NCBI RefSeq assembly: GCF_030499515.1
Contig: NZ_JASTWJ010000001.1
Location: 1,674,001-1,738,000 of the forward strand
DNA from: Streptomyces sp. DT2A-34
GTDB lineage: Bacteria > Actinomycetota > Actinomycetes > Streptomycetales > Streptomycetaceae
DNA length: 64,000 nt
Direction of reading: 5' to 3'
Part shown: positions 1 to 64,000 of the stretch, one piece after another
Numbering within the stretch: the stretch's first letter is position 1
How the letters are laid out: every line of letters starts with the position of its first letter
Program-made: the position numbers and the translations under genes
The notes under the pieces: model-generated
Told to the model about the DNA's origin: nothing
Database searches by the model: none
Seen by the model: the letters and a program-made list of their open reading frames with translations, nothing else

Positions 1-995
1 TCCCGCTGCCGGGCGCCCGGGTGGCGCTGGTCGTCGGGGACGTCGTGGGGCACGGGCTGCACGCGGCGGCCACGATGGGACGGCTGCGCACCGCGGTCCA
101 CAACTTCTCCACCCTGGACCTGCCGCCCGACGAACTCCTCGGCCATCTGGACGAGTTGGTGGTCCGCATCGACCAGGACGAGGGCGACGGCGAGGCCGCG
201 CCGGTCACCGGGGCCACCTGCCTGTACGCCGTGTACGACCCGTCCTCCGGGCTGTGCACCCTCTCCCGCGCCGGCCACCTCGAACCGGCCCTCGTCCACC
301 CCGACGGCCACGTCGAGTTCCCCACCGTCCCCGGCGGCCCCCCGCTGGGCCTGGGCGGCAGCCTGCCCTTCGAGGCGACCGAGCTGCGGCTGCCCGAGGG
401 CAGCGGTCTCGTGCTGTACACGGACGGGCTGGTGGAGCAGCAGGGGCGGGACATCGACGAGGGGCTGGAGCTGCTGCGCGGGGCACTCGCCGGGGCGCCG
501 CCGACGCGCGGCCGGACGCCGGAGGAGACGTGCAAGGTGGTACTGGAGACCCTGCTGCCCGAGCGTCCGCGCGACGACGTCGCCCTCGTCGTCGCGCGGA
601 CGCGGATGCTCCCCGCCGACCGCACGGCGGCCTGGGACGTCCCGGGCGACCCCTCGGCCGTGGCCCGGGTCCGGGCGGCGGCCACCAGGACGCTGGAGGA
701 CTGGGGGCTCGTGGAGGAGGCGTTCACGACCGAGCTGATCCTCAGCGAACTGGTCACGAACGCCCTCCGTCACGCCACCGGCCCCATCCACGTCCGCCTG
801 ATCCGCGACCGCGCCCTGATCTGCGAGGTCTCCGACGCCAGCAGCACCGCCCCGCATCTGCGCAGCGCGGCCACGACCGACGAGGGCGGCCGGGGCCTGT
901 TCCTGGTGGCGCAGTTCGCCGAGCGGTGGGGCACGCGGTACACCGCGCACGGCAAGGTGATCTGGACGCAACAGCCCCTGACGCAGAGCAACTGA
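1..995 (+). CDS. SpoIIE-type PP2C phosphatase fused to HATPase domain (5' partial)
   Basis: The gene is open to the left edge; reading frame 3 continues upstream of the first possible internal GTG at 21, so the true start lies outside the window. The visible part begins inside a PP2C/SpoIIE phosphatase domain: GDVVGHG is the metal-binding Asp motif, and YTDGLVE and DDVALVV are the later conserved motifs. From about residue 205 an anti-sigma-factor-type HATPase_c domain follows, with N-box ELVTNALRH and glycine motif GGRGLFLV. In Streptomyces such proteins belong to partner-switching networks that dephosphorylate anti-anti-sigma factors and bind sigma or anti-anti-sigma partners; N-terminal PAS/GAF sensor domains are common but cannot be seen here. 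It converges on the amine oxidase gene with only 13 bp between stops. Confidence 0.88.
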   Translation, partial: PLPGARVALVVGDVVGHGLHAAATMGRLRTAVHNFSTLDLPPDELLGHLDELVVRIDQDEGDGEAAPVTGATCLYAVYDPSSGLCTLSRAGHLEPALVHPDGHVEFPTVPGGPPLGLGGSLPFEATELRLPEGSGLVLYTDGLVEQQGRDIDEGLELLRGALAGAPPTRGRTPEETCKVVLETLLPERPRDDVALVVARTRMLPADRTAAWDVPGDPSAVARVRAAATRTLEDWGLVEEAFTTELILSELVTNALRHATGPIHVRLIRDRALICEVSDASSTAPHLRSAATTDEGGRGLFLVAQFAERWGTRYTAHGKVIWTQQPLTQSN

Positions 996-1008
996 GTCGT
1001 ACGGCGTC

Positions 1009-3030
1009 TCAGCCCCCGTGCGCCTCCAGTGCCGCCCGCACCCCTGATTCGAGGGCCCCCTCGATCCACGACGGCTTGACCGAGGTGTGGTCCCCGGCGA
1101 AGTACAGCGGGCCCTCGGGGCTGCGGATGGCTTCCAGCAACTCCGTGTGCTGACCGGGGAGGAGGACGGACGCCTCCCCGTACGCGTACGGGTCGCGCAG
1201 CCAGCTCTGCGTCCGCCCGGCCCCCGTGTAGAAGACCTCGACGCGCTGGCCGTAGACCTGTTGCAGCCCCCGGAGCGCGTGCGGGTAGCGGGCGTCCTCG
1301 TCGAGGGAGTCCCAGCGGGAGGCGTCGTCGGCCCAGCTGTAGGAGGCGAGGACGACGCCGCCCTCGCTGCCGTCGATCGGATGGGACGGGTTGATCATGA
1401 AGCGGTTGGAGTTGTCGGAGACCGACCCGCCGCCGATGATGTGCGCCGCCTCGGGCTGGTCGCGGGTGGCCCAGCGGTTGGCGGCGTAGTGGGCACGCTG
1501 CGCGTCGCTGATGTGGCCGTCCGGGACGGAGGGGTGGGCGCCGAGCAGGCTGCCGTCGGCCGGTGCCTTGCCCTTGCGGTAGTCGTCGTAGAGCCCGGGC
1601 CGTACGGCGTCGAGCTCCCGCTTCCAGTCGGCCTCGGTGAACTCCCACCAGCGCAGGCCGAATTCGAGCAGCACCTTGGTCGCGCTGTCGTAGTGCAGCT
1701 CGGCCACCGCACGCCGCTTCTTGTACGACATCAGCGGGCTGATCTGCACCTGCCGCAGCCCCGAGAAGGGCACGGTGACGATCGCGAGGTCACCGGTGAA
1801 CTGCTCGCGCACGATCCTGCCGTCGCGTCCCTCGGAGACGGTGTCGATCCAGACGTGCGGGCCCTTGGCACTGACGTGGGAGGTGTCGTCGGCGCCGGGC
1901 CGGCCGGGAGCCCAGTACTCGATGTGGGTCGCGCGCCGGTCGAGACGCAGGACGTCGGCGACCTCCTTGAGCAGCGCGTCCGGAAGCGTCGCCGTACCGC
2001 CGACCAGCTCCCAGAACGCGGTGTCGGGGCTGATCAGCGACTGGCTGATGAAGCTGTGGATGAAGGAGAGCGGCAGCCGTGAGGTGAGGTTCTCCAGAGT
2101 GCCGATCAGGTCGATGGTCCGCTCGTCGAAGCCCGCCTCCTCGGTGAGGAACCGGTACATCGACCAGTCGCCGTACTTCTGCACGACCCGCGCCCAGCCC
2201 TTGACCCGCTCCGGCATCGGCTTGTCGACGCGCTTGCCGTCCGGGCCGACGGTGCTGAACTCGTCGCGTACCGGGTCCAGGGCGCGGCGCAGGATGGTCG
2301 AGGAGGGGGTGTCCCAGTGCTCGCGGGGGACACCGAAGGAGCGGTTGATGGCGCGGGGCGCCTTCGCGTAGGCGGAGCGGCGCACGCGGACGCCGTTGAC
2401 GTGCAGCCAGGCGTTGTTGACGGGTTTGCCCTCGCCGTCGACGTCGACGAGGTGAAACCGGCGTCGCTTGACGCCGAGTTGGTCGATGAGGCTCATCACC
2501 AGCGGATGGCTGCCGGGGATGCGCATGGCGCCGGCCTCCGCGTACTGGGCCGGGTCGGCGAAGGCCTGCGCCGCCTGCTCGTGGCCGCCGGTGCGGAAGG
2601 TCTTGATGCGGCCGCCGACCCGGTTGCCGTTGGCCTCGACGAGGGTGACGTGGTGCCCGGCCCGCTTCAGCAGCCAGGCGGCGACCAGGCCGGCGGGTCC
2701 GGCGCCGACGACGAGGATTCTCTTCGCGGTCGTCGTCTTCGCGCGCGGGAGCCCGGAGTCGAGGATCTTCCGGTACGTCGGCACGAGCGGCTCGTCGTGC
2801 TCGTCGACCACCAGCAGGGCGCGGGCGACCGCCAGGCAGGTGTCCCAGTCGGCGGTGGAGCGCGGTCGGTGGGGTGCCTGGTGGGGGACGGCGGGTGCGG
2901 CGGGTGCGGCGGCGGCAGCCGCGGCCGTGGTCGGGGTCAACGCGGCCAGGGCGGCCGTCGTGGCGGACGCGGTCGTGAACTGCCTCCGGGAGAAGGGAGT
3001 GGGGCCGACAGGTGCGCGGTGATTGTCCAT
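1009..3030 (-). CDS. Tat-exported flavin monoamine / L-amino-acid oxidase
   Basis: A 673-residue FAD-dependent amine oxidase. The N-terminus carries a twin-arginine signal (SRRQFTTAS, residues 14-22) followed by an Ala-rich hydrophobic stretch, so the folded flavoprotein is probably exported. The dinucleotide-binding motif GAGPAG is at 109-114, followed by the basic VGGRI segment typical of the amine-oxidase family, and the C-terminal FAD-contacting block YFAGDHTS...WIEGALESG is intact. The family oxidises primary amines or L-amino acids to imino acids, releasing H2O2 and, after hydrolysis, ammonia; the L-amino-acid oxidase subgroup fits the length and the extended N-terminal region. Substrate cannot be told from sequence. 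It is monocistronic, divergent from the GH43 genes across a 229-bp gap. Confidence 0.88.
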
Positions 3031-3167
3031 GGGCCCTGGATACGGGGCGGGCGGGGGGCGGACAGCCCATCCGTCCGTTCATCACCTGAACGGGCAAGCG
3101 CATGATCGCGCACCCGCGCCGGGCATGCGTCCGCACGCGGGTTTGTAAAGCGCACATGACGAAACCG

Positions 3168-3196
3168 TTGACGGGAGCACCACCCACTCTTATCTT
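3168..3196 (+). promoter_or_regulatory. Likely housekeeping promoter for the GH43 genes
   Basis: TTGACG (3168-3173) and TATCTT (3191-3196) are separated by 17 bp, which matches the HrdB-type -35/-10 layout. They lie 64 bp upstream of the first GH43 start. This is inferred from sequence only. Confidence 0.45.
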
Positions 3197-3259
3197 CTGA
3201 TCTCAATCACGATCGGAATCACGAACTCCGTTCGATATACCAGACAGGGACGGTGTCGT

Positions 3260-4768
3260 ATGCCCCGGATGTCTCACCCGCCGTTCAGGAAGCGCCGCAG
3301 ATCACTGATCCTCTGCGTACTCGCGGCGCTCTTGGCCCTGGTGGCGACCACGCAACCGGCGTCCGCGGCGGACGGCCGCCCGTACACGAACCCGCTGAAG
3401 TCGTTCAAGGGCGCAGACCCCTGGCTCCAGTACCACGACGGCAACTACTACCTGATCACGACGACGTTCACCGGCATCCTCGGCATCCGCAAGTCGCCGA
3501 CTCTTGCGGGCCTCGCCACCGCGCCCAACGTGCAGGTGTACGCGGAGACCACGTCGACCCGGAACACCAACTTCTGGGCGCCGGAGATGCACCTCTTCAA
3601 CGGCCACTGGTACGTGTACTACTCGGCCGGGCAGAGCGGCGTCGCCTGCTGTGACTCGCAGCGGACCCATGTCCTGGAGAGCGCCGGCACCGACCCGATG
3701 GGGCCGTACACCTACAAGGGCTCGCTCACCGGGTCCAACCTCACGCCGGGCGGCTGGCTGATCGACGCGAGTGTGCTGCAGGCCAACAACAAGCTGTACC
3801 TGATGGGCAGCGGGTTCATCAACGGCAGTACGCAGAGCCTGGTCATCGCACCGCTCAGCAACCCGTACACCCTCGCCAGCAACACCTTCACGATCATCTC
3901 CAGCCCCACCCTGGACTGGGAGCGCTCCGGCAGCCCCGTCAACGAGGGCCCCGAGCCGCTCTACCGCAACGGCCGCACCTTCCTGACATACTCCGCGAGC
4001 TCCTGCCAGACCGCCGACTACAAACTCGGCCAGCTGGAGCTGACCGGCTCCGACCCGCTGAGCCCGGCGTCCTGGACCAAGAAGCAGACCCCCGTCTTCC
4101 AGCGCAGTGACGCGAACAGCGTCTACGGCCCCGGCCACAACGGCTTCTTCACCTCGCCCGACGGCACCGAGAACTGGATCGTCTACCACGCCAACTCCGC
4201 GTCGAACGGCGGCTGCGGCAACGGACGCACCACCCGCGCCCAGGAGTTCACCTGGAACGCCGACGGCACCCCGAACTTCGGCACCCCCGTCGCCCTCGGC
4301 ACCACGCTCCCCGGCCCGTCCGGCGAGACGGCGGCGACGCCGACGTCGTACACCCTGGTCAACCGCAACAGCGGCAAGTGCCTCGACGTGAACGGCGGGA
4401 ACACCGCCGACGGCACCAACATCTTCCAGTGGAGCTGCACCGGCGGCGCCAACCAGAAGTGGAAGCTGGAGGACCTGGGCGACGACACCAACCGGCTGGT
4501 CAACGTCGCCACCGGCAAGGTGATGGACACCGCCGAGTGCTCCGCGACCGACGGCGCCGACATCCGGCAGTGGTCCTGGCTGAACAACAAGTGCCAGCGC
4601 TACCGCCTCGTCTTCACCGCGAGCGGCGACTACGTCCGGATCGTCAACGAGTCCACCGGCAAGGTCGCCGACGTCGCCGACTGCTCCACCGCGAACGGCG
4701 CCGACGTACGGCAGTGGACGTGGCTGAACAACAACTGCCAGCAGTGGAAGCTCGTCCCCACCACCTGA
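3260..4768 (+). CDS. Secreted GH43 arabinan-degrading enzyme with ricin-type (CBM13-like) lectin domain
   Basis: A 502-residue secreted glycosidase. A basic N-terminus (KRRRS) and hydrophobic core ending in ASA form a Sec signal of about 36 residues. The catalytic five-bladed GH43 beta-propeller starts at YTNPL; D53 in GADPW is the expected general base, WAPEM (around 112) and NEGPEPL (around 230) are the usual blade motifs, and YGPGHNG precedes the last blade. From about 365 to the end lies a ricin-B-like lectin domain with repeated GKxxD and QxW elements (three internal repeats), which usually binds xylan, arabinan or galactan. Endo-arabinanase or alpha-L-arabinofuranosidase activity is likely. 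Start choice: ATG 3260, with another ATG three codons later. A second GH43 gene follows 65 bp downstream, possibly co-transcribed. Confidence 0.88.
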   Translation: MPRMSHPPFRKRRRSLILCVLAALLALVATTQPASAADGRPYTNPLKSFKGADPWLQYHDGNYYLITTTFTGILGIRKSPTLAGLATAPNVQVYAETTSTRNTNFWAPEMHLFNGHWYVYYSAGQSGVACCDSQRTHVLESAGTDPMGPYTYKGSLTGSNLTPGGWLIDASVLQANNKLYLMGSGFINGSTQSLVIAPLSNPYTLASNTFTIISSPTLDWERSGSPVNEGPEPLYRNGRTFLTYSASSCQTADYKLGQLELTGSDPLSPASWTKKQTPVFQRSDANSVYGPGHNGFFTSPDGTENWIVYHANSASNGGCGNGRTTRAQEFTWNADGTPNFGTPVALGTTLPGPSGETAATPTSYTLVNRNSGKCLDVNGGNTADGTNIFQWSCTGGANQKWKLEDLGDDTNRLVNVATGKVMDTAECSATDGADIRQWSWLNNKCQRYRLVFTASGDYVRIVNESTGKVADVADCSTANGADVRQWTWLNNNCQQWKLVPTT

Positions 4769-4833
4769 TCCCGCCCCTGATCATCCGCTCCGATCACCCC
4801 CTCTGAGCACCCTTTCCGATCCGGAGAACTCCC

Positions 4834-6282
4834 TTGAGACGCATAGCCGTACGGCTGCTCATGGCCGTCCTGGTCGCCCTGGCGGCCTGCCTCGTCGGGC
4901 CGGCCCCCGCCGCCCAGGCCGCCGTGCCCGACTCCCCCGCCGTGACCTACACCAACCCGATCGCGGAGAAGCGGGCCGACCCGCACATCTTCAAACACAC
5001 CGACGGCTACTACTACTTCACCGCGACCGTCCCCGAGTACGACCGCATCGTGCTGCGCCGGGCGACGACCATCCAGGGCCTGTCCACGGCCCAGGAGGTC
5101 ACCATCTGGACCAAGCACTCCAGCGGCGTGATGGGCGCGCACATCTGGGCGCCGGAGATCCACTTCATCGACGGCAAGTGGTACGTCTACTTCGCCGCCG
5201 GCGCCACCAACGACATCTGGGCGATCCGGATGTACGTCCTGGAGGGCACCGGCTCCAACCCGCTGACCGCCGCCTGGGCGGAGAAGGGGCAGATCAAGAC
5301 CCAGTGGGAGAGCTTCTCGCTGGACGCCACGACCTTCGTCGTGAACGGGGTGCGCTATCTGTCCTGGGCCCAGCGCGACCCTTCCGTGAACAACAACACC
5401 GACATCTACCTCGCGAAGATGGCCAACCCCTGGACCATCACCGGCACTCCGGTGATGCTGTCGCGGCCCACCTACTCCTGGGAGACGGTCGGCTACAAGG
5501 TCAACGAGGGTCCGGCGGTGATCCAGCGCGGCGGCAAGGTGTTCATGTCGTACTCCGCCAGCGCCACCGACAGCAACTACTGCCTGGGGCTGCTGTCCGC
5601 CTCCGCGAGCGCCGACCTGCTCAACACGGCGAACTGGACCAAGAGTTCCACGCCGGTGTTCACCAGCAACGCCGCCACCAGCCAGTACGGTCCGGGCCAC
5701 AACTCCTTCACCGTCTCCGAGGACGGCAAGAGCGACATCCTCGTCTACCACGACCGCAGCTACAAGGACATCAGCGGCGACCCGCTCAACGACCCCAACC
5801 GCCGCACCCGCGTCCAGAAGCTGTACTGGAAGGCCGACGGCACCCCCGACTTCGGCATCCCGGTGGCCGACGGGGCCACGCCGCAGCGCCTGTCGTCGTA
5901 CAACTTCGCGGACCGCTTCATCCGGCACTGGGAGTACCGCGCCCGCATCGAGGCCAACGTCTCCCCGCTCGCCGACTCGCAGTTCCGCGTGGTCACCGGC
6001 CTGACCGGCAGCGGCACCGTCTCCCTGGAGTCGGCCAACTTCCCCGGCTACTACCTGCGGCACAAGAACTTCGAGGTATGGCTGGAGAAGAACGACGGCA
6101 CGACGCGGTTCGCGTCCGACGCGACCTTCTACAAGCGAGCCGGGCTGTCCGACTCGGCAGGCGTCTCCTACGAGTCGTACAACTACGCCGGGCGTTACAT
6201 CCGGCACTACGAGTACCTGTTGCAGGTGCAGGCCCTGAGCACGGCGACGGACAGGGCGGACGCCACGTTCTACGCCCAGTGA
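4834..6282 (+). CDS. Secreted GH43 (exo-1,5-alpha-L-arabinofuranosidase-like) with C-terminal AbfB/CBM42 domain
   Basis: A 482-residue secreted enzyme. The start is TTG 4834, chosen because GGAG (4823-4826) is 7 nt upstream and the signal peptide (MRRIAVRLL...AAQA) begins there. The GH43 propeller runs from about 35 to 345: D49 in RADPH is the expected base, with WAPEI, NEGPAVI and YGPGHNS as in its neighbour. Residues about 350-482 form an arabinose-binding AbfB (CBM42) domain with the repeated signature NFADRFIRH / NFPGYYLRH / NYAGRYIRH. This architecture matches the exo-1,5-alpha-L-arabinofuranosidases described in Streptomyces. Together with the preceding GH43 it should release arabinose from arabinan or arabinoxylan side chains outside the cell. 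A strong hairpin follows 8 bp after the stop. Confidence 0.9.
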   Translation: MRRIAVRLLMAVLVALAACLVGPAPAAQAAVPDSPAVTYTNPIAEKRADPHIFKHTDGYYYFTATVPEYDRIVLRRATTIQGLSTAQEVTIWTKHSSGVMGAHIWAPEIHFIDGKWYVYFAAGATNDIWAIRMYVLEGTGSNPLTAAWAEKGQIKTQWESFSLDATTFVVNGVRYLSWAQRDPSVNNNTDIYLAKMANPWTITGTPVMLSRPTYSWETVGYKVNEGPAVIQRGGKVFMSYSASATDSNYCLGLLSASASADLLNTANWTKSSTPVFTSNAATSQYGPGHNSFTVSEDGKSDILVYHDRSYKDISGDPLNDPNRRTRVQKLYWKADGTPDFGIPVADGATPQRLSSYNFADRFIRHWEYRARIEANVSPLADSQFRVVTGLTGSGTVSLESANFPGYYLRHKNFEVWLEKNDGTTRFASDATFYKRAGLSDSAGVSYESYNYAGRYIRHYEYLLQVQALSTATDRADATFYAQ

Positions 6283-6290
6283 GGCGTCTC

Positions 6291-6321
6291 AGGCTGTGCC
6301 TCACCAGGTGAGGCACAGCCT
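6291..6321 (+). terminator. Perfect 15-bp inverted repeat after the GH43 pair
   Basis: AGGCTGTGCCTCACC (6291-6305) is exactly complementary to 6307-6321, with one central base; a smaller loop-opened stem would form in RNA. It begins 8 bp after the GH43 stop and closes the two-gene unit. Confidence 0.8.
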
Positions 6322-6385
6322 GTACGGCCGCATGACACGTATATGACCATGCCGATGACCAGTTCCGATTGCCTAGGATCGCTCC

Positions 6386-6826
6386 GTGGTCACCTTCCTC
6401 CTCGAACGCACGGTTCCCCTCCCCCTCGACGAGGCGTGGCGCCGCCTGACGGAGTGGCCCCGGCACGGCGAGGTGGTCCCGCTGACCCGTGTCACGGTCA
6501 CCACGCCCCCGCCGACCCACGTGGGCTCCCGTTTCGTGGCCCGCTCGGGGATCGGCCCGCTCGCGTTCGACGACCCCATGGAGGTCACGACGTGGGAGCC
6601 GCCGGGTGAGGACGCTCCTGGTCTGTGCCGGCTGGAGAAGCGGGGCAGGGTGGTGACGGGCTGGGCCGAGATCGAGGTACGGCCCGGGCCGGGCGGACGG
6701 GCGCGCGTGGTGTGGCGCGAGGAACTGCGGGTGCGCCCGCTGCCGGGGCTGTTCGACGGCGTACTGGAGCGGGCGGCGCGGTATGTGTTCGGGCGCGCGG
6801 TGAACCGGCTGCTGAGGCAGCCATGA
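6386..6826 (+). CDS. SRPBCC-fold protein (polyketide cyclase/START-like)
   Basis: A 146-residue soluble protein starting at GTG 6386. The N-terminus VTFLLERTVPLPLDEAWRRL followed by a W at the end of the first helix, and the central 'G(s)RFVAR...GPLAFDDPMEVTTWEPP' pattern, are those of the SRPBCC/START-like hydrophobic-cavity fold, which in actinobacteria often binds lipids or polyketides or is a conserved protein of unknown role. No catalytic residues can be assigned. The stop overlaps the next gene's start (ATGA), so it is translationally coupled to a methyltransferase and the two probably act together. Confidence 0.75.
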   Translation: MVTFLLERTVPLPLDEAWRRLTEWPRHGEVVPLTRVTVTTPPPTHVGSRFVARSGIGPLAFDDPMEVTTWEPPGEDAPGLCRLEKRGRVVTGWAEIEVRPGPGGRARVVWREELRVRPLPGLFDGVLERAARYVFGRAVNRLLRQP

Positions 6827-7401
6827 CGCCGGTCGCGCAGGCCCGCTGGGAGGACCACTTCGCGCGGGGGCGGGGCTTTCGGGGCGTCAGGGAACAGGAA
6901 CTGCGGCTGCTCGGCGAGGCGGTACGGCCCCGCGCCGGCGCCCGGGCCCTGGACATCGGCTGCGGGCTCGGCACCTACGCCGCCGCGCTCGCGGGCCTCG
7001 GCTACGACACGCTCGCCGTCGACTGGGCGGACGCGGCGGTCTCGGCGACCCGCGACCGGTACGCGGATCTGGAGCCGCGCCTGCGCGTGCGCCGCCTGGA
7101 CTTCGAGGACGCGGGGGAGGTCTCGGCGGCCCTGCCACGGGCGGGGTTCGACCTCGTGACCATGCGACTCGTCCTGGCCTTCATGGCGGACAAGACGGCG
7201 GTCGCGGAACGGGTGCGGGGGCTGCTGACGCCGGGCGGGGCGTGGGTGGTGACGACGCCGCTGGCGGAGAGGCTGCCGCAGGAGCGCCGATACATCGGGA
7301 TGACGGCCGAGGACGTGGCGGCCGTGACGCAGGGGTGGGGGCGTGGGGAGTGGTACGACCTGGATGCGGGCGGGGTGCGGTGCTTCGTGCTGCGGGTCTG
7401 A
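6823..7401 (+). CDS. Class I SAM-dependent methyltransferase
   Basis: A 192-residue protein whose ATG at 6823 overlaps the preceding stop. Motif I, ALDIGCGLGTY (around 43-53), is the S-adenosylmethionine-binding loop; LAVDWADAA contains the acidic residue that ends strand beta-2; and the post-motif FDLVTMRLVL with LLTPGGAWVV complete a Methyltransf_11/25-like fold. The methyl acceptor is unknown. The overlap with the SRPBCC gene suggests that the cavity protein could present or bind the substrate; that is inference. An alternative upstream extension would run through the SRPBCC gene in another frame and is not credible. Confidence 0.82.
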   Translation: MTPVAQARWEDHFARGRGFRGVREQELRLLGEAVRPRAGARALDIGCGLGTYAAALAGLGYDTLAVDWADAAVSATRDRYADLEPRLRVRRLDFEDAGEVSAALPRAGFDLVTMRLVLAFMADKTAVAERVRGLLTPGGAWVVTTPLAERLPQERRYIGMTAEDVAAVTQGWGRGEWYDLDAGGVRCFVLRV

Positions 7402-7434
7402 GTCCCGCGCGGCGAGCGTGCCAGAGTGGGCGTC

Positions 7435-8748
7435 ATGACGGAGACGACACACGCAACTGGCATGACGTCGGACGAAGTCGAGGCCTTGGCGGTGGACGGG
7501 CTGCGGTGGCTGCTGGCCGCCGCGCGGGACACCGGGGACGACGGCGGCCTCGGTTGGCCCGTCAGACCCTCCGACGACGAGGCCGATCCCATGCTCTACC
7601 ACGGTACGGCCGGCGTCGTTCCGGTCCTCCTGGAAGCATGGCGGCACTTCGGCGACGACTCCTACGCGGACGCCGCCCTGCGCGCGGCCCGCGGCCTGGC
7701 GGGCTCCGTCGAGAGCCACGAGGACGACTCCCTCTACTTCGGCCGCACCGGAATGGCCCTCGCGCTGCGGGCCGTCCACGACGACCTGGGTGACACCGCC
7801 GCCGGCGCCGCCGCGAACCGGGCCCTGGAGCTGGTGCGCTCACGCTTCGACGGGACCCGCTGGGGCGAGCTGTTCGAGCTGATGGGCGGCAACGCGGGCA
7901 TCGGCCTCGGTGCGCTCCTCACCGGGCAGGAGGACCTGGCCGTGCAGGCGATGGAGCCCTATGCCCGCACAGCCGAGCAGACCCCGGCCGGGGCCCAGTG
8001 GCAGCATCGGCCCGGCGCGCCCGCACGCATGCATCACATCTCACACGGCACGCTCGGCATCGTGTACGGCCTGGCCGCGGTGGGTCACGCGACCGGCCGA
8101 AAGGATTTGGTCGAACTCGCCCTGGCCGGTGCCGCGGACGTCGTGTCGCGCAACGAGGACGGGCCCGACGGCTTCCTCGTCCCCCACTCCGACCCGCACC
8201 ACCGCCCCGACGTGGTCGAGCGGTACAACTACGGCTGGTGCCATGGCCCGACCGGTGACGCCCAGGTCTTCCGGTTGCTGAGGGACCTGCTCGGCGACCC
8301 CACCCCCTGGTCGTCCCTCGCCGACCGCTGCTGGCACACCGTCACGCACTCCGGTGTGCCCCGCCGGCTGCGCCCCGGTTTCTGGGACAACAACGGCCGC
8401 TGCTGCGGCACGGCGGGCGTGCTGGCGCTGGCCTGCGACCGGATCGCCGAGCAGGGAGACGGCCACGGCTTCGCCCGGCTCCTCGTCGCCGACCTCGCCG
8501 CCCACGCCACCCGGGACGCCGACGGCGTCCGCTGGTCCAACGTCGAGCACCGGGCCACCCCGAGCGACCTCGAAGCGGAGACCGGGTGGGCCATGGGCAA
8601 CGCGGGCATCGTCCGCGAGCTCCTTCGTTACGTCAGGATCGGCCGGGGCGGCGACCCGGCCTACGCCTTCGCCTGGCCCGACCAGCCGGTACCCCGGACT
8701 CAGGCCACCGACCCGATCCGCCCCGCCGGCGACGGCGTCGCGTCGTGA
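7435..8748 (+). CDS. Stand-alone LanC-like protein (lanthionine-cyclase fold, CCG-type zinc site)
   Basis: A 437-residue protein counted from ATG 7435; an in-frame GTG at 7426 and ATG at 7462 are alternatives. It has the repeated GxxG elements of the LanC alpha/alpha barrel (MLYHGTAGVVPVLL, YFGRTGMALAL, LMGGNAGIGLGAL, HGTLGIVYGL, GNAGIV). The zinc-site motifs are present: C269 in GWCHG, and C323-C324 in RCCGTAG. Classical LanC enzymes have Cys-His at the second site; Cys-Cys is the CCG variant known from some lanthipeptide cyclases. No lanthipeptide precursor, dehydratase, protease or transporter lies nearby, so cyclase activity is unproven; bacterial LanC-like homologues without a partner dehydratase have unknown roles. 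The last 49 bp overlap the xdhC-like gene tail to tail. Confidence 0.82.
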   Translation: MTETTHATGMTSDEVEALAVDGLRWLLAAARDTGDDGGLGWPVRPSDDEADPMLYHGTAGVVPVLLEAWRHFGDDSYADAALRAARGLAGSVESHEDDSLYFGRTGMALALRAVHDDLGDTAAGAAANRALELVRSRFDGTRWGELFELMGGNAGIGLGALLTGQEDLAVQAMEPYARTAEQTPAGAQWQHRPGAPARMHHISHGTLGIVYGLAAVGHATGRKDLVELALAGAADVVSRNEDGPDGFLVPHSDPHHRPDVVERYNYGWCHGPTGDAQVFRLLRDLLGDPTPWSSLADRCWHTVTHSGVPRRLRPGFWDNNGRCCGTAGVLALACDRIAEQGDGHGFARLLVADLAAHATRDADGVRWSNVEHRATPSDLEAETGWAMGNAGIVRELLRYVRIGRGGDPAYAFAWPDQPVPRTQATDPIRPAGDGVAS

Positions 8749-9851
8749 TGGATCGGCGTGTGGGCGCCCGTCAGTGAGACCCCGCTCCCGCCACGCCGGT
8801 TGGCGATGATCTCCGCGGCGATCGACAGGGCCGTCTCCTCGGGCGTACGGGCGCCGAGGTCCAGCCCGATGGGCGACCGCAGCCGCGCCAACTCCAGGTC
8901 GCTGACGCCGACTTCGCGCAGCCTCTCGTTGCGGTCCAGGTGGGTGCGGCGGGAGCCCATCGCGCCGACGTACGCCACCGGCAGGCGCAGCGCCAGCCGC
9001 AGCAGCGGTACGTCGAACTTGGCGTCGTGGGTGAGGACGCACAGGACGGTACGGGCGTCCACGGAGGTCCGTTCCAGGTACTGGTGCGGCCACTCCACGA
9101 CGATCTCGTCGGCCTCCGGGAAGCGGGCCTTCGTCGCGAAGACGGGGCGGGCGTCGCACACCGTCACGTGGTAGTTCAGGAACTTGCCGATCCGCACCAG
9201 CGCCGACGCGAAGTCGATCGCGCCGAAGACGATCATCCGGGGCGGCGGGACGGAGGACTCGACCAGCACCGTGAGCGGGGCGCCGCAGCGTGAACCCTGC
9301 TCACCGATCTCCAGGGTGCCGGTGCGGCCCGCGTCGAGGAACGCGCCCGCCTCCGCCGCGACCGTGCGGTCCAGTTCGGGGTGGGCGCCGAAGCCGCCCT
9401 CGCAGGAGCCGTCGGGGCGGACCAGCAGCGCCCGGCCGGTCAGCTCGCCCGGCCCCGACACGATCCGTGCCACGGCCGCCGCCTCGCCGCTCGCGGCCGC
9501 CCGCAGCGCGGCCGCGAGCACCGGGCGGGACGGGTCGGCGGCCCGTACCGGCGTGACGAGGATGTCGATGACGCCTCCGCAGGTCAGGCCGACGGCGAAG
9601 GCGTCCTCGTCGCTGTAGCCGAAGCGTTCCAGGACCGTCTCGCCGTCCTGCAGCGCCTGTTGGCACAGCTCGTACACCGCGCCCTCCACACAGCCGCCGG
9701 AGACCGAGCCGATGGCCGTGCCGTCGGCGTCCACCGCGAGGGCGGCACCGGGTTGGCGGGGTGCGCTGCCGCCGACCGCCACCACGGTGGCGACGGCGAA
9801 GTCACGTCCCTGCTCGACCCACCGGTGCAGCTCTTCGGCGATGTCCAGCAT
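8700..9851 (-). CDS. xdhC: XdhC-family protein (xanthine dehydrogenase cofactor maturation)
   Basis: A 383-residue member of the XdhC/CoxI family. The N-terminal XdhC domain contains VVAVGGSAPRQPGAAL, the SVSGGCVEGAVY motif, and the LTCGG Cys motif; the C-terminal Rossmann-like domain (from about 215) has VFGAIDFASALVRIGK and VGAMGSRRTH. XdhC proteins bind molybdenum cofactor, promote its sulfuration and insert it into xanthine dehydrogenase. This fits the cluster, since the permease and all three dehydrogenase subunits are upstream on the same strand, 49 bp from the permease stop. The last 16 codons overlap the LanC-like gene on the other strand. Confidence 0.9.
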   Translation of the reverse strand: MLDIAEELHRWVEQGRDFAVATVVAVGGSAPRQPGAALAVDADGTAIGSVSGGCVEGAVYELCQQALQDGETVLERFGYSDEDAFAVGLTCGGVIDILVTPVRAADPSRPVLAAALRAAASGEAAAVARIVSGPGELTGRALLVRPDGSCEGGFGAHPELDRTVAAEAGAFLDAGRTGTLEIGEQGSRCGAPLTVLVESSVPPPRMIVFGAIDFASALVRIGKFLNYHVTVCDARPVFATKARFPEADEIVVEWPHQYLERTSVDARTVLCVLTHDAKFDVPLLRLALRLPVAYVGAMGSRRTHLDRNERLREVGVSDLELARLRSPIGLDLGARTPEETALSIAAEIIANRRGGSGVSLTGAHTPIHHDATPSPAGRIGSVA

Positions 9852-9900
9852 CTGTCGGTCTCCTTAACAGAGGTTGTGCGGAGGGCGGTTCAGTGACTGG

Positions 9901-11358
9901 CTAGTGCACGCCCATCCAGCTCTCAATGGGATTGAGGGCGAAATAGACCAGGAAGATGCCTGTCAGGGCCCACATGAACGCCCCGATCTCCCGAGTCTTG
10001 CCCTGCGCGGCCTTGATGGCGACGTACGAGATGACACCGGCGGCGACACCGGCCGTGATCGAGTACGTGAACGGCATGATCACGACGGTGAGGAACACCG
10101 GGATCGCGGTGGCCCGGTCGGACCAGTCCACGTGCCGCGCGTTCATCATCATCATGGCGCCGATGACCACCAGGGCCGCCGCCGCGACCTCGCCCGGCAC
10201 GATCGCCGTCAGCGGGGTGAAGAAGAGACAGGCCGCGAAGAACAGGCCGGTGACGACCGAGGACAGGCCCGTACGGGCACCCTCGCCCACGCCGGTCGCC
10301 GACTCGACGAACACCGTCTGGCCGGACGCGCCGGACACGCCGCCGATCGCACCGCCCGCGCCGTCGATGAACAGCGCCTTGGACAGGCCCGGCATCCGGC
10401 CCTTGTCGTCGGCGAGCTTGGCCTCGGTGCCGACGCCGATGATCGTCGCCATCGCGTCGAAGAACCCGGCGAGCACGAGCGTGAACACGATCATACCGAC
10501 CGTCATCGCGCCGACCTCGCCCCAGCCGCCGAACTCGACGTTGCCGAAGATCGAGAAGTCGGGCATGGAGACGGCGCTGCCGTGCAGTTCGGGTGCGCCG
10601 CTCACCCACTGCTTGGGGTCGATGACGTCCAGTGCGTTGAGGGCGACGGCGAGGACGGTGCCGCCGATGATGCCGATCAGGATCGCGCCGGGGACGCCGC
10701 GTGCCTGGAGCATGAAGATCGCGAGCAGCGTGACGGCGAAGAGCAGGACGGGCCAGCCGGCCAGTTCGCCGGCCGGGCCGAGGGTGACCGGCGTCGCCTC
10801 GCCCTGGTGCACGAAGCCGGCCTTGTAGAAGCCGATCAGGGCGACGAACAGGCCGATGCCCATGGTGATCGCGTGCTTCAGCGCGAGCGGAATCGCGTTC
10901 ATGATCATCTCGCGCAGGCCGGTGACGACCAGCAGCATGATGACCACGCCGTACATCACACACATGCCCATGGCCTGCGGCCAGGTCATCTGCGGGGCGA
11001 CCTGCGAGGCGAGAACACCGGAGACGGAGAGGCCGGCGGCGAGGGCGAGTGGCACCTTGCCGAAGAAGCCCATCAGCAGCGTGGTGAAGGCCGCCGCGAA
11101 CGCGGTCGCGGTGATCAGGGCCTTCTGGGCGAGGGTGTCCCCCGCCGCGTCCTTGCCCGACAGGATCAGCGGGTTGAGCAGGAGGATGTACGCCATCGCC
11201 ATGAAGGTGGTGATGCCGCCGCGCACCTCGCGCGCGATCGTGGACTCTCTCCTGGATATGTGAAAGTACCGGTCGAGCCAGGACCTGCCGGCCGGGACGC
11301 GGGTGCCTTCTCCCGCGTCTTCGGCTGTCGTCGCCGGCTCCAGTGACTGCTGGGTCAT
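9901..11358 (-). CDS. NCS2/AzgA-type purine permease
   Basis: A 485-residue polytopic membrane protein with about 12-14 hydrophobic segments. It has the AzgA/PbuG-type features of nucleobase:cation symporter family 2: N-terminal EVRGGITTFMAMAYILLLNP, the central FFDAMATIIGVGTEA, and SGASGQTVFVESATGVGEGARTG, which carry substrate-binding residues. Members import adenine, guanine, hypoxanthine or related purines by proton symport. Its place between the dehydrogenase subunits and xdhC points to uptake of hypoxanthine or xanthine for oxidation. It starts at ATG 11358, 180 bp after the molybdenum-subunit stop, so it may have its own promoter. Confidence 0.92.
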   Translation of the reverse strand: MTQQSLEPATTAEDAGEGTRVPAGRSWLDRYFHISRRESTIAREVRGGITTFMAMAYILLLNPLILSGKDAAGDTLAQKALITATAFAAAFTTLLMGFFGKVPLALAAGLSVSGVLASQVAPQMTWPQAMGMCVMYGVVIMLLVVTGLREMIMNAIPLALKHAITMGIGLFVALIGFYKAGFVHQGEATPVTLGPAGELAGWPVLLFAVTLLAIFMLQARGVPGAILIGIIGGTVLAVALNALDVIDPKQWVSGAPELHGSAVSMPDFSIFGNVEFGGWGEVGAMTVGMIVFTLVLAGFFDAMATIIGVGTEAKLADDKGRMPGLSKALFIDGAGGAIGGVSGASGQTVFVESATGVGEGARTGLSSVVTGLFFAACLFFTPLTAIVPGEVAAAALVVIGAMMMMNARHVDWSDRATAIPVFLTVVIMPFTYSITAGVAAGVISYVAIKAAQGKTREIGAFMWALTGIFLVYFALNPIESWMGVH

Positions 11359-11483
11359 GTGGGCCTACTCCCAAGGTTCATAGGGACACCCGCATCTCCA
11401 ACCGCCGTGGCGGCTGCGGGATTTGGGAAGGTGCTTCGGCCGCACGACCCGGGGGACGGCCCGAGACGAACGATCTGGTTGCT

Positions 11484-11525
11484 CCGGGCGGCGCGGCGAA
11501 GTGTGACGTTCCCGGTGCCGCCCGG
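11484..11525 (-). terminator. Stem-loop downstream of the xdh operon
   Basis: CCGGGCGGC (11484-11492) pairs with GCCGCCCGG (11517-11525) across a 24-nt loop, 13 bp beyond the molybdenum-subunit stop. The long loop makes it a weak or partial terminator; it would leave the permease under separate or read-through control. Confidence 0.35.
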
Positions 11526-11538
11526 AGAGACTGGTGAC

Positions 11539-13923
11539 TTACGCCGTGCCCGTGAGGTGTTCGGGCCGTACCGGCGTGCGGTTGAGCTCCAGCCCGGTCG
11601 CGTTCCGGATCGCCGCGAGGACGGCCGGGGTCGACGACAGGGTGGGGGCCTCGCCGATGCCACGCAGCCCGTACGGGGCGTGCTCGTCGGCGAGTTCGAG
11701 CACGTCGACCGGGATGATCGGCGTGTCGAGGATGGTCGGGAGCAGGTAGTCCGTGAAGGACGGGTTCCTGACCTTCGCGGTCTTGGGGTCGACGACGATC
11801 TCCTCCATCACCGCGATGCCCATGCCCTGGAGGGTGCCGCCCTGGATCTGGCCGAGGACGGACAGCGGGTTGAGCGCCTTGCCGACGTCCTGGGCGCAGG
11901 CCAGCTCGATGACCTTCACCAGGCCGAGCTCGGTGTCGACCTCGACGACGGCGCGGTGCGCGGCGAAGGAGTACTGGACGTGGCCGTTGCCCTGGCCGGT
12001 GCGCAGGTCGAAGGCCTCGGTGGGGCGGTGCCGCCACTCGGCCTCGACCTCGACGGCCTCGCCCTCCAGCACATCCACCAGGTCGGCGAGGACCTCGCCG
12101 CCGTCGGTGACGACCTTGCCGCCCTCCAGCAGCAGCTCCGCCGTCGCCCAAGCCGGGTGGTAGGAGCCGAACTTGCGGCGCCCGATCTCCAGGACCTTCT
12201 CGCGGACGAGCTCGCAGGAGTTCTTGACGGCGCCGCCGGTGACGTACGTCTGCCGCGAGGCCGACGTCGAACCGGCGCTGCCCACCTGCGTGTCCGCCGG
12301 GTGGATCGTCACCTGGGTGACGCCCAGCTCGGTGCGGGCGATCTGCGCGTGGACGGTGACGCCGCCCTGGCCGACCTCCGCCATGGCGGTGTGCACGGTC
12401 GCGACGGGCTCGCCGCCGACGACCTCCATGCGCACCTTGGCGGTGGAGTAGTCGTCGAAGCCTTCGGAGAAGCCGACGTTCTTGATGCCGACCGCGTAGC
12501 CGACACCGCGTACGACGCCTTCACCGTGCGTGGTGTTGGAGAGCCCGCCGGGCAGCTGCCGTACGTCCGCGCCCTCGCTGCTCTCCCACTGGCGCTCGGG
12601 CGGCATCGGCATCGCCTTGACGCGGCGCAGCAGTTCGGCGACCGGCGCCGGGGAGTCGACCGGCTGCCCGGTCGGCATGATGGTGCCCTGCTCCATCGCG
12701 TTCAGCTGCCGGAACTCCACCGGGTCCATGCCCAGCTTCTTCGCCACCTTGTCCATCTGCGCCTCGTACGCGAAGCACGCCTGGACCGCGCCGAAGCCGC
12801 GCATGGCGCCGCAGGGCGGGTTGTTGGTGTAGAGGGCGAGGGCCTCGATGTCGACGTCGTCGACGACGTACGGGCCGATGCTGAGCGAGGAGGCGTTACC
12901 GACGACCGCAGGCGACGCGGAGGCGTACGCGCCACCGTCGAGCACGATCCGGCACTTCACATGGGTGAGCTTGCCGTCCTTCGTGGCGCCGTGCTCGTAG
13001 TAGAGCTTGGCGGGGTGACGGTGGACGTGCCCGAAGAAGGACTCGAACCGGTTGTAGACGATCTTTACGGGCTTTCCGGTCCGCAGCGCCAGCAGGCAGG
13101 CGTGGATCTGCATCGACAGGTCCTCGCGCCCGCCGAAGGCGCCGCCGACGCCGGCCAGCGTCATCCGCACCTTCTTCTCGGGCAGGCCGAGCACGGGCGC
13201 GATCTGGCGCAGGTCGGAGTGCAGCCACTGGGTGGCGATGTAGAGGTGGACGCCACCGTCCTCGTCCGGCACGGCGAGGCCGGACTCGGGGCCGAGGAAG
13301 GCCTGGTCCTGCATGCCGAAGGTGTACTCGCCCTTGACGATCACGTCCGCCTTCTTGGCGGCCTCCGCCGCATCGCCGCGGATGATCGGCTGGCGGTGGA
13401 CGATGTTCGGGTGCGGGACGTGGCCGCTGTGGTGGTCGTCGCGGTTCTCGTGGATGAGGATCGCGTCCGGGGCGGTCGCGGAGGCCTCGTCGGTGATGAC
13501 GGGCAGCTCGCGGTACTCGACCTTGATCTTGGCGGCGGCACGGCGGGCCGTCTCCGGGTGGTCGGCGGCGACGATCGCTACCGGCTCACCGTGGTGACGG
13601 ACCTTGCCGTGCGCGAGGACCGGGGTGTCCTGGATCTCCAGGCCGTAGTTCTTCACGTCGGTCGGCAGGTCGTCGTACGTCATGACGGCGTAGACGCCCG
13701 CCATGGCGAGGGCCTCGCTCGTGTCGATGGACACGATCTCGGCGTGCGCGACGGTGGAGCGCAGGATCTGACCCCAGAGCATGTCCTCGTGCCACATGTC
13801 GGACGAGTACGCGAACTCGCCGGTGACCTTGAGGGTGCCGTCCGGGCGGAGCGTGGACTCACCGATGCCGCCCTTGGTCTGGGAACCCTGGGTGATCTTG
13901 GTGGGAGCGCCGTTGGTGGGCAT
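11539..13923 (-). CDS. Xanthine dehydrogenase, molybdenum-cofactor subunit
   Basis: A 794-residue large subunit; the start is ATG 13923 (MPTNGAPTK), since the longer open frame upstream lies in the iron-sulfur gene. It contains the xanthine oxidase a/b hammerhead region (GEFAYSSDMW...), the moco-binding VGGAFGGRED and AMRGFGAVQACFA segments, and a C-terminal RGIGEAP motif whose Glu is the expected catalytic base of the family. The holoenzyme oxidises hypoxanthine and xanthine to urate, passing electrons through two [2Fe-2S] clusters to FAD. It is the third gene of the FAD - Fe/S - Mo unit, with a 5-bp gap after the Fe/S gene. Confidence 0.95.
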   Translation of the reverse strand: MPTNGAPTKITQGSQTKGGIGESTLRPDGTLKVTGEFAYSSDMWHEDMLWGQILRSTVAHAEIVSIDTSEALAMAGVYAVMTYDDLPTDVKNYGLEIQDTPVLAHGKVRHHGEPVAIVAADHPETARRAAAKIKVEYRELPVITDEASATAPDAILIHENRDDHHSGHVPHPNIVHRQPIIRGDAAEAAKKADVIVKGEYTFGMQDQAFLGPESGLAVPDEDGGVHLYIATQWLHSDLRQIAPVLGLPEKKVRMTLAGVGGAFGGREDLSMQIHACLLALRTGKPVKIVYNRFESFFGHVHRHPAKLYYEHGATKDGKLTHVKCRIVLDGGAYASASPAVVGNASSLSIGPYVVDDVDIEALALYTNNPPCGAMRGFGAVQACFAYEAQMDKVAKKLGMDPVEFRQLNAMEQGTIMPTGQPVDSPAPVAELLRRVKAMPMPPERQWESSEGADVRQLPGGLSNTTHGEGVVRGVGYAVGIKNVGFSEGFDDYSTAKVRMEVVGGEPVATVHTAMAEVGQGGVTVHAQIARTELGVTQVTIHPADTQVGSAGSTSASRQTYVTGGAVKNSCELVREKVLEIGRRKFGSYHPAWATAELLLEGGKVVTDGGEVLADLVDVLEGEAVEVEAEWRHRPTEAFDLRTGQGNGHVQYSFAAHRAVVEVDTELGLVKVIELACAQDVGKALNPLSVLGQIQGGTLQGMGIAVMEEIVVDPKTAKVRNPSFTDYLLPTILDTPIIPVDVLELADEHAPYGLRGIGEAPTLSSTPAVLAAIRNATGLELNRTPVRPEHLTGTA

Positions 13924-13928
13924 GTCGC

Positions 13929-14531
13929 TCAGACCGCCTCTCCCTGCCGGGCGGCCGCGAGGCGGACCGCGTCCATGATCTTCTCGTAGCCCGTGCAGCG
14001 GCACAGGTTGCCCGACAGCGCCTCGCGGATGTCCGCGTCGGTCGGGTTGGGGTTGCGCTCCAGCATCTCGTCGGCGGCGACCAGCAGACCCGGGGTGCAG
14101 AAGCCGCACTGGACGGCGCCGGCGTCGATGAACGCCTGCTGGATCGGGGAGAGTTCGGTGCCCTCGCCGGTCTGCGAGTCCTGCCCCTTGGCGGCCCAGT
14201 GCTGGGCGTCCTGGAGCGAGGTCCCCGCCTTCCCGTCCGTACCGCAGGCCCCGGTCGCACAACCACCGTGCTCGGCACGCTGCTTGGCGAAATCGGCCAG
14301 CCCCTCGACGGTCACGACCTCACGGCCCTCTACCTGCCCGGCGGCGACCAGACACGAACACACCGGCACACCGTCCAGCCGAACGGTGCAGGACCCGCAC
14401 TCACCCTGCTCACAGGCGTTCTTCGACCCCGGCAGACCGAGCCGCTCGCGCAGCACGTACAGAAGGCTCTCGCCCTCCCAGACGTCGTCGGCTTCCTGCG
14501 GACGTCCGTTGACAGTGAAGTTGACGCGCAT
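13929..14531 (-). CDS. Xanthine dehydrogenase, [2Fe-2S] subunit with Cys-containing insertion
   Basis: A 200-residue iron-sulfur subunit. The plant-ferredoxin-type cluster uses C40, C45, C48 and C60, and the second helical cluster domain has C142-x2-C145 and C177-x-C179. Normal small subunits are about 155-165 residues; this one has an extra segment around 81-125 between the two domains, containing GGCATGACG (C91, C96) and a polar stretch. The ATG at 14531 overlaps the FAD-subunit stop (ATGA), so the two are translationally coupled. The subunit carries electrons from the molybdenum site to FAD. The role of the insertion is unknown; see findings. Confidence 0.93.
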   Translation of the reverse strand: MRVNFTVNGRPQEADDVWEGESLLYVLRERLGLPGSKNACEQGECGSCTVRLDGVPVCSCLVAAGQVEGREVVTVEGLADFAKQRAEHGGCATGACGTDGKAGTSLQDAQHWAAKGQDSQTGEGTELSPIQQAFIDAGAVQCGFCTPGLLVAADEMLERNPNPTDADIREALSGNLCRCTGYEKIMDAVRLAAARQGEAV

Positions 14532-15421
14532 CAGGCGACTCCCTCCGTGTGGGCGGCGGTGCCGCGGTACGACTCCCAGGTCCAGGTCAGCGTGCGGCGG
14601 GCCATGATGCCGACCGCGTGGCGGCGGTAGCTCGCGGTGCCCCGGACGTCGTCGATCGGGTTGCAGGCGCCGGAGCACAGCTCGGCGAACTGCTTGGCGA
14701 CCGACGGGGTGATGATCTTGCCGTTGTCCCAGAAGCCGCCCTCTTCGAGCGCCGCGTTCAGGAACTCCTCGGCGGCCTTGGCCCGCACGGGTGTCGGGGC
14801 GGCCGAGCCGATCCCGGTACGCACGGTCCGCGTCTCGGGGTGCAGCGCGAGCCCGAAGGCGCACACGGCGATGACCATGGCGTTCCTGGTCCCCACCTTG
14901 GAGTACTGCTGCGGCCCGTCGGCCTTCTTGATGTGCACGGCCCGGATGAGCTCATCCGCGGCCAGCGCGTTGCGCTTCACGCCGGTGTAGAACTCGTCGA
15001 TCGGGATACGGCGGCTGCCGCGCACCGACTCGACCTCGACCTCGGCGCCTGCCGCGAGGAGGGCGGGGTGGGCGTCGCCGGCCGGGGAGGCGGTGCCGAG
15101 GTTGCCGCCGACGCCGCCGCGGTTGCGGATCTGCGGGGAGGCGACCGTGTGCGAGGCGAGAGCCAGGCCCGGCAGCTCGGCGCGCAGGCTCTCCATGATC
15201 CTGCTGTACGGGACGGAGGCACCGAGCCGCACGCTGTCCTCGCCGACCTCCCACTCGTAGAGGTCGCCGATGCGGTTCAGGTCGAGGAGGTACTCGGGCC
15301 GGCGGTGGTCGAAGTTGATCTCGACCATCACATCGGTGCCACCCGCAATCGGCACAGCGGTGGGGTGCTCGGCCTTCGCGGCGAGCGCCTCCTCCCAGCT
15401 GGCGGGGCGAAGGAAGTCCAT
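14531..15421 (-). CDS. Xanthine dehydrogenase, FAD-binding subunit
   Basis: A 296-residue FAD_binding_5 / CO-dehydrogenase flavoprotein-type subunit. MDFLRPASWEEAL starts the fold; the FAD-pyrophosphate loop PIAGGTDVMVE (25-35), the second flavin motif GGVGGNLGTASPAGD (around 101-115) and the C-terminal CDD_C domain (GSAAPTPVRAKAAEEFL) are intact. It accepts electrons from the iron-sulfur subunit and passes them to NAD+ or another acceptor. It is the first gene of the operon and lies 377 bp from the divergent pucR-type gene. Confidence 0.95.
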   Translation of the reverse strand: MDFLRPASWEEALAAKAEHPTAVPIAGGTDVMVEINFDHRRPEYLLDLNRIGDLYEWEVGEDSVRLGASVPYSRIMESLRAELPGLALASHTVASPQIRNRGGVGGNLGTASPAGDAHPALLAAGAEVEVESVRGSRRIPIDEFYTGVKRNALAADELIRAVHIKKADGPQQYSKVGTRNAMVIAVCAFGLALHPETRTVRTGIGSAAPTPVRAKAAEEFLNAALEEGGFWDNGKIITPSVAKQFAELCSGACNPIDDVRGTASYRRHAVGIMARRTLTWTWESYRGTAAHTEGVA

Positions 15422-15798
15422 GACCGGCTCTCTTCTTCGTCTCGTGGGTCGTACGGTTTGAGCCAGATCAGGTGCGGCAGTCCCGGCTCGTTCATGTGCT
15501 GTTAACGCGCATTGACGTCAGTACACAGCGCGGTGCTCCACCGGGGTCAGTCACGGAAACCATGAAGGAGTTGGCTGGCCAGGGCGGGCATCTTGTAGAT
15601 TCGTATGAACAGAGGTCATCAGTAACCTCCTGGTTTTTCCGTGGAAACGTGAGACACAGCCCTTGTGACCAGGGACACAGCCGGGACACAGCTCCGCGGA
15701 CGCCGGTCACCATGAACCGGCCCGCCGGACGGGCCGCTCACCACACGACCCTCCTGGATCCATCGTAGATTTCGAGACAAAGAACGGCGGCGACGAGA
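15422..15798. promoter_or_regulatory. Divergent control region between xdh operon and PucR-type regulator
   Basis: This 377-bp gap contains no credible gene. It holds two related sites in the same orientation: TTGTAGATTCGTATGAACAG beginning at 15593, and TCGTAGATTTCGAGACAAAG beginning at 15763, sharing the GTAGATT core. The second lies about 15 bp before the regulator start, as expected for autoregulation; the first is within reach of the xdh promoter. Assignment as PucR-type binding sites is inference. Confidence 0.4.
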
Positions 15799-17472
15799 AT
15801 GCGGCTGCGCGCACTGCTGGACACCGACGCGCTGGGCCTCAAGCTGCTCGGCGGCGAGGAAGAGCTGGACCGCACCGTGCGCGGTGTGATGACCACCGAC
15901 CTCAGGGACCCCAGCCGCTACCTCTCGGGCGGTGAGCTGGTGCTCACCGGGCTGGCCTGGCGCAGGAACGCCGCGGACTCCGAGCCTTTCGTGCGGATCC
16001 TGGTGCAGGCCGGTGTGGCCGCCCTGGCGGCCGGCGAGGCCGAGCTGGGCGACATCCCCGACGACCTGGTGCTGGCCTGCACCCGGCACCGCCTGCCGCT
16101 GTTCGCGGTGCACGAGTCGGTGGCGTTCGCGACGATCACCGAGCATGTCGTACGGCAGGTCAGCGGCGAGCGGGCCGGGGACCTGGCGGCCGTCGTGGAC
16201 CGCCACCGCCGGATGATGACGTCGGGCCCGGCGGGCGGCGGCCCGGACGTCGTCCTCGACCTGCTCGGCTCGGACCTGGACCTGCGGGCGTGGGTGCTGG
16301 CGCCGACGGGGCGGCTCATCGCGGGCTCGAAGGTGGGAGGCCCGGCGCTGCCCGCCGACATGTGCGCGAAGCTGGCGGCGGAGCACCTGTCGGCCGCCCG
16401 CACAGCCCGGCGCGGCCCGCACCGCACGACCATCGGCGGCACGCCGTACTCGCTCTTCCCGATCCGCAGCAGCGGCCGCTCCCCGCGGGCGGCGCGGGAC
16501 GTGCGCGAGACGGTGCTGTCGGACTGGCTGCTGGCCGTGGAGGCGGACGCGAGCGACTGGCCCGAGGAGCGCCTGGACCTCCTCCAGGGCGTCACCCAGC
16601 TGATCGCGGTGGAACGCGACCGGCGCGACGCGGCACGCACGGTCCGCCGCCGCCTCGCCCAGGAGGTCCTCGAACTGGTCCAGACGGGCGCGGCACCCGC
16701 CGAGATCGCCGCGCGCCTGCGCGTCGCGGCCCCCGTCCTGCTGCCCGGTCTCGGCGCGGCCCCGCACTGGCAGGTGGTGGTGGCCCGGGTCGAGTGGGAG
16801 GGCGGCGACACCGAGCCCGGCCCGATCGCCCAGTCCCTCCTGGAGGAGATCCTGGTCGACCCGCTCGCGACCGGCCCCGAACCCTCCGACCGTATCGCCG
16901 TGGCCCACACCGGCGACGAGGCCATCGCGCTCGTCCCCCTCCCCGCGGTCTCCTCGGAGCACGACGGCTCCGAAGCGGGCATCCACGCGGACTCGCTCCT
17001 CGACTCGATCCGGGACGCGCTGTCGGCGGGCCTGGACGGCGACGGCCGGGTCACGCTCGGCGTGAGCGCGGCGGTGCACTCGGCGGAGGGCCTGCGCGGC
17101 GCCCTGGAGGAGGCCCGGCACGCCCGCCGGGTGGCGGCGGCCCGCACGGGCCGGGTCTGCGCGGCGGGCCACCAGGAGCTGGCCTCCCACGTCCTCCTGC
17201 TCCCCTTCGTCCCGGACGACGTCCGCCGAGCCTTCACGGCCCGCCTCCTGGACCCGCTGCGCGACTACGACCGCCGCCACCGCGCCGAACTGATCCCCAC
17301 CCTGGAAGCGTTCCTCGACTGCGACGGCTCCTGGACCCGCTGCGCGACCCGCCTCCACCTGCACGTCAACACGCTGCGCTACCGAGTGGGGCGGATCGAG
17401 CAGTTGACGAGCCGGGACCTGTCCCGGCTGGAGGACAAGCTGGATTTCTTCTTGGCATTGCGGATGAGTTGA
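15799..17472 (+). CDS. PucR-family transcriptional regulator of purine catabolism
   Basis: A 557-residue cytoplasmic regulator. Residues about 1-125 form a PucR N-terminal sensor domain (MRLRALLDTDALGLKLLGG, ELVLTGLAW, HRLPLFAVHESVAF). A GGDEF-like/CdaR-type central domain follows (about 310-450), and a PucR C-terminal helix-turn-helix of the HTH_30 type closes the protein: TRLHLHVNTLRYRVGRIEQL. Streptomyces and Bacillus PucR-like proteins control uptake and oxidation of purines, and this gene is divergent from the xanthine dehydrogenase operon, so the target is almost certainly local. The start ATG 15799 matches the conserved N-terminus. Confidence 0.9.
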   Translation: MRLRALLDTDALGLKLLGGEEELDRTVRGVMTTDLRDPSRYLSGGELVLTGLAWRRNAADSEPFVRILVQAGVAALAAGEAELGDIPDDLVLACTRHRLPLFAVHESVAFATITEHVVRQVSGERAGDLAAVVDRHRRMMTSGPAGGGPDVVLDLLGSDLDLRAWVLAPTGRLIAGSKVGGPALPADMCAKLAAEHLSAARTARRGPHRTTIGGTPYSLFPIRSSGRSPRAARDVRETVLSDWLLAVEADASDWPEERLDLLQGVTQLIAVERDRRDAARTVRRRLAQEVLELVQTGAAPAEIAARLRVAAPVLLPGLGAAPHWQVVVARVEWEGGDTEPGPIAQSLLEEILVDPLATGPEPSDRIAVAHTGDEAIALVPLPAVSSEHDGSEAGIHADSLLDSIRDALSAGLDGDGRVTLGVSAAVHSAEGLRGALEEARHARRVAAARTGRVCAAGHQELASHVLLLPFVPDDVRRAFTARLLDPLRDYDRRHRAELIPTLEAFLDCDGSWTRCATRLHLHVNTLRYRVGRIEQLTSRDLSRLEDKLDFFLALRMS

Positions 17473-17635
17473 GCCTCCGCGAGCCCTCGCGCGAATGGCG
17501 ACGGACGGCACCAAGTACCGCCACTGTCCCACGACTTTGTGAAATCCTTCACCCACCCTCTTGGCCGAGCGCGCGAATTCGTGCTGAGATGCCGCCACCA
17601 CTCAACAGCTCGATGGCGTGCTCGGGGAGGGCGAG

Positions 17636-18424
17636 GTGGCGTATACCGCCATGTCTGGTAACGGAACGACCGCCGGCGACGATCCACTCCAGACCGCGGT
17701 ATGGCGGCTGCGCTCACGCGCTTGCTGGTCGGACGCGGCGGCCCTGCTACAGCCTGTCACCGCTCAGACCGCGCTCCAGCGGGCGTCGCTGCTGGTGGAG
17801 CGCTGTCTCTACACCGAGCAGGGCTGGGAGGAGGCCGAGGACGCGCTGCGCACGGCCGAGGCGCTCGCACACGGTGACGACGAGCGGGGCGCGGCCGCTT
17901 GTGAACGCGGTCAACTTGCGTACGCGTCGACACTGCACGGAGTGCGCGACCGGGCCGACGAGGCGCGGGCCGCGCTGGGGCGGGCGGCGGCGCTGCTCCC
18001 TCCGGGGGTGGCGGGCAGGGCCCTGCTCGACTTCCGCCGCGGGCTCCTCGCGGAGAACCTGGCGCGCTCGCCCCAGGCGGCCCGCGCCGCATACCGCCGC
18101 GCACACGCGGGCGCGACGGCCCACGCCGACCCCCTCCTCCTCTCCTTCACCTGGCGTCACCTGGCCGGACTCGCCCTGCGGGACGGCGAGTTGGCGGAGG
18201 CCCGGCACGGCTTCGCCGAATCCCTCCGTATCCGCGAGGAGTTGGGCTACCTGGTGGGCACGGCGCCCGCGCTGGCGTCCCTCGCCGACGCGGAGACCGA
18301 ACCGGAGGCCTCACGTCTGCGCGACGAGGCCCGCCGCCTGTTCCGCCTCCTGGGCGGCGTCCCGACCTGGCTTGCCCACCAGCTGGCCCCCACCCCACCG
18401 GCGACTGGAGCGGCCACGGCATGA
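17636..18424 (+). CDS. TPR-like helical repeat protein, function unknown
   Basis: A 262-residue Ala/Leu-rich protein built of helix pairs resembling tetratricopeptide repeats (for example RASLLVERCLYTEQGWEEAEDAL, AGRALLDFRRGLLAENLA, LAGLALRDGELAEARHGFAES). No enzyme motif, signal peptide or membrane span is seen, so it is probably a cytoplasmic scaffold or adaptor. GTG 17636 is chosen because GGGGAGG (17624-17630) is 5 nt upstream; GTG 17618 and ATG 17651 (MSGNG) are alternatives. It lies 163 bp after the PucR-type gene in the same direction and is followed at once by a hairpin. Confidence 0.72.
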   Translation: MAYTAMSGNGTTAGDDPLQTAVWRLRSRACWSDAAALLQPVTAQTALQRASLLVERCLYTEQGWEEAEDALRTAEALAHGDDERGAAACERGQLAYASTLHGVRDRADEARAALGRAAALLPPGVAGRALLDFRRGLLAENLARSPQAARAAYRRAHAGATAHADPLLLSFTWRHLAGLALRDGELAEARHGFAESLRIREELGYLVGTAPALASLADAETEPEASRLRDEARRLFRLLGGVPTWLAHQLAPTPPATGAATA

Positions 18425-18428
18425 CGCC

Positions 18429-18449
18429 GGGGGCGATCACCTCGCCCCC
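18429..18449 (+). terminator. Hairpin after the TPR gene
   Basis: GGGGGCGA (18429-18436) is perfectly complementary to TCGCCCCC (18442-18449) around a 5-nt loop, starting 5 bp after the stop. Confidence 0.75.
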
Positions 18450-18469
18450 GCCGCCCCTACCCGTCCCAT

Positions 18470-18570
18470 CTCCAGGGGCTCCGCCCCTTCGCCCCCGCTG
18501 GGGCTGCCGCCCCAGACCCCCGCTTCGGCCCTGAACGGGCCTCGTCCTCAAACGCCGGACGGGCTGGATG
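18470..18570. repeat. Streptomyces-type intergenic repeat with GC-rich hairpins
   Basis: This part of the 420-bp gap before the GntR gene contains GGGGCTCCGCCCC, a second stem CTGGGGC/GCCCCAG (18498-18504 with 18509-18515), and the string CAAACGCCGGACGGGCTG around 18549-18566. The last phrase is one I recognise as recurring between genes across Streptomyces genomes. The rest of the gap, to 18844, shows only low-complexity C-rich sequence and no gene. Confidence 0.6.
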
Positions 18571-18844
18571 ATGCCGGCCGGCGTCGAGAGGCAGGCGTAC
18601 CCGCACCGTCCGCGCGTAGCCCCGCGGCGCCGCACCCGCGTACGGCGGCAAGGGGACGTGCCGGGGGGTGTCCGCCCGCAGAGTCCGGTGTCAAGAAACG
18701 GCACCTCTAGCGCAAGGCCCACCACCGGACCGAGGACGGACACCCCCGGCACGGCCCCGACCCACCCCCCACCCGCAGGCGCCACGCGCACCCCCACCAA
18801 GGCCGCACAGGCCGCCGCAGGCACCCACGCCCAACCGCCGGACG

Positions 18845-19714
18845 CTACCCCGCGAAGTGCTCCCCCACCAGCGCCCGCACCACATCCAGCTCCCCGGCGA
18901 TCAACGCGTCCAGCAGCGCCACGTGTTCCGCAGCATCCGCGATGAGGTCGGCTGGACCCCGGCCGGACGGGAGGACGGCGCTCACCAGGGGCCACTGGGC
19001 GCGCCGGTGGAGGTCGTCGGCGATCTGGACGAGTTGTTCGTTGCCGCACAGGGAGAGCACGGCACGATGGAAGGTGCGGTCGGTTTCCGCGTACGTGGCC
19101 CGGCAGCCGGTCGACGCCGCCCGAACCGTCGCCTCCGCCAACGGCCGTAGTTCCGCCCAGCGTTCGGCAGGGACAGTACGCGCGAGCCGGAGCATCACCG
19201 GAACCTCGATCAGCGCACGGACCTCGGCCAGCTCGGCCAACTCCCGGGCGCCCCGTTCGACCACCCGGAACCCCCGGTTGGGAACGACCTCGACGGCCCC
19301 CTCCAACGCGAGCTGCTGCATGGCCTCGCGGACCGGCGTGGCGGAGACACCGAAGCGCTCGCCGAGTGCGGGAGCCGAGTACACCGCGCCGGGAATCAGC
19401 TCACCGGCGACGAGCGCGGTGCGCAGGGCGTCGAGGATCTGACCCCGCACCGAGGCCCGCTGAACGACCGGACGCGGCCGCGGGATCGGCTGCTCACTGT
19501 GGGTGTGCTCACCACGAGCCGCCGGCGCCGAGGCTCCAGCACCCCGCGCCCGCTCGTCGCCCGCGCCCACACCAGCACCCACGCCCGCAGCCCGCCCCTG
19601 CGGCGGCACCCGCGGCACCCCAGCCTCCGAGACCTGCGGAATCCCCGTGGCCGCGGAGCCCTGCGCGCCCTGCTTCACGGGTCCTCCTCCGGACGTGTCA
19701 GTACTTGGGGTCAT
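18845..19714 (-). CDS. GntR-family (FCD) transcriptional regulator
   Basis: A 289-residue DNA-binding protein. A long disordered Gly/Ala/Pro tail (about 1-85) precedes a GntR winged helix: ILDALRTALVAGELIPGAVYS, LGERFGVSATPVREAMQQLALEGAVEVVPNRGFRV. The C-terminal all-helical FCD domain (about 160-289) has EVRALIEVPVMLRLA and metal/ligand-site residues in the TFHRAVLSLCGN and HVALLDALIAGE segments. FCD regulators sense small organic acids or sugar acids. The start of the folded domain would also suit an internal start; ATG 19714 is kept because the frame is open. It is divergent from the iron-box-controlled gene; whether it controls that gene is not known. Confidence 0.87.
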   Translation of the reverse strand: MTPSTDTSGGGPVKQGAQGSAATGIPQVSEAGVPRVPPQGRAAGVGAGVGAGDERARGAGASAPAARGEHTHSEQPIPRPRPVVQRASVRGQILDALRTALVAGELIPGAVYSAPALGERFGVSATPVREAMQQLALEGAVEVVPNRGFRVVERGARELAELAEVRALIEVPVMLRLARTVPAERWAELRPLAEATVRAASTGCRATYAETDRTFHRAVLSLCGNEQLVQIADDLHRRAQWPLVSAVLPSGRGPADLIADAAEHVALLDALIAGELDVVRALVGEHFAG

Positions 19715-19790
19715 TACGGCGGGTTGTTACTCACCCGTCAAGCACCATAGGCGCAGAACGCGACAGTTCAAACCGCAGCGATCTTGGGTA

Positions 19791-19807
19791 AGGTAAGCCT
19801 TACCTTC
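19791..19807 (+). promoter_or_regulatory. Iron box (DmdR/DtxR-type operator)
   Basis: AAGGTAAGCCTTACCTT is a 17-bp palindrome apart from its centre base and closely matches the actinobacterial iron box (TTAGGTTAGGCTCACCTAA type). It lies 26 bp before the FhuF-like start, so Fe(II)-DmdR repressor would block that gene when iron is plentiful. Confidence 0.82.
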
Positions 19808-19832
19808 AAAGTCTCACGGATCGGCGGCCCCC

Positions 19833-20684
19833 ATGTCCGTGCCCCCCATAGCCCTCGCGGACGCCTACACCCGTCTCACCGAGGTCTTCCCGGGGCTCGA
19901 CATCACCCAGCCACCCCCCGACGAGCAGCTCCCCAGCCACGACGGCTGGATCACCGCCGCCTCGCTCGCAGCGGGCGGCACCGGCCTCGACACGTTCCTG
20001 GCCTGGGACGACGCACAGGTACTACGCGACTACGGAATGCCCGCACGCCAGGACGTCGTCGCCGGCTTCGGCCTGCACCGGTACGCCTGGCCCGTCTGCC
20101 TGCTGATCACCGTGCCGTGGTTCCTGCTCCGCCGCGTCCCCCGCTTCCCCGTGACGCATGTCTCGTACGACCGCACGACCCCCGGCCTCGCCATAGGCCG
20201 CCTGGCCGCCCGCCCCACGACCTTCGCCTGCCTGCCCGGCGACCCGGCGGCCACCCTGCCCGGCGCCAGGGTCGTCCCCGACGAGGAGGCACTGCGCGCA
20301 GAGGTGCGGACCGCCGTCGCCGAGCACCTGGAACCCGTACTCACCGGCTTCGGACCGCGCATGCGGCGACGCGGACGCGCGCTGTGGGGCATGGTGACCG
20401 ACGAGGTCGTCGAGGGCCTGTGGTACGTCGCCCACCTGCTCGGCGACGGCGAGCAGGACCGGGCACGGCGCGAGCTGGAGCTGCTGCTGCCGGGCGCGAC
20501 ACAGCCGTACGTCGGCTCGGCCGCCTTCCGCGAACTCACCGGACCGGACGGCGAGTCACTACCCACTCGAGACCGGGCGAGCTGCTGCATGTTCTACACA
20601 CTGCGCCCCGAGGACACCTGCCCCACCTGCCCGCGCACCTGCGACGCGGACCGCGTCACCAAGCTTCTGTCCGCAGCCAGTTGA
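19833..20684 (+). CDS. FhuF-like ferric-siderophore reductase, [2Fe-2S] protein
   Basis: A 283-residue protein whose C-terminus carries the FhuF cluster motif C251-C252-x10-C263-x2-C266 (CCMFYTLRPEDTCPTCP). In this family the [2Fe-2S] cluster reduces ferric iron bound to hydroxamate-type siderophores in the cytoplasm, releasing Fe2+. The body has an N-terminal helical region and the WPVCLLITVPWFLLRRVPRFP segment found in actinobacterial 'IucA/IucC-like C-terminal' FhuF proteins. Control by iron is directly supported by the palindrome 26 bp upstream. It is alone in its unit; no siderophore synthesis or uptake gene is adjacent. Confidence 0.82.
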   Translation: MSVPPIALADAYTRLTEVFPGLDITQPPPDEQLPSHDGWITAASLAAGGTGLDTFLAWDDAQVLRDYGMPARQDVVAGFGLHRYAWPVCLLITVPWFLLRRVPRFPVTHVSYDRTTPGLAIGRLAARPTTFACLPGDPAATLPGARVVPDEEALRAEVRTAVAEHLEPVLTGFGPRMRRRGRALWGMVTDEVVEGLWYVAHLLGDGEQDRARRELELLLPGATQPYVGSAAFRELTGPDGESLPTRDRASCCMFYTLRPEDTCPTCPRTCDADRVTKLLSAAS

Positions 20685-20932
20685 GGCCCCCTCAGACCGG
20701 CGCGTACAGCGCCGTGCCGTAAGATCACCCGCGAGCAGGACCCCCGTTACGGTTACAGGCGTTTCACAAATTCCTCACTCGATGCAGGAACTTTCCATGG
20801 AACCACCCGTACGGGTAGTCTTGTTCGAACTCAACTCCCGCCCCTCAAGCGGCAGTTCGAGCAGAACGCCGCCCTGGGGCATCCCCTTGCACTTCCTTGG
20901 CGGCCTCTTGCCCCGAAACCCCCTGAGGGCCG

Positions 20933-20974
20933 TTGGGATTGGGCCACTATGGCGGGCGTTACGCCCTATCCCAA
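20933..20974 (+). promoter_or_regulatory. Nested inverted repeats in the DUF2637 leader
   Basis: Arms TTGGGATTGGGC (20933-20944) and GCCCTATCCCAA (20963-20974) pair with one mismatch, and a second dyad GGGCGT-T-ACGCCC (20954-20966) is nested inside. The structure ends 15 bp before the start codon, so it could be an operator or an RNA fold next to the ribosome binding site. The rest of the 305-bp gap 20685-20989 shows no credible gene. Confidence 0.5.
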
Positions 20975-20989
20975 TGCAAGGGACCCCAG

Positions 20990-22036
20990 ATGAGATTGAC
21001 CGAGATATCGCTGAACTGGCTGCTTCCGGGCGCCGTCCTGCTCCTGGGCCTGCTGGCGGCGATAGCGGTGCTTCGGCGCGGGAAGACCTCGGGGAAGGAC
21101 GCGAGCGCGGACGACTCGTGGGAACGCAGCGAGGAGCGCCGTCGGCGCAAGGAGGCCATATACGGCACCGCCTCCTATGTGCTGCTGTTCTGCTGCGCGG
21201 CCGTGGCCGCCGCTCTCTCCTTCCACGGCCTGGTCGGCTTCGGCGAACAGAACCTCGGCCTCCACAACGGCTGGCAGTACCTCGTGCCGTTCGGTCTGGA
21301 CGGCGCCGCGATGTTCTGTTCCGTCCTCGCGGTGCGCGAGGCCAGCCACGGTGACGCGGCGCTCGGCTCCCGGATACTCGTGTGGACGTTCGCGGCCGCC
21401 GCGGCCTGGTTCAACTGGGTGCACGCACCCAGGGGCATCGGCCACGACGGCGCCCCGCACTTCTTCGCCGGCATGTCCCTGTCCGCGGCCGTGCTGTTCG
21501 ACCGGGCGCTGAAGCAGACCCGCCGGGCCGCCCTGCGCGAGCAGGGTCTGGTGCCCAGGCCGCTGCCGCAGATCCGGATCGTGCGCTGGCTGCGGGCTCC
21601 CCGTGAGACCTACAAGGCCTGGTCGCTGATGCTCCTGGAGGGCGTGCGCAGCCTGGACGAGGCGGTCGACGAGGTCCGCGAGGACAAGCGGCAGAAGGAA
21701 GAGGCCCGCCTGCGCCGGCGCGAGCAGCAGCGCATGGAGCGTGCCCAGCTGAAGGCCATCAGCCGGGGCCACCGCGGCTTCGTCGGCCGCGGCGGCGGAC
21801 GGCAGGCGGAGCCGCCGGCGGCCCTGGAGCGTGCCTCGGCCCAAGTCTCCGCGGAGCCTGCCATATCCACGCCGGAGCAGCTGCCTCCCGTGCGCACGCG
21901 TCCCTCACTGCAGCCCGTCCGCACCGGTTCTGACCCGGTGACCGTCGACCTCACCGCGGAGGACGACACAATGGCGCTGCCGCGACTCGACTCCCTGGAG
22001 CGCAAGCTCAAGGATCTTGAGCAGCAGTTCGGCTGA
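20990..22036 (+). CDS. DUF2637 membrane protein (plasmid-spread/Spd-like)
   Basis: A 348-residue membrane protein starting at ATG 20990, with AGGGA just upstream. Segment 1 (about 9-29) is followed by a basic linker, then three or four further spans around 57-150 (SYVLLFCCAAVAAALSF, LVPFGLDGAAMFCSVLAV, LVWTFAAAAAWFNW, FFAGMSLSAAVLF). This is the DUF2637 core, found in Spd proteins of Streptomyces conjugative plasmids and in many chromosomal homologues. The cytoplasmic C-terminal half holds a charged coiled-coil stretch (EDKRQKEEARLRRREQQR region) and ends in another short coil (LDSLERKLKDLEQQFG). Nothing plasmid-like surrounds it. Its cellular role is not known. Confidence 0.8.
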   Translation: MRLTEISLNWLLPGAVLLLGLLAAIAVLRRGKTSGKDASADDSWERSEERRRRKEAIYGTASYVLLFCCAAVAAALSFHGLVGFGEQNLGLHNGWQYLVPFGLDGAAMFCSVLAVREASHGDAALGSRILVWTFAAAAAWFNWVHAPRGIGHDGAPHFFAGMSLSAAVLFDRALKQTRRAALREQGLVPRPLPQIRIVRWLRAPRETYKAWSLMLLEGVRSLDEAVDEVREDKRQKEEARLRRREQQRMERAQLKAISRGHRGFVGRGGGRQAEPPAALERASAQVSAEPAISTPEQLPPVRTRPSLQPVRTGSDPVTVDLTAEDDTMALPRLDSLERKLKDLEQQFG

Positions 22037-22132
22037 GAACGCCTCTCATCGCCGGGCAGGGGCGCGACCCGAGGTTCGGGTCGCGCCCCTGCCTGTTGCC
22101 GTACGGCACGCTTCGTCATGCGGCACGCCTGG

Positions 22133-22615
22133 TCATGCGGCGCCCGCGTCGAGTTCGAACCACACCGCCTTCCCCACCCCGTGGGACCGCACACCCCAGG
22201 CGTCCGCGAGGGACTGGACCAGGATCAGGCCTCTGCCGTTCGTACCGTCGTCGGCGTTCGGTACGCGCGGTCTGGGCCTGCGGGCCACGAAGTCCCGCAC
22301 CTCCACTCTCAGTCCGCCCGGTCCTACGGTGGCCGTCAGGACCGCTTCACGGTCGGTGTGGACGAGCGCGTTGGTGACGAGCTCGCTGGTGAGCAGTTCG
22401 GCTATGTCCGATCGTCCGGGCCTGCCCCAGTGCCGTAACAGCTCGCGCAGCGCCCTGCGTGCCTCCGGTACGGCCCGCAGGTCCGCCCTCCCGAGTCTGC
22501 GCCTGAGCTGAGGCGTCTGCGCGTGTTCCCCGGCGCTCGCGGTCCTGTCCTGCACCGCCTCCGCCAAGGAGGCCCCTGCAGTGATGGGACCGCCCCCTCG
22601 TGCCTGCCTCTTCAT
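22133..22615 (-). CDS. Anti-sigma-type HATPase (ATP-binding) protein with TTA codon
   Basis: A single-domain Bergerat-fold protein of about 160 residues, related to RsbW/SpoIIAB. The N-box is LLTSELVTNALVHT, the G1 box NGRGLILVQSLAD, and the G2-like GVGKAVWFEL closes the domain. Streptomyces encode dozens of such proteins, which bind sigma or anti-anti-sigma factors or act as uncharacterised switches. ATG 22615 (MKRQAR) is preferred; ATG 22684 would add 23 residues but has no recognisable ribosome binding site. A TTA leucine codon lies at 22436-22438 (in the ...RELLRHW segment), so translation should depend on the bldA tRNA. Confidence 0.8.
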   Translation of the reverse strand: MKRQARGGGPITAGASLAEAVQDRTASAGEHAQTPQLRRRLGRADLRAVPEARRALRELLRHWGRPGRSDIAELLTSELVTNALVHTDREAVLTATVGPGGLRVEVRDFVARRPRPRVPNADDGTNGRGLILVQSLADAWGVRSHGVGKAVWFELDAGAA

Positions 22616-22684
22616 GACCCCCGCCCGCGTGCCGATGTCGGTTCCCCTCCTGGCTCGAACACGTTCACGGGAACCATTTCCCAT

Positions 22685-23140
22685 GGGGACCGGCGCCAGT
22701 CATGTCGAATCGTCGACAACCAGGTGTTCGGCCACGGTGGGGGCGGCGCACGCCGGGTGCATGAAACCCGGAACGTCACCCACCGGACGCCCGGGAGGCG
22801 CCGTACGCGACGACCGGTCCGAGTCGGCCACCGGCCACGGCCGAGCTTCCGGGCCGATGGCGGGGCTTCCGGCGAGGGGAGGCGAGGCGGTTCATCCGCT
22901 CCGGTCGGGGGCGGCCGACCAGGGCAATCCTGCACGGCTTCGAGCCGATGTGCGCACGGGCGTCGGGCGCGAAGGGGTGCGGCCCGGCGGCCGATTCCCC
23001 GCTGCCGATCCGGCCGTATGTGACGCAGGCATGGGGCAGTTGAGGGCTCGGCGTCGAGGCGCCGTCGACGCCGACGCCCCATGCGGAGCCCGCGGCCGAC
23101 GAATCTGGCCGGAATTCGCTTGTTCAGCCGTAGTGAGTGC
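22685..23140. other. Long intergenic gap
   Basis: About 450 bp upstream of the HATPase gene with no open frame showing convincing codon bias, no tRNA and no strong repeat. The frames that are open here are Arg/Pro-rich antisense readings. Confidence 0.5.
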
Positions 23141-23179
23141 GGGGCCGCCCGCCCGACCCCCGTCCGGGAGGGCGGCCCC
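23141..23179 (-). terminator. Hairpin after the secreted-protein gene
   Basis: GGGGCCGCCC (23141-23150) pairs perfectly with GGGCGGCCCC (23170-23179), 13 bp beyond the minus-strand stop at 23193. Confidence 0.78.
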
Positions 23180-23192
23180 GCTGGTGGGGTGG

Positions 23193-23810
23193 TCAGTAGA
23201 GCTTGTTGACCGCGGTGGTGGTCGTCTTCTTGAAGGCCTTCACCGGCGCGTCCGTGAAGTCGCCCATCTGCCCCCACCGCACGACGGTGACGGTGCCACC
23301 GTCCCGGCCGACGGAGAGGAGGTTGATGTCCATGGCGCCCCACGAGGCACGGGTGTGCACGCCGTGGACGCGGGCGCCCTCCTCGACCGGCAGGCTGCCG
23401 TAGCTCTTGTACTCGGCCTCGATCTCCGGGTCGGCGTCGCTGCGCAAGGCGCAGGACCGGATCTCCTTGTTCAGACGCGTGGCGAGGGCCTTGGCCTTGG
23501 CGTTGTCGCCGACGACGACGTTGAGCTGCTGGGCATTGGTCTCCAGGTCGGTGCGGAACGTGCGGTGGCGGGCGTCGTAGGCGAGCAGCGCGTCGCCGAG
23601 GCAGCCCCGCATCTCCTCCGGGACGCCGTCCGCGACCTTGTCCGCGGTCCAGGCGGAGGAGGGGTGCGGCGGGAGTTGGGACGCCGACAGGAACTTGGGG
23701 GCGGGCGTCTTCGTCGCGGCTCCGGCCGGTGCGGCGGTGAGTGCGGCGCCTGCGGCGAGGCCCGCCACGGCGAGTGCGGCGAGCACGCCGGCTCGGGTGC
23801 GCTTGGGCAT
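23193..23810 (-). CDS. Secreted protein of unknown function
   Basis: A 205-residue protein starting at ATG 23810, with GGGGGA just upstream. A clear Sec signal peptide is present (MPKRTRAGVLAALAVAGLAAG...APAGA, cleavage near residue 32). The mature part is hydrophilic and has two cysteines (RGCLGD and RSCALRS) that could form a disulfide, and a C-terminal beta-rich segment (ARVHGVHTRASWGAMDINLLSVGRDGGTVTVVRWGQMG) that resembles small extracellular sensor domains such as the PknH type; that resemblance is weak. It is divergent from the membrane HTH gene across 254 bp, so the two could share control. Confidence 0.72.
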   Translation of the reverse strand: MPKRTRAGVLAALAVAGLAAGAALTAAPAGAATKTPAPKFLSASQLPPHPSSAWTADKVADGVPEEMRGCLGDALLAYDARHRTFRTDLETNAQQLNVVVGDNAKAKALATRLNKEIRSCALRSDADPEIEAEYKSYGSLPVEEGARVHGVHTRASWGAMDINLLSVGRDGGTVTVVRWGQMGDFTDAPVKAFKKTTTTAVNKLY

Positions 23811-24064
23811 GGGTGTCCCCCGTGAGTGAGATGAGATGCGTGAACGATCAGGAAGTCGGCCGTCACCGACGCCGGATGGTCCGTCCGGCCCCCCGGGCCC
23901 TGTCGGCCTGGTCGGTGCGACACCAGAAGCATCAGCCGTCACAGTCGACGGGCGCAACCGCCGACGCCCGATCCGCGACGGTGGAACCATCCCAGCCCTT
24001 CTGACGTGCAGGTATATGGAGTGCCTGGGATGCCGTCCCGGGACGGGGAGGACGCGGGGGCACA

Positions 24065-25309
24065 GTGTCGGAAGCACAGGACGACGACGTCCAGGAGTTC
24101 GCGGCGTTACTCAGAGGCCTGAAGGAACGCACCGACCGCAGCTACGGTCAGCTGGCCCGCCGCCTGAACATGAACACCTCCACGCTGCATCGCTACTGCG
24201 CCGGCGACGCGGTCCCCCTCGACTTCGCCCCCGTGGAACGCTTCGCCGCGCTGTGCGAGGCGACGCCGGAGGAGCGGCTGGAGCTGCACCGGCGGTGGAT
24301 CCTGGCGGTGGCGGCACGACAGCGGGCACGGACGGCGACTCCCCCGGCGGTGCCCGAAGAGCCGGCACCGGCCAAGCCTCCCCGCCACCCCTGGTACCGC
24401 CGCCGACGCCTCCTGGTCTCCGCGGCCGTGGCAACGGCACTCCTCGCCACGCTCGGCAGCCTCTCCGCCCTGCCGGACGACAACCGACCCCGGGCGAGCG
24501 ACTCCGTCCAGGGCACCGATCCGACCCGAACGACCGACGCGGGCACTCCGCGCCCCAAGTCGACCAAGTCGACGAGCCCCACCCCCACCACCGCGTCACC
24601 CTCGGCCGACGCGTCGAAGAAACCCTCCGCGAAGCCCACAGAATCCGCCGCCGAGCCCTCCGAGGAAGCAGGCCGGCAGCGGCCCCCGGTCGGCGTCCCG
24701 CTCACCTGGAGCGCCAACTCCCATGTCTGGCAGGGCGGCTGCGGCCACGACTACGTCATCGCCAAGCCCCCGGAGCAGGTGCCCCCGCCTCCGGCCCCGC
24801 AGGACGCCGGGACCTGGGCGGCCACCCAGAACGCCGTGCACGGGGGGCAGACCATGGTGAAGATCGCCGTGCAGGGGCGGACGTCGACGGCCGTCGTCCT
24901 GGACGCGCTCCGGGTGCGCGTCGTCGGCCGCTCGGCACCCGCCGAGGGGACCTCGTACGCCATGGACAACGGCTGTGGCGGTGCGCTGACGCCCCGTTAC
25001 TTCGATGTCGACCTGGACAAGGACCGGCCCATCGCCCGCCCCGTCGACGGCAACGACACCGGCACCCCCATCCCGGCGATGAAGCTGCCGTACCGGGTGT
25101 CCGCCGAGGACCCGGAGGTGCTGCTGGTCGACGCGCGGACGGAGAGCTGCGACTGCGGCTGGTACCTCGAACTGGACTGGTCCTCCCAGGGCCGTACCGG
25201 CACCATCCGCATCGACGACCACGGCCGTCCGTTCCGTACGACGAGCGTCAAGGGACTGCCGAGTTACGGCTACGACACCTCGGCCCGCGAGTGGGTGCCG
25301 TACACCTGA
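24065..25309 (+). CDS. Membrane-anchored HTH protein with extracellular domain, TTA codon
   Basis: A 414-residue protein starting at GTG 24065. Residues 1-80 are an XRE-type helix-turn-helix domain (RTDRSYGQLARRLNMNTSTLHRYCAGDAVPL). A basic stretch RRRRLL precedes one membrane span (about 115-133), then a Thr/Ser/Pro/Lys-rich linker, then an extracellular domain (about 220-414) with cysteines in GGCGHDYV, NGCGG and SCDCGWYLEL. The layout, with cytoplasmic DNA-binding domain, single span and external domain, suggests a one-component transmembrane regulator; it occurs widely in Streptomyces without known function. Codon 15 is TTA (24107-24109), so expression should depend on bldA. It converges on the PP2C-like gene. 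Confidence 0.8.
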   Translation: MSEAQDDDVQEFAALLRGLKERTDRSYGQLARRLNMNTSTLHRYCAGDAVPLDFAPVERFAALCEATPEERLELHRRWILAVAARQRARTATPPAVPEEPAPAKPPRHPWYRRRRLLVSAAVATALLATLGSLSALPDDNRPRASDSVQGTDPTRTTDAGTPRPKSTKSTSPTPTTASPSADASKKPSAKPTESAAEPSEEAGRQRPPVGVPLTWSANSHVWQGGCGHDYVIAKPPEQVPPPPAPQDAGTWAATQNAVHGGQTMVKIAVQGRTSTAVVLDALRVRVVGRSAPAEGTSYAMDNGCGGALTPRYFDVDLDKDRPIARPVDGNDTGTPIPAMKLPYRVSAEDPEVLLVDARTESCDCGWYLELDWSSQGRTGTIRIDDHGRPFRTTSVKGLPSYGYDTSAREWVPYT

Positions 25310-25330
25310 GCCGTACCTCCGAGGGCAGGG

Positions 25331-26623
25331 CTACGTTTCCCACACTCCGGCGGCCGTACGGTCGTCGGCGTACCCCTTGACCCGGACCTGGGTGTCGGCG
25401 AGGAAGGCGGCGAGGCCGGGCGGCTCGGGGCCGGACCAGCGGGCGGTCAGGTGGGCGGCGAGTTCGGGTTCGCCGCGCAGGGGGTCGGCGAGGCCGCCGG
25501 TGCACATCAGGAGCGTGTCTCCCGGACGGGCCACCGAGGCGCGGAAGCGGAAGGGTTCGCGGGGCGGCTCGGGGGCCGGGTCGTAGGGGCTCGGGGGTGT
25601 GGGGATGCCGAGGTCCATGGTGAGGCGGTCGCCCTCGGGCGTCTCCGCCGGCAACGAGCCGAAGCCGACGACGGGTTCGCCGGTGGCGTCGGTGACGCGG
25701 GGCTCTATGTCCTGCCACTCGCCGTCCCGCAGCCGGAAGAGTCCGCCCCCGCCGACGCCGAAGAAGACACGGGTACGGCACGCGGGGTCGGCGGGGAGGA
25801 GGAGGCAGCGCAGGGTCGCCGCGTACTCCTCCGGTTCGATGCCCTGTTCGGCGGCGCTGGCGCGGAGCTTGCCGAGGCTGCGGTCGGTGAGGCGGTGCAG
25901 GCCGGACTTCAGGTCGCCGCGCCGTGCGGCCCTGATGTCCTCCGCGAGCCTCGGGTGACTGCGGCCGACGGCCCGGCCGATCCAGTGACAGGCCTCGGCG
26001 GCGGCGCGGTGGGCGCCCGGGGTGGCCCGGGCGCCGGTTGCCATCGCCACCAGGACCAGGGCGTGGTCGCCGGTGCCGAAGCGGGCGGTGAGGAGGGAGT
26101 CGCGGCGCGGTTCACCCCGGTAGCGGGCGGAGTCTCCGCGCAGGGAGACGGCCCGGAGGGTGCAGGCGCCGTAGTGGGCACCGTCCAGGACGGTGTCGGC
26201 GACCAGGTCGTCGAGGTCGTCGGGGTCCGCGGCGGGGAGGGCGGTGGGTTCGGCGGCGTAGGTCGGCGGGCCGTTGCCGACGTAGTCGAGGGGCTCCGGG
26301 GGGAAGGTCGGGAGGTCTGCGCGGGGCGCCGTCCGGGGCTCGTCGTCACTCGCAGGCGTCGGGCGCTCCTCGGGCTCCTCCACGGTGAATCCCGGCGGCT
26401 TCGGCAGGCCCGCCGGGAAGGTCGACGGACCCGCGGTCCCGGGCACTCCGGCCCCTGGCACCCCCGCCCCCGGCCGCAGGTTCACGGCCCCCGCCGCCGA
26501 GGCGAACCGGTCGTCCAGTGAGTCGGGCGCCGCTGTCGGGCCCGTGTCCTGTGTGGCGTCACCGTACAGCTGCCCCCACCAGTCGTCCTCGTGACCGGTG
26601 GGCCTTCCCCCCTGCTGACTCAT
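25331..26623 (-). CDS. Degenerate PP2C-type protein, probable pseudophosphatase
   Basis: A 430-residue protein starting at ATG 26623 (MSQQGG). The first 150 residues are Pro/Gly-rich and probably disordered. The C-terminal part (about 150-430) follows the PP2C order: LLTARFGTGDHALVLVAMATGA occupies the place of the VADGMGG motif, VFFGVGGGGLFRL that of GDSRxYLL, and MCTGGLADPL that of CSDGL. The metal-binding aspartates expected at these places are missing, so catalysis is doubtful and a binding or scaffolding role is likelier. Similar PP2C-domain proteins are common in Streptomyces. It converges with the HTH gene (21 bp between stops). Confidence 0.72.
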   Translation of the reverse strand: MSQQGGRPTGHEDDWWGQLYGDATQDTGPTAAPDSLDDRFASAAGAVNLRPGAGVPGAGVPGTAGPSTFPAGLPKPPGFTVEEPEERPTPASDDEPRTAPRADLPTFPPEPLDYVGNGPPTYAAEPTALPAADPDDLDDLVADTVLDGAHYGACTLRAVSLRGDSARYRGEPRRDSLLTARFGTGDHALVLVAMATGARATPGAHRAAAEACHWIGRAVGRSHPRLAEDIRAARRGDLKSGLHRLTDRSLGKLRASAAEQGIEPEEYAATLRCLLLPADPACRTRVFFGVGGGGLFRLRDGEWQDIEPRVTDATGEPVVGFGSLPAETPEGDRLTMDLGIPTPPSPYDPAPEPPREPFRFRASVARPGDTLLMCTGGLADPLRGEPELAAHLTARWSGPEPPGLAAFLADTQVRVKGYADDRTAAGVWET

Positions 26624-26764
26624 GCCCCTGATTGTCCACCGCACGGGCCGGATGAAAACGGGGCATCCGGAAAATCCGACCCGGTGGACCGACACGAAAG
26701 GCGTTGTGGGAGTGAGGTGTTGAACAGTCTTGCGATACATCAGGCCGCGCAAAAGGCGAGCCAC

Positions 26765-26808
26765 GTCGCCGGGCGGTCCCACCCCCCACGGGAGAACCGC
26801 CCGGCGAC
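26765..26808 (-). terminator. Strong hairpin between the PP2C-like gene and the 47-codon gene
   Basis: GTCGCCGGGCGGT (26765-26777) is perfectly complementary to ACCGCCCGGCGAC (26796-26808), giving a 13-bp stem with an 18-nt loop. It starts 37 bp past the stop of the small minus-strand gene 26846-26989 and is the terminator expected for it. Confidence 0.8.
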
Positions 26809-26845
26809 TGCCGGGTGACCCGGGCCCGGATCCCCTTCGCACGCG

Positions 26846-26989
26846 TCAACGCACGTCGTGGGCCCGGGTCACGATCTGGGTGACCGAAACGCCGCTCGCG
26901 TCGGCCAGGACGGCCTCGAGTGTGGCCTGCTTCCCTGTCGTCCCGCTGTGGTTCGCGGCCGCCTTCGTACGAGTCCGTCCTCCGGCCAC
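26846..26989 (-). CDS. Small protein, 47 residues, unknown function
   Basis: An open frame too short for routine gene calling. It runs from GTG 26989 (cac on the plus strand, 26987-26989) to TGA at 26848-26846 and encodes a basic N-terminus (AGGRTRTKAAANHSG) followed by an amphipathic segment (TGKQATLEAVLADASGVSVT, then QIVTRAHDVR). Nearly every third codon position is G or C, as in neighbouring genes, and a 13-bp hairpin follows the stop. The frame is open further upstream without ATG and no good ribosome binding site precedes the GTG, so the start is uncertain. It is divergent from the LuxR-type regulator gene. I do not recognise a family. Confidence 0.5.
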   Translation of the reverse strand: MAGGRTRTKAAANHSGTTGKQATLEAVLADASGVSVTQIVTRAHDVR

Positions 26990-27168
26990 GTGTACCGCGG
27001 GACGGCAGCGGTATGCCCTCCCGGGGCGGCGATCTCCGGCAGCCCAAGCAGGGGCAAAGCGGGCGGTGGTTGATGCTGCGGTGGCGACACCTTGGCAGAG
27101 TGACGGGTGGTGCGGCGATGATGTGCCGAGGCGGTTCTACGCCGTGGCCGTTTTCCGCCACGGGCCGG

Positions 27169-27178
27169 ACACCGGTGT
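27169..27178. promoter_or_regulatory. Palindrome upstream of the LuxR-type regulator
   Basis: ACACCGGTGT is a perfect 10-bp palindrome 25 bp before the regulator start, in the region shared with the divergent 47-codon gene. A binding-site role is a guess. Confidence 0.25.
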
Positions 27179-27203
27179 TTCTTTTGGGGAGGGGCGCGGC
27201 CCG

Positions 27204-28193
27204 ATGCTGGGAGTGATCGGTCTCGACGAGACGCATGAGTCGGCGTACCGGGCCCTGGTGTCGGTGGGCGCCGCCGACGTACCGGATCTCGCGCGACGGC
27301 TGACGCTCGGCGAGTACGACACGGAGCGCGCCCTGCGCCGTCTGGAGCGGCACGGACTCGCGGCGCAGTCCTCGGCGCGGCCCGGTCGCTGGGTCGCCGC
27401 GCCGCCCGGGGTGGCGCTGGGCGCGCTGCTCACCCAGCAGCGGCACGAGCTGGAGAAGGCGGAGCTGGCGGCCGCGATGCTCGCCGAGGAGTACCGGGCG
27501 GGGGCCGCCGAGCCCGCCGTGCACGACCTGGTCGAGGTGGTGATCGGCGCCGCCGCGGTCTCGCAGCGCTTCCTGCAGCTCCAGCTCGGGGCGAGCAAGG
27601 AGGTGTGCGCCCTGGTCACCGGCAGTCCCGTCGCCGTCACCGGCGTGGAAAACGACGCGGAGGAGCAGGCCGCCGACCGGGGCGTCCGCTACCGGGTGGT
27701 CCTGGAACGCTCGGTCCTCGACCAGCCGCACGGCGTCACCGAGCTGTCCGCCGCCCTCGGCCGCGAGGAGCAGGTGCGGGTCGTGGACCAGGTCCCGACC
27801 AAGCTGGTGATCGCCGACCGGACCCTGGCCCTCGTACCGCTCACCTCGCACACGTCGGAGCCGGCCGCCCTGGTCGTCCACGCGAGCGGGCTCCTGGAGC
27901 TGCTCTCCGGCCTGTTCGAGTCGGTGTGGCGGGAGGCGCTGCCGGTACGCCTCGGCCCGTCCGGCGTCACCGAGGAGCAGCCCGACGGGCCCGACGACAC
28001 CGACCTGGAGGTGCTGTCCCTGCTGCTGGCCGGCCTGACCGACGCGAGCGTGGCCAAGCAGCTGGACCTGGGCCTCAGGACCGTGCAGCGCCGGGTGAAG
28101 CGGCTGATGGAGCTGACCGGGGTGACGACCCGGCTGCAGCTGGGGTGGCACGCGTACGAGCGGGGGTGGGTGGCGCGGGAGCGGCAGGGGTGA
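27204..28193 (+). CDS. TrmB-like/LuxR-type helix-turn-helix regulator
   Basis: A 329-residue regulator. ATG 27204 (MLGVIGLDETHESAYRAL) has GGGGAGGGG (27186-27194) upstream at 9 nt. The N-terminal winged helix (about 1-70) is TrmB/MarR-like: AYRALVSVGAADVPDLARRLTL...ALRRLERHGLA. A central PLD-like/sensor region (about 100-245) follows. The C-terminal LuxR/GerE helix-turn-helix lies at about 270-320: VLSLLLAGLTDASVAKQLDLGLRTVQRRVKRLMELTGV. Proteins with this two-HTH layout are common in Streptomyces, often regulating specialised metabolism or peptide genes. The nearest candidate target is the divergent 47-codon gene. Confidence 0.87.
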   Translation: MLGVIGLDETHESAYRALVSVGAADVPDLARRLTLGEYDTERALRRLERHGLAAQSSARPGRWVAAPPGVALGALLTQQRHELEKAELAAAMLAEEYRAGAAEPAVHDLVEVVIGAAAVSQRFLQLQLGASKEVCALVTGSPVAVTGVENDAEEQAADRGVRYRVVLERSVLDQPHGVTELSAALGREEQVRVVDQVPTKLVIADRTLALVPLTSHTSEPAALVVHASGLLELLSGLFESVWREALPVRLGPSGVTEEQPDGPDDTDLEVLSLLLAGLTDASVAKQLDLGLRTVQRRVKRLMELTGVTTRLQLGWHAYERGWVARERQG

Positions 28194-28258
28194 CCGCGGC
28201 GCACCCCCGGCGACAAGGCTGATCTGCGCGTTCTCGTGAGCTCCGGCACTCTGGTCAG

Positions 28259-28741
28259 ATGGGAGTGTCGGACCTCGTGCTGGTCGGACTGGTCCTCCTG
28301 CTCGGCCTCTGCGGAGTGCTGGTGCCCGGGGTGCCGGGGTCCTGGCTGGTGTGGGCCGCGGTCATGTGGTGGGCGCTGCAGGATCCCCAGCCGGTCGCGT
28401 GGTGGGTGCTCGTCGGGGCCACCGTCGCGCTGTTCCTCTCCCAGGTGGTGCGCTGGGCACTGCCGCCGCGCCCGCTGCGTCCGAGCTGGGCCGGCCGTCA
28501 CATGGCGGTGTACGCGGGGGCGGGGTCGTTCCTGGGCTTCCTCCTGCTCCCCGTGATCGGCGCGATCCCCGGCTTCATGGCCGGCATCTACCTCGAGGAA
28601 CGGTTCCGCCTCGGCCGCCACGGCGAGGCGATGGCGGCGCTGCGGACCGCGATGCGGTCGGGCGGGTCGAGCGTGCTGGCGGAGCTGTTCACGTGCCAGC
28701 TGATCGCGGGGGCGTGGGTGGGGGCCGTGCTCTGGGGCTGA
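28259..28741 (+). CDS. DUF456-family membrane protein
   Basis: A 160-residue integral membrane protein with four hydrophobic segments (LVLVGLVLLLGLCGVLVPG, SWLVWAAVMWWAL, WWVLVGATVALFLSQ, and a Gly-rich GAGSFLGFLLLPVIGAIPGF helix pair). The VPGVPGSW and GFMAGIYLEERF patterns identify DUF456. The function of the family is unknown. Start ATG 28259. It converges on ogt, with a shared terminator between them. Confidence 0.8.
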   Translation: MGVSDLVLVGLVLLLGLCGVLVPGVPGSWLVWAAVMWWALQDPQPVAWWVLVGATVALFLSQVVRWALPPRPLRPSWAGRHMAVYAGAGSFLGFLLLPVIGAIPGFMAGIYLEERFRLGRHGEAMAALRTAMRSGGSSVLAELFTCQLIAGAWVGAVLWG

Positions 28742-28769
28742 CGCCCGCATGGCAGGAACCGGAGGACCG

Positions 28770-28820
28770 CTAGGCCCTGTCGCGTCGCCGGGCAGGCGGG
28801 AATTCGACGACAGGGCCTAG
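28770..28820. terminator. Bidirectional terminator between DUF456 gene and ogt
   Basis: CTAGGCCCTGTCG (28770-28782) pairs perfectly with CGACAGGGCCTAG (28808-28820) across a 25-nt loop. The right arm includes the ogt stop codon. Confidence 0.75.
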
Positions 28821-29326
28821 AGCCTGCCCTCCAGCGTGAGCAGCCGCATCTTGCGTTCGAGGCCGCCCGCGTACCCGGTCAGCGACCCGTCGGCCCCGAT
28901 CACGCGGTGGCACGGGCGTACGACCAGCAACGGGTTGGCGCCGATCGCGCCGCCGACGGCCCGTACGGCGGCCCGGGAGGCGCCGATCCGCGCCGCGATC
29001 TCGCCGTACGTCGTCGTGGACCCGTAGGGGACATCGTCGAGGGCGGCCCAGACCCGCTCCCGGAACTCGCTGCCGGCTGTGCTCAGCTCCAGCTGGAACT
29101 CCTTGAGTTCACCCGCGAAGTAGGCGGCGAGCTGTTCCTCGGCCGCACGGAAGAGCGCGGGGTCGCGCCGCCAGGCCTCCTGGACGGTACGGCCGCCCTT
29201 CTGGCCGGGCACGGAGAGGGAGGTCAGGGCGCCGGTCGCGGGGTCGGCGGTGAGGAGGAGCGGGCCGAGCGGACTGTCGAGCTCGGTCCAGTGGGTCGGG
29301 GTGGCGGTCGGGGCCAGGTTGGTCAT
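28817..29326 (-). CDS. ogt: Methylated-DNA--protein-cysteine methyltransferase
   Basis: A 169-residue suicide repair protein. The active-site motif is intact: RPCHRVIG with C139 as the methyl acceptor; the preceding helix-turn-helix with SRAAVRAVGGAIGANP carries the recognition helix and Arg finger. It removes methyl groups from O6-methylguanine (and O4-methylthymine) in DNA. Its ATG lies 2 bp after the stop of the Ada/AlkA fusion gene, so the two form an alkylation-damage operon, comparable to Ada-type adaptive-response operons of other bacteria. Confidence 0.95.
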   Translation of the reverse strand: MTNLAPTATPTHWTELDSPLGPLLLTADPATGALTSLSVPGQKGGRTVQEAWRRDPALFRAAEEQLAAYFAGELKEFQLELSTAGSEFRERVWAALDDVPYGSTTTYGEIAARIGASRAAVRAVGGAIGANPLLVVRPCHRVIGADGSLTGYAGGLERKMRLLTLEGRL

Positions 29327-29328
29327 GA

Positions 29329-30819
29329 TTACTCCGACTCCCCTGCTGCACGCAGGTGTTGTGAGGCATAGGAGCGCCAGGGGCGCCAGCTGTCGGGGGC
29401 GTCGACGCCGGGCGGGGCGACGTCCGGGTCGCCGAGGGCCCGGGTGCGGATGACGGCGACGGTACGGGCGCCCAGGCCGGGCAGGCCGAGCAGCGCGTCG
29501 TGGGCCTCGTCCCGGTCGGCGCCCGGGTCCAGCCGTACGGCACCGTCGGCGAGGGCGGCGGTGAGCGCGCCGAGGGGGCCGTCGGGCTCGGCCTCGGCGA
29601 GGACGGCCGCCTCGGGGAACAGGTGGGTGAGGCTGCCGCGGGGCGCGTCGAGCGCCTTGCCGTACCGCCGCACCAGCCGCTCGGCCTCCCCCGGCCCGAC
29701 GAGTGCCCGCACCGCCAGCTCCTCCGCGTCGGCGGCACCGGGTGACCGTAGCCCCGGCCGGGCGGCGACCAGCGGAGCGAGCCGGGGATCGGCGCCGAGC
29801 CGCTCGTCGACGGCGTACGGATCGGCGTCGAGGTCGAACAGGCGCCGCAGCCGCTGCACGGCCGTGGTCAGGTCGCGCGGGTCGGTGAGGTGGAGACGGG
29901 CGTCGAGCCGGCCGCCGGGGTGGGTGGTGGAGGCGGCCGAGGGGGCCGGTGGGCCCGGCACGGCTTCCGGCGCCGATGCCGACGCCACCGCCGGTACTCC
30001 TCGGCGGGCCGTGGACGCCTGCCTCCCGCCGCCGCCCAGCCGCTCCTGCACCGCCGCGATGGCGGTGCCGTACGGCAGCCGGAGGGCGCGGCGGTACGTC
30101 CGGCGCCCGACCGGTCCGCTGATGTCCTCGACGCCGGGCACGGCCTCGCGCTCCAGCAGGTCGAAGACGAGGCCGGCCTGGTACGGCCCCCGGTACGCGA
30201 GCCGCAGCGGTATCCCGGCCGACGGCGTGCCCGCACGCCGGGCGCCACGGCCGCCCCTCCGTGCGGCGGCGGCCCGCAGCTCGCTCGGCGTGGAGGCGTA
30301 CACCTCCCGGATCGTGTCGTTGAACTGCCGCACGCTGGCGGACCCGGACGCGAACGCGATCTCGGTGATCGGCAGCTCGGTGGTCTGCAGGAGCACCCGT
30401 GCGGTGTGCGCCCGCTGGGCCCGGGCCAGCGCGACCGGCCCGGCGCCGAGCTCGGCGGTGAGCTGCCGCTGGACCTGCCGCGCGCTGTATCCCAGCCGCG
30501 CGGCGAGCCCGGCGACGCCCTCACGGTCGACGATGCCGTCGCCGATGAGCCGCATGGCCCGGCCGACGACATCGGCCCGCACGTTCCACTCGGCGGACCC
30601 CGGCACGGCGTCCGGCCGGCACCGTCGGCAGGCCCGGAAGCCCGAGCCCTGCGCGGCGGCTGCCGTCGCGAAGAACCGCACGTTGCGCCGCTTCGGCGTG
30701 ACGGCCGGGCAGCTGGGGCGGCAGTAGATGCCGGTGGTCTCGACGGCGAAGAAGAACTCGCCGTCGAACCGGGCGTCCCTGCTGCGGACCGCCTCGTACC
30801 TGGTGTCCTCGTCCATCAC
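29329..30819 (-). CDS. AdaA-AlkA fusion: methylphosphotriester sensor, AraC regulator and 3-methyladenine glycosylase
   Basis: A 496-residue three-domain protein. Residues 1-80 form the Ada N-terminal zinc domain with C33, C37, C64 and C67 (IYCRPSC, FRACRRC); C33 is the expected methyl acceptor from DNA phosphotriesters. Residues about 85-190 are an AraC-type double HTH (VAGLAARLGYSARQVQRQL ... ITEIAFASGSASVRQFNDTIR). A long linker leads to an AlkA-like glycosylase with helix-hairpin-helix LLGLPGLGARTVAVIRTRALGD. The end is odd: the conserved WRPWRSYASQHL follows the catalytic-Asp region (APPGVD) after only a few residues, where AlkA normally has a further 25-30. Methylation of the sensor would activate its own operon with ogt. 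GTG/ATG choice: MM at 30819. Confidence 0.9.
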   Translation of the reverse strand: MMDEDTRYEAVRSRDARFDGEFFFAVETTGIYCRPSCPAVTPKRRNVRFFATAAAAQGSGFRACRRCRPDAVPGSAEWNVRADVVGRAMRLIGDGIVDREGVAGLAARLGYSARQVQRQLTAELGAGPVALARAQRAHTARVLLQTTELPITEIAFASGSASVRQFNDTIREVYASTPSELRAAAARRGGRGARRAGTPSAGIPLRLAYRGPYQAGLVFDLLEREAVPGVEDISGPVGRRTYRRALRLPYGTAIAAVQERLGGGGRQASTARRGVPAVASASAPEAVPGPPAPSAASTTHPGGRLDARLHLTDPRDLTTAVQRLRRLFDLDADPYAVDERLGADPRLAPLVAARPGLRSPGAADAEELAVRALVGPGEAERLVRRYGKALDAPRGSLTHLFPEAAVLAEAEPDGPLGALTAALADGAVRLDPGADRDEAHDALLGLPGLGARTVAVIRTRALGDPDVAPPGVDAPDSWRPWRSYASQHLRAAGESE

Positions 30820-30879
30820 GCCCTCCAGTCTCCGCCGACCGTGCGGGTGCGGCTGGCGGAAATCGGACGTGACGCTGCG

Positions 30880-31983
30880 CTACCGCATGCGGCCCCGCTT
30901 CGCCTCCATCGCCGCCCGCCCCTCGGCGCCCTTGCGCTTCCAGTCCTTGCGGATCTCGGCCCGAAGCCGCGCGTCGGTCTTGGCCACGATCCGCTGGTTC
31001 TCCCGCAGCAGCTTCCGGTAGCTCTCCAGCCGCCGCTCGGGCAGTTCACCGGCGTCGATGGCGTCGAGCACCGCGCACCCCGGCTCGCTCTCGTGCGCGC
31101 AGTCGTGGAAGCGGCACCGCTCGGCCAGCGCCTCGATCTCGGCGAAGACCTGCCCGACCCCGGCCTCGGCGTCCCAGAGCCCGACGCCCCGCAGCCCCGG
31201 TGTGTCCATCAGTACGCCGCCGCCCGGCAGGGCGAGGAGGTTGCGCGTGGTGGTCGTGTGGCGGCCCTTGCCGTCGACGTCGCGGGCGGCCTGGACCTCC
31301 ATCACGTCGTCGCCGAGCAGTGCGTTCGCGAGCGTCGACTTGCCCGCCCCGGACTGCCCGAGCAGCACGGAGGTGCCCCCGCCCACGACCGCGGCGAGGA
31401 CGTCGAGCCCCTCCCCCAGCGTCGCGCTGACGGTCAGCACGGGCACACCCGGCGCCGTCGTCTCCACGTCCTGGACGAGATGCGAGAGCGTCACCGGGTC
31501 CGGCACGAGGTCGGCCTTGGTGAGGACCACGACCGGCTGGGCGCCCGACTCCCACGCCAGGGCGAGGAAGCGCTCGATACGGCCGAGGTCGAGCTCGACG
31601 GCCAGCGAGACGGCGACGATCGCGTGGTCGATGTTGGCGGCGAGGATCTGCCCCTCGGACCGCTCGGAGGAGGTGGAGCGCACGAAGGCCGTACGGCGTG
31701 GCAGATACGTCCGTACATAGCGCGGGTTCCCGGCGGGTTCGACGACGGCCCAGTCGCCCGTGCACACGACCCGCATCGGATCGTGCGGGGTGACGAACGC
31801 CGTGTCGGCCCGTACGACGCCCTCGGCGGTGACGACGTCGCACTGCCCGCGGTCGACCCGGATCACACGTCCGGGAAGGAGCCCCTCGGGCTCGTAGGGG
31901 GCGAACTCGTCCGCCCATGCCTCGTCCCAGCCGTAGGGAGCGAGAGCGGAGGAAACGGATGAAGCGGCGGAGCTGGAAGTCAA
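30880..31983 (-). CDS. rsgA: Ribosome small-subunit-dependent GTPase A
   Basis: A 367-residue circularly permuted GTPase. An N-terminal OB-fold is followed by G4 (VLTKADLV), then G1/P-loop GQSGAGKSTL (about 205-215) and G3 DTPGLRG (about 260), the order typical of RsgA/YjeQ. The C-terminal zinc knuckle CRFHDCAHESEPGC is intact. RsgA tests and helps release late 30S ribosome assembly intermediates. The start is TTG 31983, with GAAGGG upstream at suitable spacing. A possible 23-codon peptide gene lies 64 bp upstream. The short linker to the ada gene (60 bp) has no hairpin. Confidence 0.93.
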   Translation of the reverse strand: MTSSSAASSVSSALAPYGWDEAWADEFAPYEPEGLLPGRVIRVDRGQCDVVTAEGVVRADTAFVTPHDPMRVVCTGDWAVVEPAGNPRYVRTYLPRRTAFVRSTSSERSEGQILAANIDHAIVAVSLAVELDLGRIERFLALAWESGAQPVVVLTKADLVPDPVTLSHLVQDVETTAPGVPVLTVSATLGEGLDVLAAVVGGGTSVLLGQSGAGKSTLANALLGDDVMEVQAARDVDGKGRHTTTTRNLLALPGGGVLMDTPGLRGVGLWDAEAGVGQVFAEIEALAERCRFHDCAHESEPGCAVLDAIDAGELPERRLESYRKLLRENQRIVAKTDARLRAEIRKDWKRKGAEGRAAMEAKRGRMR

Positions 31984-32047
31984 GGGTGACCCTTCACAAG
32001 GGCGGCCCCGGCCGTCGCGCGCACGGGCGCGGAAGGAAATGGGTGTG

Positions 32048-32119
32048 TCAGCCGGTGGCCACGGAGGTGGACTTGATGGATTCCTGAATGCGGGTAGCGC
32101 TCATCGCAAAGACAGCCAT
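32048..32119 (-). CDS. Possible 23-residue peptide upstream of rsgA
   Basis: A short open frame from ATG 32119 to TGA 32048, MAVFAMSATRIQESIKSTSV plus ATG. The AGGAGG ribosome binding site is strong, with 9-10 nt to the ATG. The same frame is open upstream and an ATG at 32179 would give a 43-residue version with four to five cysteines (ECVKCRVCEVRRC), but that Cys-rich stretch is encoded by the tandem 16-bp repeat and reads through the ribosome binding site. It is 64 bp ahead of rsgA on the same strand, so it may be an uncharacterised leader or small protein. No family recognised. Confidence 0.4.
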   Translation of the reverse strand: MAVFAMSATRIQESIKSTSVATG

Positions 32120-32134
32120 CGGTCGACACCTCCT

Positions 32135-32166
32135 CACTTCACACACTCGGCACTTCACACACTCGG
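32135..32166. repeat. Perfect 16-bp tandem duplication upstream of the small peptide
   Basis: CACTTCACACACTCGG occurs twice with no gap (32135-32150 and 32151-32166). The copies lie just upstream of the AGGAGG site of the small minus-strand frame; they could be a repeated operator or a recent duplication. Confidence 0.9.
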
Positions 32167-32270
32167 CAGCGGTGACCATCGGCCGCCGCGGGAACGCCCG
32201 TGACTTTAGTACCGGCCGGCCGGGCCCCGCCACTGATTTTCCGAGGGCCCTCCTCGGCCGGATCCGGAGC

Positions 32271-32927
32271 TCATGGGCAGCTGCTGACCACGGTCATGTT
32301 GGCCACGTCGCTCAGCGGCACCACGACGGGGTCGTGCCGCCCCGGGCTCTGCAGCCGGAGCTTGCCTCCGTCGGCGGAGCGCAGTGTTCCGCAGCTGGGT
32401 CCGCCGGGGTGGGTCACCTTCAGGTAGACCGGCTTGTCCTTGCCCGCCTCGGCCGGCGCCCACCAGGTGACGACGATGCCCGCGAGCAGCAGGGTCAGCG
32501 CGAGCGCGACGAGATACTGGGCCCGCCTGAGCCGTCGTGCCGCGGCGACGGCCAAGGCGACCTTGTAGGCCGCGACCGATCCGTACCGGTCGTGCACCGC
32601 GCTGAGAGTGGTCGCCCGGGGGCGGGTGCCGGCCTGCGCCGCGAGGGCCTGCCAGAGCCCCGTGAGCGCGGCGAGCAGACCGCCGCCGATGAGCAGGGTG
32701 AGCGCCGTCTTCCATCCGGTGGTCAGGACGCTGGTGGTGTCCCGTCCCTTGATCACCACGCCGGTGGTGACCAGGGTGATGAAGGCGGTCAGGCCGTTGC
32801 GCCAGGTCTCGGCGCCGGCGCGGACGGCGTCCAGGGAGGCGGCCGACATCTCGCCGAAGGCGTCCCGCTCGGCGATGTCGAAGGCCGAGGGGGCGCTGGT
32901 CGGCCGCCGCGGCCGGTACCCGGTCAC
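32271..32927 (-). CDS. Three-span membrane protein of unknown function
   Basis: A 218-residue protein starting at GTG 32927, whose GTGA overlaps the stop of the preceding gene. The N-terminal ~55 residues are soluble. Hydrophobic segments at about 58-75 (AFITLVTTGVVI), 83-108 (TALTLLIGGGLLAALTGLW) and 145-165 (YLVALALTLLLAGIVV) are followed by a ~50-residue extracytoplasmic tail with two cysteines (GGPSCGTL and SSCP), possibly a disulfide. The family is not recognised. The translational coupling to the Cys-rich gene and the shared promoter region with the TPR-CHAT gene suggest that the three work together. Confidence 0.72.
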   Translation of the reverse strand: MTGYRPRRPTSAPSAFDIAERDAFGEMSAASLDAVRAGAETWRNGLTAFITLVTTGVVIKGRDTTSVLTTGWKTALTLLIGGGLLAALTGLWQALAAQAGTRPRATTLSAVHDRYGSVAAYKVALAVAAARRLRRAQYLVALALTLLLAGIVVTWWAPAEAGKDKPVYLKVTHPGGPSCGTLRSADGGKLRLQSPGRHDPVVVPLSDVANMTVVSSCP

Positions 32928-33319
32928 GGCGTTCCCGGCCCCGAGGCGCTGTCGGCCACGAGCTCCACACGGAAGCTGACCCCGCAACCGGTGGTGCCTT
33001 CCGGGGAGTCGACGTGTGCCGCACCGCAACCGCAGGTGACGTCGACGACCACCACGGGCGGCAGGACCTCGGCCGCGTCCGCGTCCGCCATCCCCCTGGG
33101 GCTGGTGAAGTCGCCTACGACGGTGGGAACTTGCCGGTCGTCGATCCGCCCGGCGCAGCGCGGGCAGCATCCCCACACCCGGGTGGTCACCACGCCGTCG
33201 ACGAGGGCGACCTCGGCCCGCAGCAGATCCTGCTCCAGCAGGTCGTAGGCCTTGCTGGTCCAGCCGAACTCCGAGGTGGGTTCCCAGCGTTCGCCGGTTC
33301 GGTGTTCCGGTGCCGCCAT
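32924..33319 (-). CDS. Cys-rich small protein next to CHAT gene, function unknown
   Basis: A 131-residue soluble protein. It has a probable zinc-ribbon-like or structural metal site formed by WGCCPRC (around 49-54), VTCGCG (around 95-98) and TGCG (around 110). There is no signal peptide or membrane span. It is the first gene of a two-gene unit with the membrane protein (GTGA overlap) and is divergent from the CHAT gene across only 67 bp. I do not recognise a named family; the arrangement suggests a regulatory, adaptor or substrate role for a CHAT protease, which is inference. Confidence 0.68.
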   Translation of the reverse strand: MAAPEHRTGERWEPTSEFGWTSKAYDLLEQDLLRAEVALVDGVVTTRVWGCCPRCAGRIDDRQVPTVVGDFTSPRGMADADAAEVLPPVVVVDVTCGCGAAHVDSPEGTTGCGVSFRVELVADSASGPGTP

Positions 33320-33386
33320 GGTCCGGTCGTTCCCCTCTGCCGTACTGCCCTGCCGTATCGGTGAGTTGCGCCACTAGAGTGACACG

Positions 33387-36300
33387 ATGCTCCGTCCCCT
33401 CATCACCGCGCTGTTGGACCGGGTGGCGCGACACCAGGACGAGGGCGACCCGTCCGCGCTGTTCGAAGAGACGGCCCTGCCCGAAGCCGCCCGGCTGCGG
33501 GCGCTCATGGTGCGGGACGACGGCGCCGTCGCCATCGAGGCCCTGGACGCCCTGGTCACGTTCCACATGACGCGGCATCGGGCCCGGCCGGGTGACAACG
33601 GATACGCGGACTACGGCGAGGCGCTGCGGCTGCTGCTGTTACGGGCTCGGCTGCTGCCCGGCGGCGTGCCCGAGACGTTCCGGGAGGCGGTCGACGAGGC
33701 CGGCCGACGCGCATACGAGGCCCATGGGAAGGCCCGCGCGCTGATCGAGGAGTACGAGCGGACCATGGGCACCGCGCACCCGGACGCCGCGGCCCTGGAC
33801 CAGGCCGTGAGCCACTACCGGGTGGCGCTCGGGCTGGCCCTGGGCGGGCCCGACGTACCCGGGCTGCCCATGTCCCAGCTCTCCACGGCGCTGTTCTACC
33901 GGTTCCGGCTCGGCGGCCGAACCGCCGACCTCGACGAGGCGATCAGGCTGCGGGAGGCGTCGGTCAAGGCCACGGCCGGGGACAATCCCGAACTGTCCCG
34001 GCGCCTCATGCTGTTGTCGACCTTGCTGACCACGCGCCACGAGCGCACCGGACAGCCGGCCGATCTGGAGCGGGCCGTGTCGGTGGGACGCGAGGCGGTG
34101 CGAGCGACGCCGGTCGACAGCCACGCCCGCGCGCGTCGCCTCCATCATCTGGCGTTCGCCCTGCATCGCCGGTACGAGCGCACCTACGATCTCGCCGACC
34201 TCCAGGAGGCGGTCGGCCACGCTCGGGAGGCGGTGGAGACCGCCTGGCCCGACGACCCCGACCGGCTCGACTTCGCGGCGGGTCTCACCCACCGGCTCGG
34301 CGCCCGCTACGACCGGCTGGGCGACCCGGCGGACCTCGACTCTCCCATCCAGCTGCTGCGCTCCCTGCTGGCCACCGCGCCCGAGGCACAGCGCGCGAAG
34401 GCGCGGGCAAAGCTTGCCTGGGCGCTGTTCTGGAGGCACGAACGCACGGGCGAACTCGCGGATCTGGAGAGCGCGATCCTCCTCCGGCGTCAGGCCCTGG
34501 ACGCGACAGCCCCGACCGCCCCCACCCGAGGGCGCCTGCTCGCCGAGCACGCCAACGCCTACCGAATCCGCTACGAACGGCTGGATTCGGCCGAGGACCT
34601 CCAGGAGGCGATCCGGCTGGGGACACAGGCCGTGTCCGCCACAGCGGAGGACGTGGTCGCCCTGCAGGGCCTCGGCCAGAGCTATCTGCTCAGGTACCAC
34701 CGCACCTTCGAGCAGGCGGACCTGGACCGTGCGGTCCGCCTGCTGACCCGGGCGATCGACGTGCCGCCGGCCGCCTCCCCCGACACCGACCGCGCCGTGG
34801 CCATGGCGGACCTCGCCGAAGCGTTGCGGGAGCGGTACAACAACACCTTCGATCCGGCGGTCCTCGACGAGGCCGTGAAATGGCAGCGAGAGGCCACGAG
34901 GACGGTCCCCCGTAGCCACGAGCGTTTCGGCGACTTCCTGTCCGTGCTCAGCCGCGTACTCCTCCACCGATTCGAGCAGACGGGAACCCGCGCGGACGTC
35001 GAGGAAGCGATCGCGACCGCCGAGCGGGCGGTGGCCGTCACGTCCCCCGCACACCATTCGTACAGCTCGCTCCTCGGCAGTCTGGCCGTGACCCTGGCCG
35101 CCGGTCACGGCAGGCAGCCGGACGCGCTCGACCGCCCCGTGGCCCTCGCCCGGCAGGCCGTGGCGACGGCGCGCGCGGACGACGTCTTCCTGCCCCGGGC
35201 CTGGCGGCGCCTCGGCGATCTGCTGCGGCGGCGCTACCAGCACACCGGCGACCGGGCCGACCTGCACGAGGCCGTCGAGTGCTGGCGTCGGGCCGACGCG
35301 ATGCCCTACGCCACACAGCAACTCCGTATGGAGTGCCGCTCCAACTGGGGACGGGCCGGCGTCGAACTCGGCGACTTCGCCCTGGCCACCGACGGATACG
35401 ACCGTGCGCTGCTCCTGCTGCCCGAACTGGCCTGGCACGGGCTGCCCAGAACGGCGCGTGAGCGGCATCTGACCGACTGGTCCGGGATCGCCTCCACAGC
35501 CGCCGCCTGCCACATCCTGGCCGGGGCACCCGAGCGGGCGCTGGAACTGCTCGAACAGGGCCGGACGGTCGTCCACAGCCAGCTCCTGCGCACGCGAAGC
35601 GACCTGTCACGGCTCGCCGAACGGGACCCGGCGCTGGCGGACCGTATGCGCCGGGTGCGTGAGCGCCTCGACACCGGCCGGCTGGGCGTGGACGCCGATC
35701 CGGCGGAGATGTCCGAGGCCGTCCTGGTGTCTCCCCTCGCGCGGGAGCGGCTGGCGCGGGAGCGGGCCGAGCTGTGCCGCGAGTGGGACGAACTGCTCGC
35801 CGAGGCACGCGGGTTGGACGGCTTCGAGCGGTTCCTCGCGCCCGTCCCGTACGAGGAACTGCGCATGGCGGCGGACGGCGGGCCGGTCGTCGTGGTCAAC
35901 GTCAGCCCGATCGCCTGCCACGCCCTCGTGGTGCGCGGCGCCCCGGCACCCGTCGAGGTGGTCGAGCTGCCCGACCTGACGGACGAGGCGGTCACCCGGC
36001 GGGTCCTCACGTTCCTCAACGTCCTGGCGAACCGTCGTCGGCCACGGCGGCCGTTCCTGCGCCGGGAGGAGGACCGGCACGCCGTGCACGACCTGCTGGA
36101 GTGGTTGTGGGACAGCATCGCCGGGCCCGTGCTGGACCGCCTCGGCATCCCCGGCGGAACGGACCGGGAGCCGCCCCGGCTGTGGTGGTGTCCGACGGGG
36201 CGGCTGGCGTTGCTGCCCCTGCACGCCGCCGGCCGGTATCCGCGCCATCGCGGCACCGCGGACACCAGCGGCGCCCGCTCCGTGCCGGACCGTGTGGTCT

Positions 36301-36965
36301 CCTCGTATGCCTCGACGCTCACGGCACTGCGCCGCGCCCGGCTGGGCGGCGGGAGCGACGGCTCCTTCGGCGGGCTGGTGGTGGTGGGGGTGCCGCAGGC
36401 GCCGGGCCTGCCCGCGTTGCCGGGCGTGGAGCGGGAGTGCGCGCAGCTGCTGGCCGACCTCCCGGCGGGTGCGCGGGCCGGCGGACTGCTCGGGCGGGAC
36501 GCGACCCGTGCGGCCGTGCGGCAGGCTCTGCACGAGCACGCCTGGGTGCACTTCGCCTGTCACGCGGAGCAGGACGACATGGATCCGGCGGCCAGTGCGC
36601 TCGCCCTGCACGACGGGCGGCTCACCGCGGCCGAGCTGCTGGAACTGGAGCTTCCGCAGGCCGAGTTGGCCTATCTGTCGGCCTGCGAAACGGCCTTCGG
36701 CGCGGTGAACCTGCCCGATGAGGCGATGCATCTCGCCTCGGCCCTGCAGGCGGCGGGCTACCGGCATGCCATCGCGACGATGTGGGAGGTGCAGGACGGC
36801 TCGGCCGCGGACGTGGCCGCGCGGGTCTACGCCACGCTGACCGGCACCGGTGTGCCGGACGCCGCCGGGGCCGCCCGCGCGCTGCATACCGCGGTCGCCG
36901 CGCAGCGTGTGCAGGACCCGACGGATCCGCTGCGGTGGGCGGCCTATCTGCACGTCGGACCGTGA
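33387..36965 (+). CDS. TPR-CHAT caspase-like protein with TTA codon
   Basis: A 1192-residue protein. Residues ~100-830 are about a dozen TPR-like repeats with the recurring pattern 'RYERTGDLADLEEAI...R.AV.ATP' typical of actinobacterial TPR-CHAT proteins. The C-terminal CHAT domain (about 850-1192) belongs to the caspase/separase clan (C50-related): catalytic H1059 in VHFACHAEQ and C1100 in LSACETAFG are both present, followed by HLASALQAAGYRHAIATMWEV. Such proteins are cysteine-protease candidates, and some CHAT proteases act in bacterial immunity by cleaving a partner. Codon 85 is TTA (33639-33641), tying translation to bldA. It converges on the sigma-like/CBM2 gene (16 bp between stops). 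Confidence 0.9.
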   Translation: MLRPLITALLDRVARHQDEGDPSALFEETALPEAARLRALMVRDDGAVAIEALDALVTFHMTRHRARPGDNGYADYGEALRLLLLRARLLPGGVPETFREAVDEAGRRAYEAHGKARALIEEYERTMGTAHPDAAALDQAVSHYRVALGLALGGPDVPGLPMSQLSTALFYRFRLGGRTADLDEAIRLREASVKATAGDNPELSRRLMLLSTLLTTRHERTGQPADLERAVSVGREAVRATPVDSHARARRLHHLAFALHRRYERTYDLADLQEAVGHAREAVETAWPDDPDRLDFAAGLTHRLGARYDRLGDPADLDSPIQLLRSLLATAPEAQRAKARAKLAWALFWRHERTGELADLESAILLRRQALDATAPTAPTRGRLLAEHANAYRIRYERLDSAEDLQEAIRLGTQAVSATAEDVVALQGLGQSYLLRYHRTFEQADLDRAVRLLTRAIDVPPAASPDTDRAVAMADLAEALRERYNNTFDPAVLDEAVKWQREATRTVPRSHERFGDFLSVLSRVLLHRFEQTGTRADVEEAIATAERAVAVTSPAHHSYSSLLGSLAVTLAAGHGRQPDALDRPVALARQAVATARADDVFLPRAWRRLGDLLRRRYQHTGDRADLHEAVECWRRADAMPYATQQLRMECRSNWGRAGVELGDFALATDGYDRALLLLPELAWHGLPRTARERHLTDWSGIASTAAACHILAGAPERALELLEQGRTVVHSQLLRTRSDLSRLAERDPALADRMRRVRERLDTGRLGVDADPAEMSEAVLVSPLARERLARERAELCREWDELLAEARGLDGFERFLAPVPYEELRMAADGGPVVVVNVSPIACHALVVRGAPAPVEVVELPDLTDEAVTRRVLTFLNVLANRRRPRRPFLRREEDRHAVHDLLEWLWDSIAGPVLDRLGIPGGTDREPPRLWWCPTGRLALLPLHAAGRYPRHRGTADTSGARSVPDRVVSSYASTLTALRRARLGGGSDGSFGGLVVVGVPQAPGLPALPGVERECAQLLADLPAGARAGGLLGRDATRAAVRQALHEHAWVHFACHAEQDDMDPAASALALHDGRLTAAELLELELPQAELAYLSACETAFGAVNLPDEAMHLASALQAAGYRHAIATMWEVQDGSAADVAARVYATLTGTGVPDAAGAARALHTAVAAQRVQDPTDPLRWAAYLHVGP

Positions 36966-36981
36966 CCGGCGGCCGACCCGG

Positions 36982-38475
36982 TCAGTCCGCCCTCGTGCAG
37001 TCGTGCCCGTTCAACGCGAAGTCGTAGCCCGGCGAGTTCTCGCCCTCCCACGACGCGAGGAACCCGAAGGCCAGCTCGCCGTCGGCGGGAACCGTCTTGT
37101 TGTAGTCGGCGGCCTCGGCCGTCACCCGGGAGCCGTTCTGGGCGAAGCTCGCGTCCCACATCTGGCCGACCTTCTGGCCGTCCCGGAAGGACCAGGCGAC
37201 GCGCCAGTCGTCGAGGGCCCGTTCGGTGGTGACGGTGACGGTGGCCTGGAAGCCGTCGGGCCATTCGTTGACGAGGTCGTACTCGACGCTGCAGGTCGCC
37301 GGTTCGCTCGCGGACGGGTCCGGATCGTCCTCGCCGGCCGTGGACGACGTGGTGCCCTGCGGTCCCGGCTCGGGGTTCTTCGGTCCGGGCGCGTCGTCGC
37401 CCTTCGTGCCGCTCTCCGACGGCTCCGGGGAGTTCGAGGAGGGCTTCGTGGCGGACGTGACCGGCACGGAGAAGCCGGGGTCGGCGACCGGCTGGCGGTC
37501 GGACGGGTCGCCGCCCGCGGTGCCGCCGTCGCCGGTGGAGCCGGCGGGCATCATCGACACCGCGAGGGCGAGCACGGAGACAAGTACGGCGGCGACGAGG
37601 AGGCCGTTGCGTACGACGCGCGCCTTGTGCGCACCGGAGTCCGGCGGGCCGGCGTCCGCGTCCGCCGGGTCGGGGCGTCCGGCGCCGAGGCGTACCTCGG
37701 CGGCCCGGCGGCGGCGCTCCAGATAGGCGAGGCCGCCCCAGCCGATCACACCTCCGGCGAGGGCCCCGGGCAGTCCGCCGCCGTGCAGCCGCAGACAGGC
37801 GGCGGCCTCGGCGCACTGCACACAGGTGGCGAGGTGGCGGGAGAGGTCGGCCGGGGTGTCGGCCGCGGTCGAGCGGGTGACGGCGTCGAGGAGGCGGGCG
37901 TAGCTGCGGCACTGCGCGTCCATCGGCGTGTCGAGGTGGTTGCGGTGGCAGCGGTCCCTGAACAGGCCCCGGACCTGAGCGAGTTCCTCGGAGACGGCGG
38001 CCGGGTCCAGGCCGAGCCGGCGGGCCACCACGTGCAGCGGCAGCGCCTCCACCTCGGCCAGCCACAGCAGGGCCGCGTCCGGTTCCTGCATGTCACGCAG
38101 TCCGCGCAGCGCGATCGGGCGCTGCAACGGGGGGCCGGTGAAGCGGGCGGCCTTGTCGGAGTTGAGCCACAGGCGCAGATCGGGGTCGAGCTTGTGGCCC
38201 TGCCCGCTCTCCTCCCAGGCGGCCGCCGTGGCGCGTACGGTGGTCAGCAGCAGGGGGATTCGGGGCAGGCGGGCCGGGCGGCGGCCCGCACTCCTGAAGG
38301 TCCCGGCCTCGGCCTCGCGAGCCTCGCGTATGCCGGTCGAAAACGCCTCGGTCGCCAGCTGTTTGGCGGCGGCGGAACCGGCCGTGCACAGGTCGGCGTA
38401 CGACAGCACGGCGTCCCAGCACTCGGAGAACAGCGCGGCCTCGGTGGCGTCCTGGGGGGTCGGCAGGTCGGGCAT
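36982..38475 (-). CDS. Sigma-like / anti-sigma-like / CBM2 transmembrane fusion
   Basis: A 497-residue protein starting at ATG 38475 (MPDLPTPQ), with GGAG upstream. Residues 10-110 resemble a weak sigma region 2, and 128-176 a sigma region-4-like helix-turn-helix (LWLAEVEALPLHVVARRLGLDPAAVSEEL). H214-x3-C218-x2-C221 (RHLATCVQC) is the zinc-binding anti-sigma (ZAS) motif. One membrane span lies at 289-308; a Ser/Pro/Thr-rich linker follows; and residues ~394-495 resemble a family 2 carbohydrate-binding module, with flanking C395 and C493 and aromatic residues W406, W424, W428 and W440. So the C-terminus should face outside and bind cellulose or chitin. Its function is unproven; sensing of polysaccharide is the obvious hypothesis. 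Confidence 0.82.
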   Translation of the reverse strand: MPDLPTPQDATEAALFSECWDAVLSYADLCTAGSAAAKQLATEAFSTGIREAREAEAGTFRSAGRRPARLPRIPLLLTTVRATAAAWEESGQGHKLDPDLRLWLNSDKAARFTGPPLQRPIALRGLRDMQEPDAALLWLAEVEALPLHVVARRLGLDPAAVSEELAQVRGLFRDRCHRNHLDTPMDAQCRSYARLLDAVTRSTAADTPADLSRHLATCVQCAEAAACLRLHGGGLPGALAGGVIGWGGLAYLERRRRAAEVRLGAGRPDPADADAGPPDSGAHKARVVRNGLLVAAVLVSVLALAVSMMPAGSTGDGGTAGGDPSDRQPVADPGFSVPVTSATKPSSNSPEPSESGTKGDDAPGPKNPEPGPQGTTSSTAGEDDPDPSASEPATCSVEYDLVNEWPDGFQATVTVTTERALDDWRVAWSFRDGQKVGQMWDASFAQNGSRVTAEAADYNKTVPADGELAFGFLASWEGENSPGYDFALNGHDCTRAD

Positions 38476-38664
38476 GGGTCTCCTGCATCCACATGCGAGG
38501 TCAACTCGCCATATTGGCAGTGGAGTTGGGGGGAACCTCGCGGCAGGACGTGAGCCTTTCACGCTTCCGACACAACTGACAAGCGCCGTGTTCAAATGTC
38601 ATGACAGGCCGCGCGCCCCTACAACTCCAGCCACTTGTACGGACGCGAGCCCCGTCTGTCTCAC

Positions 38665-40002
38665 CTACACCGGCGTCGAATCCTCCGCCGTCGTGGAATC
38701 CTGCGCCGGCAGGCTGTCCATGAAGGAGCTCACCGAGAACACCGCGCGGCCGGGGCCGGGCGGGCCGTAGCCGGGGGGCGAGGACAGGCCGAAGTCGTCC
38801 ATCGTCTGGCGATAGGCCTGCAGCAGCCGGATGTGGTACTCCAGCGGCGCGCCCTGCGGGTTGGCCTTGCCGAGCGGGGTCGTGGGCTCGGGGCACCAGG
38901 TGGTGAAGCGGGGCGTGATGCCGTGCGACATGAAGAAGCGCAGGCCCTCCGTCGTCGACGCGATGGCCTCGTCGACGGATCCGAAGCCGAACGGCTCCGC
39001 CATCTCCACGCCCGCCACGAAGTTGGGGATGACGTTGCGGGCGCCGAAGATCTCCGCCGAGTCGAGGATGCGCTTGTGCCACTCGTCGCGGCCGACGTAA
39101 CGCTCCTTGCCCGGGCAGTACATCTTGAAGAGGTACTCGTCCCACACCTCGTAGTTGGGGTGGTAGATCTGCACGCCGTAGTCCTTGAAGCGCTGCACGT
39201 CGTCGCGCGGCAGCGCCTGGGCGACGACCTTGCCGATCCACCGGCCCGGGAAGCGCTCCTCGATGGCCTTGGCGTAGTGGCCGTAGAAGTCGGCCTCGTC
39301 ACGGCCGGCGACCGTCTTGGTGATCGCGCCGCCGGTCAGCGTGTAGGCGGTGGAGGCCTTGGCGGTGTCGTACCGGTCGATGATCTCGAGGGCCTCCAGC
39401 ACCTCCTCGACGTCCTTCACGCCCGTGTACGGGCGCCCGGCCGCCTTGTGCTGGCGCCAGTTGTGGTTGATGTCGCAGTACTGGCACTCCTCCTTGGCGC
39501 CGAAGTACTGGCAGACCCGGAAGACGGTGAGGTAGATCAGGTAGCCCCACTGGATGGTCGGGGCGACCTCCATCACCGACTTCCCGTTGGCGAGGGTGTG
39601 CCGGTAGTACTCCGGCATCGGCGGCACACCGACGTCGGCGATCCGCTTGCCGTCGAGGTAGAGCCCGAGCATGCCCTCCTCGTCGGCGGCGACCCGGTAC
39701 GGCGAGGACGGGTTCACACGCACGGAGACGACGGTGCGCCGCAGGTCGTACGGGCCGCCGGTGAGGATGATCTCCTCCGGCGGGCGGCGCAGCGCGGCCT
39801 CGCCGAGCTCGGGCAGGGTGCCGTGGTCGAAGGAGAAGATGAAGTACGACTTCGGCTTGACCTCGCCGTCCTCGTTGTCGCTGAGGGCGGACGGGTCGAA
39901 GGCCACTCCGCCCCGGAGCAGATCCTCCTTGAAGACGGCTTCCCGCGGAACGTGCGGGAATCGCTCCATCAGATCCTCGACCAGTGCGGTGCGGCTGCCC
40001 AT
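38665..40002 (-). CDS. Radical SAM protein with unusual Cys spacing
   Basis: A 445-residue protein starting at ATG 40002, with GGGAGGAG 7 nt upstream. The only cluster-type motif is VCQYFGAKEECQYCD, that is C-x8-C-x2-C, rather than the classical C-x3-C-x2-C; it lies near residue 163. Downstream (YTLTGGAIT, NFVAGVEMAEPFGFGSVDEA) has the beta/alpha pattern and glycine-rich SAM-binding strands of the fold. It probably makes a 5'-deoxyadenosyl radical, but the substrate is unknown. A D-2-hydroxyacid dehydrogenase-like gene lies upstream on the same strand with 125 bp between, and they could act together. Confidence 0.82.
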   Translation of the reverse strand: MGSRTALVEDLMERFPHVPREAVFKEDLLRGGVAFDPSALSDNEDGEVKPKSYFIFSFDHGTLPELGEAALRRPPEEIILTGGPYDLRRTVVSVRVNPSSPYRVAADEEGMLGLYLDGKRIADVGVPPMPEYYRHTLANGKSVMEVAPTIQWGYLIYLTVFRVCQYFGAKEECQYCDINHNWRQHKAAGRPYTGVKDVEEVLEALEIIDRYDTAKASTAYTLTGGAITKTVAGRDEADFYGHYAKAIEERFPGRWIGKVVAQALPRDDVQRFKDYGVQIYHPNYEVWDEYLFKMYCPGKERYVGRDEWHKRILDSAEIFGARNVIPNFVAGVEMAEPFGFGSVDEAIASTTEGLRFFMSHGITPRFTTWCPEPTTPLGKANPQGAPLEYHIRLLQAYRQTMDDFGLSSPPGYGPPGPGRAVFSVSSFMDSLPAQDSTTAEDSTPV

Positions 40003-40127
40003 CCGTAATCTCCTCCCGGCTCAGGCGTACGACTCCTCACGGTATGCCCCTGCCTGGGTGCGAGCAGCATCGGGTCCCCTGGAAGGGGCTCCGCCCTGCA
40101 CGCCGGGGCCCGGCACCTCCCGAAGGC

Positions 40128-42507
<2,380 letters not shown>

Positions 42508-42516
42508 CTCCGGGGG

Positions 42517-42555
42517 GACTTCGTAAACCCCCTTTCCTAACCCCTTGTCGAAAGT
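42517..42555. promoter_or_regulatory. 39-bp element upstream of the ROK regulator (copy A)
   Basis: Begins GACTTCGT and ends GTCGAAAGT. It matches 44019-44057 at 30 of 39 positions without gaps. The outer parts form a loose inverted repeat (GACTTCG / CGAAAGTC). It lies 78 bp before the ROK gene. Confidence 0.55.
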
Positions 42556-42633
42556 CCCCGCACGCCATAGCCTTGCGCCGCGCCGGTGCCGACGACGACC
42601 CGGCATGAAGTGAAGGGACGGGGGCATGGCCCT

Positions 42634-43890
42634 GTGAAGCGCACATCACGCGACATCCGCACCGCGAACCGCTATGAGGTGCTGCGCCAGATCATCGCCG
42701 CGTCGCCCACCTCCCGGCAGGAGCTGGCGGCCGCCACCGGTCTCAGTCTCGCCACGGTCGCCACCCTCGTGGGCGAGCTGCTCGACCTCCGCATGATCAC
42801 AGAGGTCGGGTTCGAGGACTCGGCCGGCGGCCGCCCCCGCGGGCTGGTGGCCGTCCACGCGTCCGGCGGCGCGCTGATCGGCGTCGATATCGCGGAGACG
42901 TACGTCCGGGTCGAGCTCTTCGATCTCGGGCTGAACGTCCTGGCCCGCGCCGACGAGGACATGCGCCCCGGCGAGAGCCGCCCCGAGCAGGTCGTCGGGC
43001 ATGTCGCCGCGGCCGTCGGCTCGGTGGTCACGCAGGCCGGCGTGGAGGGCGCGCGGGTGCTCGGCGTCGGGGTGAGCGTGCCGGGGCAGGTGGACCGGGC
43101 CACCGGCGTCGCCGAGTACGCCCCGAACTGGGACTGGCACGACGTGCCCCTGCTCGACCTGCTCTCCGAGCAGATCGCCTACCCGCTGTACATGGACAAC
43201 CCGTTGCGCGCCTGCGCGGTGGCCGAGCTGTGGTTCGGTGCCGCGCGCGGCAGCGGGGACGCCGTGGTGGTCAACCTCGGGACCGGCGTGGGCGCCGGGC
43301 TCGTGCTCGGCGGCGGGCTGCACCGGGGCGTGAGCAACAGCGCCGGCGAGTGGGGCCATACGACGCTCGTGCTGGACGGACGGCTGTGCCACTGCGGCAA
43401 CCACGGCTGCGTCGAGACCTATGTCGGCGCGCCCGGGATCATGGTGAACCTGCGGGAGCTGGCCGCCGACAGCGCGCTGCTGCACCCCGAGGACCAGACG
43501 GCCACGATCGACGCGCTCGCCCGTGGGGTCGGCGCGCACGATCCGGTGGCGCTCAAGGTGGTCCGGGACACCGCCCGTTACCTGGGCGCCGGGATCGCCG
43601 ACCTGGTGAACCTGTTCAACCCCGAAGTCGTCGTGCTCAGCAGCTGGGTCGCCGCCACCCTGGGCGAACCGCTGCTGCACGAGGTGCGCGAGGCCGTGGC
43701 CAGGCACGCGCTCAGGCGTCCGCTGGCCGCCACCCGGATCGTCCTCTCCGCCATCCCCACCGACCCGGTGTGTCTGGGCGCGGCGACGTTCGCACTCGAG
43801 GGTGCGTTGCAGTCGGCCCCGCAGAAGAGGACGCAGCCTGCCGCGCAACGCGGCACACCTGTGAGGAGCCGTACCGCACCGCCTTCATGA
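42634..43890 (+). CDS. ROK-family transcriptional regulator
   Basis: A 418-residue repressor-type ROK protein starting at GTG 42634, with GGGACGGGGG about 9 nt upstream. The N-terminal winged helix (RDIRTANRYEVLRQIIAASPTSRQELAAATGLSLATVATLVGEL) binds DNA. The ROK domain contains the glucokinase-like VVVNLGTGVGAGLVLGG and zinc site CHCGNHGCVET. It lacks clear evidence of catalytic kinase activity beyond the shared fold. It sits just ahead of a sugar ABC operon, and both units carry the same 39-bp element, so it most likely represses that operon and itself, with a sugar as inducer. Confidence 0.9.
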   Translation: MKRTSRDIRTANRYEVLRQIIAASPTSRQELAAATGLSLATVATLVGELLDLRMITEVGFEDSAGGRPRGLVAVHASGGALIGVDIAETYVRVELFDLGLNVLARADEDMRPGESRPEQVVGHVAAAVGSVVTQAGVEGARVLGVGVSVPGQVDRATGVAEYAPNWDWHDVPLLDLLSEQIAYPLYMDNPLRACAVAELWFGAARGSGDAVVVNLGTGVGAGLVLGGGLHRGVSNSAGEWGHTTLVLDGRLCHCGNHGCVETYVGAPGIMVNLRELAADSALLHPEDQTATIDALARGVGAHDPVALKVVRDTARYLGAGIADLVNLFNPEVVVLSSWVAATLGEPLLHEVREAVARHALRRPLAATRIVLSAIPTDPVCLGAATFALEGALQSAPQKRTQPAAQRGTPVRSRTAPPS

Positions 43891-43892
43891 GG

Positions 43893-43928
43893 GGCGTGAT
43901 TCCCCCCTCCTGAAACGGCGTGATTCCC
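43893..43928. repeat. 12-bp direct repeats after the ROK gene
   Basis: GGCGTGATTCCC occurs at 43893-43904 and 43917-43928, 24 bp apart, immediately after the ROK stop. A short dyad TCCCT/AGGGA follows. These may form part of a terminator or operator. Confidence 0.5.
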
Positions 43929-44018
43929 TCTTCCCGAAAGGGAGTTGCCGGTCGCTGGTGCGGCGCCCCGCAACCCCCTCACGTCCGGTATTCCGAACGT
44001 TGCACAACGCTTCGTGCA

Positions 44019-44057
44019 GACTTCGTCCAACCCCTTGCCGAAGCCTTAGTCGAAGGT
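44019..44057. promoter_or_regulatory. 39-bp element upstream of the sugar ABC operon (copy B)
   Basis: Begins GACTTCGT and ends GTCGAAGGT; 30 of 39 positions match copy A. It lies 105 bp before the solute-binding-protein start, where an operator for the operon is expected. Confidence 0.55.
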
Positions 44058-44161
44058 TAACGTCCCGCACCGCAACCCCATTTGAGCCAACTGGCGCTGA
44101 GCCGCTCCAGCCACAGGCACGGGCACAGGGCCGCAGCCGCACTCGAGACAAGGACGTCAGC

Positions 44162-45418
44162 ATGTCGGCATTGAGCAACACCAGCTGGGACCGCCGAAAC
44201 GTACTGCGGGCCGCGATGGGCCTGGCCGCCGCCGGAGGACTGGCCGCGTGCGGGAGCAACACCGGCCGGAGCAGCTCCGGCGACAGCCTCGTGCAGATGT
44301 TCCACGCGTACGGCGAGGCGGGCACCGAGCAGGCCATCAAGCGGTACGCGAAGGCCTACAAGGACGCCAACGTGACCACGCAGTGGATCACCAGCTCGGA
44401 CTACGAGAGCAAACTCTTCTCGTCCCTTCTCACCGAGAACGCGCCGGACGTCTTCGAGTTCCACCCGCAGATCCAGATGGTCAAGAGCGGCCAGGTGGCG
44501 GACCTGACCGACCTCATCGACCCGGTGAAGGACGACTTCAACCCGGCGGACATCAAGTCGCACACGGTCGACGGGAAGATATACGGCGTCCGCATGATCG
44601 ACGACCCGCAGTTCTTCTTCTACCGCAAGTCGATGCTGGAGAAGGCCAAGGTCGAGGTGCCGACCACGCTGGACGAGCTGATGGAGGCCGCCGCCAAGCT
44701 CACCACCGGCAAGGTCAAGGGCCTGTACATGGGCAACGACCTGCACAGCGTCAACGACACGTTGATCTGGTCGGCCGGCGCCGAGCACCTCACCGAGAAG
44801 AACGAGATCGCCTATCACACGGACGGCGTCGTCGAGGGCCTGAAGAAGATGCGCAAGCTGTTCACCAGCGGCGACCTCCTCCTCGGCGCTCCGACCGAGT
44901 CCTGGGACCCCTCCTCGTTCAACCAGGGCCTGTGTGCCATCCAGTTCTGCGGTATGTGGGCGATGCCGGCGATCCAGGACGCGCTCGGCGACGACTGGGG
45001 AATCTTCCCCTTCCCGAAGGTCACGGACGCCGGCAAGCCGTCGGTCTACAACGGCGGCTGGTCGATGTTCGTCAACGCCAAGGGCAAGAACGTCGACGCG
45101 GCCAAGGAGTACGTGAAGTGGCTGTGGATCGACCAGAAGAAGTACCAGGAGGACTGGGCCACGTCCTACGGCTTCCACATCCCGCCGCGCTCCTCGATCG
45201 CCGAGTCCGCCACCAAGCTCAAGTCGGGCAACGCCGCTGAGGGCGTCAAGCTCTTCAACGAGTTCGGTCACTTCGACAACATCGGCTGGACCCAGGCCAT
45301 GCGCACCGCCTTCGAGGACGTCTTCGCCAACTGCGTCCGCAAGAACATGGACCCGGAGGCCGCCCTCGACAAGTGCGACACGGCCGTCAACCGCGAGCTC
45401 AAGAAGCTGTTCGGATAG
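44162..45418 (+). CDS. Sugar ABC transporter substrate-binding lipoprotein
   Basis: A 418-residue extracellular solute-binding protein of family 1. The lipoprotein signal has a twin-arginine-like RRNVLRAAMG followed by the lipobox LAAC with C30; it is anchored to the outside of the membrane. The fold has the usual two lobes and the aromatic/acidic residues expected for binding an oligosaccharide. It is the first gene of an operon with two permeases and a beta-galactosidase, spaced 20 bp from the next gene. No ATPase is encoded here; in Streptomyces a shared MsiK-type ATPase usually serves such importers. Confidence 0.93.
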   Translation: MSALSNTSWDRRNVLRAAMGLAAAGGLAACGSNTGRSSSGDSLVQMFHAYGEAGTEQAIKRYAKAYKDANVTTQWITSSDYESKLFSSLLTENAPDVFEFHPQIQMVKSGQVADLTDLIDPVKDDFNPADIKSHTVDGKIYGVRMIDDPQFFFYRKSMLEKAKVEVPTTLDELMEAAAKLTTGKVKGLYMGNDLHSVNDTLIWSAGAEHLTEKNEIAYHTDGVVEGLKKMRKLFTSGDLLLGAPTESWDPSSFNQGLCAIQFCGMWAMPAIQDALGDDWGIFPFPKVTDAGKPSVYNGGWSMFVNAKGKNVDAAKEYVKWLWIDQKKYQEDWATSYGFHIPPRSSIAESATKLKSGNAAEGVKLFNEFGHFDNIGWTQAMRTAFEDVFANCVRKNMDPEAALDKCDTAVNRELKKLFG

Positions 45419-45438
45419 GCCGCAGGACGGATCACGAC

Positions 45439-46401
45439 ATGTCGACGACGACGCGCGACCTCGCGCGCCCCGCCCCGGCGAAGGCCTCACCGGCCAAGCC
45501 GCGGCGGGGTCTGCGGGGCAGCCCCACGCTCAACTTCTGGATCTTCACCGGGCCGTTCCTGATCGGTCTGGCGATCTTCGTCTACGCGCCGATCCTCTGG
45601 AGCCTCTGGCTCAGCTTCTTCGAGGCCCGCTTCACCGTCACACCCGACAAGTTCGTCGGCTTCGACAACTACAAGTACATGCTGACGAACGACGACTTCG
45701 TCGGCTCGCTCGGCACCTTCACCGTCTTCGCCGCGTTCATCGTGCCCACCACCTGGGCGCTCTCGCTGGGCCTCGCCCTGCTGGTGAACCGGATGCGTTT
45801 CATGCGGGCGTTCTTCCGTTCGGTCTTCTTCCTGCCGACCGCGTGCAGCTATGTGGCGGCCGCGCTGATCTGGAAGATGTCCATCTTCAGCGGCGTCCGC
45901 TTCGGCCTGATGAACACGGTCCTCGGCTGGTTCGGGGTCGAGAACATCGCCTGGCTGATCGACCCCAACCCGCCCTGGTACTGGCTGGTCATCGTGACCG
46001 CCCGGCTGTGGCTGCAGTCCGGCTTCTACATGATCCTGTTCATCGCGGCGCTGCAGAACATCCCGGACGAGCTGTACGAGGCCGCCGCCCTCGACGGCGC
46101 CAAGCCGGGCTGGCAGACCTTCCGGTACATCACCCTGCCCCAGCTGCGGGCCACCTCCACCGCGGTGATCCTGCTGCTGCTCATCGCCGCCTACCAGGCC
46201 TTCGACGAGTTCTTCAACCTACTGTCGAAGACCACCTGGGGCCGCCCGCCCCTCGTCGAGCTGTACTACAAGGCTCTGGGCGAGAGCCAGGACTACGGCG
46301 CCGGCAGCGCGGGAGCACTCATCCTGACCGTGCTGATCTGTGCCGTGACCCTGCTCCAGGGCAAGATCATGGGCTTTGGAAGGGGGGACGAGTCCAAGTG
46401 A
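45439..46401 (+). CDS. Sugar ABC transporter permease (MalF/UgpA type)
   Basis: A 320-residue permease, ATG 45439. Six membrane spans follow a basic, disordered N-terminus. The EAA loop that contacts the ATPase is clear: ELYEAAALDGAKPGWQTFRYITLPQL. It pairs with the next gene, which it overlaps by the GTGA junction at 46398-46401. Confidence 0.94.
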   Translation: MSTTTRDLARPAPAKASPAKPRRGLRGSPTLNFWIFTGPFLIGLAIFVYAPILWSLWLSFFEARFTVTPDKFVGFDNYKYMLTNDDFVGSLGTFTVFAAFIVPTTWALSLGLALLVNRMRFMRAFFRSVFFLPTACSYVAAALIWKMSIFSGVRFGLMNTVLGWFGVENIAWLIDPNPPWYWLVIVTARLWLQSGFYMILFIAALQNIPDELYEAAALDGAKPGWQTFRYITLPQLRATSTAVILLLLIAAYQAFDEFFNLLSKTTWGRPPLVELYYKALGESQDYGAGSAGALILTVLICAVTLLQGKIMGFGRGDESK

Positions 46402-47294
46402 CCACCACCACGCCTCAGGTGCGGAAGTCCGCGCCGACGTCAGGCAAGCCCCACCGTGTCCGGCGCGGCGGCGGCGTGATGAGCTCTACCGGCCTCTACA
46501 TCGCCACCGGCGTCGCCGCCGTCCTCTTCCTGATCCCGTTCTACGTTCTCCTGCGCAACGCGCTGTCCACGGATGCCGAGATCACCGGCGAGAACTGGAA
46601 GATCTTCCCCACGGACATCCAGTGGGGCAACATCAGCGAACTCTTCACGGACGAGACGGTCCCCTTCGCCCAGTCCCTGTGGAACTCGGCGGTCGTGGCC
46701 ACCCTGCACACCGTCGGCGTCCTGCTCGTGTGCTCCCTCGCGGGATACGGTCTGGCCCGCATCCCGTACAAGCACGCCAACAAGGTCTTCTACGCCGTCC
46801 TGGGCACCCTGATGGTCCCCACCGCGGTCACCTTCGTGCCCAGCTTCGTGCTGGTCTCGTCGCTCGGCTGGGTGGACACCTACCGGGGGCTCATCATCCC
46901 GGGCCTGTTCAGTGGTTTCACCTGCTTCCTTTTCCGGCAGTACTTCCTGGGGTTCCCCAAGGAGCTGGAGGAGGCGGCGCGCATGGACGGACTGGGCTAC
47001 TGGGGCGCGTACTGGCGCGTCGTGGTGCCCAACTCGCTGAACTTCTTCGCGGCGATGGCGACCATCACCTTCATCAACGGCTGGAACGCCTTCTTGTGGC
47101 CGCTGGTCATCGGCCAGGACCCGAGTTCGTGGACCGTCCAGGTCGCGCTCTCCAGCTACATGACCAACCAGACCGTCGTCTTCCACCTGATCTTCATGGC
47201 CACGGCCGTTTCCATCCTGCCCCTGGTGTTCGTGTTCCTCTTCCTCCAGCGCTGGCTGGTGCAGGGGATCGCACAGACCGGCATCAAGGGCTGA
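46398..47294 (+). CDS. Sugar ABC transporter permease (MalG type)
   Basis: A 298-residue permease starting at GTG 46398. It has six spans, with an EAA loop ELEEAARMDGLGYWGAYWRVVVPN. It completes the importer with the lipoprotein and the first permease, and the product is expected to admit a galactoside or similar disaccharide, given the beta-galactosidase downstream. Confidence 0.94.
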   Translation: MTTTTPQVRKSAPTSGKPHRVRRGGGVMSSTGLYIATGVAAVLFLIPFYVLLRNALSTDAEITGENWKIFPTDIQWGNISELFTDETVPFAQSLWNSAVVATLHTVGVLLVCSLAGYGLARIPYKHANKVFYAVLGTLMVPTAVTFVPSFVLVSSLGWVDTYRGLIIPGLFSGFTCFLFRQYFLGFPKELEEAARMDGLGYWGAYWRVVVPNSLNFFAAMATITFINGWNAFLWPLVIGQDPSSWTVQVALSSYMTNQTVVFHLIFMATAVSILPLVFVFLFLQRWLVQGIAQTGIKG

Positions 47295-50195
<2,901 letters not shown>

Positions 50196-50242
50196 GAAAC
50201 CGGAGTGAGGAAACTGTAAATCGATTGACCGATTGATCGACT

Positions 50243-50259
50243 TTCCGACACTGTCGGAA
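50243..50259. promoter_or_regulatory. 17-bp palindrome upstream of the ABC-2 operon
   Basis: TTCCGACA-C-TGTCGGAA is perfect around the central base. It is preceded by two CGATTGA repeats. It lies ahead of the exporter operon and could be a repressor site; no binding protein is known. Confidence 0.4.
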
Positions 50260-50268
50260 GGTCCACCC

Positions 50269-50300
50269 GCGGCCGGTCGGCACTCAAGCCGACCGGCCGC
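50269..50300 (+). terminator. 13-bp stem terminator after the beta-galactosidase operon
   Basis: GCGGCCGGTCGGC (50269-50281) pairs perfectly with GCCGACCGGCCGC (50288-50300) around a 6-nt loop. It separates the GH2 operon from the exporter genes. Confidence 0.8.
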
Positions 50301-50333
50301 GACTTGCTTCCGAGACAAGGGAGTTGATGTCCA

Positions 50334-51341
50334 TTGAGTGGCGCCATCGAGGTTCGCGGCCTTTCCCGGACCTTCCACACGAGCATCCGCCGCCCCGGTT
50401 TCGCGGGCGCACTGCGTTCCCTGGTCAATCCGCAGAAGGTCGCCAAGCACGCCGTCTCCGATGTGACCTTCTCCGTCGCCGCCGGGGAACTCCTCGCCCT
50501 GCTGGGCCCGAACGGCGCCGGCAAGTCCACCACCATCAAGATGCTCACCGGCATCCTCACGCCCACGGCGGGCGAGGCCCGGGTCGCGGGCGTGGTGCCG
50601 TACGAGGAGCGTGAGCGCAACGCCCGTAACATCGGCACGGTGTTCGGGCAGCGCACCCAGCTGTGGTGGGACCTGCCGGTGCGCGAGTCCTTCGCGATCC
50701 TGCGGGACATCTACGAGGTGCCGAAGGGCGAACACGCGGCCCGGCTCGAGGAGTTCGACGAGCTTCTGGACCTCTCCTCCTTCTGGGACACCCGGGTCCG
50801 CCACCTCTCCCTCGGCCAGCGCGTCCGCTCCGACCTGGCCGCCGCCCTGCTGCACGACCCGCCGGTGGTCTTCCTCGACGAGCCGACCATCGGCATGGAC
50901 GTGGTGGTGAAGGAGCAGGTGCGGGAGTTCCTGCGGCACCAGGTGGAGGAGCGCGGCCGTACGGTCCTGCTCACCACCCACGACATGACGGAGGTCGAGC
51001 GGCTCGCCGAGCGGGTCGTGCTGATCAACCACGGGCGGCTCGTCCTGGACGGCACCCTCGACGAGATCCGCCGCAAGTTCGGCTCGACCTGGCAGGTGCG
51101 GGTGACGCTCGCCGACCCGCACACCGAGGTCGGTTCCCTGCCGGGCATCGCGCTGCTGCGGCACGACGGCCCGCAGGCGGTCTTCGGCCCGGACGGCCCC
51201 GACGCACCGACCGTGCACCAGGCGCTGAAGCAGGTCATCGAGCGGTACGAGGTGACGGACCTGGCCCTCGACGAGGCGGACCTCGAGGACGTGATGCGGG
51301 CCGCGTACGTGCATGCCGAGTCCGTCGCAGAAGGAGCCTGA
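50334..51341 (+). CDS. ABC-2-type exporter ATP-binding protein
   Basis: A 335-residue ATPase. TTG 50334 begins the conserved N-terminus (SGAIEVRGLSRTF) with GGGAG upstream; an ATG at 50327 is out of frame. Walker A is GPNGAGKSTT, signature LSLGQRVRSDL, Walker B VVFLDEPTIGMD, and the H-loop LTTHDMTEVE. It carries a C-terminal extension like DrrA-type drug exporters. The following two genes encode its membrane partners. It probably exports a small molecule or a cell-envelope component, but the substrate is unknown. Confidence 0.93.
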   Translation: MSGAIEVRGLSRTFHTSIRRPGFAGALRSLVNPQKVAKHAVSDVTFSVAAGELLALLGPNGAGKSTTIKMLTGILTPTAGEARVAGVVPYEERERNARNIGTVFGQRTQLWWDLPVRESFAILRDIYEVPKGEHAARLEEFDELLDLSSFWDTRVRHLSLGQRVRSDLAAALLHDPPVVFLDEPTIGMDVVVKEQVREFLRHQVEERGRTVLLTTHDMTEVERLAERVVLINHGRLVLDGTLDEIRRKFGSTWQVRVTLADPHTEVGSLPGIALLRHDGPQAVFGPDGPDAPTVHQALKQVIERYEVTDLALDEADLEDVMRAAYVHAESVAEGA

Positions 51342-51342
51342 G

Positions 51343-52149
51343 ATGGCCGCCGTACTGCACGGCTGGCGCGCCGCCCGCGTCACCCCGCTCGGCGAGCTGC
51401 ACACGCCGCCCCGGATGACCGCCGTCCTGCTCCGGCTGACCGTCCAGGTGGTCCTGGTGGCCTCACTGTGGCGCGGCCTGTACGCGCAGACCGGCACCAC
51501 CGCCGGCCTGAGCCGCGAGCAGGCGGTCACCTACGCCGTCCTGGCCGTACTCGCCTCCCGGCTGCGGGAGTTGGACCAGTCCGCAGGCCGGGACATGGTG
51601 CTGCAGCACATGCACTTCGGCACGATCGTCTACTGGTACCTGCGCCCGCTGCCGCCCCAGCGCTACTACGCCCTGCGCGCCCTCGGCGAGCAGCTCTACG
51701 GGCTGGCATGGGCACTCGCCGGATACCTGGTCTGCCTGGCCGCCGGAGTCGTCGAGCCCCCCAAGTCGGCAGCCGTGGCAGGGGTGTTCGTGGTGAGCAT
51801 GCTGCTCGGCCAGTGGGTGCTGTACTACGTGATGCTCGTCCTCGACCAGCTGTGCTTCTTCACCATCCGCAACAACTCCGCGATGCTGATCCTGATCTTC
51901 GCGCAGAACCTGCTGTCCGGGGTGTACGCCCCGCTGTGGTTCTTCCCGGACTGGTTCATCACGCTGAGCGGCTTCCTGCCGTTCCAGGCGACGCTGAGCG
52001 TGCCGCTGTCGATCTACGTCGGCCGGATCGGACTGGCCGACGCGGGCGCCCAGTTGGCCATTCAGGCCGCCTGGGTGGTCGTGCTGGCGTTGTTCACCCG
52101 GTGGGTGTGGCGGCGGGCCGCGCGGCGCGTGATCTCTCAGGGAGGCTGA
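51343..52149 (+). CDS. ABC-2-family permease (exporter, subunit 1)
   Basis: A 268-residue protein with about six membrane spans, ATG 51343, one base after the ATPase stop. It has no ATPase motif and belongs to the ABC2_membrane_6 (DUF990-type) permeases, which work in pairs with a daunorubicin-resistance-like ATPase. Spans include VVLVASLWRGL, YLVCLAAGVV, VFVVSMLLGQWVLYYVM, and a C-terminal LAIQAAWVVVLALFTRWVW. Confidence 0.85.
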   Translation: MAAVLHGWRAARVTPLGELHTPPRMTAVLLRLTVQVVLVASLWRGLYAQTGTTAGLSREQAVTYAVLAVLASRLRELDQSAGRDMVLQHMHFGTIVYWYLRPLPPQRYYALRALGEQLYGLAWALAGYLVCLAAGVVEPPKSAAVAGVFVVSMLLGQWVLYYVMLVLDQLCFFTIRNNSAMLILIFAQNLLSGVYAPLWFFPDWFITLSGFLPFQATLSVPLSIYVGRIGLADAGAQLAIQAAWVVVLALFTRWVWRRAARRVISQGG

Positions 52150-52150
52150 C

Positions 52151-52966
52151 GTGTCGGTGAAGGCTGTGAAGTCCGTGCGCATCGTGTGGCGCATCACGCT
52201 GCTCAACATCCGTGCCGCGATGGAGTACCGCACCGAGTTCCTGCTGAACATCGCGATCGGCGCGATCTGGCAGGTGTCGGTGATCGTGTTCGCGACGGTG
52301 CTGCTGGCGCGGTTCACCGGGATGGGCGGCTGGGACAGCTCGGACGTGCTGCTGATCCCGGCGATCCGGATGCTCGCGCACGGGCTGTTCGTGCTTCTGC
52401 TGGGGCGGATGCACTTCGTCGGCCGGCAGATCCAGGAGGGAAGGATCGACGTCTACCTGCTGCGCCCGATGCCGGTGCACCGGCAGGTCCAGCTCGCCTA
52501 CTTCCCGACCAACGCGATCGGCGACCTCACGGTCGCGGCGGGCCTGATGGTGGGCGCGCTCAGCCGCAGCGACCTGGACTGGACGGCGGGCCGGGTGTCG
52601 TACCTGATCGCCGCGATCGTCGGCGGGATGCTGCTGGAGGCGGCCCTGTTCACGGTGGTGTCGAGTGCCTGCCTGCGCTTCCCGGCCGCCGACTACTGGA
52701 GCCGCTGGCTGGAGGAGTTGCTCGGCACGTTCGGCAGCTACCCGCTCAACATCCTCCCCCGAGCGGTGGGCGGCTTCCTGACGTACGCCCTTCCGCTCGC
52801 GTTCGTCGCCTACCTCCCGACGGCCGTCCTGACCGGCCACGACGACGACATCGGGGTGCCGTACTGGCTGGCGGCGGCGTCTCCGCTGCTCGGCATCGCC
52901 GGGTACCTGGCGGCACGGCTGGTGTGGCGCTGGAGCCTGAGGCACTACACGGGGGTGAACGGATGA
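52151..52966 (+). CDS. ABC-2-family permease (exporter, subunit 2)
   Basis: A 271-residue protein with six predicted spans, GTG 52151, one base after the previous stop. It resembles its neighbour's family (YRTEFLLNIAIGAIWQVSVIV; ...RMLAHGLFVLLLGRMHFVGRQIQEGRIDVYLLRP). The motif GRIDVYLLRPMP is typical of paired ABC2_membrane_6 permeases. Three genes in a row with 1-bp gaps form one operon. A 124-bp gap with no hairpin leads to the xylanase. Confidence 0.86.
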   Translation: MSVKAVKSVRIVWRITLLNIRAAMEYRTEFLLNIAIGAIWQVSVIVFATVLLARFTGMGGWDSSDVLLIPAIRMLAHGLFVLLLGRMHFVGRQIQEGRIDVYLLRPMPVHRQVQLAYFPTNAIGDLTVAAGLMVGALSRSDLDWTAGRVSYLIAAIVGGMLLEAALFTVVSSACLRFPAADYWSRWLEELLGTFGSYPLNILPRAVGGFLTYALPLAFVAYLPTAVLTGHDDDIGVPYWLAAASPLLGIAGYLAARLVWRWSLRHYTGVNG

Positions 52967-53090
52967 CGACTGGGCCTAGCCGCGCCGAAGCACATCAGCG
53001 CACGCCCCCGGCAACCTTGCGGGCGTTGGCGGCAACCCAAGAATGAACGCCCGCCCCGCGTCACCCGCCCCCAACCCCGCAGGAGGAGCC

Positions 53091-54164
53091 GTGTCCCCCA
53101 CTCCCGCCACTCCCGACACTCCCCCCAGCGCCCGCGCCCACCGCCGCCGGCGCCTTCTCCGTCCCCTCCCCCTCGCCGCCGTGGGCGCCCTCATCGCCTC
53201 CGCGGCCGTCGCGCTCCCCCAGCTCAGCCCGGAGGCCTCGGCCGCGACGACCCTGCGCGGGTACGCCGACGGGCCGTTGCAGAACGAGTCGGCGTACACC
53301 ACCGTCCTGGACCGGGAGTTCAACTCGGTGACGGCGGAGAACGCGATGAAGTGGGACGCGCTGGAGCCGAGCCGGAACAGCTACAACTGGGCGGCCGCCG
53401 ACCGCCTGGTCAACCACGCCGCCGCGCACAACCAGGGCGTACGCGGCCACACGCTCGTCTGGTACGCGCAGCTGCCGTCCTGGCTGAAGAACGGCAACTT
53501 CTCCGCCTCCGAACTGAACACCCTGCTGAAGAAGCACATCGACACGACCGTCGGCCGCTACAAGGGCAAGATCTACGCCTGGGACGTCGTCAACGAGGCG
53601 TTCAACGAGGACGGCTCGATGCGGAGTTCGCTGTGGCAGGACAAGCTCGGCACCGGCCACATCGCCAACGCCCTGCGCTGGGCGAACGCCGCCGACCCGA
53701 GCGCCAAGCTGTACATCAACGACTACAACATCGAGGCGGACAACGCGAAGAGCGACGCCCTGTACAACCTGGCGAAGCAACTCCTCGCCCAAGGCGTCCC
53801 GTTGCACGGCATCGGATTCCAGTCCCACTTCGTCGTCGGCCAGGTGCCGAGCTCGATGAAGGCCAACCTCAAGCGCTTCTCGGACCTGGGCCTGGAGGTC
53901 TCGGTCACGGAACTCGACATCCGCATCCCCCTGCCCGCCTCTTCCGCCGAACTCGCCCAGCAGTCCACCGACTACAAGACGGCGAGCGAGAACTGCCTGG
54001 GCGTCCCGCGCTGCGCGAACGTCACCGTCTGGGGCCTGACCGACAAGTACTCCTGGGTGCCGGGGACTTTCAGCGGGTACGGGGCGGCACTCCCGTACAA
54101 CGAGGGCTACGGGGCGAAGCCGGCCTACACGGGCCTGTCGAACGGACTCAATCCGGCGGCCTGA
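53091..54164 (+). CDS. Secreted GH10 endo-1,4-beta-xylanase
   Basis: A 357-residue secreted enzyme. GTG 53091 is chosen because AGGAGGAG lies directly upstream at close spacing; the longer frame from 53043 lacks one. The basic RRRRLLRPLPLAAVG region and an Ala-rich core end near ASA as a signal peptide. The GH10 TIM barrel has acid/base E169 (WDVVNEAFNE) and nucleophile E274 (SVTELDIRI), plus the conserved N-terminal AENAMKWDAL and HTLVWYAQLP blocks. It lacks a carbohydrate-binding domain. Releases xylo-oligosaccharides outside the cell. Confidence 0.95.
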   Translation: MSPTPATPDTPPSARAHRRRRLLRPLPLAAVGALIASAAVALPQLSPEASAATTLRGYADGPLQNESAYTTVLDREFNSVTAENAMKWDALEPSRNSYNWAAADRLVNHAAAHNQGVRGHTLVWYAQLPSWLKNGNFSASELNTLLKKHIDTTVGRYKGKIYAWDVVNEAFNEDGSMRSSLWQDKLGTGHIANALRWANAADPSAKLYINDYNIEADNAKSDALYNLAKQLLAQGVPLHGIGFQSHFVVGQVPSSMKANLKRFSDLGLEVSVTELDIRIPLPASSAELAQQSTDYKTASENCLGVPRCANVTVWGLTDKYSWVPGTFSGYGAALPYNEGYGAKPAYTGLSNGLNPAA

Positions 54165-54340
54165 GCGGCGGGGTCAGGGTCGGGGCAGCGGGCGGGCAGC
54201 GGCAACAGCAGGGACAGCACCGACGGAACATCACGTCTCTGACTGTTTCCCCAACGGCACTTGTACGTCACCCTGGTTGACGCAGAACCTGAGCAGGACT
54301 CACCTTCCTCCTCTGCCCACCCATCGGAGACACCCCCACG

Positions 54341-55660
54341 ATGAGAAGACTGATCGGTACGCTCGCGGCGGCCGCGCTGGTCGTCACCGGACTCACCGCC
54401 ACCGCGGCCACGCCCGCGACGGCCGCCACCTCGGGCTCCTTCAACGTCCTGACGTACAACATCGCGGGCCTCCCGCTCGGCCTCGGCGACAGCGACCCCG
54501 AGACGAACACGCCGCTGATCGGTCAGCGGCTGGCCCCGTACGACATCGTCAACGTCCAGGAGGACTTCAACTACCACGCCTCGCTGTACGCCAACGACAC
54601 CCATCCCTACCGCACGGCGACCAGTGGCGGCGCCGGTGTCGGCGACGGGCTCAACACCCTCTCGGACCTCGCCTTCGAGGACTTCGAGCGGGTGAAGTGG
54701 AACAACTGCACCGGCACCAACTGCCTGACCCCGAAGGGCTTCACGCTGGCCCGGGTGCGCCTCGCCGAGGGCGTGTTCGTCGACCTCTACAACGTCCACA
54801 CCAACGCCGACGCCGACGACGCCGCGCTCGCCGCCCGCCGCGCCAACGTCGAGCAGCTGTCGGACTTCATCCAGGCCAACTCCTCCGGCAACGCGGTGAT
54901 CGTCATGGGCGACACCAACACCCGCTACACCCGCACCGGCGACAACATCCGCACGCTGGCCGCCGAGAACGGCCTGACCGACGCGTGGGTGCGGCTGGTC
55001 AAGGGCGGCACACCTCCGGCGGCCGGGAGCGACGCGCTGCTCTGCGACGCGACGGCCCCGACCAACGACTGCGAGGTCGTCGACAAGGTCCTGTACCGCG
55101 GCAGCAAGCTGCTCACCCTCGACGCCACCCGCTACAACAACGACTGGGCGAAATTCCTCCGCGAGGACGGCGAGCACCTCTCCGACCACTTCCCGCACAC
55201 GGTCGACTTCACCTACACCCTCAACTCCTCCCTGAAGGCGAGCGACTTCTTCGGCGGCCCCCACGGCACCGCCTTCAACGACGCGGACGACCTGCCGACG
55301 TCGGTGTCCCCGCGCACCCTGACCCTGCGCGGCAGCGCCCGCCTGGACGCGGTGTCCCTGACGCACGACGGCGGCACAGCCCTCAGCCACGGCGGCACGG
55401 GAGGCACGGCGACGTCCCTGACCCTGGCTTCCGGCGAGCACCTCACCGCCGTAAAGCTGACACAGGGCCAGAAGGACGGTCGTACGCGGATCTTCTCGGC
55501 GTCGTTCACGACGGACAAGGGCCGCACGCTGTCCGCCGGGACGGCGACATCGGACAGCAAGACCTTCACGGCACCCTCCGGTTGGCAGATCGTCGGGTTC
55601 ACGGGTCGGTCGGGCGACGAGATCGACAAGCTGGGGGTGCTGTACGCGCCGATCGGCTGA
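54341..55660 (+). CDS. Secreted EEP-fold phosphodiesterase (sphingomyelinase/DNase I-like) with jacalin-like tail
   Basis: A 439-residue protein with Sec signal (MRRLIGTLAAAALVVTG...ATA). The endonuclease/exonuclease/phosphatase fold runs to about residue 300: LTYNIAGLPL, metal ligand E in VNVQEDFNY, GDTNTRYTR, and the catalytic H283 in LSDHFPHTV. Members include sphingomyelinase C and DNase I-like enzymes; the sphingomyelinase-like subgroup is favoured by the NIAGLP start. Residues about 310-439 form a jacalin-like lectin-type beta prism (HGTAFNDADDLP...LGVLYAPIG), probably targeting glycans. The exact substrate is not known. Confidence 0.85.
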   Translation: MRRLIGTLAAAALVVTGLTATAATPATAATSGSFNVLTYNIAGLPLGLGDSDPETNTPLIGQRLAPYDIVNVQEDFNYHASLYANDTHPYRTATSGGAGVGDGLNTLSDLAFEDFERVKWNNCTGTNCLTPKGFTLARVRLAEGVFVDLYNVHTNADADDAALAARRANVEQLSDFIQANSSGNAVIVMGDTNTRYTRTGDNIRTLAAENGLTDAWVRLVKGGTPPAAGSDALLCDATAPTNDCEVVDKVLYRGSKLLTLDATRYNNDWAKFLREDGEHLSDHFPHTVDFTYTLNSSLKASDFFGGPHGTAFNDADDLPTSVSPRTLTLRGSARLDAVSLTHDGGTALSHGGTGGTATSLTLASGEHLTAVKLTQGQKDGRTRIFSASFTTDKGRTLSAGTATSDSKTFTAPSGWQIVGFTGRSGDEIDKLGVLYAPIG

Positions 55661-55760
55661 CGGCCAGTGCGACGGCCGCCCGCCCCGCAGCCGTACGCGG
55701 GTGGGCGGCACGGCACAATGTGAACGGCCGCCGCCCGTCCGGCCCTTGTCCGCGACGCTC

Positions 55761-55925
55761 ATGTGGTGGCCCCGCTGGTTCATGACGCTGCCCGAGCTTC
55801 GCCACGAAGGTGATGTGGCCTTCTACCGGGCGCGTGTCGAGGCCAAGCCGGCGAAGTGGTCGGTCAAGTGGAAGCCGCCGCAGGCGGAGCTGCCCGTGCG
55901 CACGTACCGTGCGCCGCCGCGGTGA
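55761..55925 (+). CDS. Small ORF of 54 residues, uncertain
   Basis: ATG 55761 opens a 54-residue reading (MWWPRWFMTLPELRHEGDVA then FYRARVEAKPAKWSVKWKPP) that has good codon bias and a charged, mostly beta-like composition. A shorter start is ATG 55782. It overlaps the tail of the minus-strand kinase remnant. I do not recognise the family and would not exclude a chance frame. Confidence 0.35.
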   Translation: MWWPRWFMTLPELRHEGDVAFYRARVEAKPAKWSVKWKPPQAELPVRTYRAPPR

Positions 55926-56229
55926 GGCGCCGCAGTGCGGCCTGGGCGGGTGGGCCCCAGGTGGGCTTGCCTCCGGGCCGGCCCCGGACACCCGCGCTGC
56001 GGGACCGGCAGCGGCAGGTGCGGGGCGAGGGCGGGGAGGAAGGCGTATTCCTTGCGCAGCAGCTCGTCCGCGGACTGCGTCGCCCAGGGCAACCGGACGG
56101 CGAGGTCGTCGCCGAGCCGCCACAGCTGGTTGTCCCAGCCGCGCGCGCCGAGCTGCAGGGGGCGGTCGGCGAGGTCGGGGTGCTGGTCGTGCAGGAGGTC
56201 CGCCGCGCAGGGCGATCGGCGGTCGACTG
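55823..56229 (-). pseudogene. Remnant of an aminoglycoside-phosphotransferase-like (APH) gene
   Basis: The minus-strand frame from about 56229 reads DLLHDQHPDLADRPLQLG, then WDNQLWRLGDDLAVRLPWAT and the kinase start ELLRKEYAFLPALAPHLPL. This is the N-lobe of an APH/choline-kinase-type phosphotransferase. There is no start codon before it (a stop, TAG, lies upstream in frame). After PVPQR, near 56005, the similarity ends and the frame runs into unrelated sequence. The catalytic HGDL and DxD motifs are missing, so it is inactive debris. Confidence 0.6.
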
Positions 56230-56239
56230 GCTAACCTCA

Positions 56240-56255
56240 CTAGGATGTCTCCTAG
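56240..56255. promoter_or_regulatory. Probable TetR operator
   Basis: CTAGGA-TGTC-TCCTAG is a perfect 6-bp dyad with a 4-bp spacer, 59 bp before the TetR-type gene, and suits autorepression. Confidence 0.5.
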
Positions 56256-56314
56256 GGGCTCCAGGGGCCCTCGGGGCCTTAGGCCAGGTCACACATCCGG
56301 AGGTCAGCCAGCCC

Positions 56315-56917
56315 ATGGCCCGCGCAGGACTCACCGCCGACCGCCTCGCCGCGGCCGCGGCCGAACTCGCCGACGAGATCGGGTTCGAGAAGGTCAGCCT
56401 GTCCGCGCTGGCCCGGCAGTTCGGGGTGAAGGACGCGAGCCTGTACTCGCACGTCAAGAATCTCCAGGACCTGCGCACACGGGTCGCGTTGCTGGCCGGC
56501 GGCGAGATGATCGACCGGATCGCCGCCGCCGTCGCCGGACGCGCCGGCAAGGACGCGCTCGCCGCCTTCGCGGACGCCTACCGGCAGTACGCGCTCCAGC
56601 ACCCGGGCCGATACGCCGCCACCCAGACGCAGGTCGACCAGGCTCTCGTCGCCGACTCCCCCGCCATGCGCCGCACCGCCGAGATCACCTACGGCATGCT
56701 CCGCGCCTACGGCCTCGAAGAGCCGGACCTCACCGACGCCGTCCGCCTGCTGCGCAGCACCTTCCACGGCTACTGCGCCCTGGAGTCCACCGGCGCGTTC
56801 GGCGCCCCCCGGGCCGTACAGGAGTCCTGGGAGCGCGCCGTCGACGCCCTGCACGTGGCGCTGGTGAACTGGCCGCGGCACGAGCGCGACCGGCGCCCGC
56901 CCCAGTTGTCACCCTGA
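56315..56917 (+). CDS. TetR-family regulator with WHG-type C-terminal domain
   Basis: A 200-residue repressor starting at ATG 56315, with CGGAGG about 11 nt upstream. The HTH (ADEIGFEKVSLSALARQFGVKDASLYSHVKNLQDL) is of the TetR type. The C-terminal domain has the TetR_C_33/WHG pattern (DAYRQYALQHPGRYAAT ... RLLRSTFHGYCALES), which binds a hydrophobic ligand. Its natural target may be itself plus the neighbouring genes, through the CTAGGA dyad. The decayed kinase gene is divergent. Confidence 0.87.
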   Translation: MARAGLTADRLAAAAAELADEIGFEKVSLSALARQFGVKDASLYSHVKNLQDLRTRVALLAGGEMIDRIAAAVAGRAGKDALAAFADAYRQYALQHPGRYAATQTQVDQALVADSPAMRRTAEITYGMLRAYGLEEPDLTDAVRLLRSTFHGYCALESTGAFGAPRAVQESWERAVDALHVALVNWPRHERDRRPPQLSP

Positions 56918-56978
56918 CCACTTAGACTGGAAGCTTCGCGGAGGTCACGCGCCACCACCACGGGGGAGGGAGTGCGTC

Positions 56979-58390
56979 TTGTCCCAACAGCAGCTCGGAC
57001 GCGGCCCCCTGAGGTCCCGGCAGACCCGTCCCACGCCTCCCGCTCCCGACGAAGAAACCCCGGACAGCTCGCCCCCGGCGCGTTTCGTCGGCTGGCTCGG
57101 TGGCCTCGGGTGTGTGGCCGCCGGGTACGGCGTGTTCCAGTTCCTGTTCAGTGTGCTGCCCGGCTCCCTCGAAGGTTCGGCCGCCCGCTATCTGATCGCC
57201 GGCATCAGCGGACTCGGCACCTCGATCGCCGCCTGGCTGGCGGCGGCGCTGCTGCGGGCCCGGGCGGCGGCCGGCGAGCGAGCACCGGGCGCCGCCGTAG
57301 GACCCGCCGCCATGGCACCGGGGGCACCCGGCCCGCTCCCCCGGGCCTTCGCCTCCGCCTACGAGACCCTCGTCGACCAGGTGTCCGTCGTGGACGACCC
57401 GGAGTGCGGCCGGCTCACCGGCTGGCCGCACTCCCTCGGCGAGACCTCGCCCTCACGCCCCACCCCCGTCGGCACCGCGTACGGCCTGCACATCATGCTC
57501 GACCTCGGCGTACCCGACGGACGGCTGAGCACCGGCGACCTGGTGGACACGCTGTGGCGGCTACGGCTGCCGGACGGCGGCTGGTCGGCGCGCTCGCAGG
57601 GGTCCGAGGCGCGTCCGGAGGTCACCGCGCTGGTGCTGGGCGCGCTGGCCCGGGCCCCGGCGCCTCCGCCGAGCGGCTGGCCGCCGAGGTGGACCGGTGC
57701 ACCAGCGCATTCACCCGTCAACTCGACCGCAGCGGGCGGGAGTCGACCCATGTCGTGACGACCGTGCTGCGCGGGCTGCTGCGTGCCGCGCCCCGCTCCG
57801 AGGTCCTGCCCGTGCTGCGCGAGGCCCTCTCGGACGGCGCGATCAGCGACCCGCGCCGCGATCATCTGCGCTGCTGGGGCTACCGCCTCGACCCCCCGCA
57901 CGGCTGGCCGTCACCACTGCACACCGCACAGGCGGTCGTCGCCCTCGACCGGGCCGCCCGGGTCCTCGGCGAGAACGCCGGTGCGCGCGCCGCCCGCGAG
58001 GACGGCGTCCGCTGGCTGCTGACCTGCCCGGAGGCGTCGCACGACACCTGCGCCGACCTGAGGAACCTGCACGAGGAGGTACGCCGGCCGCGCACGGACG
58101 ACCCCTCGCGTCACGAGGTGCTGAGCGTGCGGCACTTCACCGCCTCCTGGGTGGCGCGCGCCCTGCTGTCGCCGGGAGCCGTGGAGATCGCCCGCGCCGA
58201 CGGGCTGGAGGAGCAGTGGCGGGTACGGCTGGACGGGGCCGTCGCCGCGGTGTGGGCGGGGCAGACGGACGGCGTCTGGTTCTGGGGACGGGGCGACAGC
58301 ACCGAGCTGCGGCGGCCCATGTGGATGACCTATCAAGGTCTTTCGACGCTGCGCGCGCATGCCGTATGGATGTATCAGCCGGGTGACTGA
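56979..58390 (+). pseudogene. Membrane-anchored alpha/alpha-barrel (terpene-cyclase/prenyltransferase-like) protein, frameshifted
   Basis: TTG 56979 follows GGGGGAGGG. A frame from there encodes one or two membrane spans (about 36-90) and a helical repeat region (RLRLPDGGWSARSQGSE) until about residue 225. The second half is in another frame from about 57655 to 58390 (ASAERLAAEVDRC ... GDSTELRRPMWMTYQGLSTL). Adding one G in the CCCCGG run at 57655-57660 joins the frames smoothly (LARAPGASAERL). The QW-like repeats suggest the squalene-cyclase/prenyltransferase fold, but catalytic motifs are not evident. It may be a true frameshift or a sequencing error. Confidence 0.6.
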
Positions 58391-58428
58391 ACTCGGATGT
58401 CACGCGCGGGTCGTTGGAGGATGGGTGC

Positions 58429-59181
58429 ATGGGCGGTCGGCAGGTCCTGGCGACGCGAAGGCTGCTGGCCGAGACACTGGACGGTGAACTGCCCGAGCAC
58501 GCGCTGGCGTCCGCCGCCCGCTCCGTCGTCGCCGAACTCGGCTCCACCGACCGGCTGCTGGAGCTGATCGCGGAACTCGCCTCCGGGGAGGGCGATCCGG
58601 CGGACTGCGCGCGACTGTCGTACCGCCATGTCCTCGGCTTCGACAAGCTGCTGCTGATCGACGGCGGTCCGCGGCACATGCTGCGCGCGCACGTGTGGCA
58701 TCCGGGCGCGGGCGGCATCGGCGAGGAGGACATCCACAACCACCGTTCGCCACTGGCCTCTTATGTCGTACGGGGCCGGCTGGCCATGGAGCTGTACGAG
58801 GTCTGCGGCGAGAGCGGCGATGACGACGATGACGGTGTCGGTGGTGTCGCGGCGGCCCGGTACGAGGAGTCGCTGGCGGAGGGGTCGGCGGACTGGGTGC
58901 TGCGGCCGGCCGGTGCGGCGCGGCTGCGGCTGACGCATGTGGGGCAGTACGCGGCGGGCAGCTCGTACGCCCTGCCCGCGCACACCCTGCACCGGGCCTG
59001 GTGCGACACGGACGCGCCGACGGTGACGTTGTTCCTGGAGACCGGCGCGGGGCGGCGGCGCCACACCGATGTGTTCACGGCGGCGGGCCCGCATCCGGAG
59101 GCGGTGGAGAAGGTGCCGATGGATGTGCGGGACTATCGGGGGGCGTTGAGCGATCTGGCGGAACGGCTCAGGGCCTTGTGA
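58429..59181 (+). CDS. Cupin / cysteine-dioxygenase-like protein
   Basis: A 250-residue protein, ATG 58429 with GGAGG 8 nt upstream. It contains cupin motifs: HMLRAHVWHPGAGG...HNHRSPLASYVVRG and HTLHRAWCD with metal-type histidines. Cysteine dioxygenase and related thiol dioxygenases share this arrangement, but the catalytic Tyr-Cys pair is not evident, so the reaction is unknown. A poly-Asp run DDDDDG lies in the loop between strands. It lies 38 bp after the cyclase-like gene, so the two are probably one operon. Confidence 0.75.
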   Translation: MGGRQVLATRRLLAETLDGELPEHALASAARSVVAELGSTDRLLELIAELASGEGDPADCARLSYRHVLGFDKLLLIDGGPRHMLRAHVWHPGAGGIGEEDIHNHRSPLASYVVRGRLAMELYEVCGESGDDDDDGVGGVAAARYEESLAEGSADWVLRPAGAARLRLTHVGQYAAGSSYALPAHTLHRAWCDTDAPTVTLFLETGAGRRRHTDVFTAAGPHPEAVEKVPMDVRDYRGALSDLAERLRAL

Positions 59182-59208
59182 CGGCTCACGGCTCCCGGGG
59201 CGCGCGGT

Positions 59209-59252
59209 GACCCCGGCCGCCCGTCGGCTTCGTGCGCCGGGCGGCCGGGGTC
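59209..59252. terminator. Bidirectional 15-bp-stem terminator
   Basis: GACCCCGGCCGCCCG (59209-59223) pairs perfectly with CGGGCGGCCGGGGTC (59238-59252) around a 14-nt loop. It lies between the cupin gene (+) and the protease gene (-). Confidence 0.85.
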
Positions 59253-59260
59253 GGCACGGG

Positions 59261-60133
59261 TTACGGGAGTTTCACGAACGGCGACAGGAAGGCGCGGGCG
59301 CCCGGGGTGTCCAGGCGGTACGTCACGTTCGTCGCGTAGCACGGGGTGTCACCGGTGATCGTGGTGGCGGCCAGGACGTTCTTTCCGCCGATCACCGCGA
59401 AGTTGGGGCCGCCCGAGTCGCCGTAGCAGGCACCGCCGTTGCCCTGCGGTGCGGTCATCGCCAGGCGTGCCCAGGAGTTGTTGAGGGCGTCGAAGGTGAC
59501 GGGCGCCTTCATCCGGACGCCGCCGCCGGGGTGGGTCTGTCCGCCGGGTCCGTTGACGGCCTCCTGGGTGCCGTATCCGGCGACGAACCAGTCGGTGGCG
59601 TTCAGGCCCCGCGGTCCGAGCGCGCCGAGTTGGTTCGCGGTGGGCAGGGTGGCCGGGGTGAACGTCCAGCGGGCCTTGACCTTCGTGGCGGGCAGTTCGA
59701 TCACCGAGATGTCATGGGTGTCGGACGCGGGCCCCGGGTAGTCGGGGTGGCTGTGGGCGGTGCCCTGGACGGCGACGGCCCTCGCCTGGGCGGCCGGGTC
59801 GCCGGGGTACTTCTTGGCGGCGGCGTCGAGGCCGGCCTGCACGTCCTGGTCCAGCGACACGTAGAACTGCACGTTGTCGGGCCAGTCGGTGGTGCAGTGC
59901 GCGGCGGTCAGGAAGGTGTCCGCGTCGATCATGGTGCCGGAGCAGACCCAGTCGACCCGGTCCGGGGTCGCGGGATCGCCGTCGTTGTCCCAGGTGGCCA
60001 CGAGCGCGCCGACCTCGGTGCGTTCGGGGGCGGGCGTCGCGTTGTACGAGTTGATGGCCGAGGACGGCAGCGCCGTGGCGAGCACGGCCGCACAGGCCGC
60101 CGCGGTGACGGCGGTGGCGCGTATGGCTGACAA
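59261..60133 (-). CDS. Secreted trypsin-like serine protease (S1 family)
   Basis: A 290-residue secreted protease. The start is TTG 60133 with AAGGG 9 nt upstream; it begins a signal peptide (SAIRATAVTAAACAAVLATALPSSA). The triad is intact: H79 in TAAHC, D141 in HDISVIEL and S240 in CYGDSGGP. Cysteines C64/C80 and C236/C266-type pairs suggest disulfides. It lacks the canonical IVGG N-terminus after a propeptide; the mature N-terminus is unclear. Similar proteins are common in Streptomyces secretomes. Confidence 0.85.
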   Translation of the reverse strand: MSAIRATAVTAAACAAVLATALPSSAINSYNATPAPERTEVGALVATWDNDGDPATPDRVDWVCSGTMIDADTFLTAAHCTTDWPDNVQFYVSLDQDVQAGLDAAAKKYPGDPAAQARAVAVQGTAHSHPDYPGPASDTHDISVIELPATKVKARWTFTPATLPTANQLGALGPRGLNATDWFVAGYGTQEAVNGPGGQTHPGGGVRMKAPVTFDALNNSWARLAMTAPQGNGGACYGDSGGPNFAVIGGKNVLAATTITGDTPCYATNVTYRLDTPGARAFLSPFVKLP

Positions 60134-60281
60134 AAGAACTGACCCTTCTGCAGGTGAGCTTGGGTGTTCTCCTGTGGGGGGGTGCGCCAAGTGAAACGCC
60201 TGGGGGCGGCTGCGACAAGAGTGTGCTCGCTCCCGCAGGGTTTTCCCTATGCGTTCCCTGTGTGATCAGCTCGCCGTTGCG

Positions 60282-60335
60282 GAAGTAGCCGAAGTGGCCG
60301 AAGTGGCCGAAGTGGCCGAAGTGGCCGAAGTGGCC
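60282..60335. repeat. Six-copy 9-bp minisatellite
   Basis: GAAGTGGCC repeats six times in tandem; the first unit is GAAGTAGCC. It lies 9 bp beyond the NUDIX gene stop on the minus strand. The unit length is a multiple of three, so it could encode a repeat peptide, but no gene includes it convincingly. Confidence 0.95.
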
Positions 60336-60344
60336 CCGGTGGGC

Positions 60345-60770
60345 TCAGGACTCGGTGAAGGCCTGGCTCACGATGTCGAGGTTGTACGCGTCGATCTCCA
60401 CGCTGGTCAGCTCGGACCGGCCGAGCCACCGCGCGTCCTGATCCGGCTCGGGGAGGGTGACGCTCGCGGACAACGGCCTGACCAGGAAGTTGTCCTGCCA
60501 GTTCTTGATCTCGTGCCCCCGGTAGTCGCTGAGGAAGGACGACTCGCCGACCTTGCGGACGATTTCGCCGAGGAGTCCGGTCTCTTCCTTCAGCTCCCGC
60601 AGGGCGCCGTCCTCGGGACTCTCACCGGGCTCCAGCTTCCCGCAGGGAACCCCCCACACCCGCGGCAGGAACCGCTCCTTCTCGCTGCGGCGCACCAGAA
60701 GCACCCGCTGCTTGTCGTCCATCACGACGGCGGCCGCCAGTCGCCTGTCGCCGGGGATGTCCATGGTCAT
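60345..60770 (-). CDS. NUDIX hydrolase
   Basis: A 141-residue protein starting at ATG 60770 (MTMDIPGDRRL), with GAGG upstream. The Nudix box GKLEPGESPEDGALRELKEE continues with TGLLG at residues 44-68, matching G-x5-E-x7-REUxEExGU. It hydrolyses a nucleoside diphosphate linked to X. It is probably a housekeeping protein; substrate is unknown. Confidence 0.9.
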   Translation of the reverse strand: MTMDIPGDRRLAAAVVMDDKQRVLLVRRSEKERFLPRVWGVPCGKLEPGESPEDGALRELKEETGLLGEIVRKVGESSFLSDYRGHEIKNWQDNFLVRPLSASVTLPEPDQDARWLGRSELTSVEIDAYNLDIVSQAFTES

Positions 60771-60843
60771 GGTTCCTCGGTCCCTCGCCGGTGATGAGTC
60801 CAAAGGGTCTGATACCCGGGAAAGAGTCAACGCTAACAGGAAC

Positions 60844-61634
<791 letters not shown>

Positions 61635-61638
<4 letters not shown>

Positions 61639-62093
61639 GACAGGTCTCCCATGGCGTCGGCGTAGTACGTCGATTCCCCGAGGTGCCGGGCGAGTTCGCG
61701 GAAGCTCCAGCCCTCGCCGGGCGAGTGGTCGAGCTGGTCGTCGCTCAGGGCGTCGAGTCGGTTCACCCAGATGCGGGCGAGGCGGGTCAGCCGGCTGCGG
61801 GCCTCCTCCAGGGGCTCGGCGGTGAAGGGTGCGAGGTCCGCCTCGGTGGTGAGGGCGGAGGCGTGCCACTGGTCGGGCAGGGGCTCCTCGCCCGCGAGCC
61901 GGGCTTCCAGTTCGGCGAGGTGGTCGATCAGGTGGTCGGCGACGCGGCGGATCGCCTTGTGCGGGGTGTGGACGCGGTCGTCGACGTGCTTGGGCCTGCC
62001 GTCCCAGTTCGGCCAGGTCGCGGCCAGGGTGAGGACGTGGTCGACCATGGCGGTGACGGCCGCGGAGGGGGCCCGACGGGCGGTTTCGGTCAT
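61635..62093 (-). CDS. DinB/MDMPI-superfamily protein
   Basis: A 152-residue helical protein starting at ATG 62093. The helix bundle with W and H residues (AVTAMVDHVLTLAATWPNW, KAIRRVADHLIDHLAEL, GEGWSFRELARHLGESTYYADA) resembles DinB/mycothiol-dependent maleylpyruvate isomerase proteins; the metal-type His residues are H19, H54/H58 and H137. Mycothiol-linked detoxification is common in this family but not proven. It overlaps the next gene. Confidence 0.75.
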
Positions 62094-62197
62094 GCCCCGA
62101 ACGCTAGGCGCCGGTCGTTTCGGTACTGGCCGAAGTGATCCGTCCCACACTCTGTGAACTTCAGCAACTTTGCCGGCTCGGGCGGCGACCGGGGTGC

Positions 62198-63616
62198 ATG
62201 ACTTCCGCAAGACGTACGGCGTCCGTGTCCACTTCCGCGTCCGGCGCGCCCGGCCATCGCCGCGCGCACGCCGCCCGCAAGCCGCTCATCGCCGGCCTCG
62301 CCGCCACGGCCGCATTGGTCGGGGCCTGGTACGCCACCGCCGGCGCCGCCACGACCACGGCCGCCGCTCTCACCCCCACGACCACCACGGTGAATCTGCC
62401 GGCCAAGTTCCCCTACCTGTCGGCCGGTTACAACAACACCCGCGAGTGGACGCGCACGGCGACGGCGGTGGCCCCGAACGGCACCCTGCGGGTCGCCTGG
62501 CCCGCCTCGGACGGCATCCACGTCACGCCGCTGACCGCCGCCGGCAAGCGCGCGGGCGCGGACACGATCGTCAAGGGCGCCAAGGAGGTCGGCGGCCTGG
62601 TCGCGCACAACGACGGCTTCGCGCTGCTGACCCGGGTCGCCGACAGCAACAAGTGGAAGGAGACGGCGGCCGCGCTGATCCGCTACACGAACGGCAAGCA
62701 GACCTTCCGCACCAAGCTCACCGCCACCTCCTCCCACGACACTTCCCCGACCCTCGACGGCCAGCTCACCTGGAACGGCACCAAGTACGGCGCCTACTTC
62801 GTCGTGCACGGCGCGGGCGGCTTCGCCGACGGGCACTTCGGCGACAAGCTGTCGTACGTCAGCGCCAAGGGCGCGAAACTCAGCGGCGGTTGGAGCTGGG
62901 GGTGCAGCCACAACGAGGGCATCGCGCTGCACGCCGAGAAGACCGGCGCCTTCACCTCCCTCTGCTTCGACGACTGGCGCTCGGGGCTGTTCGTGTCGAC
63001 GGGCATCGGCGCGCCCGACAACGCCCCGGTCGTGCAACGCGAGCAGTGCTGGGCGGGCTACTGCGGCGGCACGTATCCGAGCCGTACCGGTGACCTCGTG
63101 AAGTCGGCCACCGGCCGCTACGCCACCGCCTTCGCCTCCCGCGGCGCCGCGTCGGCCAAGAAGAACCCCGAGGACTCCAGCGGACGCGGCTGGACGGTCA
63201 CGCCCAGGACCAGCACCCACCAGGTGGCCGTCGCCTTCCTCAAGAACCGCGACACCCCCGCGGGCAAGGCGATCCAGCTGTCCAGCACCAAGGGCGTCGA
63301 GCACGTCAACGTCCGCATCGCCCCCTACGGCAAGGACCGCCTCCTGCTGTCCTGGGAGTCCCTCAAGAACGCCAAGTGCGCGAACGGCACCTGCACCGGC
63401 ACCTTCGCGGGCACGTCCTTCCGGCTCATCGACTGGAACGGCAAGTTCCAGAGCACCACGAAGGTCGTCGGCACCCGGATCACCGGCGACATCGCGGTCC
63501 AGAAGGACGGCACGCTGGCGTGGGCGTACGTCCCGGTCACGCCGTCGTACGCGTCGCCGCTCACCGGTGCCTCCCCCACCTCCACGACACTGCGGATCGC
63601 GCGCCTGAAGCCCTGA
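62198..63616 (+). CDS. Secreted protein of unknown function
   Basis: A 472-residue protein, ATG 62198. After a Ser/Arg/His-rich N-terminus (about 1-27), a hydrophobic segment (LIAGLAATAALVGAWYATAGA, about 30-50) acts as a signal or anchor. The mature part has repeated short beta strands (TAVAPNGTLRVAWPASDGIHVTPL; ...GQLTWNGTKYGAYFVVH) that suggest a beta-propeller. Cysteines (WGCSHNEG, CFDDW, CWAGYCGG, CANGTC) may form disulfides in the extracellular space. I recognise no family. Confidence 0.75.
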   Translation: MTSARRTASVSTSASGAPGHRRAHAARKPLIAGLAATAALVGAWYATAGAATTTAAALTPTTTTVNLPAKFPYLSAGYNNTREWTRTATAVAPNGTLRVAWPASDGIHVTPLTAAGKRAGADTIVKGAKEVGGLVAHNDGFALLTRVADSNKWKETAAALIRYTNGKQTFRTKLTATSSHDTSPTLDGQLTWNGTKYGAYFVVHGAGGFADGHFGDKLSYVSAKGAKLSGGWSWGCSHNEGIALHAEKTGAFTSLCFDDWRSGLFVSTGIGAPDNAPVVQREQCWAGYCGGTYPSRTGDLVKSATGRYATAFASRGAASAKKNPEDSSGRGWTVTPRTSTHQVAVAFLKNRDTPAGKAIQLSSTKGVEHVNVRIAPYGKDRLLLSWESLKNAKCANGTCTGTFAGTSFRLIDWNGKFQSTTKVVGTRITGDIAVQKDGTLAWAYVPVTPSYASPLTGASPTSTTLRIARLKP

Positions 63617-63627
63617 GCGGTGCCCGG

Positions 63628-64000
63628 TCAGCCCGTGATGGAGAAGAAGATCGTGTCCTGGGTGTACCAGTCGATGTTCTTCGTCGCGTACTCCCACTCG
63701 GTGTGCTCGAAGTCGAGCTTGTCGATGATCTCCTGGACGTCGTACCGGAAGTCCGCGTCCATCCGGTCCAGCACGGCGCGGTAGGCGTCGGCGGCCGGCT
63801 TGGCCTTGGCCAAGGGGAACATGCCTATGTGCGGGCCGTCCACGGGATACGGGATGTGAAAGGGGATCTCCTGCGGCGGTCCGGCGAACAGGTGGTCGTG
63901 CAGCAGCAGATCCCCGCTCACGTCCAGGCGGCGCAGTTCGTCGTCGAGCAGGCCGAAGAAGGTCGAGGGCTTGGAGTACACGCCCAGGTCGGACGGGTCG
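63628..64000 (-). CDS. Protein of unknown function, 3' end visible (partial)
   Basis: The frame is open to the right edge and ends at 63628; the real start lies outside, since DPSDLG precedes any plausible start. About 123 residues of the C-terminal part are visible: SGDLLLHDHLFAGPPQEIPF, HIGMFPLAKAKPAADAYRAV and the terminal WYTQDTIFFSITG. No motif is recognised. It converges on the secreted-protein gene with 11 bp between stops. Confidence 0.65.
   Translation of the reverse strand, partial: DPSDLGVYSKPSTFFGLLDDELRRLDVSGDLLLHDHLFAGPPQEIPFHIPYPVDGPHIGMFPLAKAKPAADAYRAVLDRMDADFRYDVQEIIDKLDFEHTEWEYATKNIDWYTQDTIFFSITG

Follow-up and report, generated by a model that had tools for sequence, protein, structure and literature searches.

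A Putative Glycan Receptor of Streptomyces Joining a Degenerate Sigma-like Domain, a Zinc Anti-Sigma Domain, and a CBM2 Ectodomain in One Chain

Introduction

To our knowledge, how streptomycetes sense insoluble polysaccharide outside the cell is poorly known. In Clostridium, the SigI/RsgI systems use two proteins, a sigma and an anti-sigma, to which a carbohydrate-binding module outside the cell is connected across the membrane. A gene in the 64,000-nucleotide stretch of the Streptomyces sp. DT2A-34 genome analyzed here (the window) encodes, in a single chain of 497 residues, a sigma-like segment, a ZAS-type anti-sigma domain, a membrane span, and an external CBM2 domain (Table 1). The first-pass annotation of this DNA took the protein for a possible one-polypeptide analogue of SigI/RsgI, which would report cellulose or chitin through a sigma-type switch. 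The locus raises the question of whether the sigma-like part still works as a sigma factor and, if it does not, what such a protein might do instead.

Table 1. Features of the CBM2 gene and its upstream neighbor (positions in the window)
Feature	Position	Strand	Remarks
Whole gene, 497 aa, sigma-like/ZAS/TM/CBM2 protein	36982..38475	minus	ATG 38475; stop ending 36982
Sigma-2-like domain, residues 8-94	38194..38454	minus	lacks the canonical Asp of region 2.2 (residue 39) and the canonical Arg/Lys of region 2.4 (residue 89)
Sigma-4-like domain, residues 109-182	37930..38151	minus	acidic "recognition helix" (E163, E164)
ZAS-type anti-sigma domain, residues 187-262	37690..37917	minus	ligands C189, H214, C218, C221
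Single membrane span, residues 291-309	37549..37605	minus	hydropathy; N-terminus inside by positive-inside rule
Predicted extracellular linker, residues 311-392	37300..37545	minus	dN/dS ~1.0; pLDDT mostly <50
CBM2, residues 395-493	36997..37293	minus	cysteines C395/C493 (disulfide inferred); aromatic face W405, W440, Y458
Radical-SAM-family gene 5' of CBM2 gene	38665..40002	minus, same strand	NCBIfam variant_rSAM

Gene and Domain Architecture

A TTG at 38595 would open a longer frame, but we prefer the ATG at 38475 because an AGGAG lies just 5' of it and because the resulting MPDLPTP-type start is kept in the aligned orthologues and in 19 of the 27 orthologue loci; some of the others begin slightly differently. 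A search with the whole protein returned 861 proteins at E ≤ 0.001, at least 120 of which cover 99-100% of the query, and those beyond the best 120 may partly match through the CBM2 alone. Because of these related proteins, and because dN/dS in the sigma-like and ZAS domains is about one-third of that in the linkers (see below), the domain layout is not due to chance.

The sole Pfam family above its cut-off in the protein is CBM_2 (residues 395-493, E = 4e-25), and the domain has the CBM2 fold, in agreement with the CBM2-like domain bounded by C395 and C493 that the first-pass annotation had described. W405, W440, and Y458 make up an aromatic face of the type seen in cellulose-binding CBM2s, aligning with the W/W/W of the C. 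fimi CBM2 and the W/W/Y of EngD, and the domain is predicted to bind cellulose or chitin. NCBIfam matches the protein with an exoglucanase model alone, through the CBM part of that model. The helix-turn-helix draws only a subthreshold MarR_2 hit in Pfam (E 0.11), and neither Pfam nor NCBIfam gives a sigma-family match.

The motif C189-x24-H214-x3-C218-x2-C221 occurs once in the protein and, together with the helical layout, identifies a ZAS-type domain. Its H214-x3-C218-x2-C221 part had been noticed before; the fourth ligand, C189, had been missed. All four ligands are invariant in 34/34 CBM2 orthologues and in 117/117 family N-termini, and the domain aligns with the zf-HC2 part of the paralogues that carry an NPCBM ectodomain, although the Pfam zf-HC2 model itself matches 0/56 members of the CBM2 and ricin clade. 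Hydropathy peaks once, in the 19-residue window 291-309 (mean 2.58, with windows that start outside 270-312 at ≤1.28), which bears out the single span placed earlier at 289-308. By the positive-inside rule, K284, R286, and R289 lie on the inner side of this span.

Selection was gauged with 190 pairs among 20 CBM2 orthologues (19 of the 27 orthologue loci, chosen by a DLPTP start filter, plus the window), using Nei-Gojobori with Jukes-Cantor and the linkers as internal comparison; silent-site saturation affects the values. Median dN/dS is 0.30 for sigma-2, 0.29 for sigma-4, 0.28 for ZAS, 0.26 for the membrane span, and 0.11 for residues 233-262, the helices that follow the ZAS domain and the most conserved stretch of the protein. 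The inner and outer linkers reach 0.79 and 1.02, and the CBM2 is weakly constrained (0.62). Purifying selection thus acts on the cytoplasmic part, and because of these low values and the invariant zinc ligands that part is no relic.

Fold and Ancestry of the Sigma-like Part

Both by fold and by descent, residues 1-180 are sigma-like. The AlphaFold model of the N-terminal part is confident (pLDDT 91.2, pTM 0.89), and in a Foldseek search with it the first 29 rows are sigma factors or sigma-like domains, although Foldseek gives no hit at E < 0.001. In a second structural comparison, nearly all of the 50 matches listed are of the same kind; they cover mainly residues 8-183, and none pairs the ZAS domain with a solved anti-sigma. 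The segment that had been flagged as an HTH-like region 4 (about 128-176) consists in the model of helices 131-141, 147-154, and 161-182, and the structural matches to sigma-4 domains span residues ~109-182. A profile built from 77 of the 117 family N-termini retrieved only sigma factors from the PDB, with 20 distinct sequences at E ≤ 0.01 and SigE as the best match (7.4e-13). Both halves of the sigma-70 fold, sigma-2 and sigma-4, are thus recognized by fold as well as by sequence profile. Judged by profile comparison, the N-terminal unit also shares its ancestry with that of the NPCBM/ECF52-like paralogues (hhalign probability 99.9, E 6.6e-36, 258 columns). These structure and profile checks left intact the two attributions that the first-pass annotation had put at risk, namely, sigma-like residues 1-180 and a CBM2-like external domain.

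A Family with Several Ectodomains

The host genome encodes six further paralogues of the cytoplasmic unit, of which four carry a ricin-type lectin, one carries an NPCBM, and one is Pro-rich. The NPCBM and Pro-rich paralogues both show Sigma70_r2 and zf-HC2 above the Pfam cut-off, the sigma assignment of the Pro-rich clade coming from this one member. Two ricin-type matches lie ~11-22 kb apart in the host (contig C1, 344-363 kb) and in several other Streptomyces, in what looks like conserved linkage. A partial family member that matches over the sigma-like part only (L126) is found on the 155-kb second contig of the host at 27166-30515.

Local profiles sorted the ectodomains of 122 members, which were picked from search matches so that the class counts are not frequencies, into 49 ricin, 34 NPCBM, 27 CBM2, and 12 unclassed, one of which looks LamG-like by eye. 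A CBM2 orthologue matched at both ends is present in 28 of 81 Streptomyces genomes, host included; in one of them (G003) there is a stop within the C-terminal piece. The N-terminal profile finds matches in 41/41 Streptomyces genomes, with ordinary ECFs among the matches. Across 60 genomes belonging to the class, four of which are from Streptomyces, it matches in 22 at E ≤ 1e-12. Outside Streptomyces, 12 genomes contain a near full-length chassis with all zinc ligands (12/12) and with ectodomains that, by eye, are of other, mostly long, types or not recognizable. Four of these 12 relatives (L201, L202, L205, and L206) show a partial and separate decay of their own sigma signature.

When 117 family N-termini were placed in one tree with 18 canonical host ECFs (quick method, SH-aLRT, midpoint root, long branches flagged), the ricin, CBM2, and LamG-like members formed one clade with support of 99, within which the CBM2 members are monophyletic (100). 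The NPCBM and Pro-rich members each form a clade of their own, with support of 99 apiece.

Loss of Sigma Signature Residues

The 18 canonical ECFs used for comparison derive from 30 fetched host loci, from which 9 without a family-profile match and then L165, L166, and L190 were dropped; the set is thereby limited to ECFs that match the family profile. Six broken, truncated, or partial members (L054, L126, L131, L142, L148, and L150) were omitted from the residue table. Region names are those that we take to apply from the ECF alignment and general knowledge of ECF sigmas. Residue 39, in region 2.2, is Asp in 17/18 canonical ECFs, 33/33 NPCBM members, and 7/7 Pro-rich members, but in 0/27 CBM2, 0/49 ricin, and 0/1 LamG members, so that it is absent from all 77. 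The replacements are Q18, E4, R3, H1, and P1 in the CBM2 members and M32, Q7, L6, I2, and R2 in the ricin members. Residue 89, in region 2.4, is Lys or Arg in 18/18 ECFs and 33/33 NPCBM members but in only 1/27 CBM2 and 3/49 ricin members; the basic residue is absent from 73 of the 77 CBM2, ricin, and LamG members, one of which has His instead.

The recognition helix has changed in the same clade. Its net charge over residues 159-168 is positive in 17/18 ECFs, 33/33 NPCBM members, and 7/7 Pro-rich members and negative in 27/27 CBM2 and 36/49 ricin members, the other ricin members being neutral (12) or positive (1) and the LamG-like member +1. The CBM2 members have Glu or Asp at 163 (24/27) and Glu at 164 (27/27), and Arg at 167 survives in 2/27, as opposed to 33/33 NPCBM members and Arg or Lys in 16/18 ECFs. 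Because the Pro-rich members mostly lack a basic residue 89 (present in 1/7) and the NPCBM clade also deviates from the ECF canon at 163-164, single residues are indecisive. It also speaks against a degenerate sigma that some sigma residues are still kept in the CBM2 members, with E43, F45, and R81 in 27/27 and R169 in 26/27, and that four relatives outside the genus show decay of their own.

Family models behave accordingly: among the N-termini of 23/27 CBM2 and 33/49 ricin members, Sigma70_r2 finds 0/56 and Sigma70_r4_2 finds 5/56 (E ≤ 0.01), versus 33/33 and 28/33 for NPCBM members. The CBM2 protein lacks the region 2.2 Asp, the region 2.4 basic residue, and the basic recognition helix of functional ECFs, and, as far as sequence comparison can tell, the sigma part of its clade has lost conserved residues with which canonical ECFs grip RNA polymerase and recognize promoters. 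The sigma-type switch proposed at the outset fits poorly with a sigma part that has given up what the canonical ECFs of the host and the NPCBM paralogues keep, although divergent ECFs may function with unusual residues.

Comparison with Known Systems

A sensor of one polypeptide with sigma, anti-sigma, and a carbohydrate-binding ectodomain has already been published as ECF52, so the single-chain counterpart to SigI/RsgI proposed by the first-pass annotation stands as an architecture and falls as a novelty. The likeness to SigI/RsgI is that of an external carbohydrate-binding module linked across the membrane to sigma and anti-sigma; the differences are that the two proteins of SigI/RsgI come from separate sigma and anti-sigma genes, whereas the CBM2 protein comes from one gene, its sigma part being degenerate and its anti-sigma part a ZAS domain. 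Sigma-I6 and sigma-I7 are named in PMC10766802. SCO4117 of S. coelicolor (ECF52) is described as combining a sigma, a zinc finger, a membrane span, a Pro-rich stretch, and a carbohydrate-binding domain in one chain (PMC5826349, PMC8999054). It is called the sole ECF52 member of that organism, with proteolytic release proposed (PMC5826349, PMC8999054, PMC10766802), and a strain with truncated SCO4117 is reported to activate SCO4117 expression, with discussion of proteolytic release (PMC5826349).

The CBM2 protein resembles SCO4117, as described there, in being one polypeptide with sigma-2/sigma-4, a zinc-finger anti-sigma domain, a membrane span, a low-complexity linker, and an external carbohydrate-binding domain. 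It differs from the ECF52-like NPCBM proteins, whose sigma is recognizable, in that it has a CBM2 instead, falls outside the NPCBM clade in a separate clade, and has lost the sigma signature. The NPCBM clade is equated with the group of SCO4117 by domain order alone, and on the same ground the host NPCBM paralogue looks like the SCO4117 counterpart. ECF53 and ECF48 are likewise described as predicted fused sigma/zinc-finger/membrane proteins of Actinobacteria (PMC8999054), a build shared by the CBM2 protein; the host Pro-rich paralogue may belong to an ECF53- or ECF48-like group, and the tree sets its clade apart from that of the CBM2 members. IutY of Pseudomonas putida (ECF243) also fuses a sigma to a membrane anti-sigma, but it belongs to another family, answers another signal, and is described as yielding a working sigma after proteolysis (PMC8999054). 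Searches of an open-access library turned up no description of the pseudo-sigma lectin clade.

Proposed Mechanism and Alternatives

The CBM2 protein probably signals otherwise than by its own sigma switch. Our preferred reading, to which we give a probability of about 0.5, is that of a single-pass glycan receptor on an ECF52-type chassis, in which a pseudo-sigma is tied to the ZAS domain and the output runs through protein contacts rather than promoter binding. We favor a pseudo-sigma because the signature residues are lost from proteins whose ZAS ligands and post-ZAS helices remain unchanged. Outside, the CBM2 on its flexible linker would bind cellulose or chitin. Inside, the ZAS domain of the same chain is predicted to hold the sigma-2/sigma-4 fold, the two forming a single compact unit. 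In ECF/anti-sigma pairs, helix 1 of the anti-sigma is described as contacting the DNA-binding region of sigma-4 and helix 4 as contacting the RNA-polymerase-binding region of sigma-2 (PMC7406223). A sigma kept solely for such a ZAS lock could therefore lose its DNA-contacting residues, as observed. Binding of polysaccharide would then loosen the lock, either through proteolysis or because the membrane span is pulled. The anti-sigma domain, or a surface of the pseudo-sigma, might thereby become accessible to a partner elsewhere in the cell, itself a sigma or an anti-sigma, and the CBM2 protein would not direct RNA polymerase. Anatomy, homology, signature-residue loss, and purifying selection in this scheme are computed; we infer the ligand, the opening of the lock, and the partner.

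The likeliest alternative is a conventional ECF52-like one-component sigma, in which cellulose binding leads to proteolysis that frees an active sigma for polysaccharide genes. The domain order is the same as in ECF52/SCO4117, the activated expression of SCO4117 in a strain with truncated SCO4117, reported along with a discussion of proteolytic release (PMC5826349), provides a precedent, and the sigma part is strongly conserved, down to E43, F45, R81, and R169 in the CBM2 members. We nevertheless regard it as unlikely, given that 27/27 CBM2 members lack D39 and have an acidic helix, that the NPCBM and Pro-rich members keep D39 and R167 in 40/40, and that the protein has no sigma match in Pfam or NCBIfam, with Sigma70_r2 found in 0/56 members of its clade.

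Sigma folds without sigma action do exist. PhyR, a sigma-like anti-anti-sigma of alphaproteobacteria, is driven by a response-regulator domain and is not known to have a ZAS domain, membrane span, or CBM; the CBM2 protein, which has all three, resembles it in a sigma fold that would not act as a sigma. A mimic of this type would, once freed, bind the anti-sigma of another ECF and indirectly activate that ECF. This strikes us as distinctly improbable, because the pseudo-sigma is covalently joined to its own ZAS domain, PhyR matches no better than true sigmas, and no partner can be named. Least credible of all, despite the intact aromatic face and the richness of gene-bearing genomes in CBM2 domains, is a surface adhesin whose CBM2 ties hyphae to cellulose or chitin above a vestigial cytoplasmic anchor, since selection holds the cytoplasmic part (dN/dS 0.11-0.30) more tightly than the CBM2 (0.62) and the zinc ligands are invariant in 117/117.

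Gene Neighborhood and Candidate Partners

The adjoining radical-SAM gene keeps its place next to the CBM2 gene in nine of the ten orthologue loci (92-97% identity; the tenth has a partial 62% match), in a comparison confined to the window's own neighboring genes, and it is better conserved than the CBM2 protein. On the other side, a gene for a CHAT-domain protein of 1192 aa (33387-36965, plus strand) is convergent with the CBM2 gene; it has no match in the ten loci. The co-conservation with glycosidases suggested by the first-pass annotation is weakly backed. Genomes with the gene have a median of 9.5 other CBM2 domains versus 3.0 in genomes without it, which is a weak sign because gene-bearing genomes are also larger; a scan of ten genes of the window, around and beyond the CBM2 gene, includes a GH43 and a GH2, but no glycosidase is its direct neighbor in the window.

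With respect to a partner for the preferred glycan receptor, a search for sigma genes in the 64-kb window and ten ~20-kb orthologue loci found no other sigma gene near the CBM2 gene (0/11), and therefore no partner can be named. The ricin members offer more. In one subclade (L024, L227-L230), 5/5 loci have a sigma gene immediately upstream in the same orientation; typed in the host, this gene has regions 2, 3, and 4 and is of group-3 type. By eye, a STAS-like gene lies beyond it in the host locus. In a second subclade (L023, L211-L217), an ECF-like gene lies no more than ~1.7 kb away on the other strand in 5/8 loci, a third has distant sigma genes only (2/5 loci), and a fourth has none in 6/6. 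The neighbors of the first subclade suggest a partner sigma acting in trans.

Conclusions

A wider claim, which we advance only tentatively, is that Streptomyces has an unrecognized type of glycan receptor in its membrane, formed when an ECF sigma became a pseudo-sigma "lid" over the zinc anti-sigma domain of the same chain. A shared, conserved cytoplasmic unit would serve interchangeable ricin, CBM2, and LamG-like lectin ectodomains, and glycan binding would switch the anti-sigma on or off toward real sigmas in trans. If true, the "lid" would extend a pseudoenzyme-like logic to sigma factors. Because its sigma part has decayed, such a receptor family would be largely missed by sigma-factor models, and with its interchangeable ectodomains it would provide candidates for the sensing of cellulose, chitin, and other glycans. 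It would also show a sigma factor converted to a regulatory pseudo-protein, with a characterized ECF52 protein at hand for comparison.
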